A stretch of DNA of 64,000 bases from Armatimonadota bacterium (GTDB taxonomy: Bacteria > Sysuimicrobiota > Sysuimicrobiia > Sysuimicrobiales > Humicultoraceae). The notes under the pieces are model-generated. The model saw only the letters and a list, made by a program, of their open reading frames with translations, was not told the DNA's origin and did no database searches. Position numbers and translations under genes: made by a program. Every line of letters starts with the position of its first letter. Position 1 is the stretch's first letter. The DNA is taken from positions 1-64,000 of the forward strand of contig JAVHLY010000008.1 of the NCBI GenBank assembly GCA_031081585.1, in the 5' to 3' direction. This document shows positions 1 through 64,000 of this stretch, one piece after another.

Positions 1-288
1 CGAGGCGGCCACCAGCAGGCCCAGGCCGTAGACGAGGCCGAAGCGCGCCGCCCGGTGCCGGCGGCAGAGGTGGCGCCCCCCGTCGTCGAAGGTGACCGCG
101 TCGTTCCCCAGGAAGTTCCACGCCATCGCCCCGACGGCGGCGGCCACGCCCGCCGGCAGGTAGCCGACCCCCAGCGCCGTGAGCGTCGAGAAGATCGCCA
201 CGTTGACCAGCACCCCGCTCGTGCCGACCAGGCCGAAGAGCACCAGGCGGCTCAGCAGGAGACGCACGTGGTCGGGGCCCGCAGACAT
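1..288 (-). CDS. GtrA-like membrane protein, 3' part cut by window edge
   Basis: The leftward reading frame opens with ATG at 288 and stays open to the window edge, giving 96 residues of an incomplete protein. It has an N-terminal hydrophobic helix with the pattern RLVLFGLVGTSGVLVN, a second hydrophobic stretch, and then WNFLGNDAVTF, which matches the conserved W-N-F...F block of GtrA family proteins. GtrA proteins are small four-helix inner-membrane proteins linked to movement of lipid-linked sugars or to cell-surface glycan synthesis. The first two helices and the start of a third are visible; the C-terminal end is outside the window. No operon partner is visible because the next gene upstream is a tRNA. 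The family assignment is fairly secure; the substrate is unknown. Confidence 0.75.
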   Translation of the reverse strand, partial: MSAGPDHVRLLLSRLVLFGLVGTSGVLVNVAIFSTLTALGVGYLPAGVAAAVGAMAWNFLGNDAVTFDDGGRHLCRRHRAARFGLVYGLGLLVAAS

Positions 289-410
289 GGATGGCGGACG
301 GATCCGCACGGGTGTCAGAAACGTAGGTACCCGGGGGATGAGGCCGTCCAATCAGTCTTCTGAAAAGTGAGGCGACGAGCGGGGGGAAGGAGCAGTCGAC
401 CACGGGAGGG

Positions 411-488
411 TGGCGGGCCCGGAGGGACTCGAACCCCCGACCTACGCCTTCGAAGGGCGTCGCTGCTGTCCAGCTGAGCTACGGGCCC
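411..488 (-). tRNA. tRNA-Arg (anticodon TCG)
   Basis: Read leftward, the sequence folds as a cloverleaf: a seven-pair acceptor stem GGGCCCG/CGGGCCC, a five-pair anticodon stem ACGCC/GGCGT with loop CTTCGAA (anticodon TCG, reading CGA), a T-arm with TTCGAGT, discriminator G and an encoded CCA. The D-stem has one weak pair. A -10-like TACACT lies about 7 bases upstream of the 5' end (positions 495-500) without an obvious -35 box. Confidence 0.93.
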
Positions 489-557
489 TCGCCCAGTGTA
501 CCAGACCGGGCCGGTCGGCGGGGAGGAGGAGAGGGGTCGTGCGGGGAAGGACGCGCC

Positions 558-881
558 ATGTTCACCATCGCCACCTGGGTGTGCAAGGCGGAAGGGATGA
601 GCGACGAGGCGTTCCTGGCCTACTGGCTGGGCCCGCACGCGACGCTGGTCCGGCGCGTCTACACCCGGCTGCAGCGTTACGTCGTGCGGCGGGTGGTGGG
701 CACGCTCCCCCGCGGCGAGGCCCCCTTCGACGGCCTGGCCGAGCTCACGTGGGCCTCCCGCGAGGAGTTCGACGCCGACGTCCGTTCGCCCGAGGTGCGG
801 GAGATCCTGGCCGACCTGGGCCGCTTCACCCGCGCCTCGGGGACGGTGGTCCTGGAGGAGCACGTGGTCCTGCCCGGGTAG
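558..881 (+). CDS. EthD-like dimeric alpha/beta-barrel protein
   Basis: A 107-residue protein with an N-terminal strand (MFTIATWVCK), then 'MSDEAFLAYWLGPHA', the Met-Ser-x-Glu-x-Phe...Trp...His signature of EthD-domain proteins of the ferredoxin-like dimeric alpha/beta-barrel superfamily. The chain ends with a strand (VVLEEHVVLPG), as usual for the fold, and the length is typical of a single-domain member. EthD relatives take part in ether degradation, polyketide modification or unknown steps; no neighbouring gene suggests a substrate because it sits alone between tRNA genes. A purine-rich stretch (GGGGAAGGA) lies before the ATG. The fold is likely, the function unknown. Confidence 0.72.
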   Translation: MFTIATWVCKAEGMSDEAFLAYWLGPHATLVRRVYTRLQRYVVRRVVGTLPRGEAPFDGLAELTWASREEFDADVRSPEVREILADLGRFTRASGTVVLEEHVVLPG

Positions 882-888
882 CTCCGGG

Positions 889-916
889 TTGAGCGCCGAC
901 CCGCCCCCGCTATAAT
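889..916 (+). promoter_or_regulatory. Sigma-70-type promoter of tRNA-Lys
   Basis: TTGAGC (889-894) and a perfect TATAAT (911-916) are separated by 16 bases, and the tRNA 5' end begins 16 bases downstream of the -10 box. It is the best canonical -10 box seen in the window. Confidence 0.75.
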
Positions 917-931
917 GAGAGGTTGGTGTGA

Positions 932-1007
932 GGGCCGTTAGCTCAACAGGCAGAGCAGGGGCCTCTTAAGCCTCGTGTTGGGGGTTCGAGTCCCTCACGG
1001 CCCTCCA
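932..1007 (+). tRNA. tRNA-Lys (anticodon CTT)
   Basis: Cloverleaf with acceptor GGGCCGT/ACGGCCC, D-arm GCTC...GAGC, anticodon stem GGGGC/GCCTC (one G-U pair) with loop CTCTTAA giving anticodon CTT, T-arm containing TTCGAGT, and an encoded CCA. The discriminator base reads T, which is unusual for lysine tRNAs. It is 12 bases from the next tRNA and probably co-transcribed with it. Confidence 0.93.
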
Positions 1008-1019
1008 GGGTGACGTGGC

Positions 1020-1107
1020 GCGGGCGTAGCCGAATCAGGTACAGGCGCCAGACTTAGGATCTGGTCGGCGCGAGCCGGTGGGGGTTCGAATCCCTCCGCC
1101 CGCACCA
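1020..1107 (+). tRNA. tRNA-Leu (anticodon TAG)
   Basis: Class II tRNA with acceptor GCGGGCG/CGCCCGC, anticodon stem CCAGA/TCTGG and loop CTTAGGA giving anticodon TAG. It has a long variable arm (TCGGCGCGAGCCGG), a T-arm with TTCGAAT, discriminator A and an encoded CCA. The following 175 bases before tig hold no gene. Confidence 0.95.
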
Positions 1108-1282
1108 GTGCGGCGCGGAGGGCGGCTGGACGCCGGAGGCGGCCGTCGGGGCGGTGCCCCGGGCCGCTCTTTCGTTCCGGGCCGTCGGGGTCCGTGTTGG
1201 TCAGGGACGTCCCAAGCCCGGAGCGGAGCGGGCGCGCGACGCAGGCCGTGCGGTGGCGAAGGGCCCGCGGGGAGGAGCCGAA

Positions 1283-2590
1283 GTGGCCGAGGCGATGAAG
1301 GTCGAAGTGCGGCGGGAACCCCAGAGCCGGGCGGTCCTGGAGGTGGAGCTCCCGGCGGAAGCGGTGGCCGAGGCGATGCGCGAGGCGCACCGCCGCCTGG
1401 CCCACCGGGTGAACATCCCCGGCTTCCGCCGCGGTCGTGCGCCGGCCGCCCTGGTCGAGCGCTACGTCGGCCGCGACGGGGTCGTGGATGAGACCCTCAA
1501 GCTCCTCCTGCCCCGTACCGTCTTCCAGGCGATGGAGCAGGTGGGGCTGGAACCGATCAGCCGCCCCGAGATCGACGTGGACGAGCGGCAGGTCTCGCCC
1601 GACGCCCCGCTGCGCTTCACCGCCACCGTGGAGGTGGCACCCGAGGTCGACCCCGGCCCCTACCGGGAGGTGCGCGTCCCGCGCCCCGCGCAGACGCTCG
1701 AGGAGGGGGTGGTGGACCGCGCGCTGGAGGACCTGCGCCTGCGCCATGCCACGCTGGTCGCCTCGGGGGAGCCGGCCGCGCCCGGGGACTTCGTCCTGAT
1801 CCGGGTCCTGGAGGGTCCGGCGGGGGCGGGGCGGCTGCAGGCGGGCAAAGAGTACCTAGTGGAGATCGGCAGCGGCACCTACCCGGAGGCCCTGGAGCAG
1901 GGGCTGGTGGGCGCCCGCCCCGGCGAGGAGCGCCGCCTGCCCCGGGGGAATAGCGACGAGGTCCTCGTGGTTCTGGTGAGTGACGTGAAGCGCCGCGAGC
2001 TCCCGCCCCTGGACGACGCGCTGGCCAGGCTGGAGGGGGCGGAGAGCCTGGCGGCGCTGCGAGCCCAGGTGGAGAGCCGGCTGGCCGCCGACGCCGCCCG
2101 CCGGGCCGAGGAGGCCTACGCGGAGGCCGTGCTGCGCGAGGTGCTCCGCCGGGGCACCGTGGACCTGCCGCGCTCGATGGTGGCGCACGAGGTGGCGCAC
2201 CTGCGGGAGGACCTGGAGGCGTCGCTGCGGCGGCGGGGCCTGACCCTGGAAACCTACCGCCGGGCGGCCGAGAAGAGTATGGAAGAGGTGGAGGCGGACC
2301 TGACCGCGGCGGCGGAGGGGCGCCTGCGCACCCGGCTCGTCCTGGACGCCATCGCGCGCCGCGAGGGGCTCGAGCCCACGGAGGAGGAGATGGCTGCGGA
2401 GGTAGAGAACCTTGCGCAGAGTCTCGGGCAGGACGCGTCACGCGTGCGCGAGTGGCTCGCCCGGGAAGGGCGCCGCGACGCGCTGGCGGCCTCGCTCCGG
2501 CGCCGCAAGACCGTGCAGTTCCTCCTGGGGCTGGCCGCCGCCGAGGCGCCTGCGCCCCCACCGACGGAGACGCGCGAGGAGGATGCCTGA
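1283..2590 (+). CDS. tig: Trigger factor, ribosome-associated chaperone
   Basis: Trigger factor binds the ribosome exit tunnel and shields nascent chains; it also has a peptidyl-prolyl isomerase domain. The N-terminal ribosome-docking domain carries GFRRGRAP, the family's signature loop. The middle PPIase domain (roughly residues 160-240) is recognisable by 'GDFVLIRV' and '[22 protein letters not shown]', although the usual F-x-G start is degenerate. The C-terminal helical arms contain charged helices and end in a Pro/Glu-rich tail. At 435 residues it has the usual length. I chose GTG 1283 because GGAGGAG ends 5 bases before it; the ATG at 1295 is too far from that ribosome-binding site. clpP follows after 3 bases, the standard tig-clpP-clpX order. 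Confidence 0.95.
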
Positions 2591-2593
2591 GAC

Positions 2594-3196
2594 ATGCCAC
2601 CGCTGATCCCGTACGTCATCGAGTCCACGCCGCGCGGCGAGCGCGGCTACGACATCTACTCCCGTCTGCTGAAGGAGCGCATTGTCTTCCTGGGCGGGCC
2701 CATCGACGACGACGTCGCCAACCTGGTCATCGCCCAGCTGCTCTTCCTGGAGGGGGACGACCCCGACAAGGACATCATCATGTACGTGAACAGCCCGGGG
2801 GGGGACCTGATCTCCTCGCTGGCCATCTACGACACGATGCAGTACGTCCGTCCGGACGTGCAGACGGTGTGCGTAGGGCTGGCCGCCAGCGGCGGCGCGC
2901 TGGTCCTGGCCGGGGGGACGAAGGGCAAGCGCTCCTCCCTGCCGTACTCCCGCATCATGATCCACCAGCCCTGGGGAGGGGCGCAGGGTCAGGCCGTGGA
3001 CATCGACATCCAGGCCCGGGAGGTCATCCGGCTGCGCCAGCTCATGAACGAGATCCTGGCGCGCCACACCGGGCAGCCCCTGGAGCGCATCGAGCGCGAC
3101 ACCGACCGCAACTTCTGGATGAGCGCCGAGCAGGCCAAGGAGTACGGCATCATCGACGAGATCATCGTCCCGCGCAAGGCCGTGGCGGTGAAGTAG
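2594..3196 (+). CDS. clpP: ATP-dependent Clp protease proteolytic subunit with Ser-His-Asn triad
   Basis: Tetradecameric serine peptidase that degrades substrates unfolded by ClpX. At 200 residues it is full length. The nucleophile Ser99 lies in GLAASGGA (most ClpPs have AASMGA), His124 is in [10 protein letters not shown], and the '[17 protein letters not shown]' block follows. The residue aligned with catalytic Asp171 of E. coli ClpP (R-D-x-F in most homologues) is Asn173 here, encoded by AAC at 3110-3112. Listeria ClpP1 also has Asn in this position, so this enzyme may be latent, slow or dependent on a partner; that is inference. The ATG follows GAGGAGGATG at the end of tig and clpX starts 35 bases downstream, so tig-clpP-clpX is one transcription unit. 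Confidence 0.96.
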
Positions 3197-3231
3197 GCGG
3201 GACGGGCGGGGGCGACGTGCCCGTGGACGGG

Positions 3232-4500
3232 ATGTTCCGGTTCGGCGACGAGCGCGAGCGGCTCAAGTGCTCCTTCTGCGGCAAGTCCCAGGAGCAGGTG
3301 CGCAAGCTCGTGGCCGGGCCGGGGGTGTACATCTGCGACGAGTGCATCGAGCTGTGCAACGAGATCATCGAGGAGGAGTTCTCCGCCGAGGAGGCCCCCG
3401 GCCCCGTCCGCACCACTCCCAAGCCCCGGGAGATCTACGACACCCTCTGCCAGTACGTCGTCGGCCAGGACCGGGCCAAGAAGGCCCTGGCGGTGGCCGT
3501 CTACAACCACTACAAGCGCATCGGCTCCCGCCGCCCCAACGACGTGGAGCTGCAGAAGTCCAACATCCTGCTCATCGGCCCCACCGGGTGCGGCAAGACG
3601 CTGCTGGCCCAGACCCTGGCCCGCATCCTCGACGTCCCCTTCGCCATCGCCGACGCCACCTCGCTCACCGAGGCCGGCTACGTGGGCGAGGACGTGGAGA
3701 ACATCCTCCTGCGCCTGATCCAGGCGGCCGACTACGACATCAAGAAGGCCGAGCGCGGCATCATCTACATCGACGAGGTCGACAAGATCGCCCGCAAGAG
3801 CGAGAACCCCTCCATCACCCGTGACGTCTCCGGCGAGGGGGTGCAGCAGGCGCTGCTGAAGATCCTGGAGGGGACGGTGGCCAACGTCCCGCCGCAGGGC
3901 GGACGGAAGCACCCCCACCAGGAGTTCATCCAGATCGACACGACGAACATCCTCTTCATCTGCGGCGGGGCCTTCGACGGGCTGGAGCGGATCATCGAGA
4001 CGCGCGTGCGCCAGAGCAGCATGGGCTTCGGTGCGCACGTGGAGTCCCGGGCCAAGCGGCGGCTGGGGGAAACGCTCAGCAAGGTCATGCCCCAGGACCT
4101 GCTGCGCTACGGCATGATCCCGGAGTTCGTCGGCCGGTTGCCCATCATCGTCCCCCTCGACCCCCTGGAGGAGGCCGACCTCATCCGCATCCTGGTGGAG
4201 CCGCGCAACGCCCTGGTGCGGCAGTACCAGAAGATCCTCGACATGGACGGGGTGGAGCTGATCTTCACCGACGACGCCCTGCGGGCCATCGCGCGCGAGG
4301 CCATGGCCCGCAACACGGGGGCACGCGGGCTGCGCACCATCATCGAGGAGATCATGCTCAACATCATGTACGACATCCCCTCCCGCACCGACGTGAAGCG
4401 CTGCGTCGTCACGGAGGAGGCGGTGCTGCGGCGGCGCGACCCCATCCTGCTCACCTCGGCCGACCTGCGCCGCCTGGCCAAGGAGAAGCCGGCCTCCTGA
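3232..4500 (+). CDS. clpX: ClpX unfoldase, ATPase partner of ClpP
   Basis: AAA+ hexamer that recognises, unfolds and threads substrates into ClpP. Counting from ATG 3232 (422 residues): zinc-binding domain with Cys13, Cys16, Cys35 and Cys38 ([18 protein letters not shown]); Walker A GPTGCGKT at 116-123; GYVG pore loop at 149-152; Walker [10 protein letters not shown] around 177-185; RKH loop at 225-227; the MGFG stretch near 264-267 is the IGF-type loop that docks on ClpP. In-frame GTG codons at 3217 and 3223 could give an N-terminus 3-5 residues longer; the ATG gives the usual M-x-RFGDE start. Presence of the ClpP-docking loop indicates that the unusual ClpP upstream is really engaged. Confidence 0.96.
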
Positions 4501-4622
4501 GGGCCGTCGCGGCGCCGGGCCGCTGCGGGATGGTCCGGCCGGCCCGGGGCCCCGCGCCGATCTGGCGGGCTGCCGGCCGCCCTGGTATCCTGGAAGTAGC
4601 GCCAGAGGCAGGGAACAGGGGG

Positions 4623-4646
4623 CGGGGGGCGCCCCGTTTTCTCTTT
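4623..4646 (+). terminator. Possible intrinsic terminator or attenuator between clpX and lon
   Basis: A 5-pair stem CGGGG/CCCCG with a four-base loop is followed directly by TTTTCTCTTT. It lies 30 bases before the lon start, so it could end the clp transcript or attenuate read-through into lon. The stem is short; moderate confidence only. Confidence 0.45.
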
Positions 4647-4675
4647 ATGGGCACAGATCGGGTAGAGGAGGCTGG

Positions 4676-7114
4676 ATGAGCACGGAGATGACGGCCGTGG
4701 CCCGGGAGACCCTGCCGCTCCTGCCGCTGAAGGGCACCATCGTCTTCCCCCACCAGGCCCAGGGCCTGGGGGTGGGGCGGCCCAAGTCGCTGCGGGCCCT
4801 GGAGGCGGCGCTGGGGGCGGAGGGGGAGAAGCTCATCCTCCTGGTCGCCCAGCGGCAGGACGACATCGAGGATCCCACCCCCGACGACATCCACCGGGTG
4901 GGGACGGTGTGCCGCATCCTGCAGGTGGGCAAGCAGCCGGACGGCGTCCTGCAGGTGATCGTGGAGGGCGTGGTCCGGGCCGAGATCCTGGAGTACCTCC
5001 ACACCGAGCCCTACTTCGCGGTGCGCATCGCCGCCCGACCCGACGTGGTGGAGCGGAGCCTGGAGGTGGAGGCCCTGGTGCGCGGGCTCTCCGCCTCCTT
5101 CGAGCGCTTCGCCCGGCTGTCCCGGGCGGTGCCGCCCGACCAGTTCGTCACCATCATGCAGGCGGAGGAGCCGGGCCGGCTGGCCGACCTGGTGGCGCAG
5201 CACCTCAACCTCAAGCTGGAGGAGCGCCAGGAGCTGCTCGAGGCGCCGCCCCAGGAGCGCCTGGAGAAGCTGGGGCAGTTGCTCTCGCGGGAGATCTCCA
5301 TCCTCGAGCTGGAGCGGAAGATCCAGAACCGCGTCCGCAAGCAGATGGAGAAGTCCCAGCGGGAGTACTTCCTCAAGGAGCAGATGAAGGCCATCCAGCA
5401 GGAGCTGGGGGAGAGCGACGAGCGCCAGGCTGAGGCGGCCGAGTACCGCAAGAAGATCGAGGCGGCCAACCTCCCCGCCCACGTCAAGGAGAAGGCCCTG
5501 GAGGAGCTGGCCCGGCTGGAGAAGATGCCGCCCATGGTGGCCGAGGCGGTGGTGGTCCGCACCTACCTCGACTGGATCCTGGCCATCCCCTGGTCGGTGA
5601 CCACCGAGGACCGCCTGGACATCGACGAGGCGCGGCGGATCCTGGACGAGGACCACTACGGCCTGACCAAGGCCAAGGAGCGGGTCATCGAGTACCTGGC
5701 CGTGCGCAAGCTGGCCCGGGAGAGCAAGGGCCCCATCCTGTGCTTCGTCGGCCCGCCCGGCGTGGGGAAGACCTCGCTGGGCAAGTCCATCGCCCGGGCG
5801 CTGGGGCGGAAGTTCGTGCGGGTCTCGCTCGGCGGCGTGCGGGACGAGGCGGAGATCCGCGGCCACCGGCGTACCTACGTGGGGGCGCTGCCGGGGCGGA
5901 TCGTCCAGGGGCTGAAGCAGGCCGGCAGCCGCAACCCCGTCTTCATGCTGGACGAGATCGACAAGCTCGGCGTGGACTTCCGCGGGGACCCCTCGGCGGC
6001 GCTGCTGGAGGCGCTCGACCCGGAGCAGAACCACGCCTTCAGCGACCACTACCTGGAGCTGGCCCTGGACCTCAGCGAGGTCATGTGGATCACCACGGCC
6101 AACATCCTGGACACGGTGCCGCCGGCGCTGCGCGACCGGATGGAGGTCATCCGCTTCCCCGGCTACACCGAGGAGGAGAAGGTCCGCATCGCCGAGCAGT
6201 TCCTCATTCCCAAGCAGCGCAAGGCCACGGGGCTGACCGAGCAGCACGTGCAGTTCACCGAGGCGGCGCTGCGGCGCATCGTCCGGGAGTACACGCGGGA
6301 GGCCGGGGTCCGCAACCTGGAGCGGGAGATCGGGACGATCTGCCGGAAGGTGGCCACCGAGGTGGCCCGCGGGTCCACCCGCCAGGTCCGCGTCACCGTG
6401 GCCACCCTGCACAAGTTCCTGGGGCCGCCGCGCTTCCGCTTCGGGAGCCTGGAGAAGGAGGACGAGGTCGGGGTGGCCACCGGGCTCGTCTACACGGAGA
6501 TGGGCGGGGACGTCACCAGCGTCGAGGCCACGCTGATGCCGGGGGAGGGGAAGCTCATCCTCACCGGGCAGCTGGGCGAGGTGATGAAGGAGTCCGGCCA
6601 GGCGGCGCTCTCCTACGTCCGCTCACGGGCGCGGCGGCTGGGCCTGCCGGAGGACTTCTACCGCAAGCTGGACGTGCACATCCACGTCCCGGCCGGGGCG
6701 CAGCCCAAGGAGGGGCCGTCGGCCGGGATCACCATGGCCACGGCGCTGGCCTCGGCGCTCACCGGCCGGCCGGTGCGGCGAGACGTGGCCATGACCGGGG
6801 AGATCACCCTGCGCGGGCGGGTCCTGCCCATCGGCGGGGTCAAGGAGAAGGTTCTGGCCGCCCACCGGGCGGGCATCCGCACCGTCATCCTCCCGAAGGA
6901 GAACGAGAAGGACCTGCACGAGATCCCGGCCAACGTCCGCCGGGCCCTGCGCATCGTGCTGGTGGACCACATGGACCAGGTGCTGGCCGAGGCCTTCGCC
7001 CCGGCTCCGGCGCAGGCCCAGGTGCCTGGGATGACGACGATCCCTGCGGCGGCCTACCGGCCCATCCCGCAGCCGGAGGCGATCCGGCAACCCGAGCCGC
7101 CCCCGGTGAGCTGA
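4676..7114 (+). CDS. lon: Lon ATP-dependent protease
   Basis: LonA-type AAA+ protease that removes misfolded and short-lived regulatory proteins in the cytoplasm. The 812-residue chain has the N-terminal substrate-binding domain (starting [14 protein letters not shown]), a coiled-coil linker, an AAA+ module with Walker A GPPGVGKT at 359-366 and [10 protein letters not shown] Walker B, and a C-terminal peptidase domain. The catalytic dyad is Ser682 in PKEGPSAG and Lys725 in GGVKEKV, 43 residues apart as in E. coli Lon. The C-terminal ~40 residues are Ala/Pro-rich and look dispensable. A strong GAGGAGG lies 5-11 bases before the ATG. It follows clpX and probably has its own promoter in the 175-base gap. 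Confidence 0.97.
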
Positions 7115-7123
7115 CCGACTACG

Positions 7124-7492
7124 CTACTTCGGCTGCAGGCCGAAGGCCTGGTACTGCAGGGGGATGAAGTGGCGCCACTGCTCGGGGACGTCCGCCTCCG
7201 CGAAGATGGCCGTCACCGGGCAGACGGACTCGCACGCCCCGCAGTCGATGCACTCCTCCGGGTGGATCCAGAGCTGCTGGAGGGCGGTCTCCTTGGGGAA
7301 GTCGTCGGGCGGGACATGAACGGCCTCCCCCCGGGGGATGACCTGCTTGTCGGGGCCGGCCCCCGTGGCCGGGTCCGGAACGACGTAGCCGCCGACCTCC
7401 TCGACGTACTCGTAGATGCAGTCGACCGGACAGACCTCCACGCAGGACCGGTCCTTGGTCCCGATACAGGGCTCGGCGATGATGTAGGTCAT
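7124..7492 (-). CDS. fdxA: 7Fe-type ferredoxin ([3Fe-4S][4Fe-4S])
   Basis: Small soluble electron carrier of 122 residues. The first cluster motif is CIGTKDRSCVEVCP followed by CIYEY; the second is CIDCGACESVCP in the second half. The spacing C-x7-C-x3-C in the first motif is that of Thermus/Azotobacter-type ferredoxins holding one 3Fe and one 4Fe cluster. An inserted loop (roughly residues 35-68) separates the clusters, as in other family members. GGAGGTGCGGG precedes the ATG. The gene converges on lon (9-base gap) and is divergent from the GntR regulator across a 130-base intergenic region. The redox partner is unknown. Confidence 0.9.
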   Translation of the reverse strand: MTYIIAEPCIGTKDRSCVEVCPVDCIYEYVEEVGGYVVPDPATGAGPDKQVIPRGEAVHVPPDDFPKETALQQLWIHPEECIDCGACESVCPVTAIFAEADVPEQWRHFIPLQYQAFGLQPK

Positions 7493-7606
7493 CCCGCACC
7501 TCCGGAATAAATGCTGTCAGAAGCTCTCTCAAGACCACAATAACGGAGCTCAAGGGCCGTTGACAACCCATTTCAACGGGGATCTTGCAGGCGGATCATG
7601 TGTACT

Positions 7607-7619
7607 GTATTCTGGATAC
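7607..7619. promoter_or_regulatory. Candidate GntR-family operator
   Basis: GTAT and ATAC form an inverted repeat around five bases (GTATTCTGGATAC), ending 3 bases before the regulator's ATG. FadR/FCD-type GntR regulators typically bind short palindromes with GTA/TAC half-sites, so autoregulation is plausible. A TTGACA lies at 7560-7565 but no good -10 box is placed behind it. Confidence 0.35.
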
Positions 7620-7622
7620 CGA

Positions 7623-8309
7623 ATGCCGAATCTCGTGGAGCTGGGTGGCCCGATCCCCCCGCGGGAAACCGCCGCGGAGACGGTCTACCGCCGTCTACGC
7701 GAGGCCATCCTTTCCGGTCGCCTGCAGGAGGGGGAGGTGGTGCGCGAGTCGGCAGTGGCGGCCGCCTGGGGAGTGAGCCGCACACCGGTGCGCGACGCTC
7801 TCCGCCGCCTCCTGGCCGAGGGACTGGTGGAGGGACGGCGGGGGCGAGGGGTGGTCGTGGCGGCCCTGACCCCACAGACCGCCGCCGGGCTCCTCGACCT
7901 GTGGGAGGCCGTCGGGGGCATGGCCGCGAGGCGGGCGGCCGAGCGCGCGACCCCCGAGGTCCGGGCACAGCTCAGCACGCTCATCAAGACGGTGAGCGTG
8001 GCGGCGCGGGGCGGCGACGCGGCCTTCTTCGCCGCGGCCGAGGAGGCGATCCACGCCGCGGTGGGCTCCGCTGCCGGCAACCCCATCCTGGCCCGGGCGG
8101 TCGAGCGGGTCCGGGGGCGTCTGCGGCCGCTGCTCGCGCGCCTCCTGCAGAACCGCGGACGCACGACCCGATCCTTCCGTGAGCTGGCCCGGCTTACCGC
8201 GGCGATCCGCTCACGGGACCCGGACCGGGCCGAGGCGGCCCTGCGCGAGCACGTGGCCAGCCTGCGTCAGGAGGGCCGCGAAGCGGGGTGGCTCCTCCCC
8301 GGGCCTTGA
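7623..8309 (+). CDS. GntR-family transcriptional regulator, FCD (FadR-like) subfamily
   Basis: Protein of 228 residues. The N-terminal winged helix-turn-helix contains the GntR hallmark 'VYRRLREAILSGRLQEGEV' and 'WGVSRTPVRDALRRLLAEGLV', covering about residues 17-80. The remaining all-helical region (about 90-220) with scattered His/Asp/Arg has the size and layout of an FCD effector domain, which often binds a metal and a small carboxylate. ATG 7623 was chosen because upstream in-frame codons lack a ribosome-binding site and the conserved domain starts shortly after it. Its target is unknown; the nearest candidates are itself and the divergent ferredoxin gene. The valS T-box leader follows immediately. 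Confidence 0.88.
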   Translation: MPNLVELGGPIPPRETAAETVYRRLREAILSGRLQEGEVVRESAVAAAWGVSRTPVRDALRRLLAEGLVEGRRGRGVVVAALTPQTAAGLLDLWEAVGGMAARRAAERATPEVRAQLSTLIKTVSVAARGGDAAFFAAAEEAIHAAVGSAAGNPILARAVERVRGRLRPLLARLLQNRGRTTRSFRELARLTAAIRSRDPDRAEAALREHVASLRQEGREAGWLLPGP

Positions 8310-8336
8310 CGCCGAACGCTGGAGCGGCGTGACCCG

Positions 8337-8364
8337 TTGCGGCGGGCCGGGGACCTCCCTATAC
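8337..8364 (+). promoter_or_regulatory. Promoter of the valS T-box leader
   Basis: TTGCGG (8337-8342), a 16-base spacer and TATACT (8359-8364). Transcription would begin close to 8371, directly at the start of T-box stem I. Confidence 0.6.
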
Positions 8365-8370
8365 TGGGCG

Positions 8371-8575
8371 GTAACTCGAGGAGGAGTAGGGCCGCCACCG
8401 GCCGGAGCGAGGGAGACCCACCGGGTGCAAGGTTTCCCGGCGACGGACGGCCTGAACGTCGCCTCGAGGACCTGCGGAGGCGCGCCTCGCGGGCGCCGCC
8501 GCCGGGTGCGCCCGTGATCGCGCGTCGAGCTGCCGGCCCGGGCGCCCGGGTCGGTGACCAGGGTGGTACCGCGGA
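8371..8575 (+). promoter_or_regulatory. T-box riboswitch sensing uncharged tRNA-Val
   Basis: The canonical T-box AGGGTGGTACCGCGG is at 8560-8574. Stem I closes with CTCGAGG (8374-8380) pairing CCTCGAG (8462-8468). Inside it the 5' side carries the AGTA specifier-loop element (8384-8387) and the 3' side reads GAAC then GTC then G, so the specifier codon is GTC (8458-8460), a valine codon. This agrees with valS being the next gene. Uncharged tRNA-Val should stabilise the antiterminator through the T-box, allowing transcription of valS. Confidence 0.93.
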
Positions 8576-8611
8576 GCGCCGCTTCGCCCTTGGGGCGGGC
8601 GGCGTTTGTCG
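8576..8611 (+). terminator. T-box-controlled intrinsic terminator
   Basis: A GC-rich hairpin begins inside the T-box region: arm CGCCGCTTCGCCC pairs with GGGCGGGCGGCG and is followed by TTTGTCGTT. Its 5' arm begins just behind the T-box sequence, as expected for mutually exclusive terminator and antiterminator folds. Confidence 0.75.
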
Positions 8612-8665
8612 TTGGTCGGCGCCGACGACGGGGTGGGACGGGACCGACGCACAGCGAGGTGGACG

Positions 8666-11368
8666 ATGGGAGAGGACCCGAGGACGCCGGAGGCGGGGAC
8701 GGCCGAGGCCATGCCCAAGGTGTACGACCCGGCCGCGGTGGAGCCGCGCTGGTACGCGGTCTGGATGTCCCGCGGCTACTTCCACGCCCCGGTGGATCCC
8801 GCCCGCCAGCCCTACGTCATCATGATGCCGCTGCCCAACATCACCGGCGACCTGCACATGGGCCACGCCCTGAACAACACCTTGCAGGACGTCCTCATCC
8901 GCTGGCGGCGCATGCAGGGCTACAACGTCCTGTGGATGCCGGGCACGGACCACGCCAGCATCGGCACCCACGTGGTGATGGAGCGGGAGCTGGCCAAGGA
9001 GGGGAAGACGCGCTTCGACCTCGGGCGCGAGGCCTTCCTGGCGTTCGCCTGGAGCTGGAAGGAGAAGTACCAGCAGATCATCTACAGCCAGCTGCGTCGG
9101 CTGGGCTTCTCCTGCGACTGGGCGCGGGCCACCTTCACCATGGACCCGGCCTACAGCGACGCGGTCCTGGAGGCGTTCCTGCGCCTCTACCGGAAGGGCT
9201 ACATCTACTACGGCAAGCGCATGGTCAACTGGTGCCCCCACGACCTCACCAGCGTCTCCGACCTGGAGGTGGAGCACCGCGAGGTGCAGGGGACGCTCTA
9301 CCACGTGCGCTACCGGGGCGCCGACGGCGGCCCGGGGGTGGTCATCGCCACCCAGCGCCCCGAGACGATCCTGGCGGATGTGGCGGTGGCCGTGCACCCG
9401 GAGGACTCCCGCTACGCCGCGCTGGTAGGCCGGGAGGTCATCGTGCCGCTGGCCGAGCGGCGCGTGCCGGTGATCGCCGACCGGCGGGTGGAGCCGGACT
9501 TCGGCACGGGAGCGGTGAAGATCACGCCCGGCCACGATCCCCTCGACTACGAGATCGGCGCCGACCACGGGCTGCCCACCCTGGTGGTCCTGGACGAGGC
9601 AGGGCGGATGGCGGGCGAGGCGGCGAGCGCGTTTGCGGGGATGGACCGCTTCGCCGCCCGCACCGCGGTGGTGGAGGCGCTGCGCCGCCAGGGCCTGCTG
9701 GAGCGGGAGGAGCCCTACACGACCACGGTGGGCGTGTGCGACCGGTGCAAGACGGTGCTGGAGCCCTACATCACCGACCAGTGGTTCGTGCGCATGGAGG
9801 CGCTGGCCGCCCCGGCGATCCGGGTGGTGCGCGAGGGGAAGGTGCGCTTCCACCCGGAGCGATGGGCGCGGGTCTACCTGGACTGGATGGAGCACATCCG
9901 CGACTGGAACATCTCCCGGCGGCTGTGGTGGGGGCACCGCATCCCGGTGTGGCACTGCCGGGCGTGCCGCGAGATGGTGGCCCAGCGGGAGCGGCCGGCG
10001 CGCTGTCCGGCCTGCGGCGGTGCGGACCTGGAGCAGGAGGAGCAGATCCTCGACACCTGGTTCAGCAGCGCGCTGTGGCCCTTCGCCACCCTGGGGTGGC
10101 CGCAGACCACGCCCGAGCTGCGCTACTTCTACCCCGGCGACGTGCTGGTGACGGGGCGGGACATCATTCACCTCTGGGTGGCCCGTATGATCATGATGGG
10201 CCTGGAGTTCCTCGGGGAGGTGCCCTTCACCGACGTCTACATCAACCCCACGGTGCTCAACCTGCAGGGGCAGCGGATGAGCAAGTCGCTGGGGACGGGT
10301 CTCGACCCTATCGACTACGTCGAGCAGCAGGGCTACGGCGCCGACGTCCTCCGCTTCGCCCTGGTGGTGCGCTGCTCCCAGCAGCAGCAGGACCTGCGCT
10401 TCAGCGCCAAGATGCTCGACGACGTGCGCACCTTCACCACGAAGATCTGGAACATCGCCCGCTTCGTGCAGCTGCACCTCGCCGGCTTCGGGCCGTCCGA
10501 GGGCACGGCGCCCCCGGTGGGCCTCTCCCCGCTCGACCTCTGGGTGCTGAGCCGCTACGCCCGCACCGTCCAGGAGGTCACCGACGACCTGGAGGGGTTC
10601 GAGTTCGACAAGGCGGCCCGGGCCTGCTACGACTTCCTCTGGTCCACCTACGCCGACTGGTACGTGGAGCTGGCCAAGGTGGACCTCTACGCGCCCGACG
10701 GCGGGCCGGCCCGCGAGGAGCGGCGCCGGGCGGTCCGCTGGACGCTGTGGACGGTGCTGGAAGGGAGCCTGCGGCTGCTCCACCCGATCATGCCCTTCAT
10801 CACCGAGGAGGTGTGGCAGCGCCTCCCCCACCGCGGCGAGAGCATCATGGTGGCGCCGTGGCCCGAGGTGCCGGAGAGCTGGGTGGACCCGGAGGTGGAG
10901 GCCACGGGCGACCGCCTGGTGGCGGTGGTGCGCGCCATCCGCTCGCTGCGCGCCGACCTCGGCGTCCCGCCGGGGACGCGGGTCCCCGCCGTGCTGCGCG
11001 CCCCGGCGGAGCTGCACCCGACGCTGGGGGCCCTGCGTCCCTACATCGCCGCCCTCGCCCGCTCCGACCCGCTCACCGTGGAGGACCTGGCGGCGGCGCG
11101 GCCGGCGGGGACGGCGGGGCTGCTGGCCGACGGCGTGGAGGTGTTGCTCCCGGTGGCGCCGGCCGACCGCGACCGCATCCGCGCGCGCCTGGCGCAGGAG
11201 CTCGCCCGAGTCAGCGCGGAGCTGCAGCGGGTGGAGGGCCGCCTGCGCAGTGCGGACTTCCAGGCGCGTGCGCCGCAACCGGTGGTGGAGGCGGAGACCG
11301 CGCGGCGGGAGGCGCTGCGCGAGCGGTCGCGCGTCCTGGAAGGTCACCTGGCGGCGCTGCAGGGGTGA
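8666..11368 (+). CDS. valS: Valyl-tRNA synthetase
   Basis: Class Ia aminoacyl-tRNA synthetase charging tRNA-Val, 900 residues. The N-terminus has the HIGH-type motif in LPNITGDLHMGHALN, followed by the editing domain and the KMSKS-type motif RMSKSLGTGLDP. The C-terminal anticodon-binding domain ends in a tRNA-binding coiled coil (about the last 65 residues, rich in Arg, Glu and Leu). Two CxxC pairs (CDRCK and CPACGG) lie in the catalytic core. The ATG at 8666 sits behind GCGAGGTGGACG; an internal ATG at 8711 is the only serious alternative. Expression is under the T-box leader upstream. Confidence 0.97.
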   Translation: MGEDPRTPEAGTAEAMPKVYDPAAVEPRWYAVWMSRGYFHAPVDPARQPYVIMMPLPNITGDLHMGHALNNTLQDVLIRWRRMQGYNVLWMPGTDHASIGTHVVMERELAKEGKTRFDLGREAFLAFAWSWKEKYQQIIYSQLRRLGFSCDWARATFTMDPAYSDAVLEAFLRLYRKGYIYYGKRMVNWCPHDLTSVSDLEVEHREVQGTLYHVRYRGADGGPGVVIATQRPETILADVAVAVHPEDSRYAALVGREVIVPLAERRVPVIADRRVEPDFGTGAVKITPGHDPLDYEIGADHGLPTLVVLDEAGRMAGEAASAFAGMDRFAARTAVVEALRRQGLLEREEPYTTTVGVCDRCKTVLEPYITDQWFVRMEALAAPAIRVVREGKVRFHPERWARVYLDWMEHIRDWNISRRLWWGHRIPVWHCRACREMVAQRERPARCPACGGADLEQEEQILDTWFSSALWPFATLGWPQTTPELRYFYPGDVLVTGRDIIHLWVARMIMMGLEFLGEVPFTDVYINPTVLNLQGQRMSKSLGTGLDPIDYVEQQGYGADVLRFALVVRCSQQQQDLRFSAKMLDDVRTFTTKIWNIARFVQLHLAGFGPSEGTAPPVGLSPLDLWVLSRYARTVQEVTDDLEGFEFDKAARACYDFLWSTYADWYVELAKVDLYAPDGGPAREERRRAVRWTLWTVLEGSLRLLHPIMPFITEEVWQRLPHRGESIMVAPWPEVPESWVDPEVEATGDRLVAVVRAIRSLRADLGVPPGTRVPAVLRAPAELHPTLGALRPYIAALARSDPLTVEDLAAARPAGTAGLLADGVEVLLPVAPADRDRIRARLAQELARVSAELQRVEGRLRSADFQARAPQPVVEAETARREALRERSRVLEGHLAALQG

Positions 11369-11379
11369 GCCGGGCGGCC

Positions 11380-11451
11380 GCGCCGGTGTGCGTGGCCGCA
11401 GCGGTGTACGCGGCTGCACCGGTGTACGCGGCCAGCATGTGCGCGGCCGCA
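11380..11451 (+). repeat. Four imperfect 18-bp tandem repeats behind valS
   Basis: Units at 11380, 11398 and 11416 resemble GCACCGGTGTACGCGGCC; a fourth unit at 11434 is degenerate. They occupy the gap between valS and the SPOR gene. Because the unit is a multiple of three it could be a decayed coding repeat, but no start codon or ribosome-binding site supports an ORF. Confidence 0.8.
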
Positions 11452-11509
11452 GGAAACCGCCGCATCCTCCCGAACACCACCGTGGCGCGACCTGTGAGGG
11501 GGGACGCCC

Positions 11510-12064
11510 GTGCGACCCAATACCGTCGTCGTGACCATCGCGCTCGTCGGTCTCTTCTTCCTCTCGCTGGCCCTCGGGTATGTGGCGGGCGAGGTCTTCC
11601 TGCGGCCGGAGGCCCGGACGCCAGCTCCCGCGGTCACGCCGCTGCCGCCCCCGGCCGTGGCGTCCACGCCGGAGCCGGTGGTGCCCCGCCCCGCCTTGCC
11701 GCCGAGTCCCTCGCCGGCGCCGGCGAGGGAGCCTCGGCCGGTGACGCCGCCCGCCCCGCCCCACACCGCGCCGCCCCCCGCGCGCCGCTCGACCCCCCGC
11801 CCCACCGTGACGGCGGCCGCGCCGGAGCGCCCGCCCGCTCCGGGGACGGGGCTCTACCGCGTCCAGGCGGGTGCCTTCCTGCGGCGGGAGAACGCCGAGG
11901 AGCGCGCGGCGCAACTGCGCGCCGCTGGCTTCGACGCCTACATCCTCCGCGCGGAGAACCTCTACAAGGTGCAGGTGGGCGCCTTCACCGACCGCGCCAA
12001 CGCCGAGCGGCTGGCCGAGCGGTTGCGTGCGGTCGGGTACGAGATCATCATCGTCCGCCAGTAG
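11510..12064 (+). CDS. SPOR-domain membrane protein
   Basis: Protein of 184 residues starting at GTG. An N-terminal transmembrane anchor (about residues 5-28, VVVTIALVGLFFLSLALGYV) is followed by a ~75-residue Pro/Ala-rich linker and a C-terminal SPOR domain (about 115-184) with the two repeats 'YRVQAGAFLRRENAEERA' and 'YKVQVGAFTDRANAERLA'. SPOR domains bind denuded glycan strands of septal peptidoglycan, so the protein is probably a periplasmic cell-division or cell-wall factor. A short N-in anchor plus flexible linker is the FtsN-like architecture, though length and sequence do not justify the name FtsN. The next gene starts 10 bases downstream. Confidence 0.87.
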   Translation: MRPNTVVVTIALVGLFFLSLALGYVAGEVFLRPEARTPAPAVTPLPPPAVASTPEPVVPRPALPPSPSPAPAREPRPVTPPAPPHTAPPPARRSTPRPTVTAAAPERPPAPGTGLYRVQAGAFLRRENAEERAAQLRAAGFDAYILRAENLYKVQVGAFTDRANAERLAERLRAVGYEIIIVRQ

Positions 12065-12073
12065 CGCCGGCGC

Positions 12074-13180
12074 GTGTACCCCCGCCCCCAGTCGCCCGAG
12101 CGCTTCGGCTTCGAGAAGATCCTCTACACCAAGGGGCCGGGGTGGGCCCGCGTCACCATCAATCGCCCCGAGGTCCTCAACGCGCTGGACTTCCAGACGC
12201 TCACCGAGATGGCCACGGCCTTCCAGGACGCCTCCTGGGACGACGCCGTGGGGGTGCTCGTCCTCACCGGGGCAGGAGACCGCGCCTTCTGCACGGGCGC
12301 GGACCTGCGGGAGCAGGAGCGCTTCCTGGAGCGGCCGCGCGATTACTGGAAGTGGATGGGCGCCTTCATCGAGGCCAACGAGCGGCTGCGCAACCTGGGC
12401 AAGCCCACCATCGCCCGCCTCAACGGCATGGTCGTCGGCGGCGGCAACGAGTTCAACCTGGCCTGCGACCTGGCCGTGGCCGCCGACGACATCCTCCTGC
12501 AGCACGTGGGGCCGGCGCGCGGCAGCGTCCCGGCGGCGGGGGCGACCCAGTGGATGCCGCTGCTGGTGGGGGACCGGCGCGCCCGGGAGGTGCTCTTCCT
12601 GTGCGAGCCGTACACGGCGCAGCAGGCGCTGGCCTGGGGGTGGGTGAACCAGGTCGTCCCGCGGGCGGAGCTGGACGCCGCCGTCGACGCGCTCATCGCC
12701 AAGCTGCTGGCCAAGCTCCCGGAGGTCACCCGCTACACGAAGCAGCAGCTCAACTTCTGGCGCGACCTCTCCTGGCACCTCACGGTGGGGCACGCCCGCG
12801 ACTGGCTGACGCTGCACGCGGGCGCACCGGAGACGCAGGAGGGCCTGGAGGCCTTCCGCGCCAAGCGGCCGCCCGACTACGCCGCCATCCGCCGGCGTCT
12901 GGCCGCGGGGGCGTCCACGGAGTACCCCTGGGGCCCGGCCACCCGCACCTGCCCCCACTGCGGCGCTGCGCGCCTCCCGCAGGGGTTCGCCTACTGCGGC
13001 CGGTGCGGGCACCCCCTGCCGCCGCCCGGTGAGGGGTCCGGCACGGGCGCGGGGTCCGCGGGGGGCCCGCCCGGGGCGGGATCGGCGGGAGGCCTGCCCG
13101 GAGCGGGATCGCCCGGAGGCCCGCCCGGGGCGGGGTGGGCGGGCGGCGCACCTCCGGGCCCGGCCAGCCCGCCTGCCTGA
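12074..13180 (+). CDS. MenB/BadI-like crotonase fused to a zinc ribbon and a collagen-like tail
   Basis: Protein of 368 residues. Residues ~15-285 form a crotonase fold: oxyanion-hole segments 'FCTGADLR' and 'GMVVGGGNEF', then 'VGPARGSVPAAG' and 'VGDRRAREVLFLCEPY', which resemble MenB and BadI rather than ordinary enoyl-CoA hydratases. The Asp that MenB carries in GSFD is Pro here, and no other menaquinone gene is present, so a MenB role is not supported. Residues ~292-314 form a zinc ribbon (CPHCG...YCGRCG), followed by Gly/Pro/Ala nonapeptide repeats to the C-terminus. GTG at 12074 lies 10 bases after the SPOR stop. The following acyl-CoA module suggests a CoA-thioester substrate; the exact reaction is unknown. 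Confidence 0.75.
   Translation: MYPRPQSPERFGFEKILYTKGPGWARVTINRPEVLNALDFQTLTEMATAFQDASWDDAVGVLVLTGAGDRAFCTGADLREQERFLERPRDYWKWMGAFIEANERLRNLGKPTIARLNGMVVGGGNEFNLACDLAVAADDILLQHVGPARGSVPAAGATQWMPLLVGDRRAREVLFLCEPYTAQQALAWGWVNQVVPRAELDAAVDALIAKLLAKLPEVTRYTKQQLNFWRDLSWHLTVGHARDWLTLHAGAPETQEGLEAFRAKRPPDYAAIRRRLAAGASTEYPWGPATRTCPHCGAARLPQGFAYCGRCGHPLPPPGEGSGTGAGSAGGPPGAGSAGGLPGAGSPGGPPGAGWAGGAPPGPASPPA
13051..13140 (+). repeat. 27-bp coding repeat giving Gly-rich nonapeptides
   Basis: Three full 27-base units and part of a fourth encode GSAGGPPGA, GSAGGLPGA, GSPGGPPGA and GWAGGAP at the C-terminus of the crotonase/zinc-ribbon protein. The reading frame is kept through all copies. Confidence 0.85.
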
Positions 13181-13231
13181 TCCCCGGGCCCTTCGGGGCG
13201 CACATCACCCGTACACGGGAGGAGGGTGCCG

Positions 13232-14005
13232 ATGGAGTTCCAGCACCTCATCGTCACGCGCGAGGACGCCGTGGCCGTCGTGCGGCTCAACCGGCCCGAC
13301 GTCCTCAACGCCCTCAGCCAGGCGGTGATGGACGAGCTTGTCGCCGCCCTGGAGGCCCTCGACCGGGACGAGGCCGTACGCTGCATCGTCCTCACCGGCG
13401 GCCCGCGGGCGTTCGCCGCCGGGGCCGACATCCGCGAGTTCGAGGGCGCCACCCCGGTGACGATGCTGCAGGGCTACCGCTTCCAGCAGTGGGAGCGCAT
13501 CCGCCAGGTCAGCAAGCCCCTCATCGCCGCGGTGCAGGGGTTTGCGCTGGGGGGCGGCAACGAGCTGGCGATGCTGTGCGACATGATCATCGCCGGGGAG
13601 GGCGCCCGCTTCGGCCAGCCGGAGATCAACCTGGGGCTGATGCCGGGCGCCGGGGGGACGCAGCGGCTCACCCGCGCCGTCGGGAAGGCGCGGGCGATGG
13701 AGCTCGTCCTCACCGGGCGCCACCTCACCGCCCGGGAGGCGGAGGCGGCGGGCCTGGTGACGCGGGTGGTCCCGGACGAGCTGGTGCTGGACGAGGCGCT
13801 GCGCCTGGCCCGGGAGATCGCCGGCAAAGCCCCGGTGGCGGTGCGCCTGGCCAAGGCGGCGGTGCTCAAGGCCTTCGACACCCACCTGGAGGGCGGGCTG
13901 GACTACGAGCGCAAGTGCTTCTACCTGCTCTTCGCCACCGAGGACCACCGCGAGGGGGTGGCGGCCTTCCTGCAGAAGCGCCCGCCGCAGTTCCAGGGGC
14001 GGTAG
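13232..14005 (+). CDS. Enoyl-CoA hydratase, PaaF-like
   Basis: Crotonase of 257 residues. Oxyanion-hole loops are 'FAAGADIREF' and 'GFALGGGNELAMLCDMIIA'. The two catalytic glutamates of true hydratases are present in GGGNE-L-A and in 'FGQPEINLGLMPGAGGTQR', so syn-hydration of trans-2-enoyl-CoA is expected. In phenylacetate degradation the corresponding enzyme PaaF hydrates 2,3-dehydroadipyl-CoA, and the gene order here supports such a role. The ATG at 13232 follows GGAGGAGGG; the in-frame GTG at 13226 lies inside that ribosome-binding site and is unlikely. It is the first of four clustered CoA-ester genes with 20-65-base gaps. Confidence 0.85.
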   Translation: MEFQHLIVTREDAVAVVRLNRPDVLNALSQAVMDELVAALEALDRDEAVRCIVLTGGPRAFAAGADIREFEGATPVTMLQGYRFQQWERIRQVSKPLIAAVQGFALGGGNELAMLCDMIIAGEGARFGQPEINLGLMPGAGGTQRLTRAVGKARAMELVLTGRHLTAREAEAAGLVTRVVPDELVLDEALRLAREIAGKAPVAVRLAKAAVLKAFDTHLEGGLDYERKCFYLLFATEDHREGVAAFLQKRPPQFQGR

Positions 14006-14069
14006 CCGGATCGCCGCCGGAGCGGCGGCGCGTCGGGCTGAGCCCGTCGGGTCCGTGGAGGTGAGCGGT

Positions 14070-14861
14070 ATGGCCGAGCCCGCATACGAGACGGTGCAGG
14101 TGACGGTGGAGGAGGGGATCCTCCTCTGCACGCTGAACCGCCCCGACGTGCTGAACGCCGTGAACGACCGCATGAGCGAGGAGCTGCACGAGGTGCTGCG
14201 GCGGGCCGAGCGGGACGCGGCGGTGCGCTGCGTGGTGCTCACCGGCGCCGGTCGCGGCTTCTGCTCGGGACAGGACCTGCGGGACCGGCGGGGGGTGGGG
14301 GAGGTCTCCTACGGCGACTCGCTGCGCCGGCGCTACAACCCGATCGTGGTGCGCCTGGCCACCATGGAGAAGCCCACCATCGCCGCCGTGAACGGGGTCG
14401 CGGCGGGGGCCGGGTGCAACCTGGCCCTGGCGTGCGACCTGCGCGTGGCCAGCGAGCGCGCCGCGTTCATCGAGGTCTTCGCCCGCGTCGGCCTCATCCC
14501 CGACTCCGGCGGCACCTGGTTCCTGCCGCGGCTCGTCGGGCTGGGCAAGGCCTTCGAGCTGGCCTACCTGGCGGAGCCGCTGGACGCCCAGGAGGCGCTG
14601 CGGCTGGGGCTAGTGAACCGGGTGGTGCCCCACGAGGCGTTGCTGCCGGAAACCCTGGCGTGGGCGCGCCGGCTGGCGAGGGGTCCCACCCGGGCCTACG
14701 CCCTGGCCAAGCGCGGCCTGCGCTTTGCGCAGACCGCGCCGCTGGAGCAGGCGCTCGAGTACGAAGCCTACCTCCAGGAGGTCGCCGGGCGCACCGCCGA
14801 TCACCGCGAGGGCGTGGCGGCCTTCCTGGAGAAGCGGCCGCCCCGCTACACTGGCGCCTGA
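14070..14861 (+). CDS. Enoyl-CoA isomerase/hydratase, PaaG-like
   Basis: Crotonase of 263 residues. It contains 'FCSGQDLRDR' followed by 'YGDSLRRRYNP', a combination typical of PaaG, the ring-1,2-epoxyphenylacetyl-CoA isomerase. 'GVAAGAGCNLALACD' replaces GGGNE, so the first hydratase glutamate is missing, and 'DSGGTWFLPR' carries the Asp used by PaaG-type isomerases; both point to isomerase rather than hydratase chemistry. ATG 14070 lies 8 bases behind GGAGGTG. Position between a PaaF-like and a PaaH-like gene supports the assignment, but no ring-epoxidase (paaABCDE) or paaK is in the window. Confidence 0.8.
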   Translation: MAEPAYETVQVTVEEGILLCTLNRPDVLNAVNDRMSEELHEVLRRAERDAAVRCVVLTGAGRGFCSGQDLRDRRGVGEVSYGDSLRRRYNPIVVRLATMEKPTIAAVNGVAAGAGCNLALACDLRVASERAAFIEVFARVGLIPDSGGTWFLPRLVGLGKAFELAYLAEPLDAQEALRLGLVNRVVPHEALLPETLAWARRLARGPTRAYALAKRGLRFAQTAPLEQALEYEAYLQEVAGRTADHREGVAAFLEKRPPRYTGA

Positions 14862-14893
14862 CCGGGCGGCCACGCCGGGGAGCTTCGGCCGCC

Positions 14894-16552
14894 ATGGACG
14901 GGACGGTGGTGCGGCGCCTGGGCGTCGTCGGCGCCGGCACCATGGGAGCGGGGATCGCCGAGGTCGGGGTGCGCCGCGGGATCCCCACGGTGCTCTGCGA
15001 CGTGGCAGCACCGATCCTGCAACGCGCCCGCGACCGCCTCCAGGCCGCCCTGGACCGGGACGTCGAGCGGGGGCGGCTCACGCGGGCCGACGCGGAGGCG
15101 GCGCTCCAGCGCCTCACCGTCACCGTCGACCTGGCCGACCTGGCGGCGTGCGACCTGGTCGTCGAGGCGGTCCCCGAGGACCTGGCCCTGAAGCGCGAGC
15201 TCTTCACCCGCCTCGATGCCGTCGTGCCGCCTCCGGCGATCCTGGCCTCCAACACCTCCTCGCTCTCCATCACCGCCCTCGCCGGCGCCACCACCCACCC
15301 CCAGCGCGTCCTGGGACTGCACTTCTTCAACCCCGCGCCGGTCATGGCGCTGGTCGAGGTGGTGCCGGGCCGTACCACCGACCCGGCGGTCGTGGCGCGG
15401 GCGCGGCAGGCCGTCGCGGCGCTGGGCAAGACGCCGGTGGAGGTCCAGGATACGCCCGGCTTCATCGTCAACCGCATCGCCCGCCCCTTCTACGTGGAGG
15501 CCGTGCGCCTGCTGGCGGAGCAGACCGCGCCGGTGGCGGTGATCGACCGGATCATGCGCCGCGCCGGGGGTTTCCGCATGGGCCCCTTCGAGCTGCTCGA
15601 CCTCATCGGCCTGGACGTGAACCTGGCGGTGACGCGCTCGCTGTACGAGGCGACCTTCCACGAGCCGCGCTTCCGGCCCCACCCCATCCAGCAGCGCATG
15701 GTGGACGCGGGGCTGCTAGGACGCAAGACGGGGCGGGGCTTCTACACGTACGGCGAGGGGGCGGAGAGCGGCGGAGGTGGCGAGGCGGGGGTCCCGGCGC
15801 TGCCGGCGGCGGTGGAGCGGCAGGCCGCGGCGATGCGCCGTATCGCGGTGGCCGGGGAGGGCGCGCTCGCCGAGGCGATCGTCCGGGCCGCCGAAGGCGC
15901 CGGCCTGGTGGTGGCGCGCGGGGTGCCGGCGGAGGGCCCCCTGGACGCGGTGGTGGACGTGGAGGTGGCGCCAGCGGCCAAGGCGGCGGTGATGGCGGCG
16001 GCGGACCGGGCCGGCGACCCGCTGCGGCTCACCCTGGCCCTGGCGACTTCGGCCACCGCCATGGCCGCGCGCTCGGCGGCGCCGCACCGGGTTGTGGGCT
16101 TCGCCACGCTCCCGCCGTGGGAGGCGCGCCCGCTCGTGGAGGTGCTCCCGGCGCTGCAGAGCGCCCCCGCCGCGGTGGAGGCGGCCCTGGCTCTGCTGGC
16201 CCGCCTGGGCAAGGAGACCGCCCTGGTGCGCGACGGGGTCGCCGGGGTCTTCCCGCGCATCGCGGCCATGCTGGTGAACGAGGCGCTCTTCGCCCTGGGC
16301 GAGGGCGTGGCCACCGCGGAGGCCATCGACACGGCCATGCGGTTGGGGATGAACTTCCCTGCGGGGCCGCTCGCCCTGGCGGACAGCGTGGGGCCGCCCC
16401 TCGTGCTGGCCGTCCTGGATGGGCTGCACGCCGACCTGGGGGAAGACCGCTACCGGGCGGCCCCGCTGCTGCGGCGCGTGGTGGCGGCCGGCCGCGGCGT
16501 CCTTGAGGGGGCGGGGCGCCGACCTGCCCCCGATGCGGGCCCGCGGCTATGA
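14894..16552 (+). CDS. 3-hydroxyacyl-CoA dehydrogenase, two-domain PaaH type
   Basis: NAD-dependent oxidation of 3-hydroxyacyl-CoA to 3-ketoacyl-CoA. The 552-residue chain has an N-terminal Rossmann fold ([14 protein letters not shown]), the family block '[12 protein letters not shown]...[15 protein letters not shown]', and a first C-terminal domain ending near '[11 protein letters not shown]'. A degenerate second Rossmann-like segment ([13 protein letters not shown]) and a second dimerisation domain follow, the long architecture found in PaaH-type proteins rather than the ~285-residue short form. The ATG at 14894 follows GGGGAGC weakly. The stop overlaps the first possible start of the thiolase gene (ATGATGA region), so translation is coupled. 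Confidence 0.88.
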
Positions 16553-16572
16553 TGAGGCCGGAGGGGACGTCG

Positions 16573-17778
16573 ATGCCTGACGCCGTGATCGTCGACGCGG
16601 TGCGCACGCCGGTGGGTCGGCACGGGGGCGTCCTCAAGGACGTCCGCCCCGACGACCTGGCCGCGCTGGTCATCCGCGAGCTGGTGCGCCGCAACCACCT
16701 GCCGCCCGCGGACATCGAGGACATCATCTTCGGCTGCAGCAACCAGGCGGGGGAGGACAACCGCAACGTCGCCCGCATGGCCGTCCTGCTGGCCGGGCTG
16801 CCGGTGGAGGTGGCCGGCCAGACGGTCAACCGGCTCTGCGGCTCGGGGCTGCAGGCGGTGGTCACGGCGGCGCATGCCGTGACCGCCGGAGAGGGGGACG
16901 TCTTCATCGCCGGGGGCGTCGAGTCGATGACGCGGGCGCCCTGGGTGATGCCCAAGCCCGCGCAGGGGTTTCCCCGCGGCAACGTCGAGCTCTACGACAC
17001 CACGCTGGGCTGGCGCTTCGTCAACCCGCGCCTCGCCGAGGTGTACCCGCCCTACAGCATGGGCGAGACCGCCGAGATCGTGGCCGAACGCTGGGGCATC
17101 ACCCGAGAGGAGCAGGACGCCTTCGCCCTGGAGAGCCAGCGCCGCGCGGCGGCGGCCATCGCCAGCGGGCGCTTTCGGGACGAGATCGTCCCCGTGGTGA
17201 TCCCCCGGCCGCGGGGCGAGCCTGTGGTGGTGGACACCGACGAGCACCCCAGGCCGGCAACGACCCTGGAGGCGCTGGCAAAGCTCCCCCCGGCCTTCAA
17301 GCCGGGCGGCACCGTGACGGCCGGCAACAGCTCCGGGATCAACGACGGCGCGGCGGCCCTGTTGGTGACCTCGCGGACCTACGCCGAGTCCCACGGGCAC
17401 GTCCCCCGCGCCCGCGTCGTCGCCAGTGCGGTGGCTGGCGTGGATCCGGCCACGATGGGCCTCGGCCCGGTGCCGGCCACGCGCAAGGCGCTGCAGCGCG
17501 CTGGGCTGCGGGTGGAGGACCTGGACGTCATCGAGCTCAACGAGGCCTTCGCGGCCCAGGTGCTGGCCTGCGTGCGCGAGCTGGGGCTGCCGCTGGACCG
17601 GCTCAACCCCAACGGTGGGGCGATTGCGCTCGGGCACCCCATCGGCTGCAGCGGCGCGCGCATCCTCACGACCCTCCTGTACGAGCTGGAGCGGCGGGAG
17701 GGGCGCTACGGCCTGGCCACGATGTGCATCGGCGTGGGGCAGGGGATCGCGCTGGTGATCGAGCGGCTGCCGCGGTAG
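16573..17778 (+). CDS. Acyl-CoA thiolase, PaaJ/PcaF-like (beta-ketoadipyl-CoA thiolase)
   Basis: Degradative thiolase of 401 residues cleaving 3-oxoacyl-CoA with CoA. The nucleophilic Cys is in [10 protein letters not shown], the catalytic His in [14 protein letters not shown], and the second Cys in TMCIGVGQG. The segment '[17 protein letters not shown]' is characteristic of the PcaF/PaaJ branch acting on 3-oxoadipyl-CoA, which would release succinyl-CoA and acetyl-CoA. ATG 16573 is preceded by GGAGGGG; ATG 16549 would add eight non-conserved residues. It completes a hydratase-isomerase-dehydrogenase-thiolase set that could run the final steps of phenylacetate or adipate catabolism. Confidence 0.88.
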
Positions 17779-17825
17779 GGGTCGGGCCCCCCGGCGGATC
17801 GAGGACCGTGACGAGGAGGCGGGCG

Positions 17826-18059
17826 ATGGAGCAGGTGCACGACCGCAGGGGCCGGGTGATCCGGCCCGGGGTCCGGGTGCGGGTCCTGGACGATACGGCC
17901 CAGGAGGGCGAGGTCCGGCGCGTCATCCCCGGGTACCGGGGGGACCGCTACGCGCTGGTGGCGGTGATCGTCGACGGGGCCAAGGCCGGCAAAGCCGAGC
18001 GCCTGGTGCGGGCGGCCGAGGTCGAGGTGGTGGAGGAGGGGGTCACCCGCCAGCCCTGA
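17826..18059 (+). CDS. Small hypothetical protein
   Basis: A 77-residue ORF with a good ribosome-binding site (GAGGAGG 6-12 bases before ATG) and 47 bases behind the thiolase gene, so probably the last gene of that operon. The sequence is rich in Val, Arg and Gly and alternates strand-forming stretches (VIRPGVRVRVLDD, GEVRRVIPGY, YALVAVIVDG), suggesting a small beta-barrel like SH3/KOW folds. I do not recognise the family and assign no function. Confidence 0.6.
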   Translation: MEQVHDRRGRVIRPGVRVRVLDDTAQEGEVRRVIPGYRGDRYALVAVIVDGAKAGKAERLVRAAEVEVVEEGVTRQP

Positions 18060-18116
18060 CCGTCATCCGGCCCGCCTGATCTTCCCAGAGCCCCGTCAAC
18101 CGCACAACGCGCATGC

Positions 18117-18145
18117 TTGACATGGTGCTACATCTTGTGATAGGA
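18117..18145 (+). promoter_or_regulatory. Promoter of the nrdAB leader
   Basis: A perfect TTGACA at 18117-18122 is followed after 16-17 bases by GATAGG/ATAGGA near 18139-18145, a poor -10 box. The downstream riboswitch and NrdR-like boxes support transcription starting near 18150. Confidence 0.55.
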
Positions 18146-18172
18146 AGTCTCTGCGGACACAAGATGTAGATG
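18125..18172. promoter_or_regulatory. Pair of putative NrdR boxes overlapping the nrdAB promoter
   Basis: Two 16-base sites contain CTACATCTTG (core 18128-18137) and CAAGATGTAG (core 18160-18169). Each matches the known NrdR core CwAtATaTwG at 8 of 10 positions, and they are exact reverse complements. Core centres are 32 bases apart, the three-helical-turn spacing usual for paired NrdR boxes. The first box lies between the -35 and -10 elements and the second just behind the expected start site, suited to repression when dATP is plentiful. Alternatively the arms could form one hairpin, but no U-tract follows. Confidence 0.65.
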
Positions 18173-18348
18173 CAGGCCGGTCCCCTAAGGGGTGAAAAGG
18201 GAACCCGGTGTAGCGCTCCTGCTCTGCGCGAGTCCGGGACGGGCCCGCCGCGGTAAGGGGGACGGATCGGAGATCGGGGCCACTGGGCGAACTGGCCCGG
18301 GAAGGCGTCCGGTCCGGAGGAACCCGAGTCCGAAGACCTGCCGGCCTG
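18173..18348 (+). promoter_or_regulatory. Adenosylcobalamin riboswitch
   Basis: The aptamer shows the conserved GGGTGAAAAGGGAA segment, the GCCACTGG element, GGGAAGGC, and the B12 box GAGTCCGAAGACCTGCC at its 3' end. P1 is formed by GCAGGCCGG near 18172 and CCGGCCTG near 18341-18348. It sits between the promoter and nrdA on the same strand. Placement before a B12-independent RNR follows a known logic (in Streptomyces a class Ia RNR is switched off by B12 when a B12-dependent class II enzyme is available). Confidence 0.93.
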
Positions 18349-18411
18349 TGAACAATCCGCGTGCCCTCGTGGAGTGGGGCGGAGCGGAGACAGGTTCCCA
18401 GGCCGTCCTGG

Positions 18412-18462
18412 GGCCGCCTCCGTCTATCGCACGCAGGGCCGTGGTTGAGGACGGAGGTGGCC
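18412..18462 (+). promoter_or_regulatory. Hairpin sequestering the nrdA ribosome-binding site
   Basis: GGCCGCCTCCGTC (18412-18424) is complementary over 13 bases, with one G-U pair, to GACGGAGGTGGCC (18450-18462), which contains the nrdA Shine-Dalgarno GGAGG (18453-18457). No U-tract is present, so the riboswitch probably controls translation initiation. Confidence 0.75.
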
Positions 18463-18465
18463 GAA

Positions 18466-20814
18466 GTGGCGACCCTGGTTGGTTTGCCGCACTGGCTGGA
18501 ACGGCTTGCCCGCCCAATCCCCGGCGGCACGCGTCTGCTGAACAGCCTCCGTGACGACCCCGCGGTCCGCGGCAGCGGGGAAAGTGAGCTCGAACTGGCC
18601 CTGCTTCAGGCCAGCCAGGGCCGGATTCACCAGGACCCCGGTTACGAGCGCCTCGCGGCAAGGTTGATGCTGCGCCGGCTGTACCGGGAAGCCCTGGGGA
18701 CCCCCGAACCCGACCCTGACGCCTACCGCGCCGGTTTCTGCCGGTACGTGCCGCAGGCCGCGAGCGCCGGGGCCCTGGACGAACGACTGCTCCGGTTCGA
18801 CCTCCAGGGCCTGAGCCGGGTCCTGCGGCCCGAACGGGACCTGTGGCTGCCCCTGATCGGGGTGTCTACCCTTGCGGACCGGTACCTCGTCCGGGACCCC
18901 GAAACCCGCAGGCTGCTGGAAGTCCCGCAGTTCCTGTTCATGCGAGTCGCCATGGGGATGAGCCTCGTTGAGCGCGATCCCGCGACATGGGCGGAGGCCT
19001 TCTACGACGCCATGAGTCGACTGGACTATCTGCCCAGCACCCCCACCCTGTTCAACGCGGGCACTCCTCACCACCAGCTCAGCAGCTGCTACGTGTCGGA
19101 TGTGCTGGACAGCATGCACCACATCCTCCAGTCCTGCGAGGAGTTCGGGAAGGTCGCCAAGTACGCCGGCGGCCTCGGGGCCTCCGTCACCAAACTGCGC
19201 GCCGCGGGTGCTCCGGTCCGCGGCATCAACGGCACCAGCTCCGGCATCATTCCCTTCATCCACCTCTTCGACTCGCTCATCAGAGCCGTCAGCCAGGGAG
19301 GGCGTCGCCGCGGCACCCTCGCCGTGTACCTGGAGCCCTGGCACCTCGAGATCCGGGCCTTCCTGGACCTCAAGCGGAACGCCGGCGACCCGTACCTGCG
19401 GGCCCACAGCCTGAACACCGCGCTGTGGGTCCCGGACGAATTCCTCCTCCGGGTGGAGCGGGACGACGAGTGGTACCTCTTCGACCCTGCGTACACGCCG
19501 GAGCTCCCCGACCTGTGGGGCGAGGCCTTCTCCCGGGCCTACCGCTGCCGAATCGAGGAAGCCCGGGCCGGCCGCATCCCGCCGCGCGCATTCCGCGTCG
19601 AGAGCGCCCGGTCCCTGTTCCGGGAGATCCTGGCCACACTGCAGGAGACCAGCCACCCCTGGGTCGCCTTCAAGGACGCCAGCAACGTACGCAGCATGCT
19701 GCCGGGGGTGATCCACTCCAGCAACCTCTGCACCGAGATCCACCTGCCGACCAGCGAGGAAGAGATGGCTGTGTGCAACCTCGCCAGCGTCAACCTGGCA
19801 CGTCACGTGACCTCCGGGGGGCTGGATTGGCATCGCCTCCGCCGCACCGTGCGGCTCGCCATCCGGGGCCTGGACAACGTGATCGACCTGAACCTCTACC
19901 CCACAGCACGCGCATCCCGCGGGAACCTGCGCCACCGGCCCGTGGGACTGGGCCTGATGGGGCTCGCGGAGGTCTTCGCACGGCTGGGCATGCGCTACGG
20001 TGACGAAGCCTCCTGCGAGTGCACCGACCGCGCAGTGGAGTTCCTGAGCTTCTGCGCCATCGAGGCCAGCTGCCAGCTGGCCACAGCACGCGGGCCCTTC
20101 CCCTCGTTCCCCGACAGCCGCTGGGCCCGGGGTGAGGTGCCCATCGACACCCTTCAGGAGCTGGCCGAACTCCGTGGCGGACCTGTCGTGGATCGCTCGG
20201 GGCGTCTGCACTGGGACGCCCTCCGCCACCGGGTGCGTCAGGGCATCCGGAACGGGACGGTCCTCGCCATCGCGCCCACCGCCACCATCAGCCTGGTCGC
20301 CGGGACCACCCCTGGCATCGATCCCTGCTACGCGAACCTCTTCGCCCGCCAGACGCTGTCCGGGAAGTTCCTGGAATTCAACCGCGTGCTCGTGGAGCAG
20401 TTGCAGTCGCTGGGTCTGTGGGATCGGGTGCGCGCGCAGCTGGTCGAGGAGCGGGGGGATCTGGAGCGCATCGAGCAGATCCCGCAGGCCCTGCGCCACG
20501 TTCACCGCACCGCTTACCAGATCCCTCCCGAGGACTTCGTCCGGGTCGCCGCCCTGGCCCAGAAGTGGGTGGACCAGGGAGTCAGCCGCAACCTGTTCGT
20601 GCGGGATCGCTCCCTGGACGCCATGGCGCGCCTGTACCTGGAAGCGTGGCGGGCCGGCCTCAAGTCCACCTACTACCTGTTCACCGCTCCCCGCATGTAC
20701 GCGGAGCCCAGTACCGTCCACGTCAACAAGGCCCGCGAGCGGCTCCGCTGGAACCTGGAACTTCCCGAACACGCGATCAGCTGCGCACCGGGCTGTGAGT
20801 CCTGTGCCGGCTGA
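18466..20814 (+). CDS. nrdA: Ribonucleoside-diphosphate reductase, class I large subunit
   Basis: Catalytic subunit reducing ribonucleotides to deoxyribonucleotides by radical chemistry, 782 residues. Expected class I residues are visible: the redox Cys in QLSSCYVSD, the N-x-C-x-E active-site block in SSNLCTEIHLP, the partner Cys in MAVCNLASVNL, paired radical-transfer tyrosines in KSTYYLFTAP, and a C-terminal Cys pair in CAPGCESCAG for re-reduction by thioredoxin-like proteins. I see no convincing ATP-cone at the N-terminus, so activity regulation may be absent or located elsewhere. GTG 18466 lies 8 bases behind GGAGG. nrdB follows after 11 bases. Regulation is by the upstream NrdR-like boxes and AdoCbl riboswitch. 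Confidence 0.95.
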   Translation: MATLVGLPHWLERLARPIPGGTRLLNSLRDDPAVRGSGESELELALLQASQGRIHQDPGYERLAARLMLRRLYREALGTPEPDPDAYRAGFCRYVPQAASAGALDERLLRFDLQGLSRVLRPERDLWLPLIGVSTLADRYLVRDPETRRLLEVPQFLFMRVAMGMSLVERDPATWAEAFYDAMSRLDYLPSTPTLFNAGTPHHQLSSCYVSDVLDSMHHILQSCEEFGKVAKYAGGLGASVTKLRAAGAPVRGINGTSSGIIPFIHLFDSLIRAVSQGGRRRGTLAVYLEPWHLEIRAFLDLKRNAGDPYLRAHSLNTALWVPDEFLLRVERDDEWYLFDPAYTPELPDLWGEAFSRAYRCRIEEARAGRIPPRAFRVESARSLFREILATLQETSHPWVAFKDASNVRSMLPGVIHSSNLCTEIHLPTSEEEMAVCNLASVNLARHVTSGGLDWHRLRRTVRLAIRGLDNVIDLNLYPTARASRGNLRHRPVGLGLMGLAEVFARLGMRYGDEASCECTDRAVEFLSFCAIEASCQLATARGPFPSFPDSRWARGEVPIDTLQELAELRGGPVVDRSGRLHWDALRHRVRQGIRNGTVLAIAPTATISLVAGTTPGIDPCYANLFARQTLSGKFLEFNRVLVEQLQSLGLWDRVRAQLVEERGDLERIEQIPQALRHVHRTAYQIPPEDFVRVAALAQKWVDQGVSRNLFVRDRSLDAMARLYLEAWRAGLKSTYYLFTAPRMYAEPSTVHVNKARERLRWNLELPEHAISCAPGCESCAG

Positions 20815-20825
20815 GCAGGTGGACC

Positions 20826-21818
20826 ATGCGGCCTCTGGTTGGCGGGAATCCCCTCGAGCCTGTCCAGCTCGTGCCCCTCAGCTACCCCTGGGCGTACGCG
20901 CACGCCCAGCAGGGCAAGCGCAACACCTGGTTTCCCGAGGAGGTCCCCCTGGCCGAGGATGTCCGCGACTGGGAGACCCGTCTGTCCCCGGACGAACAGC
21001 GCGCCGTGGAGCTCCTCCTGGGCTTCTTCAACCCCATGGAGTCCCTGGTGACCCACAACCTCGTCCTCGCCATCTACCGCCACGTCACCGCTCCCGAAGC
21101 GCGTCTGTACCTGGCCCGGCAAATCTGGGAGGAGGCCAACCACACCATGGCCTTCGAGTACGTGCTCAAGACCCTTCCCGTAGAGCGCGAACGGGTCTTC
21201 AACGCCCACCGGAACGAGCCGGCCGTCCGGGCCAAGGAGGAGTTCCTGGTGGACCTGTCCCGGACCATGCTGGACCCGCTGGATTTGTCCCGGGTCTCCC
21301 ACCGGCGCAGCTTCCTGCGGAACCTGGTGGGCTACTACATCATCCTGGAGGGCGTCTTCTTCTACGGCGGGTTCCTGTTCGCCTACACCTTCCGTCGCCG
21401 CAACCTCCTCCGTGGGCTCGCCACCATCGTGGACTGGACCCTCAAGGACGAGAGCCTGCACCTGAGCTTCGGCATCCACCTGATCGGGGAACTCCTCGCC
21501 CAGGACCCCGACCTGATGACGCCCGGGCTGGGTCGGGAGCTCCTGCACCTCATCCTGACGGCGGTGGACCTCGAACGGGACTACAACCGGGCGCTGCTCC
21601 AGCGGCCTGTCCTGGGGGTCAGCGCGGAGGTTCTGAACGCCTATGTGGAGTACATCACCGACCGCCGGCTGGAGGAGCTGGGCCTGCCGGCCTCGTTCCA
21701 CACCCCCAACCCTGCGCCCTGGATGGCCACGGAGGTGGACGTGCCGGAAATCGTCAACTTCTTCGAGGCCCGGAACATCCACTACGAGGTCGCGGCCCCG
21801 CGCGACGTCGAGGGCTGA
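20826..21818 (+). CDS. nrdB: Ribonucleotide reductase small subunit, class Ic type (no radical tyrosine)
   Basis: Ferritin-like subunit of 330 residues that generates the oxidant for NrdA. Metal ligands can be aligned with E. coli and Chlamydia trachomatis R2: Glu72, Glu103, His106, Glu175, Glu209 and His212. The position of the E. coli radical Tyr122 is Phe110 (EEANHTMAF) and the position of Asp84 is Glu72 (NPMES). Phe together with Glu at these places is the signature of class Ic RNR, which stores the oxidising equivalent in a Mn(IV)/Fe(III) centre instead of a tyrosyl radical. Ligand spacings (31, 3, 72, 34, 3) agree within one residue with the C. trachomatis protein. ATG 20826 lies behind GAGCAGGTGGACC. 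Confidence 0.93.
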   Translation: MRPLVGGNPLEPVQLVPLSYPWAYAHAQQGKRNTWFPEEVPLAEDVRDWETRLSPDEQRAVELLLGFFNPMESLVTHNLVLAIYRHVTAPEARLYLARQIWEEANHTMAFEYVLKTLPVERERVFNAHRNEPAVRAKEEFLVDLSRTMLDPLDLSRVSHRRSFLRNLVGYYIILEGVFFYGGFLFAYTFRRRNLLRGLATIVDWTLKDESLHLSFGIHLIGELLAQDPDLMTPGLGRELLHLILTAVDLERDYNRALLQRPVLGVSAEVLNAYVEYITDRRLEELGLPASFHTPNPAPWMATEVDVPEIVNFFEARNIHYEVAAPRDVEG

Positions 21819-21856
21819 CGCGGGCGCGGACCCGTGCGCGTCCCGGGGCGGGAGGA

Positions 21857-21885
21857 TTGCCAGGAGCGCAGCGCACTGCTACCGT
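21857..21885 (+). promoter_or_regulatory. Possible promoter of the thi operon
   Basis: TTGCCA (21857-21862) and TACCGT (21880-21885) are separated by 17 bases and lie about 25 bases before the TPP aptamer. The -10 box is weak. Confidence 0.4.
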
Positions 21886-21907
21886 AAGGACGGGACAACT
21901 GCATAGC

Positions 21908-22002
21908 CATCCGGGGAGCTCGACGAGGCGGGCTGAGAGGGCGTTCCGATGACAACGCCGACCCGTTGCACCCGATCCAGGTAATGCTGGCGTGGGGAGA
22001 GG
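21908..22002 (+). promoter_or_regulatory. TPP riboswitch (THI element)
   Basis: Contains the two diagnostic segments: GGGCTGAGAGGG, which binds the pyrimidine of TPP, and ACCCGATCCAGGTAATGC followed by TGGCGTGGGGAG, which binds the pyrophosphate side. It directly precedes a terminator and the thiW-cytX-thiM-thiE-thiD genes. Confidence 0.95.
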
Positions 22003-22005
22003 CAG

Positions 22006-22036
22006 GCCGCCAGTAGCGCGTGGACTGGCGGCTTTT
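22006..22036 (+). terminator. Intrinsic terminator of the TPP riboswitch
   Basis: Perfect 9-pair stem GCCGCCAGT/ACTGGCGGC with a 9-base loop, followed by TTTTGCTT. It lies between the aptamer and thiW, so TPP binding most likely causes premature termination. Confidence 0.88.
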
Positions 22037-22062
22037 GCTTCCCCCGTGAGGGGGGATGCTCG

Positions 22063-22563
22063 ATGCAGGCGCGACCGCTGGTCCTGGCGGCGCTCTTCGC
22101 GGCGCTGCCGGTGGTCCTCTCGTTCTTCCCCGGTGCCATCCCGGTCGCCGGCGCCAAGGTCCTGCCCTGGCAACACATGGTGAACGTGGTGGCCGGCATC
22201 ACCCTGGGGCCGTGGTACGCGGCCCTGGCCGCCACGGTGGCCGCCATCGTGCGCAACGCCCTGGGCGTGGGCACGCCGCTCGCCTTTCCCGGGGGGATGG
22301 CCGGGGCGCTCGTCGTCGGCTTCGCCTACCGCCTGTGGCGCCGGCCGTGGGTGGGGCTGCTCGAGCCGCTCGGCACCGGTCCCGTGGGCGCCACCGTCGG
22401 CGCCCTCATCGTGGCGCCCGCCTTCATGGGCAAGGCGCTGCCGCTCGGGGCGCTCATGGTGGCCTTCCTGGCCAGCTCGATCCCCGGCGCGGCGGTGGGG
22501 ACGCTCCTGCTCAAGGCCCTGGAGCGCGCGGGCGTGACCGCGCCCACCGGAGCGCGGGGGTGA
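22063..22563 (+). CDS. thiW: ThiW, substrate-binding (S) component of an ECF-type thiamin precursor transporter
   Basis: Integral membrane protein of 166 residues with about five hydrophobic helices. Recognised by 'FPGA', 'VLPWQHMVNVVAGITLGPWYA' and 'GVGTPLAFPGGMAGALVVG', conserved blocks of ThiW, an S component predicted to capture the thiazole precursor of thiamin. S components need a shared EcfA-EcfA'-EcfT module, which is not in this window. GAGGGGGGATGCTCG precedes the ATG. Position as first gene behind the TPP riboswitch and two genes ahead of thiazole kinase thiM supports a thiazole-salvage role. Its stop overlaps the cytX start by four bases. Confidence 0.87.
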   Translation: MQARPLVLAALFAALPVVLSFFPGAIPVAGAKVLPWQHMVNVVAGITLGPWYAALAATVAAIVRNALGVGTPLAFPGGMAGALVVGFAYRLWRRPWVGLLEPLGTGPVGATVGALIVAPAFMGKALPLGALMVAFLASSIPGAAVGTLLLKALERAGVTAPTGARG

Positions 22564-23996
22564 GGCTGTGGTGGGGGCAGCCGACCCGGGGACGGTTTGA
22601 CGTGGGCGTCCTCACCCTGCCTCGTCCCCGCCTCCAGGTCCCGCCGGCGTGGGGCATCGAGCCGGTCCCGGCGGCGTACCGCCGCCTGGGTTTCCTCGAC
22701 TTCTTCGCCCTGTGGTCGAGCCTGGGCGTCGGCCTGCTGGTCCTGGCCGCGGGCGGCCTGCTGGTGCCAGGGATGAGCCCCCGGGCGGCGCTGGGCGCCA
22801 TCGTGCTGGGCACGCTCATCGGGAACCTGCTGCTCGCCCTCACCGGCCTCGTCGGCAGCCGCACCGCGCTCCCCACGATGGTCCTCCTGCGCCCGGTGCT
22901 CGGGCTGCGCGGGTCCTACCTGCCCACGGTGTTGAACGTGGTCCAGCTGGTCGGGTGGGGGGCCTTCGAGGTCTACATCATGGCGCAGGCCGCCGATGCG
23001 ATCAGCCGCCAGCTCACTGGCCTGCACCGCCCCGCGCTGTGGGCGCTCCTCTTCGCCGCCATCGCCACCCTGCTGGCGCTGGGCGGCCCGCTGGTGGTCG
23101 TGCGCCGGTGGCTGGAGCGCTTTGCCATCTGGCTCGTCTACGCCACCACCCTCTACCTGACCGGCTACCTGCTCACCCACCACGACCTGCGGGCCTTGCT
23201 GGCCCGGCCGGGGACGGGCGCGCTGCCCTTCTGGCTGGGCGTGGACCTGGTGGTGGCCATGCCGGTCTCCTGGATGCCGCTCGTGGCCGACTACAACCGC
23301 TTCGCGCAGCGCCCGGCGGCGGCGTTCTGGGGGACGTACCTGGGCTACTTCCTGGCCAACGTGTGGTTCTACGCGCTCGGGGCCCTCTTCGTGCTGGCGC
23401 TGCGGACCCAGGAGGTGATCCCGGCGGTGCTGAGCGTCGCCGGTGGCGCGCTGGCCCTCCTCCTGCTGCTCGTGGACGAGACCGACAACGCCTTCGCCAA
23501 CATCTACTCCACGGCGCTCAGCCTGCAGAACATCCTGCCGCGCGCCCCCCAGCGCCTCCTCATCGTCCTCGTGGGGACGCTGTGCTTCGTCGTGGCGGTG
23601 AACGTGAACCTGGTCGCCTACGAGGCCTTCCTCTTCCTCATCGGCGCCGTCTTCGTCCCGCTGTTCGGCGTACTGGCGGCCGACTACTTCGTGCCGGGCG
23701 GCCGAGCCCGCGCGCCCCTGTCGCAGGCGGCTGCGGACGGCGCGGGGCGCGCCGAGGGCGCGGGGCGCGGCGTCTCCCTGCCCGGTCTGGTGGCCTGGGC
23801 CGTGGGCTTCCTCGTCTACCAGTGGATCGCCCCCACCGCCCTCCCGGGGTGGGAGGGGGCGCTGCGCGCGGCCTTCACGGCGGTGGGGTTGCCCTTCCCG
23901 CTGCGGGATGTCGTCCCCTGGCTGGGCGGCTCGGTGCCGGGCTTCCTGGCCGCCCTGGTGGCGTACGCGCTCCTGCGCGGCGTGTGGCCACGGTAG
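22560..23996 (+). CDS. cytX: NCS1-family permease, CytX-like (putative hydroxymethylpyrimidine transporter)
   Basis: Membrane protein of 478 residues with about 12 hydrophobic segments. The start of the core, 'GFLDFFALWSSLGVGLLVLAAGGLLVPG', and the segments 'PVSWMPLVADYNRFAQ' and 'DETDNAFANIYSTALSLQN' are those of nucleobase:cation symporter-1 proteins of the CytX type. CytX is predicted from TPP-riboswitch and thiamin-gene association to import HMP; that fits the neighbours thiM, thiE and thiD. GTG 22560 forms a GTGA overlap with the thiW stop; a second GTG at 22602 lacks a ribosome-binding site. The loop around residues 380-405 is an Ala/Gly-rich insertion. Confidence 0.85.
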   Translation: MRLWWGQPTRGRFDVGVLTLPRPRLQVPPAWGIEPVPAAYRRLGFLDFFALWSSLGVGLLVLAAGGLLVPGMSPRAALGAIVLGTLIGNLLLALTGLVGSRTALPTMVLLRPVLGLRGSYLPTVLNVVQLVGWGAFEVYIMAQAADAISRQLTGLHRPALWALLFAAIATLLALGGPLVVVRRWLERFAIWLVYATTLYLTGYLLTHHDLRALLARPGTGALPFWLGVDLVVAMPVSWMPLVADYNRFAQRPAAAFWGTYLGYFLANVWFYALGALFVLALRTQEVIPAVLSVAGGALALLLLLVDETDNAFANIYSTALSLQNILPRAPQRLLIVLVGTLCFVVAVNVNLVAYEAFLFLIGAVFVPLFGVLAADYFVPGGRARAPLSQAAADGAGRAEGAGRGVSLPGLVAWAVGFLVYQWIAPTALPGWEGALRAAFTAVGLPFPLRDVVPWLGGSVPGFLAALVAYALLRGVWPR

Positions 23997-24817
23997 TCTC
24001 GGGGACGCGGCTGGCCGAGGCCTGGGCCGCTGTGCGCCGGCGGCGCCCCCTGGTCCACCACCTGACGAACGTCGTCACGGCCGGCGACGTCGCGGACGTC
24101 ACCCTGGCCTGCGGCGCCCGGCCGGTGATGGCCCAGGCGCGCGAGGAGGTCGAGGAGGTGGCGGCGCAGGCCGCGGCCCTGGTCCTCAACTTGGGCACCC
24201 CCACCCGGGAACGGCTCGCCGTGCTGCTGGCGGCCGGGCGGGCGGCCAACCGCCACGACGTCCCCGTGATCCTCGACCCGGTGGGGTGCGGCGCCACCCG
24301 CTTCCGCCGCGCGGCCGCAGCCCGGCTGTTGGAGGCGGTGCGGGTGCGGGTCGTCCGGGGCAACCGGGCCGAGATCGCCACGCTCGCCGGTCTCGAGGCG
24401 ACCATGGTCGGGGTGGAATCCGGGGAGACGCCGGTCGACCCGCTGGAAGCGGCACGCCGGCTGGCGCACCGGAGCGCGGCGGTCGTCGCCGCCACCGGGG
24501 AGCACGACGTCGTGAGCGATGGGGCGCAGGCCTGGACGGTCGTCCACGGCCATCCGCTCCTCACCCGCATCACCGGGGGCGGGGACATGGTGACGGCGGT
24601 GGTCGCCGCCGTGGCCGCCGTGGAGCCGGACGCGGTGGTGGCCACCCTGGCTGGGCTGGTGGCTTTCGGGCTGGCCGCGGAGGAGGCCGCCAGGGGGGCA
24701 CGCGGACCGGGGAGCTTCCGTCCCGCCCTGCTGGACGCGCTGGCTGGCCTCGATCCCGGGCGCGTGCGCGACGGCGCGGCGGTCCGCGAGGCGGCAGGTC
24801 TGACCGATCGCGGGTGA
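23984..24817 (+). CDS. thiM: Hydroxyethylthiazole kinase
   Basis: Phosphorylates 4-methyl-5-(2-hydroxyethyl)thiazole for thiamin salvage; 277 residues, ribokinase-like fold. Family blocks are 'VHHLTNVVTAGDVADVTLACGA', 'LDPVGCGATRFR', 'VRGNRAEI' and ITGGGDMVTA. In Bacillus subtilis ThiM the last block has Cys198 at the place where other ribokinase-like enzymes have the catalytic Asp; here it is Asp201 (codon GAC at 24584). The GTG start lies inside the end of cytX (13-base overlap), so translation is coupled. thiE follows after 4 bases. Confidence 0.92.
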   Translation: MATVVSGTRLAEAWAAVRRRRPLVHHLTNVVTAGDVADVTLACGARPVMAQAREEVEEVAAQAAALVLNLGTPTRERLAVLLAAGRAANRHDVPVILDPVGCGATRFRRAAAARLLEAVRVRVVRGNRAEIATLAGLEATMVGVESGETPVDPLEAARRLAHRSAAVVAATGEHDVVSDGAQAWTVVHGHPLLTRITGGGDMVTAVVAAVAAVEPDAVVATLAGLVAFGLAAEEAARGARGPGSFRPALLDALAGLDPGRVRDGAAVREAAGLTDRG

Positions 24818-24821
24818 GTTC

Positions 24822-25495
24822 GTGCAGACCGGGATGGGGCGGACCGGGCTGGCTGTGGACCTGAGGCTCTACGTGATTACCGACCGGGCCCTCGCCGGGT
24901 GCTCCCACGAGGAGCAGGTGGCGCAGGCCATCGCCGGCGGAGCCACGGCCGTCCAGTTGCGGGACAAGTCCCTGCCGCCCGATGCCCTCGTGGCCATCGG
25001 CCGGCGGCTGCGGCGCCTCACCCGGGAGGCCGGGGTGCTCTTCCTGGTGAACGACCGACCCGAGGTCGCCAGCGCCTGTGACGCCGATGGGGTGCACCTC
25101 GGCCAGGCCGACGGTGACCTGGCCCGGGCGCGGGCCCACCTGGGTCCCGAACGCGTCATCGGGCGGTCCGTGGACACGGTGGCGGAGGCGGTACAGGCGG
25201 AGCGGGAGGGGGCGACCTATGTCTCGCTGGGGCCGATCTTCCCCACCCGGACGAAGCCCGACGCCGGCCCGGTGGTGGGCCTCGAGGGACTGCGCCGGGT
25301 GGTGCAGGCGGTGCGCATCCCCGTGGTGGCCATCGGCGGGATCGATGCCGGCACTGCGGCGGCGGTCATCACCGCCGGGGCGGCGGGCGTGGCGGTGATC
25401 CGCGCCGTCGTCGGCCAGGCGGACATCACCGCAGCCGCGCGGGCGCTGCGGGCACAGGTGGACGCCGCCCTGGCCCGCCGCGGAGGTGCGGCGCC

Positions 25496-25499
<4 letters not shown>
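24822..25499 (+). CDS. thiE: Thiamin phosphate synthase
   Basis: Couples HMP-pyrophosphate with thiazole phosphate to form thiamin phosphate. The (beta/alpha)8 protein of 225 residues has '[13 protein letters not shown]', the pyrophosphate-binding '[10 protein letters not shown]', '[10 protein letters not shown]', '[12 protein letters not shown]', '[17 protein letters not shown]' and '[12 protein letters not shown]', all ThiE motifs in the expected order. GTG 24822 is taken as the start; ATG 24834 is an alternative that would still include every motif. Its TGA overlaps the GTG of thiD by four bases. Together with ThiM and ThiD this gives a complete salvage route; no thiC or thiG for de novo synthesis is present in the window. 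Confidence 0.94.
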
Positions 25500-26332
<833 letters not shown>

Positions 26333-26343
26333 GGCCTGGACGT

Positions 26344-26928
26344 TCAGGCCGCCCGCACGACGGTCTCGAGGAAGTACCGGTGCAGGGCGGTCTCCCCCAG
26401 CACCTCGGGGTGGAAGGTGGCCGCCAGCAGGCGGTCCTGGCGCACCAGCACCGGCTGCCCTCCAAAGGAGGCCAGCACCTGGACCGCCGGCCCCACCGCC
26501 TCGATGACCGGCGCCCGGATGAACGCCACCCGCAGCGGCGCGGAGCCGAGCGGCGGGACGTGGATGTCCGCCTCGAAGCTCTCCCGCTGCCGACCGTAGG
26601 CGTTGCGGGCCACCGCGATGTCCATCACCTCCAGCAGCGGAGGCCGGCCCCCGCGGGCCTCGCGGGCCAGGAGGATGGCCCCCGCACACGTCCCCAGCAC
26701 TGGCAGCCCCTGCTCGACCCGCTCGCGGATGGCCTCGTCGAGGCCGACCCGGGCCATCAGCCGTCCGATGGTGGTGGACTCGCCGCCGGGGATGATGAGC
26801 GCTTCCACGCCCGCCAGGTCTTCCGGCCGGCGCACCTCCCGGTTCTCGGCGCCGCACGCCCGCACCACCGCGGCGTGTTCGGCGACGTCCCCCTGCAGCG
26901 CCAGGATGCCCACGCGCACCGTCCTCAC
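26344..26928 (-). CDS. pdxT: Pyridoxal 5'-phosphate synthase glutaminase subunit
   Basis: Class I glutamine amidotransferase (194 residues) that supplies ammonia to PdxS. Catalytic triad is visible: Cys81 in LGTCAG, His173 and Glu175 in TFHPEVLGE. The segment [11 protein letters not shown] holds the oxyanion-forming glycines. The N-terminus '[13 protein letters not shown]' is that of PdxT/YaaE. Its ATG overlaps the pdxS stop by four bases, as expected for subunits made in equal amounts. Under the FMN riboswitch upstream of pdxS. Confidence 0.96.
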
Positions 26929-27827
26929 ACTCCCCGCACCTGCAGCAGCTCCGCTTCGGGCAGGCGGCGCAGGTCGAGCCCGCGCATGGGCTCGCCCAGC
27001 CCGGCCGAGACCTCGGCGAGCACCCCCGGCTCCCGGTAGTGCGCGACCGCGTCGACGATGGCCCGGGCGCGGCGGCGGGGGTCCGCGGACTTGAAGATCC
27101 CGGAGCCGACGAAGACGCCGTCGGCGCCGAGCTGCATCATCAGGGCGGCGTCGGCGGGCGTGGCGATGCCGCCGGCGGCGAAGTTCACCACGGGGAGGCG
27201 GCCGAGCTGCCGGGTCTCCAGGACCAGCGCGTAGGGGGCGCCGAGCTCCTTCGCCGCCGTCATCAGCTCCTCGTCGGCCAGGGCCTGCAGGCGCCGGATG
27301 CCGCCCAGCACCAGGCGCATGTGGCGGACGGCCTCCACCACGTTGCCCGAGCCCGCCTCACCCTTGGTGCGGATCATCGCCGCGCCCTCCCCGATGCGGC
27401 GCAGGGCCTCGCCCAGGTCGCGTGCCCCGCAGACGAAGGGGACCGTGAACGCCCGCTTGTCGATGTGGTGGTGCTCGTCGGCCGGCGTCAGCACCTCGCT
27501 CTCGTCGATGAAGTCGACGCCCAGCGCCTCCAGGATCTGGGCCTCGACGAAGTGGCCGATGCGCACCTTGGCCATCACGGGGATGGTCACCGCCTCCATG
27601 ATCTCCCGGATGCGCCGCGGGTCGGCCATGCGCGCCACGCCGCCTTCGGCCCGGATGTCGGCGGGGACCCGTTCGAGCGCCATCACCGCCACCGCGCCCG
27701 CCTCCTCGGCGATCTGGGCCTGCTCGGCGGTCGTGACGTCCATGATCACCCCGCCCTTGAGCATCTGGGCGAGGCCCCGCTTCACCCGCTCCGTCCCCGG
27801 CCGCACCGGGGCGGCGTCCACCACCAT
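26925..27827 (-). CDS. pdxS: Pyridoxal 5'-phosphate synthase lyase subunit
   Basis: Forms PLP directly from ribose/ribulose 5-phosphate, glyceraldehyde 3-phosphate and ammonia from PdxT. The 300-residue barrel has '[21 protein letters not shown]', the first Schiff-base lysine Lys87 in [11 protein letters not shown], the second lysine Lys155 in [11 protein letters not shown], and '[29 protein letters not shown]' for phosphate binding. ATG 27827 follows GGAGGG by 7 bases; longer reading would run into the leader. Upstream on the same strand lie a hairpin with a T-rich tract, an FMN riboswitch and a good promoter with no intervening gene, so pdxST is the riboswitch's only visible target. Confidence 0.97.
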
Positions 27828-27851
27828 CACACATCCCTCCCCCCGACGCCT

Positions 27852-27884
27852 GGAAAAGGAGAGACGCCCGAACGCGGGCGTCTC
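27852..27884 (-). terminator. Leader hairpin between FMN riboswitch and pdxS
   Basis: Read leftward, GAGACGCCCG and CGGGCGTCTC form a perfect 10-pair stem with a four-base loop, followed by TCCTTTTCC. It lies 22 bases downstream of the aptamer's P1 and 25 bases before the pdxS start. This is the usual place for a riboswitch-controlled terminator; the U-tract is interrupted, so termination strength is uncertain. Confidence 0.6.
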
Positions 27885-27905
27885 CGGGGCATGCAGGCGC
27901 CTGGT

Positions 27906-28080
27906 CTCGCAGCCCTGCCTCATACGGACTGTACCGTCGGCCTCGGAATTCCACCGAGCCACGGTCCCACCGGCCCGGCCTGCGCCACAGCCGGCAGGAC
28001 CTCACGGGCTGTCACCGCCGATCGGGAATTGGCCTCGCCCGCAAGGGGTGAAGCCTCACCCTGCCCCGAAGGGCTGCGAG
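27906..28080 (-). promoter_or_regulatory. FMN riboswitch (RFN element) upstream of pdxST
   Basis: The leftward strand carries the RFN landmarks in order: P1 strand CTCGCAGCCCT (28070-28080), CTTCGGGGCAGGGTGA, AATTCCCGATCGGCGGT, AGCCCGTGAG, then GGTGGAATTCCGAGG, CCGACGGTACAGTCCGTATG, and the closing P1 strand AGGGCTGCGAG (27906-27916), which pairs with the first over 11 bases. The match to the conserved junction is very good. Downstream is pdxS; no riboflavin gene is in the window. Confidence 0.95.
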
Positions 28081-28100
28081 CCTTCGGTGCTGTCACCCTG

Positions 28101-28129
28101 ACTCTAGGCGCCGGGCCGGCGGCGGTCAA
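28101..28129 (-). promoter_or_regulatory. Promoter of the FMN riboswitch-pdxST transcript
   Basis: Leftward TTGACC (28129-28124), a 17-base spacer and TAGAGT (28106-28101). The start site would be near 28094, about 14 bases before the aptamer. The -35 box is inside the palindromic direct repeat described next. Confidence 0.75.
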
Positions 28130-28217
28130 TTGCCGCCTGACCTGGGATGCTGGCCCGGGCCGGCCCATCATCCGTCACCCGGGTGGTGGGCCGGCGGTGA
28201 ATTACCGCATGACCTGG
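28113..28217. repeat. Pair of ~30-bp direct repeats at the pdxS promoter
   Basis: Copies at 28113-28145 and 28188-28217 share GGGCCGGCGG, an AATT-centred palindrome (GGCGGTCAATTGCCGCC in the first, GGTGAATTACC in the second) and TGACCTGG. The first overlaps the -35 box of the pdxS promoter, the second the 3' end of the upstream lipoprotein-like gene. They could be operators or a small duplication. Confidence 0.7.
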
Positions 28218-28603
28218 TAGAGGAGGGTCACCGTGCCGTAGGGGTGGCGCGTGGCACGGCGGGCCACCTCGTGGCCGTCCAGGAGGAGGCGCACGACGAG
28301 CTCCCCCTCGGCGTTGGCCTTGGTGAAGGCGGCGGTGACGGCCACCGCCGTGGTGACGGTGTAGGCGGCCGGGACGCGCCCCTGGACGGGACGGGTGGCG
28401 GTGGGCGTGCCGTAGCTCCCCTCGAAGGGCAGGCCCGGCGTGCCCTCCACGCGGATGGTGACGGTGCGCTCGCGGACCATGCCGCGGCGGAGCGGCGGGG
28501 GAGCCAGGCCGCCCAGGCAGGCGGTAGCCAGCACGCCGACCAGGGCGATGGCCAGGCCGACGGCTGCACGACGAGGGAGACGCAACGGTCCTTCCACGGG
28601 CAT
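28202..28603 (-). CDS. Probable small lipoprotein or exported protein
   Basis: Leftward ORF of 133 residues starting MPVEGPLRLPRRAAVGL. An N-terminal signal (hydrophobic AVGLAIALVGVLATAC) ends in a lipobox-like ATAC. The mature part contains strand-rich sequence with 'TVTIRVEGTPGLPFEGSYG' and 'GELVVRLLLDGHEVARRATRH', which loosely resembles the exported domain of MmpS-like proteins; this is a weak impression. The stop codon lies inside the second copy of the 30-bp repeat. No clear ribosome-binding site precedes the ATG; longer in-frame starts up to 28717 are possible but add a non-conserved basic stretch. Function unknown. Confidence 0.6.
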   Translation of the reverse strand: MPVEGPLRLPRRAAVGLAIALVGVLATACLGGLAPPPLRRGMVRERTVTIRVEGTPGLPFEGSYGTPTATRPVQGRVPAAYTVTTAVAVTAAFTKANAEGELVVRLLLDGHEVARRATRHPYGTVTLLYQVMR

Positions 28604-28709
28604 CCTGACAGGTCCATGCCCGCCAGGGTTGACCGGTGAGACGGGCCCTCGGGGGTGTTGATGATCCTCCTCCGCGCCACGACCAGGCCCGCTGCTCGGG
28701 AGGGTGGCG

Positions 28710-29147
28710 CTAGCCACGCCGCTGGAGGTAGGCCCGCAGGTGGGCCTCGATGAAGGCGGTCAGCTCCTCGTCGGTCCGCTCGTGGTCGAGGGCGTCCTCC
28801 TGCACCAGGATGAGCGGCGGGTCAAGCGCCCAGGGGCCCTGCAGGTCGACCTGGATCTCCCGGGCGTTCTCGGAGACGTCGAGGCGGGAGCCCGGGGCCA
28901 GCCGGTCGACCGCGCGCTGGACGAGCGCCAGGTAGCGGTCCAACCCGGCGTGGTGGTGGAGGACGTCCAGGGCGCGGTCCCGCGCCTCATCGGTGGTGCG
29001 GCCGCGCACGCGCACGCGGACGTAGCGGCGGGCCTGGGCGCCGCTGCCTTCCAGGATCTCCACCTCGACCCGCTGCAGGTCGGGGCGGTCGTAGAAGCGG
29101 AACGTGAAGGCCCGGCCGTACAGGACGACGGCTTCCTCGCGCGTCAT
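28710..29147 (-). CDS. Conserved-looking hypothetical protein
   Basis: Leftward ORF of 145 residues, predicted soluble. It has an alternating strand/helix pattern: 'FTFRFYDRPDLQRVEVEILE', 'RRYVRVRVRGRTTDEARDRALDVLHHHAGLDRYLALVQ', and an acidic C-terminal helix. The phrase VRVRGRTTDEARDRAL resembles the strand-helix unit of HicB/ferredoxin-like folds, but I do not recognise the family. It lies upstream of the lipoprotein-like gene with a 106-base gap and may share its promoter. The 239 bases to xerD-like hold no gene, only a 16-base palindrome at 29268-29283. Confidence 0.6.
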   Translation of the reverse strand: MTREEAVVLYGRAFTFRFYDRPDLQRVEVEILEGSGAQARRYVRVRVRGRTTDEARDRALDVLHHHAGLDRYLALVQRAVDRLAPGSRLDVSENAREIQVDLQGPWALDPPLILVQEDALDHERTDEELTAFIEAHLRAYLQRRG

Positions 29148-29386
29148 AGGGATGCCCGGCTCCGACGGACCCCGGAGCGGCCGGGCCCGGGAGGCCCCGG
29201 CGCCCGCCAGCTCGCCGCCTCCCGATCACAGTGCCCGCCCGCCGCCTCCCCGATCATACGGAGAGGGCTCGCCCCGGGGCGAGTCAATGTTGCACAAGAG
29301 CCGTTATATCACATGAAGGAGATCGGCCCGGCCGGGGCGAATCTCTCCGGCGACCAGACCGACGACCGACCGCCGCCGACGCGCTG

Positions 29387-30331
29387 ATGCCGCTCCGCCG
29401 CCCCTCCCGTCGCCGCCCCTCCCCCCCGCCCCGGGTTCGGGGTCCCGGGGGACGGCCGCTCCCGCCGCTGCTCGCCGAGTGGGCCGACGAGCTGGCCGCA
29501 CAGAACCGCGCCGAGCGCACCATCGCCGGCTACCTCGTGGACGTGCGGCAGTTCGCCGAGTGGCTGCGGCGTCCCCTGACCGCCGCGCGGCCCGACGACG
29601 TCCGGGCCTACACCCACGCCATGCAGCGGGCCGGGCTCGCCCCGCGCAGCCGGATGCGGCGCCTGGTGGCCCTGCGGCAGTTCTACGCCTACCTCGTGGC
29701 CACCGGCCGCGTGACGGCCGACCCGACGGCGGAGGTACGCCTGCCCCGCGTGGCCAGCCAGTACGTCCCGGGCTTCCTGCGTCCGGAGGAGGTGGGCGCG
29801 CTGCGCGCCGCCATCCCCGACACGCCGGCGGGGCGGCGCGACCGGGCCCTCGTCGAGCTGGGGCTAAGCTCGTTGCGCGTCTCCGAGGTGGTGGGGCTGC
29901 GGCTGGACGACCTCTTCCTCGACCGCGGCCAGGTGCGGGTGCGCGGCAAAGGCGGCGGCACCTACCTCCAGCCGGTGACGCCTGAGGCGGTGGCGGCGCT
30001 CCTGGCCTGGCTCGCGGTGCGGCCCCGGGTCCCGCACCCCTACGTCTTCACCGCGCTGCCGCCACGGCGCCGGCGCGGCCTCCACTACTTCAGCGCCGAG
30101 CGCATCCTGCGCGGCTACCTGCAGGCCGCCGGGATTTCGCGTCCGCTGAGCTTCCACGCGCTGCGGCACACGGTCGGGGTCCACCTGGCCGACCGCGGCG
30201 TGCCGCTGGAGTACATCCAGGACCTGCTGCGGCACCGCGACCCGCGGACCACCCGCATCTACACCGCGGTGGCCGCCGACCGGCTGCTGGAGGTGGTGCG
30301 GCGGGAGCTGCGCTTCCCGGGCGGGCGGTAA
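29387..30331 (+). CDS. XerC/XerD-type tyrosine recombinase
   Basis: Site-specific recombinase of 314 residues. After a ~25-residue basic, Pro-rich leader comes the SAM-like core-binding domain (about 26-115, 'LLAEWADELAAQNRAERTIAGYLVDVRQFAEWL') and the catalytic domain. All active residues are present: Arg164 (SSLRVSE), Lys188 (GKGGG), His257 and Arg260 (HALRH), His283 (LLRHRDPRTT) and nucleophile Tyr292 (TRIYTAV). It fits a chromosome-dimer-resolving Xer protein, and no phage or transposon genes lie beside it. LLRH instead of LLGH and SSLR instead of TGLR are small departures. ATG 29387 lacks a strong ribosome-binding site. A promoter TATATC-like box at 29305 has no good -35. Confidence 0.88.
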   Translation: MPLRRPSRRRPSPPPRVRGPGGRPLPPLLAEWADELAAQNRAERTIAGYLVDVRQFAEWLRRPLTAARPDDVRAYTHAMQRAGLAPRSRMRRLVALRQFYAYLVATGRVTADPTAEVRLPRVASQYVPGFLRPEEVGALRAAIPDTPAGRRDRALVELGLSSLRVSEVVGLRLDDLFLDRGQVRVRGKGGGTYLQPVTPEAVAALLAWLAVRPRVPHPYVFTALPPRRRRGLHYFSAERILRGYLQAAGISRPLSFHALRHTVGVHLADRGVPLEYIQDLLRHRDPRTTRIYTAVAADRLLEVVRRELRFPGGR

Positions 30332-30352
30332 GCCACCGCCTGTTCCGCCCTG

Positions 30353-30366
30353 CGAACACCTGTTTG
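30353..30366. promoter_or_regulatory. SOS box (LexA operator) of lexA
   Basis: CGAACACCTGTTTG matches the Gram-positive-type LexA operator CGAAC-N4-GTTCG with one mismatch. It overlaps the -35 box of the lexA promoter, the arrangement expected for autorepression. Confidence 0.82.
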
Positions 30367-30392
30367 CCTTGTCCTCCCGCCCGTGGTAGACT
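30364..30392 (+). promoter_or_regulatory. lexA promoter
   Basis: TTGCCT (30364-30369), 17-base spacer, TAGACT (30387-30392), followed 36 bases later by the lexA start. Confidence 0.72.
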
Positions 30393-30428
30393 GTCTCCGC
30401 CGTTCCCGGGACAGGAGGTGCTTACCTC

Positions 30429-31049
30429 ATGGGCCGAGGTCTCACCCGCCGCCAGGCCGAGATCCTGTCATTCATCCAGCGCTACACCGAGACGCACGGC
30501 TACCCGCCGTCCGTCCGCGAGATCGGTCAGGCCCTCGGCCTGACCAGCAGCAGCACCGTCCACAGCCACCTCGCCGCCCTGTCCCGAAAAGGCTACCTCC
30601 ACCGGGACCCGAGCAAACCCCGCGCCATCGAGGTGCTGCGTGACGAGCGCGCCCATCCGCCTAAGCGGCTCATCCCCATTCCGGTGGTGGGGCGCGTGGC
30701 TGCCGGCGGGCCGCTGCTGGCCGAGGAGAACATCGAGGACTACTTCCCCCTCCCCAGTGGGTTCCTGCGCGACGGGGAAGGGTGCTTCATGCTGCGCGTG
30801 CGCGGCGACAGCATGGTCGAGGCCGGCATTTTCGACGGGGACTACGTGATCGTGCGCAAGCAGCCCACGGCGCAGAACGGCGATATCGTCGTCGCCCGCC
30901 TGGAGGACGAAGCCACGGTCAAGCGCTTCTACCGGGAGAACGGCGTCGTGCGGCTCCAGCCGGAGAACTCCCGCATGGCCCCCATCATCACGAAGGACGT
31001 GGTCATCGAGGGGAAGGTCGTCGGGCTGATCCGCCGCTTCGCCTCCTGA
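30429..31049 (+). CDS. lexA: LexA repressor of the SOS response
   Basis: DNA-damage repressor that self-cleaves when RecA filaments form; 206 residues. The N-terminal winged helix covers about residues 5-70 ('[36 protein letters not shown]'). The cleavage site is Ala92-Gly93 in GRVAAGGP. The catalytic dyad is Ser128 (RGDSMVEAG) and Lys165 ([10 protein letters not shown]). AGGAGGTGCTTACCTC leads into the ATG. The operator over its own promoter is of the CGAAC-N4-GTTCG type used by Firmicutes, Actinobacteria and related phyla. It converges with the HAD gene, with 15 bases between stops. Confidence 0.97.
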
Positions 31050-31064
31050 GGTTGCCATCGGACT

Positions 31065-31751
31065 CTACCCGCCCTCACCCGCCAGCCAGTCCGCGAGCTC
31101 CGTGAGCGTGCGCACCTCCCGCTCCGGCGGCGCGCTCCCGTCGGGGAGGCGCTCGCCCTTGCGGTTGACCCAGACCACCGGAATCCCGAGCCGCCGGGCC
31201 GGGGCCACGTCGTGGAAGGCGCTCTGGGCCACGTGGAGCCAGGCGCGGTCGCCCACCCACCGCCGCGCCGCCTCGAAGTGGGTCGGTGCCGGCTTGTAGG
31301 CGCGCACCTGCTGCGCCGTGACGAGCAGGTCGAACCGGACCGGCAGGTGGCGCAGCGTCGCGGCCAGGAGGTCGTCGTCCACGTTCGAGAGGATGCCCAG
31401 ACGGTAGCCCGCCCGGGCGAGGCGCTGGAGGGCAGGGGCGGTGTCGGGAAAGGGCGGCCAGGCGGGCAGGCTGTCGGCCAGGAAGCCGGCCTCGCCATGC
31501 GGCAGCGTCCAACCCAGGCGGGCGGCCACGCGCACGGCCGCCTCCGCCAGCACCTCCCGGTAGGGGCGGTATGCCTCGGCCTGCACCTGCGGCTCCACCT
31601 CGGCGTAGAGGGCCAGCACCCGCTGCCGGTCGACCTCCCGGCCCCGGGCGGCGGCCGCCCGGGCGAAGGCCTCCCCGATGCCGCGCTCCCAATCGATCAG
31701 GGTCCCGTAGCAGTCGAAGGTGAGGACCTCGTAGGGCCGGGCCATCAGCAT
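31065..31751 (-). CDS. HAD-superfamily hydrolase, haloacid dehalogenase (type II)-like
   Basis: Protein of 228 residues. Motif I is LTFDCYGTLIDWE with nucleophilic Asp, motif II is GILSNVDDD, the catalytic Lys is in VRAYKPAPTHF, and motif IV is around 'HVAQSAFHDVAPARRLGIP'. This order, with Ser-Asn in motif II and K-P-A-P, fits L-2-haloacid dehalogenase-like HADs. The fourth motif lacks the usual G-D-x-x-x-D, reading A-Q-S-A-F-H-D-V instead, as in dehalogenase-type members. Substrate cannot be inferred from context. Its start lies 13 bases after the hflX stop, so it may be co-transcribed with hflX. ATG 31745 is an equally good start. Confidence 0.82.
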   Translation of the reverse strand: MLMARPYEVLTFDCYGTLIDWERGIGEAFARAAAARGREVDRQRVLALYAEVEPQVQAEAYRPYREVLAEAAVRVAARLGWTLPHGEAGFLADSLPAWPPFPDTAPALQRLARAGYRLGILSNVDDDLLAATLRHLPVRFDLLVTAQQVRAYKPAPTHFEAARRWVGDRAWLHVAQSAFHDVAPARRLGIPVVWVNRKGERLPDGSAPPEREVRTLTELADWLAGEGG

Positions 31752-31764
31752 GTGGGCCGGGGCT

Positions 31765-33567
31765 TCACAGTGTGGGCCGGACCAGGCCGTCCTGCTGGAA
31801 GCGCGCCGCGAGCGCTGGCGGGATCTCGGCGTCGAGCACGATGGCGTCCCCCTCGTACCGCTGGGCCATCACCCGCCCCCGGGCGAAGATCTCCGCCAGC
31901 CGGCCCGCCTCGGCGTAGGGGACCGCCAGGTGGAGGCGCACCAGCGGCGGGATGAGGAGCTGCGCGACCCGCCGCAGCAGGTTGAGCAGGCCGACCCCCT
32001 GCGCGGCGGAGAGGAGCACCGCCTGGGGGGCCTCCCGCCGCAGGGCCTGGCGGGCGGCCGGGTCGAGGCGGTCGATCTTGTTGTAGGCCACGAGGCAGGG
32101 CCGCCCGCCGGCACCCAGCTCCCGCAGGACGCGCTCGGCCACCTGCTGCTGGTGGCGCCAGCGGGGGTGGCTGACGTCGACGATGTGCACCAGGACGTCC
32201 GCCGCCACCACCTCCTCCAGCGTGGCCCGGAAGGCCGCCACCAGGTGGGTGGGCAGCTTGTGGATGAAGCCCACGGTGTCGACGAAGAGCACCGGGCGGC
32301 CGTTGGGCAGGACGACGCGCCGCACGGTGGGGTCCAGGGTGGCGAAGAGGCGGTCCTCCACCAGCACGCCGGCGCCGGTGAGGGCGTTGAGCAGGGTGGA
32401 CTTCCCGGCGTTGGTGTACCCGACGAGGGCCACCACCGGCAGGTCGGCCTCCTGGCGGCCCCGCCGCTGGAGCGTGCGGTGGCGCTCCACCTGAGCCAGC
32501 GCCCGCCGCAGCTCGGTGATGCGGTCGCGGATGCGCCGGCGGTCCACCTCGAGCTTGGTCTCGCCGGGCCCGCGCGTCCCGATGCCGCCCCCGAGGCGCG
32601 AGAGCCACGCACCCCGCCCGGCCAGCCGCGGCAGGAGGTAGGTGAGCTGCGCCAGCTCCACCTGCAGCCGACCCTCACGGGTCTGCGCCCGCCGGGCGAA
32701 GATGTCGAGGACCAGGGCGGTGCGGTCGAGCACCTTCACGCCCAGCGCCTGTTCCAGGGTGCGCTGCTGGGCCGGGGTCAGCTCCTCGTCCACCACGACG
32801 AGGTCGGCGTCCCGCTCCTCGACCAGGCGCCGGACCTCCTCCACTTTGCCCCGCCCGATGTAGGTGGCGGGGTCGGGGCGGGAGCGGGCCTGCAGGACCG
32901 TGCCCACGACGTCCGCGCCGGCGGTGTCGGCCAGGCGGGCCAGCTCCTCCAGGGAGTCCTGTGCGGTGAACTCCGCGGCGACGGGGACCTCCGCCGGGGC
33001 GGCGTCGACATCCCCTCTTCGGACCGGAGGCAGCAACCCGACGAGCACGGCCCGCTCGCGCCGCGGCGGAGTGACCACGGGACCCGCCCGGCGCATCGCC
33101 GCCTCCACCGCCCGCAGGCGCGGGGCGACCTCCAGGCGGCAGAGCGCTTCCGCCGGGTAGGGACCTTCGGCGACCACCTGGGGAGTCTGCCCGTTCTGCG
33201 CCGCCGCCACCTGGAGCACCCACCCCTCCCCCGGGCGTGCCCGGTCCACCGGCACGAGGGCGGCCAGGTCGAGGCGTCCCTCCAGGACGTGGCGGCGGTC
33301 GCCCTCCTCCAGCCCGTTCACGGGCCCGGGGCGCGCGCCCACGTACCGCAGCCCCACCGGGCGCGTCGGCGCGGCGCGACGCTGGAACTGGGCCAGCAGG
33401 TCCTGCCAGCGCCGACTGACCACGACCTCGCGCACCACGCCGTGGCGGTCGAGGTAGACCCCCACCTCCCGCTGCGTGGCCTGGGCCAGGTGGGCCAGGG
33501 TCTCCAGCAACGGCAGGTCCACCAGGCGCTCCTGCGGGACGCGCCGGCGGAAGAGCGCCTGGAGCAT
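31765..33567 (-). CDS. hflX: HflX-family ribosome-associated GTPase
   Basis: Ribosome-binding GTPase that splits stalled ribosomes. From ATG 33567 it has 600 residues: an extended N-terminal region (about 1-190), the HflX domain with 'DPATYIGRGKVEEVRRLVEERDADLVVVDEELTPAQQRTLEQAL' and 'RGPGETKLEVDRRRIRDRI', and the G domain with G1 GYTNAGKST, G3 DTVGF and G4 NKID. The family's N-terminal 'hGL...q...L..l.RRrvp' motif appears to begin before this ATG: 17 in-frame codons upstream read PPVHGLTRAIQPKHRE. No ATG, GTG or TTG is in frame there; an ATC at 33618 behind GGAGGGAGC would be the best-placed initiation site. The true start is therefore uncertain. Confidence 0.9.
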   Translation of the reverse strand: MLQALFRRRVPQERLVDLPLLETLAHLAQATQREVGVYLDRHGVVREVVVSRRWQDLLAQFQRRAAPTRPVGLRYVGARPGPVNGLEEGDRRHVLEGRLDLAALVPVDRARPGEGWVLQVAAAQNGQTPQVVAEGPYPAEALCRLEVAPRLRAVEAAMRRAGPVVTPPRRERAVLVGLLPPVRRGDVDAAPAEVPVAAEFTAQDSLEELARLADTAGADVVGTVLQARSRPDPATYIGRGKVEEVRRLVEERDADLVVVDEELTPAQQRTLEQALGVKVLDRTALVLDIFARRAQTREGRLQVELAQLTYLLPRLAGRGAWLSRLGGGIGTRGPGETKLEVDRRRIRDRITELRRALAQVERHRTLQRRGRQEADLPVVALVGYTNAGKSTLLNALTGAGVLVEDRLFATLDPTVRRVVLPNGRPVLFVDTVGFIHKLPTHLVAAFRATLEEVVAADVLVHIVDVSHPRWRHQQQVAERVLRELGAGGRPCLVAYNKIDRLDPAARQALRREAPQAVLLSAAQGVGLLNLLRRVAQLLIPPLVRLHLAVPYAEAGRLAEIFARGRVMAQRYEGDAIVLDAEIPPALAARFQQDGLVRPTL

Positions 33568-33886
33568 CTCTCGGTGCTTGGGCTGGATGGCGCGGGTCAG
33601 GCCGTGGACGGGTGGGATGAGCCAGCTCCCTCCGGTCGTCCCCCTGTGGGCGGGGTCAGGATGTGGGACAAGGGTCAGACGAAGACCTGTTCGTACACAC
33701 CTGCCAGGCGTGCCACGCGGGCCTCCATGCCCCCAGGCGTGCTTCGAGCGGAGAGGTCGTCATCGTCCACCCTCAAAGATAGCATGCCTCCGCTCGTGTC
33801 ATCGGCCGGTTGGTGGCGTTTTGCCCCCTGATGCCGCCGTGCGCCGGGCCGTCTCGGCCGCTTCCGCCCCGACGGCGCCGGTGCCC
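33568..33886. other. 319-bp stretch between hflX and dapL
   Basis: The leftmost ~50 bases probably encode the missing N-terminus of HflX. Further right, on the same strand, a short frame ending at 33675 reads MEARVARLAGVYEQVFV; this resembles the beginning of small coiled-coil proteins (M-x-x-R-V-A-R-L-E-x-x-Y-E-Q) but stops after 17 codons, so it may be a gene remnant. I see no RNA gene or strong terminator. Confidence 0.4.
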
Positions 33887-35044
33887 TCACCCGTACGTCC
33901 GGCGCAGGCGGTCGAGGGCCTCCTCCAGACGGTCGTCCGGCGTGGTGAGGGAGAGGCGCACGTACCCTTCCCCCTCCTCCCCGTAGCCGCGCCCCGGCGT
34001 GAGGACGACGCCCGTGCGCTCCAGGACCTCCGCTGCGAACGCCGCGCCCGAGGCGCCGGGCGCGCGGAGCCACACGTAGAAGGTGGCGCGCGGCCGCGGC
34101 GGGGTCCACCCCAGCGCGGTGAGCGCCTCCACCACGCGGTCCCGCCGGCGCTGGTAGACGGCCACGCGCTCCGCCACCGGGGCCTGCGGCCCGGTGAGCG
34201 CGGCCACCCCGGCCCGCTGCACCGCCACGAAGACCCCCGAGTCGACGTTGGTCTTCAGGCGGCCGAGGGCGCCCAGGGCGTCGGCGTTCCCCACGGCGAA
34301 GCCCACCCGCCAGCCGGTCATGCAGTAGGTCTTGGAGAGCGAGTGGAGCTCGATCCCCACCGCCCTGGCCCCGTCGGCCTGCAGGAAGCTCGGGGGGCGG
34401 TACCCGTCGTAGGCGATCTCCGAGTACGAGTTGTCGTGGACAACGAGCACGCCGTGCTCCCGCGCCCACGCCGCCACCTCCTGGAAGAACGCCAGCGTCG
34501 CCACGCCGGCGGTGGGGTTGTTCGGGTAGTTCAGGAAGAGGAGGCGCGCGCGCCGGGCCGTCGCGGAGGGGATGGCGCTCAGGTCGGGCAGGAAGCCACG
34601 CTCCGCGCGCAGGGGGACCGTGACCGGTTCGCCGTCGGCCAGGATGGTGGCCGCGCGGTAGACGGGATAGCCGGGGTCGGGCACGAGCGTGGCCTCGCCG
34701 GGGTTCACGAGCGCCCAGGGGAGGTGCGCCAGGCCCTCCTTGGAGCCGATCAGCGCCAGGACCTCGCGCTCGGGGTCGAGGTCGACCTGGAAGCGCCGAC
34801 GGTACCAGGCCGCCACCGCCTCGCGGAACTCGCGCGTGCCGGCATAGGGCGGGTAGCGGTGGGTGCGGGGGTCGCGCGCCGCCTCGGCCAGGGCGGCGAC
34901 GATGTGCTCGGGCGTGGGCAGGTCGGGGTCCCCCACCCCCAGGTTGATGACGTCCACGCCCTGGGCCTGGAGCGCCTCCTGCTTGCGGTCGAGGTCGGCG
35001 AAGAGGTAGGCCCCGATGCGTTCGAGACGACGGGCTGCGCTCAC
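33887..35044 (-). CDS. dapL: LL-diaminopimelate aminotransferase-type PLP enzyme
   Basis: Fold-type I aminotransferase of 385 residues. 'YLFADLDRKQEALQAQGVDVINLGVGDPDLPTP', 'HRYPPYAGTREFREAVAAWY', 'LIGSKEGLAHLPWALVNPG', 'FLNYPNNPT', 'HDNSYSEIAYDGYRPPSFLQ' and the PLP-lysine motif SLSKTYCMTGWR are those of DapL, which makes LL-diaminopimelate directly from tetrahydrodipicolinate for lysine and peptidoglycan synthesis. Closely related aminotransferases act on other amino acids, so substrate is inference. GTG 35044 lies behind GGAGGGTCAC and overlaps the miaA stop by four bases. Its location in a miaA-mutL-mutS string does not reveal function. Confidence 0.82.
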   Translation of the reverse strand: MSAARRLERIGAYLFADLDRKQEALQAQGVDVINLGVGDPDLPTPEHIVAALAEAARDPRTHRYPPYAGTREFREAVAAWYRRRFQVDLDPEREVLALIGSKEGLAHLPWALVNPGEATLVPDPGYPVYRAATILADGEPVTVPLRAERGFLPDLSAIPSATARRARLLFLNYPNNPTAGVATLAFFQEVAAWAREHGVLVVHDNSYSEIAYDGYRPPSFLQADGARAVGIELHSLSKTYCMTGWRVGFAVGNADALGALGRLKTNVDSGVFVAVQRAGVAALTGPQAPVAERVAVYQRRRDRVVEALTALGWTPPRPRATFYVWLRAPGASGAAFAAEVLERTGVVLTPGRGYGEEGEGYVRLSLTTPDDRLEEALDRLRRTYG

Positions 35045-36009
35045 GTGACCCTCCTCCCGGCGTCGGGCCGCGCAGGGACGCCGCCCCACGACGGCGCCGC
35101 CGCGAACGCCGCTAGCATAGCATGGACCCGCTCGGCCACCGCCTCGGCGTCGAGCCCCTCCACGTCGAGCCACCGGATGCGCGGGTCGGCGCGGAACCAG
35201 ATCTCCTGCCGCCGCGCGTAGCGGCGGGTGTTGCGCTTCAGGAGGGCGACGGCGCGGTCGAGGGGGAGGCGTCCCTCCAGGTAGGGGATGAGCTCCTTGT
35301 ACCCGAGCCCCTGCATGGCCGGCGTGGTGGGCGGCACGCCGGCCGCCAGGAGCCCGCGGACCTCCTCCACCAGCCCCGCTGCCAGCTGCGCCTCCACGCG
35401 CCGGTCGATGCGGGCGTCGAGGACGGGCCGGGGGAGGCGCAGGCCGACCTGCAGGACGGGTTCGGGCGCGCCCCTGCGTCCCTGCTGCGCCGACAGGGGG
35501 CGGCCGGTGTGGTGGATCACCTCCAGGGCCCGCACGAGGCGCCGGACGTTGCGCGGGTGGATGCGTGCGGCCGCCGCCGGATCGAGCCCCTGCAGGCGCG
35601 CGTGGAGGGTGCCGGGATGGGCCGCCTCCTCCGCCTCTGCGGCCAGCCGGAAGGCCGGATCGGGCGGCACGGCGGGGATGGTGAGGCGGTCCACCACCGC
35701 CCGGATGTAGAGGCCGGTCCCGCCGACCAGGATGGGCAGGCGGCCGCGGGCGTGAATCGCCTCGATGGCGGCCAGGGCCAGGCGCTGGTAGTCGGCCACG
35801 GTGAAGACCTCGCGCGGGTCGGCGACGTCGAAGAGGTGGTGCGGGACGCCGGCGCGCTCGGCGGGCGTGGGCTTGGCGGTCCCGATGTCCAGCCCGCGGT
35901 AGACGTTGCGCGAGTCGGCGTTCACCACCTCGCCGCCGACGCGCCGGGCCAGCGCGATGGCCGCCGCGCTCTTGCCGGTGGCGGTGGGGCCGCAGAGGAC
36001 CAGGAGCAT
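35041..36009 (-). CDS. miaA: tRNA dimethylallyltransferase
   Basis: Adds the isopentenyl group to A37 of tRNAs reading U-starting codons; 322 residues. The P-loop is LCGPTATGKS at the N-terminus; 'NADSRNVYRGLDIGTAKP' (Asp for substrate, normally DSMQVYR, here DSRNVYR), 'PHHLFDVADP', 'LVGGTGLYIRAV', 'HPRNVRRLVRALEVIHHTGRP' and 'GLGYKELIPYLEG' follow in the usual order. The change from Q to N in the DSMQ-type motif is conservative. ATG 36009 is five bases after the mutL stop, and the gene belongs to the leftward mutS-mutL-miaA-dapL operon. Confidence 0.95.
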   Translation of the reverse strand: MLLVLCGPTATGKSAAAIALARRVGGEVVNADSRNVYRGLDIGTAKPTPAERAGVPHHLFDVADPREVFTVADYQRLALAAIEAIHARGRLPILVGGTGLYIRAVVDRLTIPAVPPDPAFRLAAEAEEAAHPGTLHARLQGLDPAAAARIHPRNVRRLVRALEVIHHTGRPLSAQQGRRGAPEPVLQVGLRLPRPVLDARIDRRVEAQLAAGLVEEVRGLLAAGVPPTTPAMQGLGYKELIPYLEGRLPLDRAVALLKRNTRRYARRQEIWFRADPRIRWLDVEGLDAEAVAERVHAMLAAFAAAPSWGGVPARPDAGRRVT

Positions 36010-36014
36010 GCGGG

Positions 36015-37841
36015 TCAGCGCCTGAGGAACCAGCGGTCGACCGTCTCCAGTGCCACCCGGACCATGGTGGGCCGCCCGTGGAAGCAGGTGTAGGGGTCCT
36101 CGGTGGCCGCCAGGTCGCGCAGCAGCGCCGTCGCCGCCTCCGGGGTCAGGACGTCGCCGCTGCGGACCGCGGTGTGGCAGGCCGTGGCGATGGCGAGCCG
36201 GCGCAGCGCCTCGTCGCCGCCGCCGGGGTCGGCGAGGGCCTCCAGGGCCGCCCGCACCAGGGGCTCCACCGGCCGCCCGGCCAGCGCCGCCGGCACGCCC
36301 CGGACGAGGAGCGTGCCCCGGCCGAACTCCTCGACGTCGAACCCAAGCGCCGGTGCGGCCGCCAGGAACTCCGCCAGCACTCCCTCCTCGCGGGGACTCA
36401 GGTCCACCGTCACGGGCACGGCCAGGAGCTGGGTCGCTCCCCGGCCGCGCCGGGCGCCTTCGAGCAGCCGCTCGTAGAGCACGCGCTCGTGGGCGGCGTG
36501 CTGGTCGACGAGGACGACCCCCCGGGCGTCCTCGGCCAGGAGGTAGGTGGCGTGCACCTGCCCCAGCAGGCGCAGCGGCGGGAGGCGGCCGCGCTCGTCG
36601 AAGGTCACCTGCGCGGCCGGGACGGCGGCGGCTCCTTGCGCGTATGCGCCGCCGGTCTCGCCGATGGCATCGGGGAGGGAAGACGCGCGACCGGGGAGGA
36701 GCGTCGCCGGCCCCGAGGATGCCGGAGCGAGGGTCGCCAGGTCCGAGGATGCCGGGGCAAGGCTCGCCGCTCTCGACGATGCCGGGGCAAGAGCCTCGGA
36801 GGCGTGGCCGGGTCCCCCGCCCTCTCCGACCTCCCGGATGCCGCCCGGGCCCAGGAGCGCGCCCCGCACCGCGTGGACGACCGCCGCGAAGGCGCGGTGC
36901 TCGTCGGCGAGGCGCACCTCGAGCTTGCGCGGGTGGATGTTCACGTCGAGGGCACCCGGCGGCACCGTCAGGAAGAGCACCGCGATGGGGTGGTGCCCGT
37001 GCGGGAGGAGCTCCGCACAGCCCTGCACGACGGCGCGCCAGAGGAGCCGGCTCTGGATGGGCCGGCCGTTCACGAAGAGGTAGTCGAGGCCGCGGCCAGG
37101 CCGCGCCGCCTCGGGCCGGGTCACCCACCCCGCCACCGCCACCGTCCCCCAGGGGCCCGCAACGGGCACCAGCTGCGCGGCCGTGGACCGCCCGAGCACC
37201 TGCGCCAGCCGCTCGTCGGGCGTGGCCGGCGGGTAGGCCAACACCTCCCGCCCGTCGTGGCTCAGCCGGAAGGCCACGCGCGGGGCCGCGAGCGCCAGGC
37301 GCTGCACGGCGTCGACGATCAGCGCGAACTCGCGCCCCGGGGACTTCAGGAACTTGCGCCGGGCCGGGGTGTTGAAGAAGAGGTCCTCGACCGTGACCGT
37401 GGTGCCGGGCGCGCCGGCGGCCACGCGCACCTCGGCGGGGCCACCCCCGATGACCCGCACCCGGGTCGCCGCACTCTGCGCCGGCGGCCGTGTGACCAGG
37501 TCGAAGCGGCTGACGGCGGCGATGCTGGGCAGGGCCTCGCCACGGAAGCCGTAGGTGGCCACCTGCTCCAGATCCTCCGCCCGGAGGATCTTGCTGGTGG
37601 CGAAGCGTTCCACCGCCAACGGCGCGTCCCCGGGCGTCATCCCGATGCCGTCGTCGCTGACGCGGATGCGCCGCAGGCCCGCCCCCTCGACGACCACGGA
37701 GACCGTTCGCGCGCCGGCGTCGAGGCTGTTCTCCACCAGCTCCTTCACCACGGAGGCCGGCCGCTCGACGACCTCGCCGGCGGCGATGCGCTCGGCCACC
37801 TCGCGGGGCAGGCGGACAATGCGGCCGGGCAGGGTGTCCAT
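36015..37841 (-). CDS. mutL: MutL mismatch-repair protein, endonuclease type
   Basis: Links MutS mismatch recognition to strand removal; 608 residues. The N-terminal GHKL ATPase has 'ELVENSLDAGARTVSV', 'DDGIGM' and 'YGFRGEALPSIAAVSR'. The C-terminal dimerisation domain contains DQHAAHERVLYE, the DQHA(x)2E(x)4E metal-site motif of MutL endonucleases, and a 'CHTAVRSGD' plus 'CFHGRPT' block, so it should nick DNA itself as in bacteria without MutH. The linker (about residues 345-385) contains repeated LAPASS. mutS ends 6 bases upstream, so the two genes are co-transcribed. Confidence 0.96.
   Translation of the reverse strand: MDTLPGRIVRLPREVAERIAAGEVVERPASVVKELVENSLDAGARTVSVVVEGAGLRRIRVSDDGIGMTPGDAPLAVERFATSKILRAEDLEQVATYGFRGEALPSIAAVSRFDLVTRPPAQSAATRVRVIGGGPAEVRVAAGAPGTTVTVEDLFFNTPARRKFLKSPGREFALIVDAVQRLALAAPRVAFRLSHDGREVLAYPPATPDERLAQVLGRSTAAQLVPVAGPWGTVAVAGWVTRPEAARPGRGLDYLFVNGRPIQSRLLWRAVVQGCAELLPHGHHPIAVLFLTVPPGALDVNIHPRKLEVRLADEHRAFAAVVHAVRGALLGPGGIREVGEGGGPGHASEALAPASSRAASLAPASSDLATLAPASSGPATLLPGRASSLPDAIGETGGAYAQGAAAVPAAQVTFDERGRLPPLRLLGQVHATYLLAEDARGVVLVDQHAAHERVLYERLLEGARRGRGATQLLAVPVTVDLSPREEGVLAEFLAAAPALGFDVEEFGRGTLLVRGVPAALAGRPVEPLVRAALEALADPGGGDEALRRLAIATACHTAVRSGDVLTPEAATALLRDLAATEDPYTCFHGRPTMVRVALETVDRWFLRR
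36715..36799 (-). repeat. 30-bp coding repeat in the mutL linker
   Basis: Nearly three 30-base units encode the LAPASS-x-x-A-(S/T) decapeptide repeat in the disordered linker between the ATPase and dimerisation domains of MutL. The frame is preserved. Confidence 0.75.
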
Positions 37842-37847
37842 CGTCCG

Positions 37848-40556
37848 CTATTGCACGCGCCGGGCCCGCCCCTCGGCCCGCCCCTGATCCGCATGACCGG
37901 CACGCCCCGCAGGACCCGCCCGCCCCTGGCCCTCCCGGGCGGCGCGGGCCCGTTCGCGCAGTTCGGAGAGTTTGTTGAGCGCCTCCAGCGGCGAGAGCGT
38001 CTCCACGGCCAGGCTGAGCAGCTCCTCCTCCACCGGGGAGGGGACCTGCAGCGGCAGGGGGATCTGCAGGGCGCCGCGGGCGCGGCCGGGCAGCGGCGGC
38101 AGGAAGGTGTCGGCGGCCGGGCCCACCGAGGCCGCCTCCAGGTGGGCGAGGACGCGGCGGGCCTGGGCGATCACCGGCTGGGGGATCCCGGCCAGGCGGG
38201 CCACGTGGATGCCGTAGGAGCGGTCGGCCGCGCCGGGGACCACCCGGTGCAGGAAGACCACCTCCTCCCCCTCCTCCTGCACCAGCACGTTCACGTTGTG
38301 CACGCGCGGCAGGAGCGCGGCCAGCTCGGTCAGCTCGTGGAAGTGGGTGGCGAAGAGCGTCCGCGCGCCGACGACGTCGTGCAGGTACTCGACCACCGCC
38401 CAGGCCAGGCTCATCCCGTCGTAGGTGCTGGTCCCGCGCCCGACCTCGTCGAGGACGATCAGGCTGCGGCGCGTCGCCCCGTGGAGGATGGCGGCGGTCT
38501 CCTGCATCTCCACCAGGAAGGTACTGCGCCCCATGGCCGTGTCGTCGCTCGCCCCGACCCGGGCGAAGACCCGGTCGGCCAGCCCGATGACGGCGCGCTC
38601 GGCCGGGACGAACGCCCCCGCCTGGGCCATGACGACGAGCAGGGCCGCCTGGCGGCAGTAGACGCTCTTCCCGGCCATGTTGGGCCCGGTGACGATGAGG
38701 ACGGCCCGCTCCTCCACGTCCAGCTCCAGGTCGTTGGGGACGAAGGCTCCCGCCGGCAGGGCCTCCTCCACCACCGGGTGGCGCCCCGCCCGCACCCGGA
38801 GCACCGGCGCCTCGGTCATCTCCGGCCGGACGTAGCTGCGCGTCGCCGCCACCTCGGCGAAGGCCGCCAGCACGTCGGCCTGGGCCAGCGCGGCCGCGGT
38901 GGCCTGCAGCGCGGGCGCGTGGGCGGCCACCTGCCGGCGCACCCCGTCGAGCAGCCGCGCCTCCAGATCGGCCATGCGCTCTTCGGCCCCCAGGATCTGC
39001 GCCTCGCGCTCCTTCATCTCGGCGGTGATGAAGCGCTCCGCCTGGGTGAGCGTCTGCTTGCGGATGTAGTCGGGCGGGACCAGGTGGAGGCTCGGGCGGC
39101 TCACCTCCAGGTAGTAGCCGAAGACCTTGTTGAACCCCACGCGCAGGGAGCGGATCCCCGTGCGCGCCCGCTCCGCCGCTTCCAGGCCGGCGATCCACGC
39201 CTTGCCGTCGCGGGCCGCCGTCCGCAGGGCGTCCAGCTCGGCGTCGTACCCGTCGCGGATGATCCCCGTCTCGCGCGGCGCCCCCGGCGGGTCGTCGACG
39301 ATGGCGCGGCGGATCAGGTCGGTGACCTCCGGGTGGAGGTCCACCTGCGCGGCCAGCGCCTGCAGGAGCGGTGCCGTCGCGGCGCCGAGCGCCTCCCGCA
39401 CCGGGCCCAGGCGCTCGAGGGAGGCGCGCAGCGCCACGAGGTCCCGCGGGGTGGCGGAGCCGTGGCCGATGCGGCCCACCAGGCGCTCCAGGTCGGCGAT
39501 CGGGCGCAATGCCTGGCGCAGGGCCTCGCGTCGGGCCGGGTGGGCCACCAGGTCGGCCACCGCGTCGTGGCGCTCGCGGATCGCCTCCTGGTCCCGCAGC
39601 GGCCGCGTGAGCCAGGCGCGCAGGAGCCGCGCGCCCATGGCCGTGACGGTGCGGTCGAGGACCCCCAGCAGCGTGTGGCGCGAGGAGCCGTCCCGCAGGT
39701 TGGCCAGGACCTCCAGGTTGCGGCGGGTGCCGGCGTCGAGCGCCAGGTAGCGGTCGAGCGCCAGCACGCGCACCCCCTGCAGGTGCGCCAGCGGGCTGCG
39801 CTGCGTCTCCTGCAGGTACTGCAGCAGCGTGCCGGCTGCGCTGACTGCCGCGGGGAGCCCGGCCAGCCCGAACCCCTCCAGGCCGTGCACCCGGAAGTGC
39901 TCGCGCAGCGCCCGCTCCGCCCGTCCGGCTTCCCAGCGCCACCCTTCGACCTCGGTGACGTGCACGGGGGTGCCGCGGTTGCCGCTGTGGAGGCGGCCCT
40001 CCACCGCGTTGCGCTCTTCGGGGGCCAGGAGGAGCTCCCGCGCGCCGATCCGCTCCACCTCCTCGAGCAGCGCCGGCAGGTCGCCCTGGCCGGCTTCCGC
40101 CGCGGCGAACTCGCCGGTGGAGAGGTCGGCCCAGGCCAGCCCCCATCGCCCCTCTATCCGCGCCAGCGCGGCCAGGTAGACGCCGGCCCGCGGGGGCAGG
40201 AGGGCCTCCTCGATGACCGTCCCGGGCGTGATGATGCGGGTGACCTCCCGGCGCACCAGGCCGCGCGCCTTGCGCGGGTCCTCGACCTGGTCGCACAGCG
40301 CCACCCGGTAGCCGCGCTCCACCAGGCGGGCGAGGTAGCCGGTGACGGCGTGGTAGGGCACGCCGCACATCGGCACCCGGCGCCCCTTGCCCACCTCCCG
40401 CGAGGTGAGGGTGATCTCCAGCACGCGGGCGGCGACCTCCGCGTCCTCGTAGAAGAGCTCGTAGAAGTCGCCGAGCCGGAAGAGGAGGAGCGTCCCGGGG
40501 TGACGCGCCTTCAGCTCGTGGTACTGGCGCATCATCGGGGTGAGGTCCGTGGTCAT
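37848..40556 (-). CDS. mutS: MutS mismatch recognition ATPase
   Basis: Binds mismatches and small loops in DNA; 902 residues. The N-terminal mismatch-binding domain has the Phe-x-Glu motif in FRLGDFYELFYED, and 'VPMCGVPYHA' follows. The ATPase domain carries Walker A TGPNMAGKS, 'LVEMQETAAIL' and 'LIVLDEVGRGTSTYDGMSLAWA', with 'ATHFHELTELA' behind it. The C-terminus ends in a Gly/Arg-rich tail. ATG 40556 gives the standard 'LTPMMRQYHELKARHPGTLL' N-terminus; upstream in-frame codons are non-conserved. It heads the leftward mutS-mutL-miaA-dapL string. Confidence 0.97.
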   Translation of the reverse strand: MTTDLTPMMRQYHELKARHPGTLLLFRLGDFYELFYEDAEVAARVLEITLTSREVGKGRRVPMCGVPYHAVTGYLARLVERGYRVALCDQVEDPRKARGLVRREVTRIITPGTVIEEALLPPRAGVYLAALARIEGRWGLAWADLSTGEFAAAEAGQGDLPALLEEVERIGARELLLAPEERNAVEGRLHSGNRGTPVHVTEVEGWRWEAGRAERALREHFRVHGLEGFGLAGLPAAVSAAGTLLQYLQETQRSPLAHLQGVRVLALDRYLALDAGTRRNLEVLANLRDGSSRHTLLGVLDRTVTAMGARLLRAWLTRPLRDQEAIRERHDAVADLVAHPARREALRQALRPIADLERLVGRIGHGSATPRDLVALRASLERLGPVREALGAATAPLLQALAAQVDLHPEVTDLIRRAIVDDPPGAPRETGIIRDGYDAELDALRTAARDGKAWIAGLEAAERARTGIRSLRVGFNKVFGYYLEVSRPSLHLVPPDYIRKQTLTQAERFITAEMKEREAQILGAEERMADLEARLLDGVRRQVAAHAPALQATAAALAQADVLAAFAEVAATRSYVRPEMTEAPVLRVRAGRHPVVEEALPAGAFVPNDLELDVEERAVLIVTGPNMAGKSVYCRQAALLVVMAQAGAFVPAERAVIGLADRVFARVGASDDTAMGRSTFLVEMQETAAILHGATRRSLIVLDEVGRGTSTYDGMSLAWAVVEYLHDVVGARTLFATHFHELTELAALLPRVHNVNVLVQEEGEEVVFLHRVVPGAADRSYGIHVARLAGIPQPVIAQARRVLAHLEAASVGPAADTFLPPLPGRARGALQIPLPLQVPSPVEEELLSLAVETLSPLEALNKLSELRERARAAREGQGRAGPAGRAGHADQGRAEGRARRVQ

Positions 40557-40713
40557 GGGGACGGTCGGAGGCGCGGTGCCGGTCCCTGCTCGTCGCAAAC
40601 TGCCCGCTCTCTTCTGGCTACGCTGCCCGAATCCTGCCGAACAGCGTCCGGGCCTCCCCCCGTTGGGGCATAACAGCCCACGAAGACGACTCTGCGACCT
40701 GAGAGGTGAGCCG

Positions 40714-41301
40714 ATGCCGCGCATCATCCCTGCCCTCGCCCTTGTCCTGGCCCTCGGTTCGGCCTTCGTCACCACCATTGGCGTGTCCGTCACGGCCCAG
40801 GCCGCCGCCCCGCCAGACCCCACCGTCGCCGCGCTCTCCCGTCTCAGCGGGTCGGCCTTCGACATCGCCTTCCTCCAGACGCTCATCCCCCTCCACGAGG
40901 AGGCGGTCGAGATCGCCATGGCCGCCACCCTGAACGCGGACCACAGCGAACTGCTCAAGTGGAACCAGCGTATGGTCGAGCGCAAGAACGCCGAGGTCCG
41001 CCGCATGCTGACCTGGCTCCAGCAGGCGGGCAAGTCCCCCAGCAGGCGGATGGTGGGCGTGGCGTCGGCACCGGTGAAGCAGATGCGGGCGCTCAAGGGC
41101 GCCGCCCTGGAGCGCGTCTACCTGCCGCTCATGGCCGGGCGGCTGGAGCAGACGGCGGCCCTCGGGCGCCTGGCCGCAGCGAAGGCCACCCAAGCCGACC
41201 TCAAGGCCTTCGGCACCCAGCTGGCCCGGGTGGACGGTCAGGAGGCGAAGATGCTCCGAGGCTGGTTGCGGGCCTGGTACGCCGCACCGGCGGGGAACTG
41301 A
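40714..41301 (+). CDS. Exported DUF305-like protein
   Basis: Protein of 195 residues. An N-terminal signal peptide (IIPALALVLALGSAFVTTIG...AQAAA) is followed by a helical region with 'FDIAFLQTLIPLHEEAVEIAMAATLNADHSELLKWNQRMVERKNAEVRRMLTWLQ'. This resembles the DUF305 core 'F...MIPHH..A..MA...L....EL...A..I...Q..EI..M..WL', a ferritin-like fold often linked to metals, but the first His of the HH pair is Leu, so metal binding is doubtful. A second helical half follows. GAGAGGTGAGCCG precedes the ATG. It is divergent from mutS across 157 bases and converges with a lipoprotein gene. Confidence 0.68.
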   Translation: MPRIIPALALVLALGSAFVTTIGVSVTAQAAAPPDPTVAALSRLSGSAFDIAFLQTLIPLHEEAVEIAMAATLNADHSELLKWNQRMVERKNAEVRRMLTWLQQAGKSPSRRMVGVASAPVKQMRALKGAALERVYLPLMAGRLEQTAALGRLAAAKATQADLKAFGTQLARVDGQEAKMLRGWLRAWYAAPAGN

Positions 41302-41305
41302 CGCC

Positions 41306-41339
41306 GACGGCGGTCGGGGCGGCCGCCCCGACCGCCGTC
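41306..41339. terminator. 34-bp perfect palindrome between convergent genes
   Basis: Both halves (17 bases each, starting GACGGCGGTCGG) are exact reverse complements. It lies 5 bases after the DUF305-like stop and 26 bases before the stop of the convergent gene, so it may act as a bidirectional terminator, but it lacks a T-tract on either side. Confidence 0.55.
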
Positions 41340-41364
41340 CTGACCCACCCTGTTCGGGTGCAGG

Positions 41365-42018
41365 TCAGCGCCGCCGGATCCCCGGCGACTCCCGCGTGAT
41401 GACGGCCCCGGTCGGGTCCGGCGCGCAGTCCGTGGTGTTCAGCGAACCGCCGTTGCGGTTGCCGGCGAAGACGACCAGCTGGGTCTGCCCGTCGTCGTTG
41501 CCCAGGGCGCTCAGGGGAACCGTCACGGTGAGGACGTTGCCGCTCACCGCGACGGACGCTTCCCCCGTCTGCACCAGCGAGGCCGTGATGACCCGGTAGT
41601 TCCCGTTGGGTAGGCGGTTGCCCAGGGGCGCGAACTGCCCGTCCCCGATGACGAAGAAGTCCATGCCGGCGGTGGTGCCCAGCACTCCGCAGTTCAGACT
41701 GCCGCCCGTGGCGGTGTTCTGGTCCGTGTTGAAGCCGATATCGAAGGCCAGCTGGATCCCCAGGCTGTCCGGGCCGGAGCCGGCCGGCGGCAGCGCGATC
41801 CCCTGGCTGAAGGTCACCTCGACCGCGAGCTGTCCGGTCACCCCACTCCCTGTCCGGGTGCTCACGACGCGGGTGATGTCGTACTCGGTGGGCGGGGCTC
41901 CGGGGGCTGTATCCCCGACCCCGTCGGCGAATCGGCTGGTCACCGAGGTTTCGACCAGCCCGCTGCACGCGGTCACGACCAGCACCACGACTGCCACGGC
42001 GATGACTCCTCTAGCCAC
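41365..42018 (-). CDS. Lipoprotein of unknown function
   Basis: Leftward protein of 217 residues. GTG 42018 follows GGAGGAG by five bases. The N-terminus is a lipoprotein signal (VIAVAVVVLVVTAC). The mature part is strand-rich with 'TGQLAVEVTFSQGI', 'GIQLAFDIGFNTDQNTATGG', 'MDFFVIGDGQF' and 'LTVTVPLSALGNDDGQTQLVVFAGN', reminiscent of a beta-sandwich domain found in secreted proteins that describe a physical quantity over sequence, but I cannot name the family. The related layout of the exported protein at 46.1-46.7 kb (strands, 'VPIASL', 'PTPAFDIVGG') suggests a common fold. Outer-membrane or periplasmic location is likely. Confidence 0.68.
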   Translation of the reverse strand: MARGVIAVAVVVLVVTACSGLVETSVTSRFADGVGDTAPGAPPTEYDITRVVSTRTGSGVTGQLAVEVTFSQGIALPPAGSGPDSLGIQLAFDIGFNTDQNTATGGSLNCGVLGTTAGMDFFVIGDGQFAPLGNRLPNGNYRVITASLVQTGEASVAVSGNVLTVTVPLSALGNDDGQTQLVVFAGNRNGGSLNTTDCAPDPTGAVITRESPGIRRR

Positions 42019-42296
42019 GTCGACTCCTCCTCTGCCTGCTCCCCCTCCCCGACGGGGCAAGGGCAGTTTTCCCCCTCACGGGACCCCGGGGGCGGCCCCG
42101 AGCGTGGCGGGGCCACCCGAGATCACGGAGCGGGCAGGCGGTCCGGTTCCGCCGTCGAAGGGGCGGGCACAGCGACGCCGGGGCGGTCGCCCATGGGAGG
42201 GAGGATGAGCCCCCGGGAGACCGGGCACGGGAACCTGGCAGGACCTGCCCCCGTGTGGGGAAATGAGAAGTTCGAGAGCTGACCTGGAGGTGATCC

Positions 42297-42743
42297 ATGC
42301 GCAAGACTCGCCTGGCAGCGCTGCTCGTCGCCGTCGCGCTCCTCTCCGGGGTCACCGGCGCCTACGCGCAGGACATCACGGCGATCATTAAGACGATCGG
42401 CATCGGCGCGGCCGTGCGCATGTTCGCGCCCCAGATCAACACCTTCATCAACAACCTCCTGGCGGCGCGTGACGCGCAGACACAGCAGACCACCAAGGTG
42501 GTGCCCATCCTGAGCCTCTCCATCGGGGTGGACGCCCCCGGCCGGGCCACCATCGGGGCCGCCCAGGTGGCCGGCCCCAGCCGGGCCGTGCAGCGGGTTC
42601 AGGCGGTGGCCGCCATCGACGCGAACTTCTCCGGGGTGTGGCAGATCCGGGCCCTCATCCCGGTGGACAGCCTGGAGCCGTGGCGCCAGCTCCGCCGGGT
42701 CGTAGGGGTAGGCGTCTCGGCGATCATCGACGTGCGGATCTAG
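42297..42743 (+). CDS. Exported small protein of unknown function
   Basis: Protein of 148 residues. Clear signal peptide (KTRLAALLVAVALLSGVTGAYA) with cleavage likely after AYA. The mature part starts with a helix ('ITAIIKTIGIGAAVRMFAPQINTFINNLL') and ends in strands ('IRALIPVDSLEPWRQLRRVVGVGVSAIIDVRI'). CTGGAGGTGATCC leads into the ATG. The gene is divergent from the lipoprotein across 278 bases that hold no other gene. I do not recognise the family. Confidence 0.7.
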   Translation: MRKTRLAALLVAVALLSGVTGAYAQDITAIIKTIGIGAAVRMFAPQINTFINNLLAARDAQTQQTTKVVPILSLSIGVDAPGRATIGAAQVAGPSRAVQRVQAVAAIDANFSGVWQIRALIPVDSLEPWRQLRRVVGVGVSAIIDVRI

Positions 42744-42747
42744 ACCC

Positions 42748-42784
42748 GATGCCGGGAGCCAGTCCGGGGATGGCTCCCGGCATC
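42748..42784 (+). terminator. Hairpin after the exported protein gene
   Basis: A perfect 14-pair stem (GATGCCGGGAGCCA and its complement) with a 9-base loop lies 5 bases behind the stop codon, in the gap to the convergent protease gene. There is no T-tract; it may be a factor-dependent or bidirectional terminator. Confidence 0.55.
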
Positions 42785-42808
42785 GTCAGTCGGTTCTCGG
42801 GGTCCTGG

Positions 42809-44536
42809 TTACGGGAGCGGGGCTCCGCGCCGGGCAGCCAGGTTGATCGGCGGTGAACCAGAGGGGCGCTCAGAGACGGACACCATGACGCCCGAGGTCG
42901 TCGTGCCCGGGAAGATCACGACGCCAGGCGCCGTCCCATAGAGGTCTCCGGCATCGATGATGCCGTTGGCGTTGGTGTCTTGCCACGCGAAGACCGTGTG
43001 CGTCCCTGACTGCGCGTTGGTGATGACGAAGGTTCCATCAGAGGCGACCCCCACCTGGTCACTGCCAACCGTAATGGTCGACCCGCTCAGGTCTCCGGTA
43101 AAGGCAAGCATGGGGTTGGTGCTGACGGATGCGCCGACGGCGGCCGCGGCGTTGACCTTCCCCCAGCCAAACGTGGTGTCGTATCCGGAAGTCCCGAGGT
43201 CGGTCGCGGTGCTCTGCAGGACGTTCTGAATCATCGCGGCCCCCGTGACGCCCTTGCTCAGTAGGAGGGCAGCCACCCCGGCGACATGGGGAGATGCCAT
43301 CGAAGTGCCGTCGAACCACCAGTACTGCGTGGGCGTCGCAGGGGTTCCACTGGTGCTCAAGATGCCATCGGGCTCGCCGTCACCATTCAGATCGGTATTG
43401 ACGTCCCCTCCCGGAGCCGACAGGTCGATGCAGGAGCCAAAGTTCGAATAGGGAGCCTTCGTGTTGGTGATCGTGGTCGCGGCGACGGCGATCACGTTTG
43501 CATAGCACGCGGGGTACACGGGTGAGGCCCCCAGGTCCACATTGTCGTTGCCCGCCGCGGCCACCAGGGTTACCCCGAGCCCGTAGGCGTAATTGACGGC
43601 GTCCTGTTCCGCCTGGCTGAATCCGGGTCCGCCGAAGCTCATGTTGATGACACGAGCGCTGTGATCGGCTGCGTACTCGATGGCGTCGATGACATCGGCG
43701 CTCGTCGCCGTGCAGGATCCACCGATGTTCCCGAAGACACGCAGAGGCATAATGCGAGTTCGACTCGGGCCGCCCCAGTTGACACCGGCCACGCCGGTCG
43801 CGTTATTGGTCGCAGCTGCGATCGTGCCCGAAACGTGCGATCCATGACTAACATCGGAGGGGCCCGGGCACCCGGGATCTGCCGGGTTCGTATCGTCGTC
43901 CACGAAGTCGAAGCCGGCCACGGTGACCCCGTTGAGGTCCGCGTGGCCGAAGAGGATCCCAGTGTCGATGACGGCCACCACGACCAACGCACTTCCGGTC
44001 GTGACGTCCCAAGCAGCTTCGGTGCCGATGTTGGAGTAGTGCCACTGGAACGAGTAGAAGGGATCGTTGGGAACCGCAAGAGGACGACGCGGTGGGGTCG
44101 ACAGGAGATAGCGGTAGTAGTTTGGCTCAGCGTACTCGACGGCGGCGTGGCCGCGATAGCTGCTGAGCACTGTATCGGGAGTTGCTGAAACTGCCCGGAC
44201 GAGCGCAATGCGCCCTTTCAGCAGTCGCCGGATCTCCTGGGTTCCTACCCGGGCGTTCAGGTTGGCGGCCTCGCCAGGCATGACTCCAGGTCGGAACTTG
44301 ACCAGGAACTCATTGGGCCTCGCCATGGGTCTCATGGAAGCCTGCCGGAAACCCCGGTGCGCAGGCAGACGGGGACGCGCGCCCCGCGCCGCGACCGAGA
44401 TGGAGACAGTCCCCGACACGGATCCCACGCCTGGCCCGGGTGTGGGAGTGCTGACACCACCGCCCCCACAGGCGGCCGTCAGCATTGCCACAGCGATGAC
44501 GGCCAAAGCGTATCGGAATGCCCCGTTGATGGTCAT
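42809..44536 (-). CDS. Subtilisin-like (S8) serine protease, probable lipoprotein
   Basis: Secreted protease of 575 residues. The signal sequence ends in AMLTAAC (Cys23), suggesting lipid anchoring. Residues ~75-142 form an inhibitor-I9-type propeptide ('NEFLVKFRPGV'...'VEYAEPNYY'). The S8 domain holds Asp191 (AVIDTGI), His231 (SHGSHVSG), oxyanion Asn330 (AAAGND) and Ser412 (DGTSMASPHVAG). The C-terminus has a beta domain with 'AWQDTNANGIIDAGDLYG', a calcium-binding dockerin-like loop. GGAGGAGGG lies before ATG 44536. Its DNA is visibly less GC-rich and uses more A/T-ending codons than its neighbours, suggesting later acquisition. Confidence 0.93.
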   Translation of the reverse strand: MTINGAFRYALAVIAVAMLTAACGGGGVSTPTPGPGVGSVSGTVSISVAARGARPRLPAHRGFRQASMRPMARPNEFLVKFRPGVMPGEAANLNARVGTQEIRRLLKGRIALVRAVSATPDTVLSSYRGHAAVEYAEPNYYRYLLSTPPRRPLAVPNDPFYSFQWHYSNIGTEAAWDVTTGSALVVVAVIDTGILFGHADLNGVTVAGFDFVDDDTNPADPGCPGPSDVSHGSHVSGTIAAATNNATGVAGVNWGGPSRTRIMPLRVFGNIGGSCTATSADVIDAIEYAADHSARVINMSFGGPGFSQAEQDAVNYAYGLGVTLVAAAGNDNVDLGASPVYPACYANVIAVAATTITNTKAPYSNFGSCIDLSAPGGDVNTDLNGDGEPDGILSTSGTPATPTQYWWFDGTSMASPHVAGVAALLLSKGVTGAAMIQNVLQSTATDLGTSGYDTTFGWGKVNAAAAVGASVSTNPMLAFTGDLSGSTITVGSDQVGVASDGTFVITNAQSGTHTVFAWQDTNANGIIDAGDLYGTAPGVVIFPGTTTSGVMVSVSERPSGSPPINLAARRGAPLP

Positions 44537-44584
44537 CGGAACCCTCCTCCCAGGCGTCATCCCCGGGGCATTTCGCGGGCGGGC

Positions 44585-44621
44585 GGGCAACTTCCCTCAG
44601 CGGGTGGGCAACTTCCCTCAG
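44585..44621. repeat. Two copies of a 16-bp direct repeat upstream of the protease gene
   Basis: GGGCAACTTCCCTCAG occurs at 44585-44600 and 44606-44621 (period 21). It lies in the divergent region between the S8 protease and the next lipoprotein gene and could bind a regulator. Confidence 0.7.
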
Positions 44622-44734
44622 GGGAGGGCCCCCTGCCCGGGCAGCGTCCTTCACCGCCCGTCCATGCTCGGTTGTGCGAGGGCACAGGAAGTCGGTGAGT
44701 CCTGGGCAGAACTATCTGAGGGATCGGTCTCGAG

Positions 44735-46084
44735 ATGACGTTGCCGCGCATCACCCTATGCGTCCTTGCCGCGGCGGTTCTGACCGCCTGCGGCAGCCTG
44801 AGCGGCCTACCTCCCCTTACCCCCGCCGCCGACGCCACTCCTCCCACCGTCACGGCGACCGTCCCCCAGCGTGACGGGACCATCCCGGCCGACGCCCAGA
44901 TCTCGGTCACCTTCAGCAAGGCCATGAACACCCGCAGTGTGACGGTCGCCGCCGAGCCGGCCGTCACCTTCGCCCCGGCGGAGTGGTCGGCCGACGAGCG
45001 GACTGTCACCGTGCGCCCGCAGAACCCGCTCAACCCCGGCACCCGGTACACCGTCACGGTGAGCGGCCGCGACCGGGCCGGGAATACCTTGGCCCCCTTC
45101 ACCTGGTCGTTCACCGCCGGGCCGCCGGCCGCCCGGGCCGGGACCGGTCAGGCACGCCTGCGCGACCGGGTGGAGGTGCGGGCGGACGAGCGCCTCTTCA
45201 CCCTCTTTGCGGCCCTCAACGCCGCCGGCTATGACGAGGGGCTCCGGGAGTCGGGGGCCGTCCGCCAGGCCGTGCGGGACAGGCTCGGGGACTTGCCGCT
45301 CCGCGTGGTCGAGCCCGTGCGCCGGTACCGCGAGGAGCACCCCCTGCCCCTGGAGGCCTACGTCCGCTCCACCCTTACGCTGGGCGCCCCGCCGGGGTTC
45401 GCCGAGCAGCGCGCCCTCCGGGGCCTGGAGGGCTGGGGGCGGGTGCTGGCCGACTTCTACAAGGCCGCCGGGGTGGCGGACCTCTGGAAGGCCCAGGCCG
45501 AGGCTCACCAGCAGGCGGCCGCCGCGCTCGCCGGTGACGGCCTGGCACTCATGGGCCGCACCCTCGACTACCTGCGGGCCGGCGACGCCCCGCGGGAGCG
45601 GCTGGTGCTCGTGCCGAACCTCCTGGACGCGCCGGGCCGCGGCTACCTCGTGCCGCTCGACGACGTGGTGGTCTTCGTCCTGGGCTCCGTCGGCCCGCCC
45701 GACTCAGTCACGCTCGTGACCCTCACCGCCCGGCTGGTCCTGGGGACTCTCCGGCCCGAGGCGGCGGCCGAGGTGCAGCGCACCAGCCCGCTCTTTGACC
45801 TGGTCCGCGAGACGGCACAGCGCCACGGCTACCAGGAGTGGGCGGCCGTCATCCAGGAGAGTCTCGTGGCCGCGGTCACGGCCCGACTGGTCCTGCCCCC
45901 CGACCAGCGCGCGGCCTTCCTGCGCCGCCACTACGACCGGGGGCTCATCCTGGTGGACCACTTCGCCACGGAGCTCGAGCGGTACGAGCGCGATACCGCC
46001 CCGCTGGCGGAGTTCCTGCCCAGCCTGCTGCGGACGGTGAACCTGGACGAGCAGCGCCGCCTCTTCGCCGAGCGGCGGCGGTAG
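44735..46084 (+). CDS. Lipoprotein with Ig-like (Big_5) domain and a helical C-terminal region
   Basis: Protein of 449 residues. The signal ends in AAAVLTAC (lipobox). Residues ~35-128 form a bacterial Ig-like domain of the Big_5/SbsA type, recognised by 'DGTIPADAQISVTFSKAMNTRSVTV' and 'NPGTRYTVTVSGRDRAGNTLAPFTWSFT'. The remaining ~310 residues are helical with 'DERLFTLFAALNAAGYDEGLRESGAVRQAVRDRL' and resemble DUF4932-like regions only vaguely. No protease or transporter motif is seen. The ATG has only weak ribosome-binding sequence. It is divergent from the S8 protease gene and may be functionally linked to the surrounding cell-surface genes. Confidence 0.75.
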   Translation: MTLPRITLCVLAAAVLTACGSLSGLPPLTPAADATPPTVTATVPQRDGTIPADAQISVTFSKAMNTRSVTVAAEPAVTFAPAEWSADERTVTVRPQNPLNPGTRYTVTVSGRDRAGNTLAPFTWSFTAGPPAARAGTGQARLRDRVEVRADERLFTLFAALNAAGYDEGLRESGAVRQAVRDRLGDLPLRVVEPVRRYREEHPLPLEAYVRSTLTLGAPPGFAEQRALRGLEGWGRVLADFYKAAGVADLWKAQAEAHQQAAAALAGDGLALMGRTLDYLRAGDAPRERLVLVPNLLDAPGRGYLVPLDDVVVFVLGSVGPPDSVTLVTLTARLVLGTLRPEAAAEVQRTSPLFDLVRETAQRHGYQEWAAVIQESLVAAVTARLVLPPDQRAAFLRRHYDRGLILVDHFATELERYERDTAPLAEFLPSLLRTVNLDEQRRLFAERRR

Positions 46085-46101
46085 GCGAGCCGCGCGGCCG
46101 G

Positions 46102-46713
46102 TCACGGCGTCGCGATCCGAACCTCTCCCCCCACGATGTCGAACGCTGGAGTTGGTGCGTCTCCCGTCGGGTCCACGAGCGTGGTGAAGAGGTCCCGCGG
46201 CACCTCCACCGTGACGAACCCGAACGCGTCCCGGGCGCCCGGGCCGAGGGCGTCGAGCGGCCGCTGCCGCCCGTCCACCGTGACGACGTTCACCTTCACC
46301 CGCCTCGGGGGTGCGGTGCCCGTCTGCAGACTGGCAATCGGCACCCGTGCGCGGATGGTACGCCCGTCGGGCAGGACCTCGCCGAAGAGGAAGGGCTCGG
46401 GCGGGCGGATGGCTTCGAACCCGAAGGGCCGGTACGGCGCCTGAGGGACGCGGCCGAAGAAGAAGCGCCCCCCGCGCAGGAGGACGTAGTGGGTCCAGTC
46501 GGTGCTGTCGGGCTGCGGTCCGCGCAGCAGGGTTTCGTCCACCGTGAAGGCGATGTAGTAGACCCCGCCCGTGGGACGGACGGGAGCCGCGAACTGCACC
46601 GTGATGGCGAGTTGCGTTCCGGCCTGCGCTGCGGCGGGTCCGGTCGTCGCCGCCATCGAGGCGACGACCGCCAGGACGACGCCAGCGAGCGGGCCACCGA
46701 TCCTCGTGGGCAC
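46102..46713 (-). CDS. Exported protein of unknown function
   Basis: Leftward protein of 203 residues. GTG 46713 follows GGGAGG and opens a signal peptide ('IGGPLAGVVLAVVASMAATTGPAAAQA'). The mature part is strand-rich ('LAITVQFAAPVRPTGGVYYIAFTVDE', 'RTIRARVPIASLQTG', 'VKVNVVTVDG', 'FGFVTVEVPRDLF', 'APTPAFDIVGGEVRI'), similar in layout to the lipoprotein at 41.4-42.0 kb. It lies downstream of the lpt genes on the same strand with a 115-base gap, so co-expression with LPS export is possible but unproven. The family is not recognised. Confidence 0.65.
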   Translation of the reverse strand: MPTRIGGPLAGVVLAVVASMAATTGPAAAQAGTQLAITVQFAAPVRPTGGVYYIAFTVDETLLRGPQPDSTDWTHYVLLRGGRFFFGRVPQAPYRPFGFEAIRPPEPFLFGEVLPDGRTIRARVPIASLQTGTAPPRRVKVNVVTVDGRQRPLDALGPGARDAFGFVTVEVPRDLFTTLVDPTGDAPTPAFDIVGGEVRIATP

Positions 46714-46828
46714 GATAGCGCCTCCCTCTCCGCTCTTCACCGGCGACCCGTCCCGCTTCACCGGCGACTCCTCATGGCTTATGCCCGAACCGCGCTGGCG
46801 GCCACACTCGCCGGAGGTCCACGCCCCG

Positions 46829-49075
46829 TCAGGGGCTGCCCGGGAAGGGCAGCGGCTGGTCGAAGAGCAGGCCGCTCTGCCCCAGCCCGATGCGCCCCCG
46901 CCCCCAGGGGATGGCGGTGAGCCAGGTCTCCAGCCAGATCTCCCCTCGCACCCCCAGGTAGGAGAGGCTCACGGCCAGACAGTCGCAAAAGATGCGCGTC
47001 ACCGTCAGGCGGTCGTGGAAGACCTGCCCCGTGGTCCCATCGTAGAAGCCCAGGTACTGCACCTGCCACTGGGGACTGAGGCGCAGGTCCAGGCTGGCCT
47101 CGACGCGCTCCAGCCGGCCCAGCGTCGGGCTGTAGCTGGCGGCCAGCGCCACCGTCCACTCGGGCCGCGGCAGGACGACCGCCTGGGCCACCACGCTGCC
47201 CGGTTGCCGGGTCAGGAAGTCGTAGGTGACCGACGCGCGGGCAAAGAGCCCCGGGGTCCGGTAGGTGAGGCTGGCTTCGCCGAAGCTGAACGTCCCGGCG
47301 ATCTGGTCGAACAGAAAGGGGCTCCGTCCGGCCACACCCTGAGCGGTGTAAGCCCCGCGCAGCTCCAGGACGGGGCTGAGCGGGCGGAGGTACTCGACCC
47401 GGCCTCCGGTGAAGAGGCGCAGGTCGCCGGTGGTGTACCAGCTCGTCCGGCCGAAGGCGCGCAGGAAGAGCGTCCCACCCGCCACCGGCAGCGGCCCGCT
47501 GAGGGTCAGCAGCGCGTCGGCCCGCACCGCGTCGGTCAGGCTCGAGGGCGTGACGTTGTGCTCGCGGAACCGGCCCACCCCGCCCTCCACCTGCAGGATG
47601 AAGGGTGACCGCCCCAGGGGGACGGGCGCCAGCGCCACGGTCAGCTCCGGCAGCCGCTCCAGCGTGTAGCGCTGGTCGGCGGGAAAAGCCGCACCGTCCA
47701 GGTCCCAGCGGGTCTCGGCCACCAAAGCCGCAGAGAAGTTTGGGCCGGCGTGGCGCAGCACCAGGCGCGGCAGGAGCTCGTCGTCCACGCCTGCCGTCCC
47801 CGCCGCGCGTGTGAAGGTGAGGACCGCCTCGCCGCTCAGTGTCGGCGAGAGGCTCTGCGTGTGGACCAGCGTCCCCGTCAGGCTGTGGGTCGGGCCGAGG
47901 GACGCGCTGGTGTGCGTCGCGTACAGGAAGGTCGTCGAGCGCGGGGTGCGGTAGTTGAGGTCGAGCGCCGTGTAGAGGTCGCTGGTGGCCGGCGGGGGCG
48001 GGGTCCCGCCCGGCGCGCGCAGGGTGTAGTCGCCGAAGAGGCCCAGGCGCAGCGCGGGGGTGAGCTCCTGGGCATGATTGAGGATCACCCGCCAGTCGGT
48101 CCCGTCGGTCTGGCGGTTGGCCAGGCGGTAGACGACGGCGTTGCCCTGGCCCCGCCCGCCGCCCAGCCGGTAGACGTGCTCGACGCCGAGGCCGATCCCC
48201 AGCCGCTCCATGTAGTCGGCCAGCACGGACCCCCAGTGGGCCTCGTTCACGAAGTAGGTGGTCCGGGTCTTCACGAACCACCCCTCGGCCGGGCTGTAGC
48301 CGACCACCGGGAAGAAGCGGGTCTCCTGCCGCTCGCGCAGGAAGATGATGAACGCCGGCAGCGTGAGGATCCGCCGCCCGGCCAGCCACAGTGAGACGCG
48401 CCGGCCGACCACCTTGTCGGTGAGGAAGACGGCGATCTCGTCCGCCGTCAGGTAGACGAGCGGGTCGTCAGCGTCGCAGGTGGTGACGAAGCCCTGGCGG
48501 ATGGAGACGGTGCGGTCGAGCACGCCCTCCAGCCGCTGGGCGCGCAGGTGGACGGGGCCGAGCACCATCGGGCTGGTCACCTGGGCGCGGGCCTGGTGCA
48601 GCGTCCCCAGGCGGGTCCGCAGGTTGTAGGTGAGGAGGTCGGCGGTGGCCTCCTGCGTGCCGACTCGCAGGCGGACGCCTCCCTCCGCGGTCACCTCTCC
48701 GGTCTCAAGGTTGGCGATGAGGGCGTCGCTGTGGATGGTCACGTCCTCGAAGGTGAGGACGACGTTCCCCGTGGCCACCAGCACGCGCGTGCGGCGGTCG
48801 TAGCGGAAGGCATCGGCGCGGATCTGCACCGGGACCTCGTCGGCGGGTGCCACCGGGGGCGGTGCGGGAGCGGGTGTTGGCGACGGTGCGGGTGCCGGTG
48901 TGGGGGCCGCCGGTGTGGGGGTGGGCGTCGGCGTGGGGTATGGCTGGGCCACAGGTCCGGGAGACCGGGGCGCGGGCGGCGGTGCGGTGGCGCCCGCTGC
49001 CGGAGGCGCGGAGGACGGGAGGACGAGCGTGAGGAGCGCCAGCAGCGCGGCCGCAGGGACGCAGAGGCGGCGCAT
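46829..49075 (-). CDS. lptD: LptD-like outer-membrane LPS assembly protein
   Basis: Protein of 748 residues. A signal peptide is followed by a ~60-residue Pro/Thr/Ala-rich linker, an OstA/LptA-like beta-jellyroll (about residues 80-230, 'VPVQIRADAFRYDRRTRVLVATGNVVL') and a C-terminal ~500-residue region of alternating amphipathic strands typical of an LptD barrel. This is the outer-membrane end of the LPS bridge. Its N-terminal Pro-Thr tract is unusual. The order lptF-lptC-lptA-lptD with overlaps or 9-base gaps strongly supports the assignment. LptE, msbA and lptB are not in the window. Confidence 0.87.
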   Translation of the reverse strand: MRRLCVPAAALLALLTLVLPSSAPPAAGATAPPPAPRSPGPVAQPYPTPTPTPTPAAPTPAPAPSPTPAPAPPPVAPADEVPVQIRADAFRYDRRTRVLVATGNVVLTFEDVTIHSDALIANLETGEVTAEGGVRLRVGTQEATADLLTYNLRTRLGTLHQARAQVTSPMVLGPVHLRAQRLEGVLDRTVSIRQGFVTTCDADDPLVYLTADEIAVFLTDKVVGRRVSLWLAGRRILTLPAFIIFLRERQETRFFPVVGYSPAEGWFVKTRTTYFVNEAHWGSVLADYMERLGIGLGVEHVYRLGGGRGQGNAVVYRLANRQTDGTDWRVILNHAQELTPALRLGLFGDYTLRAPGGTPPPPATSDLYTALDLNYRTPRSTTFLYATHTSASLGPTHSLTGTLVHTQSLSPTLSGEAVLTFTRAAGTAGVDDELLPRLVLRHAGPNFSAALVAETRWDLDGAAFPADQRYTLERLPELTVALAPVPLGRSPFILQVEGGVGRFREHNVTPSSLTDAVRADALLTLSGPLPVAGGTLFLRAFGRTSWYTTGDLRLFTGGRVEYLRPLSPVLELRGAYTAQGVAGRSPFLFDQIAGTFSFGEASLTYRTPGLFARASVTYDFLTRQPGSVVAQAVVLPRPEWTVALAASYSPTLGRLERVEASLDLRLSPQWQVQYLGFYDGTTGQVFHDRLTVTRIFCDCLAVSLSYLGVRGEIWLETWLTAIPWGRGRIGLGQSGLLFDQPLPFPGSP

Positions 49076-49084
49076 GAGCGGAGA

Positions 49085-50365
49085 CTAGCGACCGCGCCGG
49101 ACCTTGAACTCCGTCTGCACGTTGCCGAGGGCCTCGAACGTCTCCTCCTGCAGGGCGATGACGACACGGTCGGCGCGCAGCCGGTTGCCGTCCTCGTCCT
49201 GCAGGTGCACGTTCCCGGTCACCACCACCCGCCGGTCGCGGTGGGTGTAGCGGGCGCGGTCGCCGGTGGCCTGCCGGGCGCCCTGGGTCACGCGCACCCG
49301 TCCCTCGGCCTCCATGTCCCGCGGCCCGAGGAGCAGGGTGAGGCGATCGCAGGCCAGCCGCGCCGGGGCGGCCAGGGTGCGGCGCGTCTCCGGGTCGGCC
49401 GGGCGCTCGCCTTCCGGCAGGAACAGGTCACCGGTGAGGCCCTCCACCACCACGTCCCCCTCCAGCACGAGGCGGCCGTCCGCCTCGCTGTAGCGCCCGC
49501 GGGCCGCGCGGGCGGTGCGATCCCGCTGCCGCACCTCCACCTCCCCGAGCGCCTCGGCCTCCGGCGTGTCCCAGCGGAAGCGCATCCGCTCGGCGGTGAT
49601 GGTGGTCTCCTCGCGCGCGAGGGCGTCCACGGTGGCATCGCCGCCCGGGGCCGGTGCGCCGGGACGCACCAGCCGAGCGCGGCCGACCACCTCGGCGCGC
49701 CGCGCCCGCAGGTTGGCGGCGAGGCGTTCTCCGGTCAGGGTACTCCCGCCCTGACGCAGCCGCACCCCGCCTGCAGCCGTCACCTCGTCGGTGCGGCCGT
49801 CGTGGGTGAGCGAGGGGGCCTGCACCTCCAGGTCGCCCCGGGTGACCGTCACCCCCCCGGAGGCCTGCGTGACCTGCGTGTCCAGGGCGAAGCGCACCCG
49901 TCCGGCGCGCAGCGTCCCCTCACCCTGCGCCACCACGACGCGGCCCTCGGCCTGGGCCAGGCGCGTGCGGACCTCGTAGCGCACGGTCTCCGCCGTGAGC
50001 GTGGTCCGTGCCTGCTGCACGACCACGCCACCGTGCGCGGTCGCCACCTGGACCCGCTGATCGAGGCGCACGCGCTCCGCTCGGATCTCCACCGCGCCCA
50101 GGGTGAGGCGCACCCGTCCTTCGGCCGTGAAGACGCGTGCCCGGGCGTCGTAGCGGACCCGGTCGGCACGGAGCCGGCCCACCTGGACCGGCGGCGTCGC
50201 GGTCGCGGACGGATTGGGGGTGGGCCGTGGGGTGGCGGTCGGCCCCGGCGCAGCCGACGCAGCGGCCACCGGGCCGGCGAGGGACCGTCGGGCCGCGGCT
50301 GGAACGGCGACGGCCAGCGTGGCGGCGACGACGAGCCCGAGGGCGCGCAGCGGTGCCCCTCTCAC
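49085..50365 (-). CDS. lptA: LptA/OstA-like periplasmic LPS bridge protein, tandem-domain form
   Basis: Protein of 426 residues with a signal peptide and Pro-rich spacer, then several OstA-like repeats: 'LRADRVRYDARARVFTAEGRVRLTLG', 'VRYEVRTRLAQAEGRVVVAQG', 'TGERLAANLRARRAEVVGRARLV', 'RARYTHRDRRVVVTGNVHLQDEDGNRLRADRVVI'. Canonical LptA is ~185 residues with one jellyroll; here the domain is extended to more than twice that length, which could span the periplasm with fewer subunits. GTG start overlaps the lptC stop by four bases. Confidence 0.85.
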   Translation of the reverse strand: MRGAPLRALGLVVAATLAVAVPAAARRSLAGPVAAASAAPGPTATPRPTPNPSATATPPVQVGRLRADRVRYDARARVFTAEGRVRLTLGAVEIRAERVRLDQRVQVATAHGGVVVQQARTTLTAETVRYEVRTRLAQAEGRVVVAQGEGTLRAGRVRFALDTQVTQASGGVTVTRGDLEVQAPSLTHDGRTDEVTAAGGVRLRQGGSTLTGERLAANLRARRAEVVGRARLVRPGAPAPGGDATVDALAREETTITAERMRFRWDTPEAEALGEVEVRQRDRTARAARGRYSEADGRLVLEGDVVVEGLTGDLFLPEGERPADPETRRTLAAPARLACDRLTLLLGPRDMEAEGRVRVTQGARQATGDRARYTHRDRRVVVTGNVHLQDEDGNRLRADRVVIALQEETFEALGNVQTEFKVRRGR

Positions 50366-51018
50366 CGCGGGAGCCCCAGGGGCAGCGGACCCGAGAGGGC
50401 GAAGGTGACGTCCACGCCGCCCTCGAGGTGCAGCGTCTCCAGGGAGAGGTCGACCACCAGGCGGCCCGCTCGCACGCGGTGTCCCCCGATGGTCACGTCC
50501 ACCCCCCGGGGGAAGGTGAGAGTCCGGCGGGCCGCGCTCCAGCGCGCCTCCGGCGCCCGCATGCGGTCCCCCTGAGGGGTGGTGATCTCGAGGTCGCCCA
50601 GCACCGTGAAGTCGTCCGTGGCCCGGTCGAGTACGATCTCCCTCGCGCGCAGGTGCAGGGCCGGGGCCCCGTCGCGGTACAGGGTGGCCTGGCGGATCCC
50701 CCGGAAGCGTGCAAGCCGCGCGTCCGCGCTGACCTCCACCCGGTCCGCCCGCACCTCCACCTGCCGCTTCCCCTGGTGGCGCAGGACCAGCGCCGCACCC
50801 CTGATAGCCACGCCCGGCGGGGCGGGCGTGGCGGCGGGCGTCGGCACGACGGCCACCGGTGCCGGGGCGCGGCGGGACCAGGCGACCGACCAGCCCAGGT
50901 AGGCGCCCGCGGCCAGCGCGGCGGCCACCAGGCCGGCCACGGCGAGGGCGGTCCGGAGCCTGGAGCCCGCACGCAGGCGCACGGGCGGAGGTGGCGGCGC
51001 GTCAGGAGGGCGCGCCAA
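50362..51018 (-). CDS. lptC: LptC-like inner-membrane LPS transport protein
   Basis: Protein of 218 residues with a single N-terminal transmembrane helix (about 24-48) and a periplasmic OstA-like domain ('VEVRADRVEVSADARLARFRGIRQATLY...LHLRAREIVLD...PQGDRMRAPEARWSAARRTLTFP'). LptC accepts LPS from LptFG and passes it to LptA. TTG 51018 is the start implied by the frame, overlapping the end of lptF; a start farther downstream would cut the membrane helix. Gene position between lptF and lptA fits exactly. Confidence 0.84.
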   Translation of the reverse strand: MARPPDAPPPPPVRLRAGSRLRTALAVAGLVAAALAAGAYLGWSVAWSRRAPAPVAVVPTPAATPAPPGVAIRGAALVLRHQGKRQVEVRADRVEVSADARLARFRGIRQATLYRDGAPALHLRAREIVLDRATDDFTVLGDLEITTPQGDRMRAPEARWSAARRTLTFPRGVDVTIGGHRVRAGRLVVDLSLETLHLEGGVDVTFALSGPLPLGLPR

Positions 51019-52141
51019 CGGTGCTCACCTTGGGGACGGGCGGCACCCGCCGCAGCCACCGGTCCTGCCGCGCCCAGATCACGAGGCCCCCTGCGGCGAA
51101 GAGCAGGTTCGGCAGCCAGGCCGCCAGCAGCGGCGAGAGGGCCCCGGCTGCCCCCATCGCCCGCGCGCTCGACATCACGGCGTAGTACAGGAAGAGCAGC
51201 ACCACGCTCATCCCCACCCCGATGAAGCGCCCGCCCTGCGCGCCCAGCAGGCTGAGCGGCGCCGCCACCAGGGCGAAGACCACGCTGGCGGCGGGGATGG
51301 CGAACTTCCGGTGCAACTCGATGGCGAAGCGGGGCGGCGCCTCCCGGCCGAAGGCGGCCAGGTACTGGCGCAGCTCGGCGGCGGTCATCTCGTCGGGGGT
51401 CTTCTGCCCGGCGAAGAAGATCCCGCCGGGGAGGTTCACCAGGATGCGCATCTCGTCGAAGCGCGCCTCGTAGCGGGTGAACCCCTCCGGGTCGAACTCG
51501 CGCACGACGCCGTCCCGCAGGTGCCAGGTGCGGTCGTCCCAGCGGGCCTGGCGCGCCGTGATCAGGCGCGGCAGCGGCGGGGTCACCTCGTAGACCATGA
51601 CGTTCTGCAACCGCCGCTCCGCGTCGTCCACCCGCTCGACGTAGAAGAAGCGGTTGCCGGGCGCGCGGAAGAAGACCTGCTCCCGCACCTGGGGGAAGGC
51701 CTCCCCGAAGGCGGCGCGCCGCACCGGGGTGTTGGCCTGGTGGTTGGCCCAGGGGGCGAAGTACTCGTTGGTGAGGAAGGTCACCGCGGCCATGGCCAGC
51801 GCGAAGGCCAGCACCGGGGCGAAGAGCCGGCCCAGGCTCATCCCGGCCAGGCGCATCGCCTGCAGCTCGCGGTCGCGCGCCAGCCGCCCCAGCCCCAGCA
51901 GCACCCCGAAGAGGGTGGAGACGGGGAAGGTGATCACCATGATGGCCGGCAGCTTGTAGGCCAGCAGGCGCCCCAGCGCCTGGAGGGTGATGCGCCCCGA
52001 GGCAATGAACTCGGCCAGCGTGTAGAGGATGTCGCCGAAGAGGAGCACGACGAACCCGCCCACGCCCAGGAGGAAGGGCGGCAGGATCTCCCGGACGATG
52101 TACCGGTCGGCGATGGGCACGGTGGACCGCGTCGTCAGCAC
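51002..52141 (-). CDS. LptF/LptG-family permease
   Basis: Membrane protein of 379 residues with three N-terminal and three C-terminal transmembrane helices flanking a periplasmic jellyroll (about 140-270), the LptF/G architecture. 'DRYIVREILPPFLLGVGGFVVLLF', 'LLAYKLPAIMVITFPVSTLFGVLLGLGRLARDRELQAMRLAGMSLGRL' and 'ELHRKFAIPAASVVFALVAAPLSL' are family landmarks. Gram-negatives use an LptF-LptG heterodimer; only one is present here, so the second may be encoded elsewhere or this may homodimerise. GTG 52141 is taken as the start. First gene of the lpt transcription unit. Confidence 0.9.
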   Translation of the reverse strand: MLTTRSTVPIADRYIVREILPPFLLGVGGFVVLLFGDILYTLAEFIASGRITLQALGRLLAYKLPAIMVITFPVSTLFGVLLGLGRLARDRELQAMRLAGMSLGRLFAPVLAFALAMAAVTFLTNEYFAPWANHQANTPVRRAAFGEAFPQVREQVFFRAPGNRFFYVERVDDAERRLQNVMVYEVTPPLPRLITARQARWDDRTWHLRDGVVREFDPEGFTRYEARFDEMRILVNLPGGIFFAGQKTPDEMTAAELRQYLAAFGREAPPRFAIELHRKFAIPAASVVFALVAAPLSLLGAQGGRFIGVGMSVVLLFLYYAVMSSARAMGAAGALSPLLAAWLPNLLFAAGGLVIWARQDRWLRRVPPVPKVSTVGAPS

Positions 52142-52153
52142 ACCCCGTTCTGG

Positions 52154-53110
52154 CTATACCCCGCTCCCCTGTCTGGCGGCGGCCCCAAGGGCGGCGAGGT
52201 CCAGGCGCTCCCCCTCCCCCGGCTCGGGGGCCGGTGCGGCCTCCGGGTGGAGGAGCCCGGCCAGGATCTCCACCCCGCGCACGATGCGCGGACCGGGCCG
52301 GTTGAAGAAGGCCGACCCGTTCACCGCGTAGACCCGTCCTGCCGGCACCGCCGGCACCTCTCCCCAGCCCGCCCGACGGGCCACCAGGGCGGCCTCTCTG
52401 CGCGTGCGGGACACGTCGAAGCCGCAGGGCATCAGCACCAGCGCCTCGGGAGCGGCCGCGCGCACGGCATCCCAGGCGACCACGCGGGCGTGCTCGCCGG
52501 GACGGCCCAGCACGTCCTCCCCCCCTGCGGCCTCCACCATCTCGGGTACCCAGTGCCCTGCCGCATAGAGCGGGTCAAGCCACTCCAGGCAGGCCACCCG
52601 TGGTCGGGGGCGACCGGCCACCTGCGCCCGCACGGCGTCGAGGCGGGCGCGCAGCTGCCCCACGAGGGCCTCGGCCTGCCCCCGTCGGTCGGTGAGCTCA
52701 CCGACCAGGCGGATGGTCTCGATGATTTCGGCCAGCGTGCGCGGCTCCAGCGAGACCAGGCGGACCTCCCCCTCCAGGATGCGCGCCGCCTCGCGCACGA
52801 GCGTGTAGGAGGGGGCGCACACGCGGCACAGCTCCTGGGTGAGGATGAGGGTGGGGCGCAGGGCGGCCAGCGCGTCTGCGTCGAGGTGGTAGACGCTGAG
52901 GCCCCGGTGGACCTGACCGCGGATCGCCTCCTCGATCGCCCCGCTGGGCAGCTCGGGCCCGACGACCGCCTGGCTCAGGACGGGACGGTCCAGGACCTCC
53001 GGCGGGTAGTCACAGTCGTGGGAGATCCCCACCAGGGCGTCGGCCAGCCCCAGCGCGCAGACGATCTCCGTGGCGCTGGGCAGGAGGGAGACGATCCGCA
53101 GCTCCGGCAT
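52154..53110 (-). CDS. Cobalamin-binding (BtuF-like) protein without signal peptide
   Basis: Protein of 318 residues of the periplasmic-binding-protein fold for iron chelates and B12. 'RIVSLLPSATEIVCALGLADALVGISHDCDYPPEV', 'CRVCAPSYTLVREAARIL', 'SLEPRTLAEIIETIRLVGELT' and 'VAWDAVRAAAPEALVLMPCGFD' match the BtuF-like cobalamin-binding group. Starting at ATG 53110 there is no signal peptide or lipobox, which is common in this subgroup and suggests a cytosolic or differently exported protein. No permease or ATPase partner is adjacent. It gives a link to B12, whose riboswitch controls nrdAB in this window. It ends 13 bases before lptF. Confidence 0.82.
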   Translation of the reverse strand: MPELRIVSLLPSATEIVCALGLADALVGISHDCDYPPEVLDRPVLSQAVVGPELPSGAIEEAIRGQVHRGLSVYHLDADALAALRPTLILTQELCRVCAPSYTLVREAARILEGEVRLVSLEPRTLAEIIETIRLVGELTDRRGQAEALVGQLRARLDAVRAQVAGRPRPRVACLEWLDPLYAAGHWVPEMVEAAGGEDVLGRPGEHARVVAWDAVRAAAPEALVLMPCGFDVSRTRREAALVARRAGWGEVPAVPAGRVYAVNGSAFFNRPGPRIVRGVEILAGLLHPEAAPAPEPGEGERLDLAALGAAARQGSGV

Positions 53111-53199
53111 CGTCCCTCAGGATACCACCGGGACGGCGGCGGCCGGCCGCTTCTGGAGCGGCCGGCCACCGCCACGGTCCGGGGGAATCGGTCTGACGT

Positions 53200-54759
53200 C
53201 TACCGCCGTCCGCCCACCAGCCCCTGGTCGCGCCACTTGGCGAAGACGCGGCGGATCTGCGCCGCCGCGGCCGCGAGCGCCTGCTCCGGCGTGTCCACGC
53301 CCTGGGCCACGCGGGCGAACATCGTGTTGATGATCCAGGTGTTGAAGACCTCGTCGATGGCGGCACTCGACGGCCCCGGCCACCCGACGTTGTGCGCCCA
53401 CTCGTAGGCGGTCTCGATGGTGACCAGCTTGTCCTTGCGGTCCCCCGCCGCCTTGCTCACGGGGTCGTCGCGCAGGTAGGCCAGGCGCTTCGCCTTGGGG
53501 ATGGCGTTCAGGAAGGTCGGGTAGTCGTAGGCCTGGCTGGCGTGGAACTTCCCGGGCGGCCACCCCTCGCGCGCCGCCACGTCCGGGTCGTAGCTCAGGA
53601 CCAGGTCGATGAGGAACTTCCGGGCGGCGTCCCGCACCGGGCGCGGACGGTTGCGCCAGAGGGTGTAGACCCCCATGACGTGCTCCAGCCCGCGCGCCCC
53701 TTCCGGGCCCCGCGGGGCCCGCTCGGTGATCCAGGTGTTGCGGGCGAACTGCACCGCCGGCGACTGGTTGGGGTTCTCGCCCCGGCGAATGGCGGCGGCG
53801 GCCAGCGCCTGGGCCGAGCGGGCGATGGAGATGGCATTGGCGGCGATGGAGATCCGCCCGGCCAGGAACTCCTCGTTGTTGGAGGCGGCGGTCCAGGCGA
53901 AGACCCCGGGGAACATCGTCTCCTCGTAGAGCGCCTTCACGAAGCGCAGCGCGTCCAGCGTGCGCTGGCGGAAGGGCGGGACGTCCAGGACGACGTTGCC
54001 GCCCTCATCCTGCTCCGAGGTACCCCAGGAGTACATCAACGCCCGCAGCCACATGCCGGTGTCGATCTCCTGGGAGAGCCCCAGCCCCACCGGGTGGCCC
54101 AGGCGCTTCAGCTCCCGGCCGGCCTTGCGGATGTCCTCCCAGGTGATGGGCCCGCGCAGCGGCACCCGCTGCTCCCCGGTGAGGCGGGCGGAGACCTGCC
54201 GCCACAGGTCGGCCCGGTAGTGGATCGGGTCGGGGACGAAGTTGTCGGAGACGCCGAAGTACTTGCGGGTCACCGGGTTGTAGGTGCTCTTCTCCGCCAG
54301 CGGGATGTAGGTCCCGGCCCGGCGCTTCAGCTCTTCGATGACCTCCTGGTGCAGGGCCGTGTCCACCTGGTTCTCCAGGGCCGCCGGCGGGGTGAGGTGC
54401 TGGATGAGGTCGTGGCCGGGGTCGGCGCCGGCGGCCACCCGCGACGCCTCGCCAGCGGCCACGGCGGGGATCTCCGCCAGGCCGATGTGCTCCACGACCA
54501 CGCGCACGTTGTTCTTCTCGCCCCAGCGGGGGGCGAAGACGCGGTCGAACCACTCGTCGTAGGGCGGGACGAAGTGGCGCCACTGCAGGATGCGCAGCGT
54601 CACCGGCTGGGCCGCCGCCCGCTCCGTGAGGACGTACGGCCCCAGCCCGGCCACCGCCGCGGCGCCCGCCGCGCGCTTGAGGAACTCCCGACGGGTGAGC
54701 CGGCGCCAGCGTCCGTCGGCCACCTGCACCCAGATGCGCTCCTCGCGCCCGTCTGCCAT
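53200..54759 (-). CDS. ABC transporter solute-binding protein with Tat signal
   Basis: Family-1-type (sugar) extracellular binding protein of 519 residues. The N-terminus has a twin-arginine motif, RREFLKRAAG, followed by a hydrophobic stretch and an AAAQ-type cleavage region, so it is exported folded. 'LRILQWRHFVPPYDEWFDRVFAPRWGEKNNVRVVVEHI' is the first lobe, and W-rich segments in the C-terminal half suit stacking against sugar or polyol rings. It precedes two binding-protein-dependent permease genes on the same strand with 60-base spacing. No ATPase gene (msmK/ugpC type) is present, so a shared ATPase elsewhere is likely. Substrate unknown. Confidence 0.87.
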   Translation of the reverse strand: MADGREERIWVQVADGRWRRLTRREFLKRAAGAAAVAGLGPYVLTERAAAQPVTLRILQWRHFVPPYDEWFDRVFAPRWGEKNNVRVVVEHIGLAEIPAVAAGEASRVAAGADPGHDLIQHLTPPAALENQVDTALHQEVIEELKRRAGTYIPLAEKSTYNPVTRKYFGVSDNFVPDPIHYRADLWRQVSARLTGEQRVPLRGPITWEDIRKAGRELKRLGHPVGLGLSQEIDTGMWLRALMYSWGTSEQDEGGNVVLDVPPFRQRTLDALRFVKALYEETMFPGVFAWTAASNNEEFLAGRISIAANAISIARSAQALAAAAIRRGENPNQSPAVQFARNTWITERAPRGPEGARGLEHVMGVYTLWRNRPRPVRDAARKFLIDLVLSYDPDVAAREGWPPGKFHASQAYDYPTFLNAIPKAKRLAYLRDDPVSKAAGDRKDKLVTIETAYEWAHNVGWPGPSSAAIDEVFNTWIINTMFARVAQGVDTPEQALAAAAAQIRRVFAKWRDQGLVGGRR

Positions 54760-54819
54760 CGTCTTCCCCTCCTCTCCTCCTCGGCATCCTCTTCCGTGCT
54801 CCGTGGCCTCAGGCCGGGC

Positions 54820-55674
54820 TCACCGGATCGCCCCGGCCGTGGTGAACCCCGACACGAACTTGTCCAGGACGAAGTAGTAGAGGGCCGCCACCGGGACGCT
54901 CGCCAGGAAGGCGGACGCCATCAGCGGCCCCCAGTCGAAGATGTCGCCCCGCACCATGTCCGCCGGCACGCCCACGCTGACGGTCTTGCGGGCGGTACTG
55001 GTGACGAAGGTGAGGGCGTAGACGAACTCCTGGGCCGAGATGGTGAAGCTGAAGATCGTCACCGCCACGATGCCGGGGACGGCCAGCGGCAGGGTGATGC
55101 GCAGGAAGGCTCCCGCCCGGCTGTAGCCGTCCACCAGGGCCTGCTCCTCCAGCTCCCGGGGGATGGACTTGAAGAACCCCATGAGCAGCCAGGTGGCGAA
55201 GGGGACGGTGATCGTCGGGTAGACGACGACGAGGGCCCAGATGGTGTTCTGCAGCCCCAGCTCGCTGACCACCCGGGCCAGCGGGATGAAGAGCAGCGTC
55301 GGCGGCACCAGGTAGACGAGGAAGATGCTGATGCCGAGCCGGGTCCCCCATGCCCCGAGGAAGCGAGCCAGGCTGTACCCGGCCGGCAACGCCAGCAGCA
55401 GCGTGAGGGCGACCACGGCGACGCCCACCATCGCCGTGTTGGTGATCCAGTGGGCGTACATGGTGTTGTGGAAAACGTAGCGCAGGTGCTCGAGGGTCGG
55501 CGGCTCGTTGAACCAGAAGGGGTTGTTGGCCGGGTTGTAGAGGTCGGAGTTGCGCTTGAAAGCGGTGATGCCCATCCAGGCGAACGGGAAGGCGGCGAAG
55601 ACGGCGAAGGCGGTCAGCACCGCCCACCGGCCCCCGTCCCGCAGCAGCGCCCGCCAGCGCCGGCCCAGGCGCAT
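54820..55674 (-). CDS. Sugar-type ABC transporter permease, MalG-like
   Basis: Inner-membrane permease of 284 residues with six hydrophobic helices. The 'EAA' loop reads ELEEQALVDGYSRAGAFLRITLPLAVPG, which docks on the ATPase. The N-terminus 'WAVLTAFAVFAAFPFAWMGITAFKR' is typical of MalG/UgpE/carbohydrate permeases (CUT1). Its ATG overlaps the stop of the upstream permease gene by one base (TGATG), coupling translation. Confidence 0.93.
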   Translation of the reverse strand: MRLGRRWRALLRDGGRWAVLTAFAVFAAFPFAWMGITAFKRNSDLYNPANNPFWFNEPPTLEHLRYVFHNTMYAHWITNTAMVGVAVVALTLLLALPAGYSLARFLGAWGTRLGISIFLVYLVPPTLLFIPLARVVSELGLQNTIWALVVVYPTITVPFATWLLMGFFKSIPRELEEQALVDGYSRAGAFLRITLPLAVPGIVAVTIFSFTISAQEFVYALTFVTSTARKTVSVGVPADMVRGDIFDWGPLMASAFLASVPVAALYYFVLDKFVSGFTTAGAIR

Positions 55675-56615
55675 CACGCCACCTCCGCCCGGCGGGCCAG
55701 GCGCAGCATCAGCACGGCCGTGGCGAAGAGCACCGGGAAGAGGAAGAGGGAGATGCTCGCCCCCACGCTCAGGTTGCCGCCGACGATGCCCTTGAAGAAG
55801 GCCAGGCTGGAGAGCACCTGCGTGGTGTCGAACGGCCCCCCGCGGGTGAGGACGTAGACCACGGCCATGTCGGTGAAGGTGAAGATCGTCCCGAAGAGCA
55901 GGGCCACGCTGAGGATGGGCAGCAGGAGCGGCAGCTGGACGTGGACGAGCCGCCGCCAGAACCCCGCGCCGTCCACCAGGGCCTGGTCCAGCAGGTCGCG
56001 CGGGAGGGAGGTGAGCCCGGCCAGCAGCACCACGGTGGCGAACGGCAGCATCCGCCAGACGTGGACGACGATGACCGAGCCCATGGCCAGGTCGGGCCGC
56101 CCCAGCCAGAACATGTTGGTGTGCCGCGGCAGCAGCCCCACCTGCCAGAGCAGCCAGTCGACGATGCTGAAGCGGGCGTGGAGGATCCACAGCCAGCCGA
56201 TCGTCGCCAGGGAGACCGGCGCCACCCAGGGGAGGAGGACGAGGAAGAGGACGACCCCGCGGCCGCGCCGCGTGGCGTGCAGCGCGCGGGCCAGGATGTT
56301 GGCCAGGACGATCACCGCGGCCTGGGCGGTGAGGGTGAAGAGGAAGGTGTTGCGCAGCGCCTGGCGGAAGACGCGGTCCTGCACGATCTCGGCGTAGTTG
56401 CGCAGCCCGATGAACGTGCCGTAGGGGTTCCCGGTCGTGGCGTCGGTCAGGCTGAGGTAGATGGCGAAGAGGAAGGGGAAGCCGACCAGCAGGCCGACGT
56501 AGAGGAAGGCGGGCAGGACCAGCAGCGGGCCCAGGACGGCCTCGCGCCGCACCCAGCGCCGCCCCTGGGCCAGCACGTCCGCGAACGGCCGGGCAACGGT
56601 GGTGGCCGACCTCAC
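55674..56615 (-). CDS. Sugar-type ABC transporter permease, MalF-like
   Basis: Permease of 313 residues with six transmembrane helices ('LLVLPAFLYVGLLVGFPFLFAIYLSL' first) and an EAA loop reading DLLDQALVDGAGFWRRLVHVQLPLLLP. 'LRNYAEIVQDRVFRQALRNTFLFTL' is typical for CUT1 permeases. It is first in the leftward order permease-permease-binding protein, starting at GTG 56615. The 108-base gap to tRNA-Sec holds no gene. Substrate not inferable. Confidence 0.92.
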   Translation of the reverse strand: MRSATTVARPFADVLAQGRRWVRREAVLGPLLVLPAFLYVGLLVGFPFLFAIYLSLTDATTGNPYGTFIGLRNYAEIVQDRVFRQALRNTFLFTLTAQAAVIVLANILARALHATRRGRGVVLFLVLLPWVAPVSLATIGWLWILHARFSIVDWLLWQVGLLPRHTNMFWLGRPDLAMGSVIVVHVWRMLPFATVVLLAGLTSLPRDLLDQALVDGAGFWRRLVHVQLPLLLPILSVALLFGTIFTFTDMAVVYVLTRGGPFDTTQVLSSLAFFKGIVGGNLSVGASISLFLFPVLFATAVLMLRLARRAEVA

Positions 56616-56723
56616 GGCGTTCCGGCGGTGGCCGATCGTGCGGCCGCCGCCGCCTCCATGCCCCAGGGCATACGCGGACCTCCCGTCCCCCTCCTGCTCC
56701 AGCCGCCGGTGCTCTGCGCCGGG

Positions 56724-56818
56724 TGGCGGAGGGCCGTGGGAGTCGAACCCACCGGAGACTCCACGAGCCTCCCACCGGTTTTGAAGACCGGGGCCCGCAC
56801 CGGCGGACGCTGCCCTCC
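56724..56818 (-). tRNA. selC: tRNA-Sec (selenocysteine, anticodon TCA)
   Basis: The leftward strand folds as the unusual selenocysteine tRNA: long acceptor GGAGGGC/GGCCCTCC, an extended D-arm (CCGCCGGTGCGGG), anticodon stem CCGGT/ACCGG with loop CTTCAAA (anticodon TCA), a long variable arm, T-arm GTGGG/CCCAC with TTCGACT, discriminator G and encoded CCA. A -10-like TAGTAT lies at 56829-56834 about 10 bases upstream. selB and selA on the same strand further upstream confirm the identification. Confidence 0.95.
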
Positions 56819-56982
56819 GAAAACGACCATACTACAAGGGGGCGGTGGAGGTCTGTGCCAGGGCCCCCGGGGGGCAGGAACTCCCCGGGAGGGGTGGGAA
56901 TCAGGCTGGGAAGCCGGGGCCGCCCTTTCCGCGCTCCCACTCTGCGCGGACAGCCCTCCCGCGCTTCCCCTGGAGGATGTCG

Positions 56983-58194
56983 ATGCGTGGCGTGCTCGGC
57001 GTGGTGCTGGCTCTCCTCCTCGTCCCCGCCCCGGCGGGGACGGGAGCGGCCCCGTGTGTCGTCCAGGAGGGTGTCGGGGTGGGCGGGGTGCGGATCGGGA
57101 GCCCCATTGCCCGGGCCCTCGCCGATGCCGGCCGCCCCGTGGCCCAGGTGATCAGGGGAACGGAGACCGTCTACCAGTTCGCCGGGGCCATCTACCGCCT
57201 CACCGCCGTCCGCGGGGTCGTCCAGCGCGTGGCCACGCGCCAGGCGGGGTGCGCGACCGCCCGCGGAGTGGCCATCGGCGATCCTGAGCAGCGGGCCGTT
57301 GCCGCCTACCCGCGCACCGTGGGGTGGGTGCGGGCCCGGGCCGTCGAGGGGGAGCGTCTCATCTTCCCCTTCGAGGGCGTGGAGTTCCTGGTCGTCGCCG
57401 GACGGGTCCGACAGATCGAGGTCTTCTCCCGCACCGCCGCTCCCCCGTCGGCGGCGGCACCGCCTGCCACGCCCGCGCCGGGGGCCGCCGGGGCGGAGGC
57501 GGAGGTCACCGTGGTCGAGCTCACCGGCCGCACCGAGGGCAACACGTTCGTGGTCTCAGGGCGCGTCCGCAACGCGGGCGCCCCGCAGGCCCTCTTCGTG
57601 GAGATCACCCTGCTCGGTCCGGGAGACCGCCCCGTGGCCACCGGCTCGGTCCCGGTCGTCCCCAACCCCATCGGGCTGGGCCGCACGGGCGCGTTCGAGG
57701 AACGGTTGACCCTCGACCAGGTGGTCCAGAAGGTGCGGGTGGTGGTGCGCAGCATGAACCGCCCCGCCCGGGCGCTGGCCGAGGCGGTGACCGAGATCCG
57801 TGACGTCCGGCAGTTCGCCGCGGTGGTGGAGCGCCAGCTCGAGGTGACCATCCCTCCCAACCCGGAGGGGCGGCCGGGCGGCACGGTGGCCGTGGTCACC
57901 AACCGCAGCGCCCTGCGGGTCACCGGGCTCACCATCGCCCTCGAACTCCAGGGGACCTGCGTCATCTGGTCCCAGCCACCGCCTCCGCCGCCGCCGGCGC
58001 CGCTGCCCACACCGCAGCGCACCACCTTCACCGACGCTCGGCGGGGGACGATCTCCATCCCCGCGCTCGACCCCGGAGCCAGCGTGGAGGTGCCCATCGC
58101 CCTGGAGGGGCCGCCCGGCGCGTGCATGGGGCCGGGGACGCAGTGGTCAGTGACCTGGCGGGTGACGGGGATGGCGGTGGAAGCCCCGCAGTAA
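56983..58194 (+). CDS. Exported protein of unknown function
   Basis: Protein of 403 residues. Start ATG 56983 is chosen since TGGAGG ends 6 bases before it. A signal peptide (GVLGVVLALLLVPAPAGTGAA) precedes two ~60-residue repeats with 'GVGVGGVRIGSPIARALADAG' and 'RGVAIGDPEQRAVAAYPRT', possibly related to domains that compare sequence to a set point in secreted proteins. An Ala/Pro linker and an Ig-like strand-rich C-terminal half follow ('VSGRVRNAGAPQALFVEITLLGPGDRPVATGSVPVV'), with a Pro-rich loop '[12 protein letters not shown]'. Alone on the + strand between tRNA-Sec and selB. Family not recognised. Confidence 0.7.
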   Translation: MRGVLGVVLALLLVPAPAGTGAAPCVVQEGVGVGGVRIGSPIARALADAGRPVAQVIRGTETVYQFAGAIYRLTAVRGVVQRVATRQAGCATARGVAIGDPEQRAVAAYPRTVGWVRARAVEGERLIFPFEGVEFLVVAGRVRQIEVFSRTAAPPSAAAPPATPAPGAAGAEAEVTVVELTGRTEGNTFVVSGRVRNAGAPQALFVEITLLGPGDRPVATGSVPVVPNPIGLGRTGAFEERLTLDQVVQKVRVVVRSMNRPARALAEAVTEIRDVRQFAAVVERQLEVTIPPNPEGRPGGTVAVVTNRSALRVTGLTIALELQGTCVIWSQPPPPPPPAPLPTPQRTTFTDARRGTISIPALDPGASVEVPIALEGPPGACMGPGTQWSVTWRVTGMAVEAPQ

Positions 58195-58223
58195 GGTCGA
58201 AGCCCCGCAGGAGACGGGAAGCC

Positions 58224-60164
58224 CTACCCGCGCCTCTCCACCGCCCCGGCCGTCCTCGCCTGGTGCCCGGCGAGCACCCGGCGGTCTCCGGTGCGGCGGG
58301 TCACCCGCGTGGCGTCCAGGTACTCCAGGAGTGCCAGCGCGTACTTCCGGCTCGTCCCCAGCCGGTCGCGCAGCTCGGCGACCGTGATCGACCCCGCGGC
58401 AGCGATGTGCTCCACTACCTCCCGCCGCACGTCGGCCAGAACGTCTGACGGGACCATCACCCCGGGCGCCACCTCCACCAGCTCGCCGGCCTCGACCAGC
58501 GACTGCGCCATGCGGTCGACCAGGTCGGCGGGTGCTCCCAGCGCGCTCCGGACCTCCTCGAGGGTCGGCGGGGCGTAGCGGCCGGCGCGGAGGCGCTCCA
58601 GCACCGCCTGACGCACCGCTGCCTCTTCGGGCGTGTACCGCGGCACGTGCTGCGGCTCGTGGACGAAGCCCCGCGTCAGCGCCAGGCGACCCGCAGCCAC
58701 CAGCCGCTCCAGCACGGCCCCGAAGAGCCGGTCGTCGGCCCCCGCAAACGCGCGGGCGCGGGCTTCCTCCCGCGGCACTCCCAGGCGCCAGGGCGTGGCC
58801 GTGTGCGTCGCCGCCACCAGGGCTCGCAGCCGGTCCTCCGCCGCCGCCACGAGCGCGGCGTCGAAGTACCGCTCCCGGACCTGCAGGAGGCTCCCCAGGC
58901 CGACGAGACGCGCCACCTCCTCCGCGACGCGCCCGCGGGACTCGCCCAGCCGCGGCAGGAGGTCCTCGACGGTCGCGCCGGCCAGGCCGGACGCGGCCAC
59001 GGCCCCGCGCACCACCTCCCCCAGGTCCGCCTGGGCCAGCGCCGCCACCTCCCTCGCAGCGGCCGGCCCACGGCGGCGTTTCGGCGGGTTCACCGTCACC
59101 ACCTCGCCGCCCCCGAGCGTCAGCGGCGGCGAGTAGCGCCGGACGACGAAGGCGTCCCCCCGCGCGGCCACGAGCGGCCCTTCCAGGCGCAGCTGCACCG
59201 GCGCCTCCTCCCCGGGCCGGAGCTGGTCGCGGTCGAGCAACGCGACCCGGGCGAGGACTTCCGCCGTGCCCAGGTAGACGCGGATCCGCGCCAGGTGTCC
59301 CAAGGGCGGGACGCCGGGCAGCAGCCGCAGCCGCGCGTCCAGCAAGGACGCGGGGGTGAAGGTGCCGGGGGTCGCCAGGACCACGCCGCGCTCGAGCCGC
59401 TCCCGCTCAATCCCGCTGAGGTTGAGGGCGGTGCGGGAACCGGCCAGCGCGACCTCCACCGGCGCCCCGTGGCGCTGCACCTGCCGGACGCGCACGCGCT
59501 CCCCACCCGGCAGCACCTCGAGGAGGTCACCGGCGCGCACCCGCCCGCTCCACAGGGTGCCGGTGACCACCGTACCGAAGCCGGGCATCGTGAAGACCCG
59601 GTCCACGGGCAGCCGCACCGGCCCGTCCACGGGACGCCGGGGGACCGCGTCCAGGAGGCGGTCGAGCGCGTCCACCAGGCGGTCCAGGCCCTCCCCCGTG
59701 CGGGCGGAGACCCGCAGCCGCGGCGCGGTCTCGAGGAAGGTCCCCCGGACGAGCTCCGCCACCTCCGCCTCCACCGCGGCCAGCCACTCCGCATCGGGGA
59801 CCAGGTCGACCTTCGTCAGCACGACGACGCCCCGGGGCACCCGCAGGAAGCGTAGGATGTCCAGGTGCTCCCGGGTCTGCGGCATCACCCCTTCGTCGGT
59901 GGCGACCACCAGTAGCACGGCGTCCAGCCCGCCCGCGCCCGCCAGCATGTTCCGGACGAGGCGCTCGTGCCCCGGCACGTCCACGATGCCCACGCGCCGG
60001 CCGCTGGGCAGGTCGAGGTGGGCGAAGCCGAGGTCGATGGTCATGCCCCGGCGCCGCTCCTCCTCCAGGCGGTCCGGATCGATCCCCGTGAGGGCCTTGA
60101 CCAGCGTGCTCTTGCCGTGGTCGATGTGGCCGGCCGTGCCGATGACGAAGCCGGGAGGGTCCAT
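58224..60164 (-). CDS. selB: Selenocysteine-specific elongation factor
   Basis: GTPase delivering Sec-tRNA to UGA codons with a SECIS hairpin; 646 residues. The EF-Tu-like part has G1 [12 protein letters not shown], switch region '[19 protein letters not shown]', DVPGHE and TKVD. Domains 2-3 follow, with '[19 protein letters not shown]'. The C-terminal ~270 residues contain winged-helix domains for mRNA SECIS binding ('[19 protein letters not shown]...[10 protein letters not shown]', '[41 protein letters not shown]'). It lies 6 bases behind selA; both together with tRNA-Sec make a functional UGA-Sec pathway likely. selD is absent from the window. Confidence 0.96.
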
Positions 60165-60170
60165 GCTGGG

Positions 60171-61589
60171 TCAGGTCTCCCGTCCCGGACCGGGGGCCAG
60201 CGTGGCGAAGGCGGCCAGCACCGCCTCCAGGTCCTCGGGGAGGAGCGTGCGGGCGTCGAGGCGGAGGGCGTCGTCCTGGACCCGCACGATGACGGGCGGA
60301 CGGTGCGCCCGCAGGCGCGCCGCCCACGCCGCGGCCCGGCCGTCGCGCGGCTGGACCAGGACGGCCGCCGACGGGATCGCCACGTCCGGCAGCGCCCCGC
60401 CCCCCGTCTGGCACGTGGAGGCGACCACCGTGACCTGGGCGGCCCGGTCGAGGCGCTCGCGCAGGTGGCGGGCCAGCCACAGCGCCCGGTCCATGACCTC
60501 CTTCAGGTCCGCGCCCAGCATGCGCAGGACCGGGACCTCCTCCCAGGCCCGCTCCGGGTCGAGGTAGTGACGCAGGGTGGCCGCCAGCGCGGCCAGGTCG
60601 AGGCGATCGATGCGCACCGCCCGCGCCAGGGGATGGCGGCGGCAGACGTCCACGGCCTGGCGGCGGCCCACCAGGATGCCTGCCTGCGGCCCGCCCAGCA
60701 GCTTGTCCCCGCTGAAGGTGACGAGGTCGGCGCCGGCGGCCACCGTCTCCTGCACCATCGGTTCGGGCGGGAGCCCGCGCGTGCGCAGGTCCACGAGCGC
60801 CCCGCTGCCCAGGTCGACCACCACGGGCAGCCCGCGGGCCCGGCCGAACGCCACCAGCTCCGCCACGGAGGTCTCGTGGACGAAGCCGCGCAGGGCGAAG
60901 TTGCTGCGGTGCACCTTGAGGAGCAGGCCCGTGGCGGGGCCCACCGCCCGCTCGTAGTCGCGGAGGTAGGTGCGGTTGGTCGTGCCCACCTCCACCAGCC
61001 GCACGCCCGCCTGGGCCATGATCTCGGGCATGCGGAAGGCGTCGCCGATCTCCACGAGCTCGCCGCGCGAGACCACCGCCTCCCGCCCGGCCCCCAGCGC
61101 CGCCAGCGCCAGCAGGACCGCCGCGGCGTTGTTGTTCACCACCAGGCCGGCTTCCGCCCCGGTGACCACCTGCAGCAGGGGCTCGACGTGCGCCTGCCGG
61201 GAGCCCCGCTCACCGGTCGACGGGTCGAGCTCCAGCATGGTGTAGCCGGCCAGGGTCTCCCGCACTGCCTCCTGCGCCGCGGCGCTCAGCGGCGCCCGCC
61301 CAAGGTTCGTGTGGATGAGGACGCCGGTGGCGTTCACCGCCCGCACCAGCGTGGGCGCGCGCAGGCGGGCCACCGCCGCGGCGCTCTCCTCGAGCAGGGC
61401 GTCGGGCGACCAGTCCGCCGGGGCCGTCCCCTCGAGCAGGCGTCGGCGCGCCTCCTCCACCACGCGGCGCACACAGGCCACCGCCGCCGGCCGCGGGACC
61501 CCGTCCACGTGGCCTCGCGCCTCCAGGTCCTGCACGAGCTGGTCCACCGACGGCAGGTGGCGCAGGCGGGGGTCGGCCGGTGCGCTCAC
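60171..61589 (-). CDS. selA: Selenocysteine synthase (L-seryl-tRNA(Sec) selenium transferase)
   Basis: PLP enzyme converting seryl-tRNA(Sec) to selenocysteinyl-tRNA(Sec), 472 residues. '[16 protein letters not shown]' is the N-terminal tRNA-binding region; '[24 protein letters not shown]', '[36 protein letters not shown]' and the PLP-lysine motif [17 protein letters not shown] are typical of bacterial SelA. GTG 61589 is used as the start. It overlaps no neighbour; PHP ends four bases upstream. Together with SelB, it indicates selenoproteins somewhere in the genome. Confidence 0.96.
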
Positions 61590-61593
61590 CGGG

Positions 61594-62493
61594 CTACTCC
61601 GCTTCCAGCCGGATCGGCGGCGGGTGGGGTTGCGGTCGCCGCCCCTCCAGGCGCTCGCGCAGGCGCGTCACCACCTCGGGCGGCACATACTGGCTGCCCA
61701 GCGGCACGCGGGTGGCCAGGTCGCCGCCGTGGAAGTCGGTGCCGCCCGTCACCAGCATCTCGTACCGCCGCGCCAGCGCCAGGTAGGTCTCGACCATGGC
61801 AGGCGTGTGGTCGGGGTAGTAGACCTCCAGGCCCTCCAGCCCCTCTCCCAGCAGGGCCTCGACAGCGGCGTCGTCGGCGAGCCACCCGGGATGGGCCAGC
61901 ACCGGCACTCCCCCAGCCGCGCGGATCACCTGCACCGCCTGCTGCGGGGTGAGCTTCAGGCGCTCCACGTAGGCCGGGCCGTGGCGACCGATGTAGCGGG
62001 CGAAGGCCTCCGCGGTCTCGCGCACGTACCCGGCCTCGACGAGCGCCCGGGCCACGTGGGGCCGCCCCACCGCCCCCTCCCCGGCCAGCGCCAGCACCCG
62101 CTCCATGGCGATGGGCAGGCCGAGCGCGGCCAGCTTCTCCACCATGCGCCGCGCCCGGTCCACGCGCCCGTCGCGCAGGCGCACGAGGAAGGCCTGGAAC
62201 CACGGCACGCGGTGGTCGATGCCGTAGCCGAGCACGTGCACCTCCGCACCGGGGACGTCGGTGTTGAGCTCCACCGCCGGGATGAGCTCGATGCCCTCGG
62301 CCGCCGCCGCGGCCTGGGCTGCGGCCAGCCCCTCCGTGGTGTCGTGGTCGGCCACGGCCAGCACCTGCACGCCGGACCGCCGGGCCAGGCGCACCACGTC
62401 CGCCGGCGGGAGGAGGCCGTCGCTGGCCGTGGTGTGGACGTGCAGGTCGATGCGCACCGTGCCCTGCGCCTCCGCCGCGGGCCCTCCGGTCAC
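61594..62493 (-). CDS. PHP-domain phosphoesterase
   Basis: Metal-dependent phosphoesterase of 299 residues. Motifs: IDLHVHTTASDG (motif 1), 'AVADHDTTEGL' (motif 2), 'PAVELNTDV' (motif 3), 'LGYGID', 'PVLAHPGW' and 'VTGGTDFHGGD'. This is the YciV/TrpH type, of which E. coli RNase AM (YciV) trims 5' ends of rRNA and hydrolyses 3',5'-bisphosphonucleotides. A role in nucleotide or RNA turnover is therefore plausible. GTG 62493 overlaps the ymdB-like stop by four bases, so the two phosphoesterases are translationally coupled. Confidence 0.88.
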   Translation of the reverse strand: MTGGPAAEAQGTVRIDLHVHTTASDGLLPPADVVRLARRSGVQVLAVADHDTTEGLAAAQAAAAAEGIELIPAVELNTDVPGAEVHVLGYGIDHRVPWFQAFLVRLRDGRVDRARRMVEKLAALGLPIAMERVLALAGEGAVGRPHVARALVEAGYVRETAEAFARYIGRHGPAYVERLKLTPQQAVQVIRAAGGVPVLAHPGWLADDAAVEALLGEGLEGLEVYYPDHTPAMVETYLALARRYEMLVTGGTDFHGGDLATRVPLGSQYVPPEVVTRLRERLEGRRPQPHPPPIRLEAE

Positions 62494-63278
62494 CCCTCCA
62501 CCGTCTCCCGGACGAGCTGGATGCGGCGAATCTCTCGTGCCCGGCCGTCCGCGTCCAGGGTGACGGCGATCCCGTTGAGCTGCACCGGGCCCTTGGCCAC
62601 TGTGAACCGCATGGGCAGCCCGGTGAGGAAGTGTTCGAGGATGGGCTCGCGCGCCATGCCGATGATGCCGTCGCGCGGCCCGGTCATGCCCAGGTCGGTG
62701 ATGTAGGCCGTCCCGCCCGGCAGGATGCGCTCGTCGGCGGTCTGGACGTGCGTGTGCGTCCCGGCCACGACGCTGACCTGCCCGTCCAGGTGCCAGCCCA
62801 TCGCCACCTTCTCCGAGGTCACCTCGGCGTGGAAGTCCACGACGATGAAAGGCGTCTGCGTGCGCAGCTCTTCCGTCAGGGCGCGGGCGGCGCGGAAGGG
62901 GTCGTCGAGCTCGCCCATGAAGACCCGCCCCTGCAGGTTCATCACCGCGGCCAGCCGGCCCCCCACCTCCAGGGTGAGGACGCCCCGCCCCGGTGCTCCG
63001 GGCGGGTAGTTGGCCGGGCGCAGGAGGCGCGGGTGCGCGTCCAGGAGGGCGTAGGCGGCGCGGGCGTGCCAGGTGTGATTGCCGCCGGTGATGACGTCCA
63101 CGCCGGCGGCGAAGATCTCCTCGGCGGTCTCGGCGGTGATGCCTACGCCGCCGGCGGCGTTCTCCCCGTTGGCCACGACGAGGTCGGCATCGTGCTCCCG
63201 GCGCAGGCGGGGCAACTCGGCCCGCAGGAGGCGGCGGCCCGGCCGCCCGCAGATGTCGCCGATCATCAGGACGCGCAT
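62490..63278 (-). CDS. ymdB: YmdB-family metallophosphoesterase (2',3'-cNMP phosphodiesterase type)
   Basis: Calcineurin-like phosphoesterase of 262 residues of the TIGR00282 group. 'VLMIGDICGRPGRRLL', 'VVANGENAAGGVGIT', 'VITGGNHTWH', 'VVDFHAEVTSEKVAMGWHLDGQVSVVAGTHTHVQTADERILPGGTAYITDLGMTGP' contain the metal-binding D, N and H residues. Bacillus YmdB hydrolyses 2',3'-cyclic nucleotides and affects biofilm and motility; its gene normally follows rny (RNase Y), which is not visible here. GGAGGAG lies 5-6 bases before ATG 63278. Coupled with the PHP gene. Confidence 0.9.
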   Translation of the reverse strand: MRVLMIGDICGRPGRRLLRAELPRLRREHDADLVVANGENAAGGVGITAETAEEIFAAGVDVITGGNHTWHARAAYALLDAHPRLLRPANYPPGAPGRGVLTLEVGGRLAAVMNLQGRVFMGELDDPFRAARALTEELRTQTPFIVVDFHAEVTSEKVAMGWHLDGQVSVVAGTHTHVQTADERILPGGTAYITDLGMTGPRDGIIGMAREPILEHFLTGLPMRFTVAKGPVQLNGIAVTLDADGRAREIRRIQLVRETVEG

Positions 63279-63320
63279 GGAGGGCTCCTCCGCGGTAGTA
63301 TGCCCCATGGCGGCCCGGGT

Positions 63321-63377
63321 GAGGAGAGGTGGGGCCGACGGGTGTGAGCGGTCCGGGCGAGGAGAGGTGGGGCCGAC
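63321..63377. repeat. Two copies of a 19-bp direct repeat
   Basis: GAGGAGAGGTGGGGCCGAC occurs at 63321-63339 and 63359-63377 (period 38) in the divergent region between ymdB and the last gene. No promoter is evident within it; it may bind a regulator or be a simple duplication. Confidence 0.7.
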
Positions 63378-63485
63378 CGGGGGCTCCGCCCGCAGCCCGG
63401 CCGGGACTCTCGGGGAAAGCCGCCCGCCAGCCGCGCGGTCGCGGACAGCCGCAGCGCCCGGGCGCAGAGAGGAGGCGATGTTGCA

Positions 63486-64000
63486 GTGGCCATCCCTGCC
63501 GCTCAAGTGCTCGAGCAGCTCCTGGCCGTCTTGCGCGAGGCGTTCGACGGGCCGGCCGACCCTCGGTGGAGCTACTTCACGACCAACGCGCCCGGCGCGG
63601 GGCTCCTCGGCGCGCTCGAGGGGGTGGACGCGGCCCTGGCCTCCCGCCCCGTCGGTGGGACGTCGGTGGCCGCGCACGTCCACCACGAGGTCTTCGCGCT
63701 GGAGGCGACTGCAGCGTGGATCCGCGGCGACCGCAGCCGGCGCGACTGGTCACAGAGCTGGCGGGTGCAGCGCGTGGACACCACGGCCTGGGAGGCCCTC
63801 CGGCAGGCGCTGCGGCGCGCCTACGAGGACCTGCGAGGTGCGGTGCAGACGCACGGGCTGGACAGCGAGGAGACCCCGGCGTGGGCTCGCGAGCCATCCT
63901 GCAACCCACCGGGGCCGCGCGATCCCCGTGAGGCTGCGGCGATCATTGCGGAGGCGCTGCGGCAGGTCTTCGGGCAGCACCTGCAGGCCGCGCTCCTCAA
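63486..64000 (+). CDS. DinB-like four-helix protein, 3' part cut by window edge
   Basis: An open frame runs from GTG 63486 (behind AGAGGAGGCG) through the window end, giving 171 codons. It is helical with Trp and His residues ('FDGPADPRWSYFTTNAPGAGLLGALEGVDAALASRP', 'VAAHVHHEVFALEATAAWIRGDRSRRDWSQSWRVQRV', 'WEALRQALRRAYEDLRGAVQTHG'), consistent with the DinB/YfiT-like metal-dependent superfamily. A neighbouring ATG at 63478 is in another frame, whose product lacks this pattern. The stop codon is outside the window. Function unknown. Confidence 0.6.
   Translation, partial: MAIPAAQVLEQLLAVLREAFDGPADPRWSYFTTNAPGAGLLGALEGVDAALASRPVGGTSVAAHVHHEVFALEATAAWIRGDRSRRDWSQSWRVQRVDTTAWEALRQALRRAYEDLRGAVQTHGLDSEETPAWAREPSCNPPGPRDPREAAAIIAEALRQVFGQHLQAALL

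Follow-up and report, generated by a model that had tools for sequence, protein, structure and literature searches.

Class Ic-type nrdAB genes and their protein signature

The window analysed here, a stretch of 64,000 nucleotides of contig JAVHLY010000008.1, carries an nrdAB gene pair for a class I ribonucleotide reductase behind a leader with a cobalamin riboswitch (Table 1). The small-subunit gene is intact and is the sole PF00268 gene in the host genome. NrdB matches Pfam Ribonuc_red_sm (7.6e-75) and passes the NrdB family model in a profile search with 321.9 bits against a cut-off of 237. The catalytic-subunit gene ends 11 bp upstream of nrdB and encodes the active-site motifs SSCY, NLCTE and CNLASVNL, a tyrosine pair YY and a C-terminal CESC. 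The first start of the open reading frame call, GTG 18361, is located at the hairpin right after the riboswitch, so nrdA is unlikely to begin there. GTG 18466, behind GGAGG, is the likelier start. Pfam searches found no ATP-cone in NrdA or in NrdB, and the only ATP-cone match of the host genome is NrdR. The ATP-cone motif of NrdA is also absent in Thermoflexus and same-order relatives, and is present in Actinotalea and its kin.

Table 1. Features of the nrdAB locus, in window coordinates
Feature	Position	Strand	Details
Putative nrdAB promoter, -35-like hexamer TTGACA	18117..18122	+	putative, from sequence
Putative NrdR box 1, GTGCTACATCTTGTGA	18125..18140	.	half of 12-bp inverted repeat
Putative NrdR box 2, ACACAAGATGTAGATG	18157..18172	.	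half of 12-bp inverted repeat
Cobalamin riboswitch aptamer, RF00174	18161..18359	+	109.4 bits, gathering score 31.5, E = 1.7e-26
Hairpin just 3' of aptamer, GCCCTCGTGGAGTGGGGC	18363..18380	+	near-identical in G018, G021 and G033
Anti-Shine-Dalgarno arm, GCCGCCTCCGTC	18413..18424	+	predicted pairing with 18450-18460
Shine-Dalgarno arm, GACGGAGGTGG	18450..18460	+	ribosome-binding site GGAGG; predicted pairing with 18413-18424
nrdA, class I catalytic subunit	18466..20814	+	782 aa from GTG 18466; PF02867 (1.3e-164) and PF00317
nrdB, class Ic-type radical-generating subunit	20826..21818	+	intact open reading frame, ATG start, 330 aa
nrdB codon 72	21039..21041	+	GAG = Glu; aligned with Chlamydia E89; most Tyr enzymes have Asp
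nrdB codon 110	21153..21155	+	TTC = Phe; aligned with Chlamydia F127; class Ia/Ib enzymes have Tyr
nrdB codon 204	21435..21437	+	Trp; the class Ic enzymes of Chlamydia and Saccharopolyspora have Tyr here (Tyr222)

Glu72 and Phe110 are encoded exactly where the preliminary description had placed them. The residues E72, E103, H106, F110, E175, E209 and H212 align with E89, E120, H123, F127, E193, E227 and H230 of C. trachomatis, and the five ligands besides Glu72 (E103, H106, E175, E209, H212) are all present. The accompanying claim that the ligands keep the Chlamydia spacings held for 31, 3, 4, 34 and 3 residues and failed for E103-E175, which is one residue shorter (72 vs 73). The radical-transfer residues W35, D208 and the C-terminal Y320 have counterparts in W51, D226 and Y338 of the Chlamydia enzyme.

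The solved structures closest to NrdB are both class Ic enzymes, namely the Chlamydia Mn/Fe NrdB (1syy, 8e-92) followed by the R2 of Saccharopolyspora erythraea (6y2n, 1e-70). The AlphaFold model (pLDDT 83) fits the Chlamydia Mn/Fe enzyme 4d8g best (TM 0.88, 1.8 A), well ahead of Tyr-type enzymes. The C. trachomatis protein (1syy/4d8f/4m1i) is thus of the same fold and shares 45% identity in the alignment, the Glu/Phe pair and the six metal ligands. The window differs from that system by Trp for Tyr222, an NrdA lacking the ATP-cone, the B12 riboswitch and the presence of class II enzymes. The S. erythraea R2 shares Glu/Phe but is 38% identical, belongs to another clade whose members include Tyr enzymes, and retains Tyr where Chlamydia has Tyr222. 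The signature, the closest structures and the tree together make a class Ic-type R2 the best reading of the NrdB sequence.

Glu at the first ligand is not diagnostic alone because class Id carries the same Asp-to-Glu change there (PMC6754362). The class Id enzymes of Leeuwenhoekiella, Facklamia and Flavobacterium, which use manganese and a metal-stored oxidant, resemble the proposed state of NrdB and have Glu as first ligand, but they keep Tyr at the radical position and are distant in sequence. A class Id identity for NrdB was ruled out by Phe110 and by scores of about 1e-13 against class Id structures.

The nrdAB leader and its counterparts in relatives

The putative promoter has a weak -10 element (GATAGG, 18139-18144). 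A CTTGACA box lies at the equivalent place in four relatives of the same order (G018, G021, G033 and G036) and at locus L016. The two putative NrdR boxes contain a 12-bp inverted repeat (18128-18139 and 18158-18169), precede the cobalamin riboswitch and overlap its start. Their centres are 32 bp apart, about three helix turns, a spacing described for NrdR box pairs (PMC9110341). Scored with a self-made consensus and not a published profile, the pair reached 25, and none of 120 random stretches exceeded 19. The spacing is 32 bp in G018, G021, G033 and L016, and 31 bp in L025. NrdR binding would probably add nucleotide-sensing repression of transcription.

The RF00174 match is full length (model positions 1-189) and lies directly upstream of nrdA. 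The hairpin following the aptamer is probably the kissing-loop (P13/L13) element expected for this riboswitch class. Further downstream, the Shine-Dalgarno arm has a predicted probability of 0.005 of being unpaired, compared to a median of 0.21 in shuffled leaders, with one of 100 shuffles as low. The hairpin at the ribosome-binding site is unusual relative to shuffles (1-4%) in the window, G021 and G033, and shows no excess over shuffles in the G018 and Thermoflexus leaders. Conservation of a sequestering hairpin across all relatives was not supported by the latter results. In the nrdA leader of G036 (L066), a GC hairpin followed by TTTTTT after the cobalamin aptamer looks terminator-like by eye. 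The exact switch is thus not conserved, given the unremarkable hairpin in G018 and Thermoflexus and the terminator-like element in G036. A TPP riboswitch at 21902-22015 on the forward strand lies between nrdB and a ThiW-like transporter gene with apparent thiamine genes. It was set aside as a candidate for nrd control, being downstream of nrdB and ahead of the transporter gene.

The association of the cobalamin riboswitch with class Ic genes extends beyond the window. The riboswitch is present at each of the five class Ic loci found in the order (the host, G018, G021, G033 and G036), as it is at loci of ZCTH02-B6, RSA5 and Thermoflexus (L015, L016, L018-L021, L023) and of Actinotalea (L025, L029). 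Riboswitch-bearing genomes show a further large-subunit match, which is only a fragment in G033. In the eight genomes read, this further large subunit has the class II NPC[G/S]E motif and a zinc-ribbon tail. No cobalamin riboswitch was detected at the related actinomycete loci L026 and L027, and their genomes yielded one large-subunit gene each and no class II gene. Because the draft genomes are related, the co-occurrence of riboswitch and class II genes is a pattern that falls short of statistical proof, and the joint absence concerns two related draft genomes. In G024 of the same order, a class Id-like NrdB gene with Glu and Tyr (C22:109989-110888; L013, L068; best PDB matches 6sf4/5olk, about 5e-89) has a weak match to the cobalamin riboswitch ahead of it (34 bits).

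The arrangement has a precedent in Streptomyces coelicolor, whose class Ia nrdABS operon is under B12 riboswitch control (PMC4991794). As in the host, the class I operon is located behind a B12 riboswitch and NrdR boxes, and class II is encoded in an nrdR-nrdJ operon (PMC4991794, PMC9110341). NrdB of the S. coelicolor nrdABS kind (L080, L109-L112) has Asp/Tyr, unlike the window protein, and is therefore a tyrosyl-radical enzyme and not a Mn/Fe enzyme. A Nonomuraea relative of this class Ia type has the riboswitch too. The open literature, which is incompletely covered, yielded no paper joining class Ic with a B12 riboswitch. What appears to be new here is a Mn/Fe-type enzyme, as judged from its sequence, in the B12-gated role already known for the class Ia enzyme of S. 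coelicolor.

Phylogeny and probable cofactor of NrdB

Close homologues of NrdB (64-83% identical) occur in Thermoflexus, in other genomes of the order and in records labelled Bacillota, and all have Glu and Phe. The pair is kept in the more distant homologues of Actinotalea and its kin (45-49% identical), and the signature is not a chance match. Among 52 aligned R2 sequences, Asp always occurs with Tyr. Glu is combined with Phe in 30 rows and with Leu in 2, and the lone row with Glu and Tyr is class Id-like. The two sequences with Leu at the radical position, L118 and L119 of the Actinomycetota genomes G176 and G154, constitute a second tyrosine-free type. In the R2 tree, built with the trait columns removed from a small sample with long branches, the window NrdB falls inside a 20-row group in which every row has Glu and Phe. 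The sister group of its clade is a Chloroflexota clade. Tyr enzymes are interleaved with Glu/Phe rows, monophyly of all Glu/Phe rows was rejected in the sampled tree (AU p = 0.022), and no group free of Tyr enzymes united NrdB with the Chlamydia class Ic protein. The cofactor can therefore not be inferred from ancestry alone. Class Ic is defined by its cofactor and not by descent, so the failed clade test is a caution and not an exclusion. Given the small and long-branched sample, the interleaving is consistent with repeated gain or loss of the cofactor state, and it bears on whether class Ic arose repeatedly.

The equation of Phe plus Glu with class Ic in the preliminary description hence needs qualification. 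It is backed by the nearest structures and the position in the tree, and weakened by the occurrence of Glu in class Id and by the scatter of Glu/Phe rows over more than one clade. The phylogenetic check proposed at the same time placed the window protein in an all-Glu/Phe group, which excludes a Tyr enzyme with an error at Phe110.

In the groups of the window protein, of Thermoflexus and of Actinotalea, every aligned row has Trp204. Tyr222 of Chlamydia is the site of electron entry during cofactor activation. At this relay position the clade has naturally exchanged Tyr for Trp, and its Mn/Fe cofactor may be assembled through an electron relay unlike that of Chlamydia.

The most likely oxidant of NrdB is a metal-stored Mn(IV)/Fe(III) state, which would form from Mn(II)/Fe(II) and O2, because there is no radical tyrosine (Phe110) and the metal site is all Glu/His. 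An unlikely alternative is that NrdB works in vivo with Fe/Fe or Mn/Mn, so that the signature would only indicate the lack of a tyrosyl radical. Such a pairing could be favoured by Trp204 altering cofactor assembly relative to the studied class Ic enzymes with Tyr222. It would also fit the Glu of dimanganese class Id enzymes (PMC6754362) and a scaffold prone to mismetallation (PMC8463856). However, the seven cofactor-site residues are those of Chlamydia, whose enzyme is the closest solved relative, and the class Id enzymes, which retain Tyr, match much less well (6sf4, 1.4e-13). R2lox, a Mn/Fe oxidase and not a reductase subunit, likewise combines Glu at the first ligand with a Mn/Fe site, and NCBIfam R2lox models match weakly. 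The chance of such an identity is negligible, since the best R2lox match reaches 69.8 bits where 194 are required and NrdB models do pass, and since nrdA is present in full 11 bp upstream and Tyr320 is available for radical transfer. The partner gene and the sub-cut-off score ruled R2lox out. Just as improbable is that codon 110 of a class Ia gene was misread in sequencing or assembly. The assembly is a draft of 66 contigs, but Phe110 and Glu72 recur in every close homologue from independent assemblies, and Phe fixed in the whole clade excludes the error.

Distribution and proposed role of nrdAB

The order is probably that of Sysuimicrobiota (CSP1-3), a phylum with a single class and a single order (PMC11604079), which fits the kinship of the genomes compared. 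A class I small subunit is encoded in six of 43 genomes of the order and in none of the 10 other genomes of the host's own family. Together with the Chloroflexota sister clade, this scarcity suggests horizontal transfer of nrdAB. Genes of class II type are found in nearly all of the 43 genomes.

Statements on the host genome rest on family searches of its 66-contig draft. Contigs C7 and C42 each carry one class II nrdJ gene (TIGR02504, 699 and 535 bits, cut-off 400), and the family search returned no match for class III NrdD. The nrdJ gene on C42 follows nrdR in an nrdR-nrdJ operon with an NrdR-like box, ACACAAGATCTTGTGG. The corrin-synthesis marker CbiC/CobH, one marker family searched in draft genomes, had no match in any of the 43 genomes of the order, host included. 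The absence suggests that members of the order are unable to make the corrin ring. The one other cobalamin riboswitch of the host precedes a TonB-dependent receptor gene, which plausibly encodes a B12 importer.

We suggest, with a probability of about 0.78, that nrdAB encodes a Mn/Fe class Ic-type reductase behind a cobalamin riboswitch, made as a backup when B12 is short. In B12-replete cells, the class II enzymes would supply deoxynucleotides and the riboswitch would keep nrdAB off. Adenosylcobalamin, when present, would leave the ribosome-binding site in the hairpin (18413-18460), shutting off nrdA translation. Under B12 scarcity, class II enzymes would fail and the class Ic enzyme would be made. 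The oxidant would then be relayed along W35-D208 and Y320, near the C-terminus, to NrdA, where it would reach the tyrosine pair and the active-site cysteine. The preliminary description had the organism making its deoxynucleotides by a metal-stored oxidant. Two class II reductases and the cobalamin riboswitch ahead of nrdAB argue against that general statement and make a conditional backup more likely.

Class Ic might instead serve as the main aerobic reductase, with class II used only without oxygen and the riboswitch merely tuning the level. The order, if it is Sysuimicrobiota, is thought to be facultatively anaerobic (PMC11604079), and class I needs O2, which would fit such a division of labour. 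We regard it as improbable, since class I is present in six of 43 genomes and class II-type genes in nearly all, and since class II enzymes do not need oxygen yet tolerate it.

The backup role would give a testable reason for owning a class Ic enzyme by tying a Mn/Fe reductase to vitamin B12 control. A cobalt-dependent route to DNA precursors would be swapped for a manganese/iron route when B12 fails. The proteins also add Mn/Fe-type enzymes outside Chlamydia, from free-living and partly thermophilic bacteria. A broader proposal for the order, to which we give somewhat less than an even chance, is that two subclasses of manganese-using class I enzymes, class Ic and the class Id-like type of G024, have each been put under a B12 riboswitch as stand-ins for class II in cells unable to make B12. 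It further holds that iron-tyrosyl class I is absent from the order, and that the Trp204 clade perhaps uses a relay different from that of Chlamydia.

Several minor features were seen alongside. Upstream of one nrdJ on C7 of the host (L095) lies a radical-SAM-like gene that, judged by eye, has an apparent intein ending ...SYLVNGVAVAN|C. Inteins also seem to be present in some nrdJ frames of Thermoflexus (1560-1763 aa). Elsewhere in the window, a selenocysteine tRNA is located at 56728-56818 on the reverse strand (RF01852, 78.7 bits), and selenoproteins are probably made.
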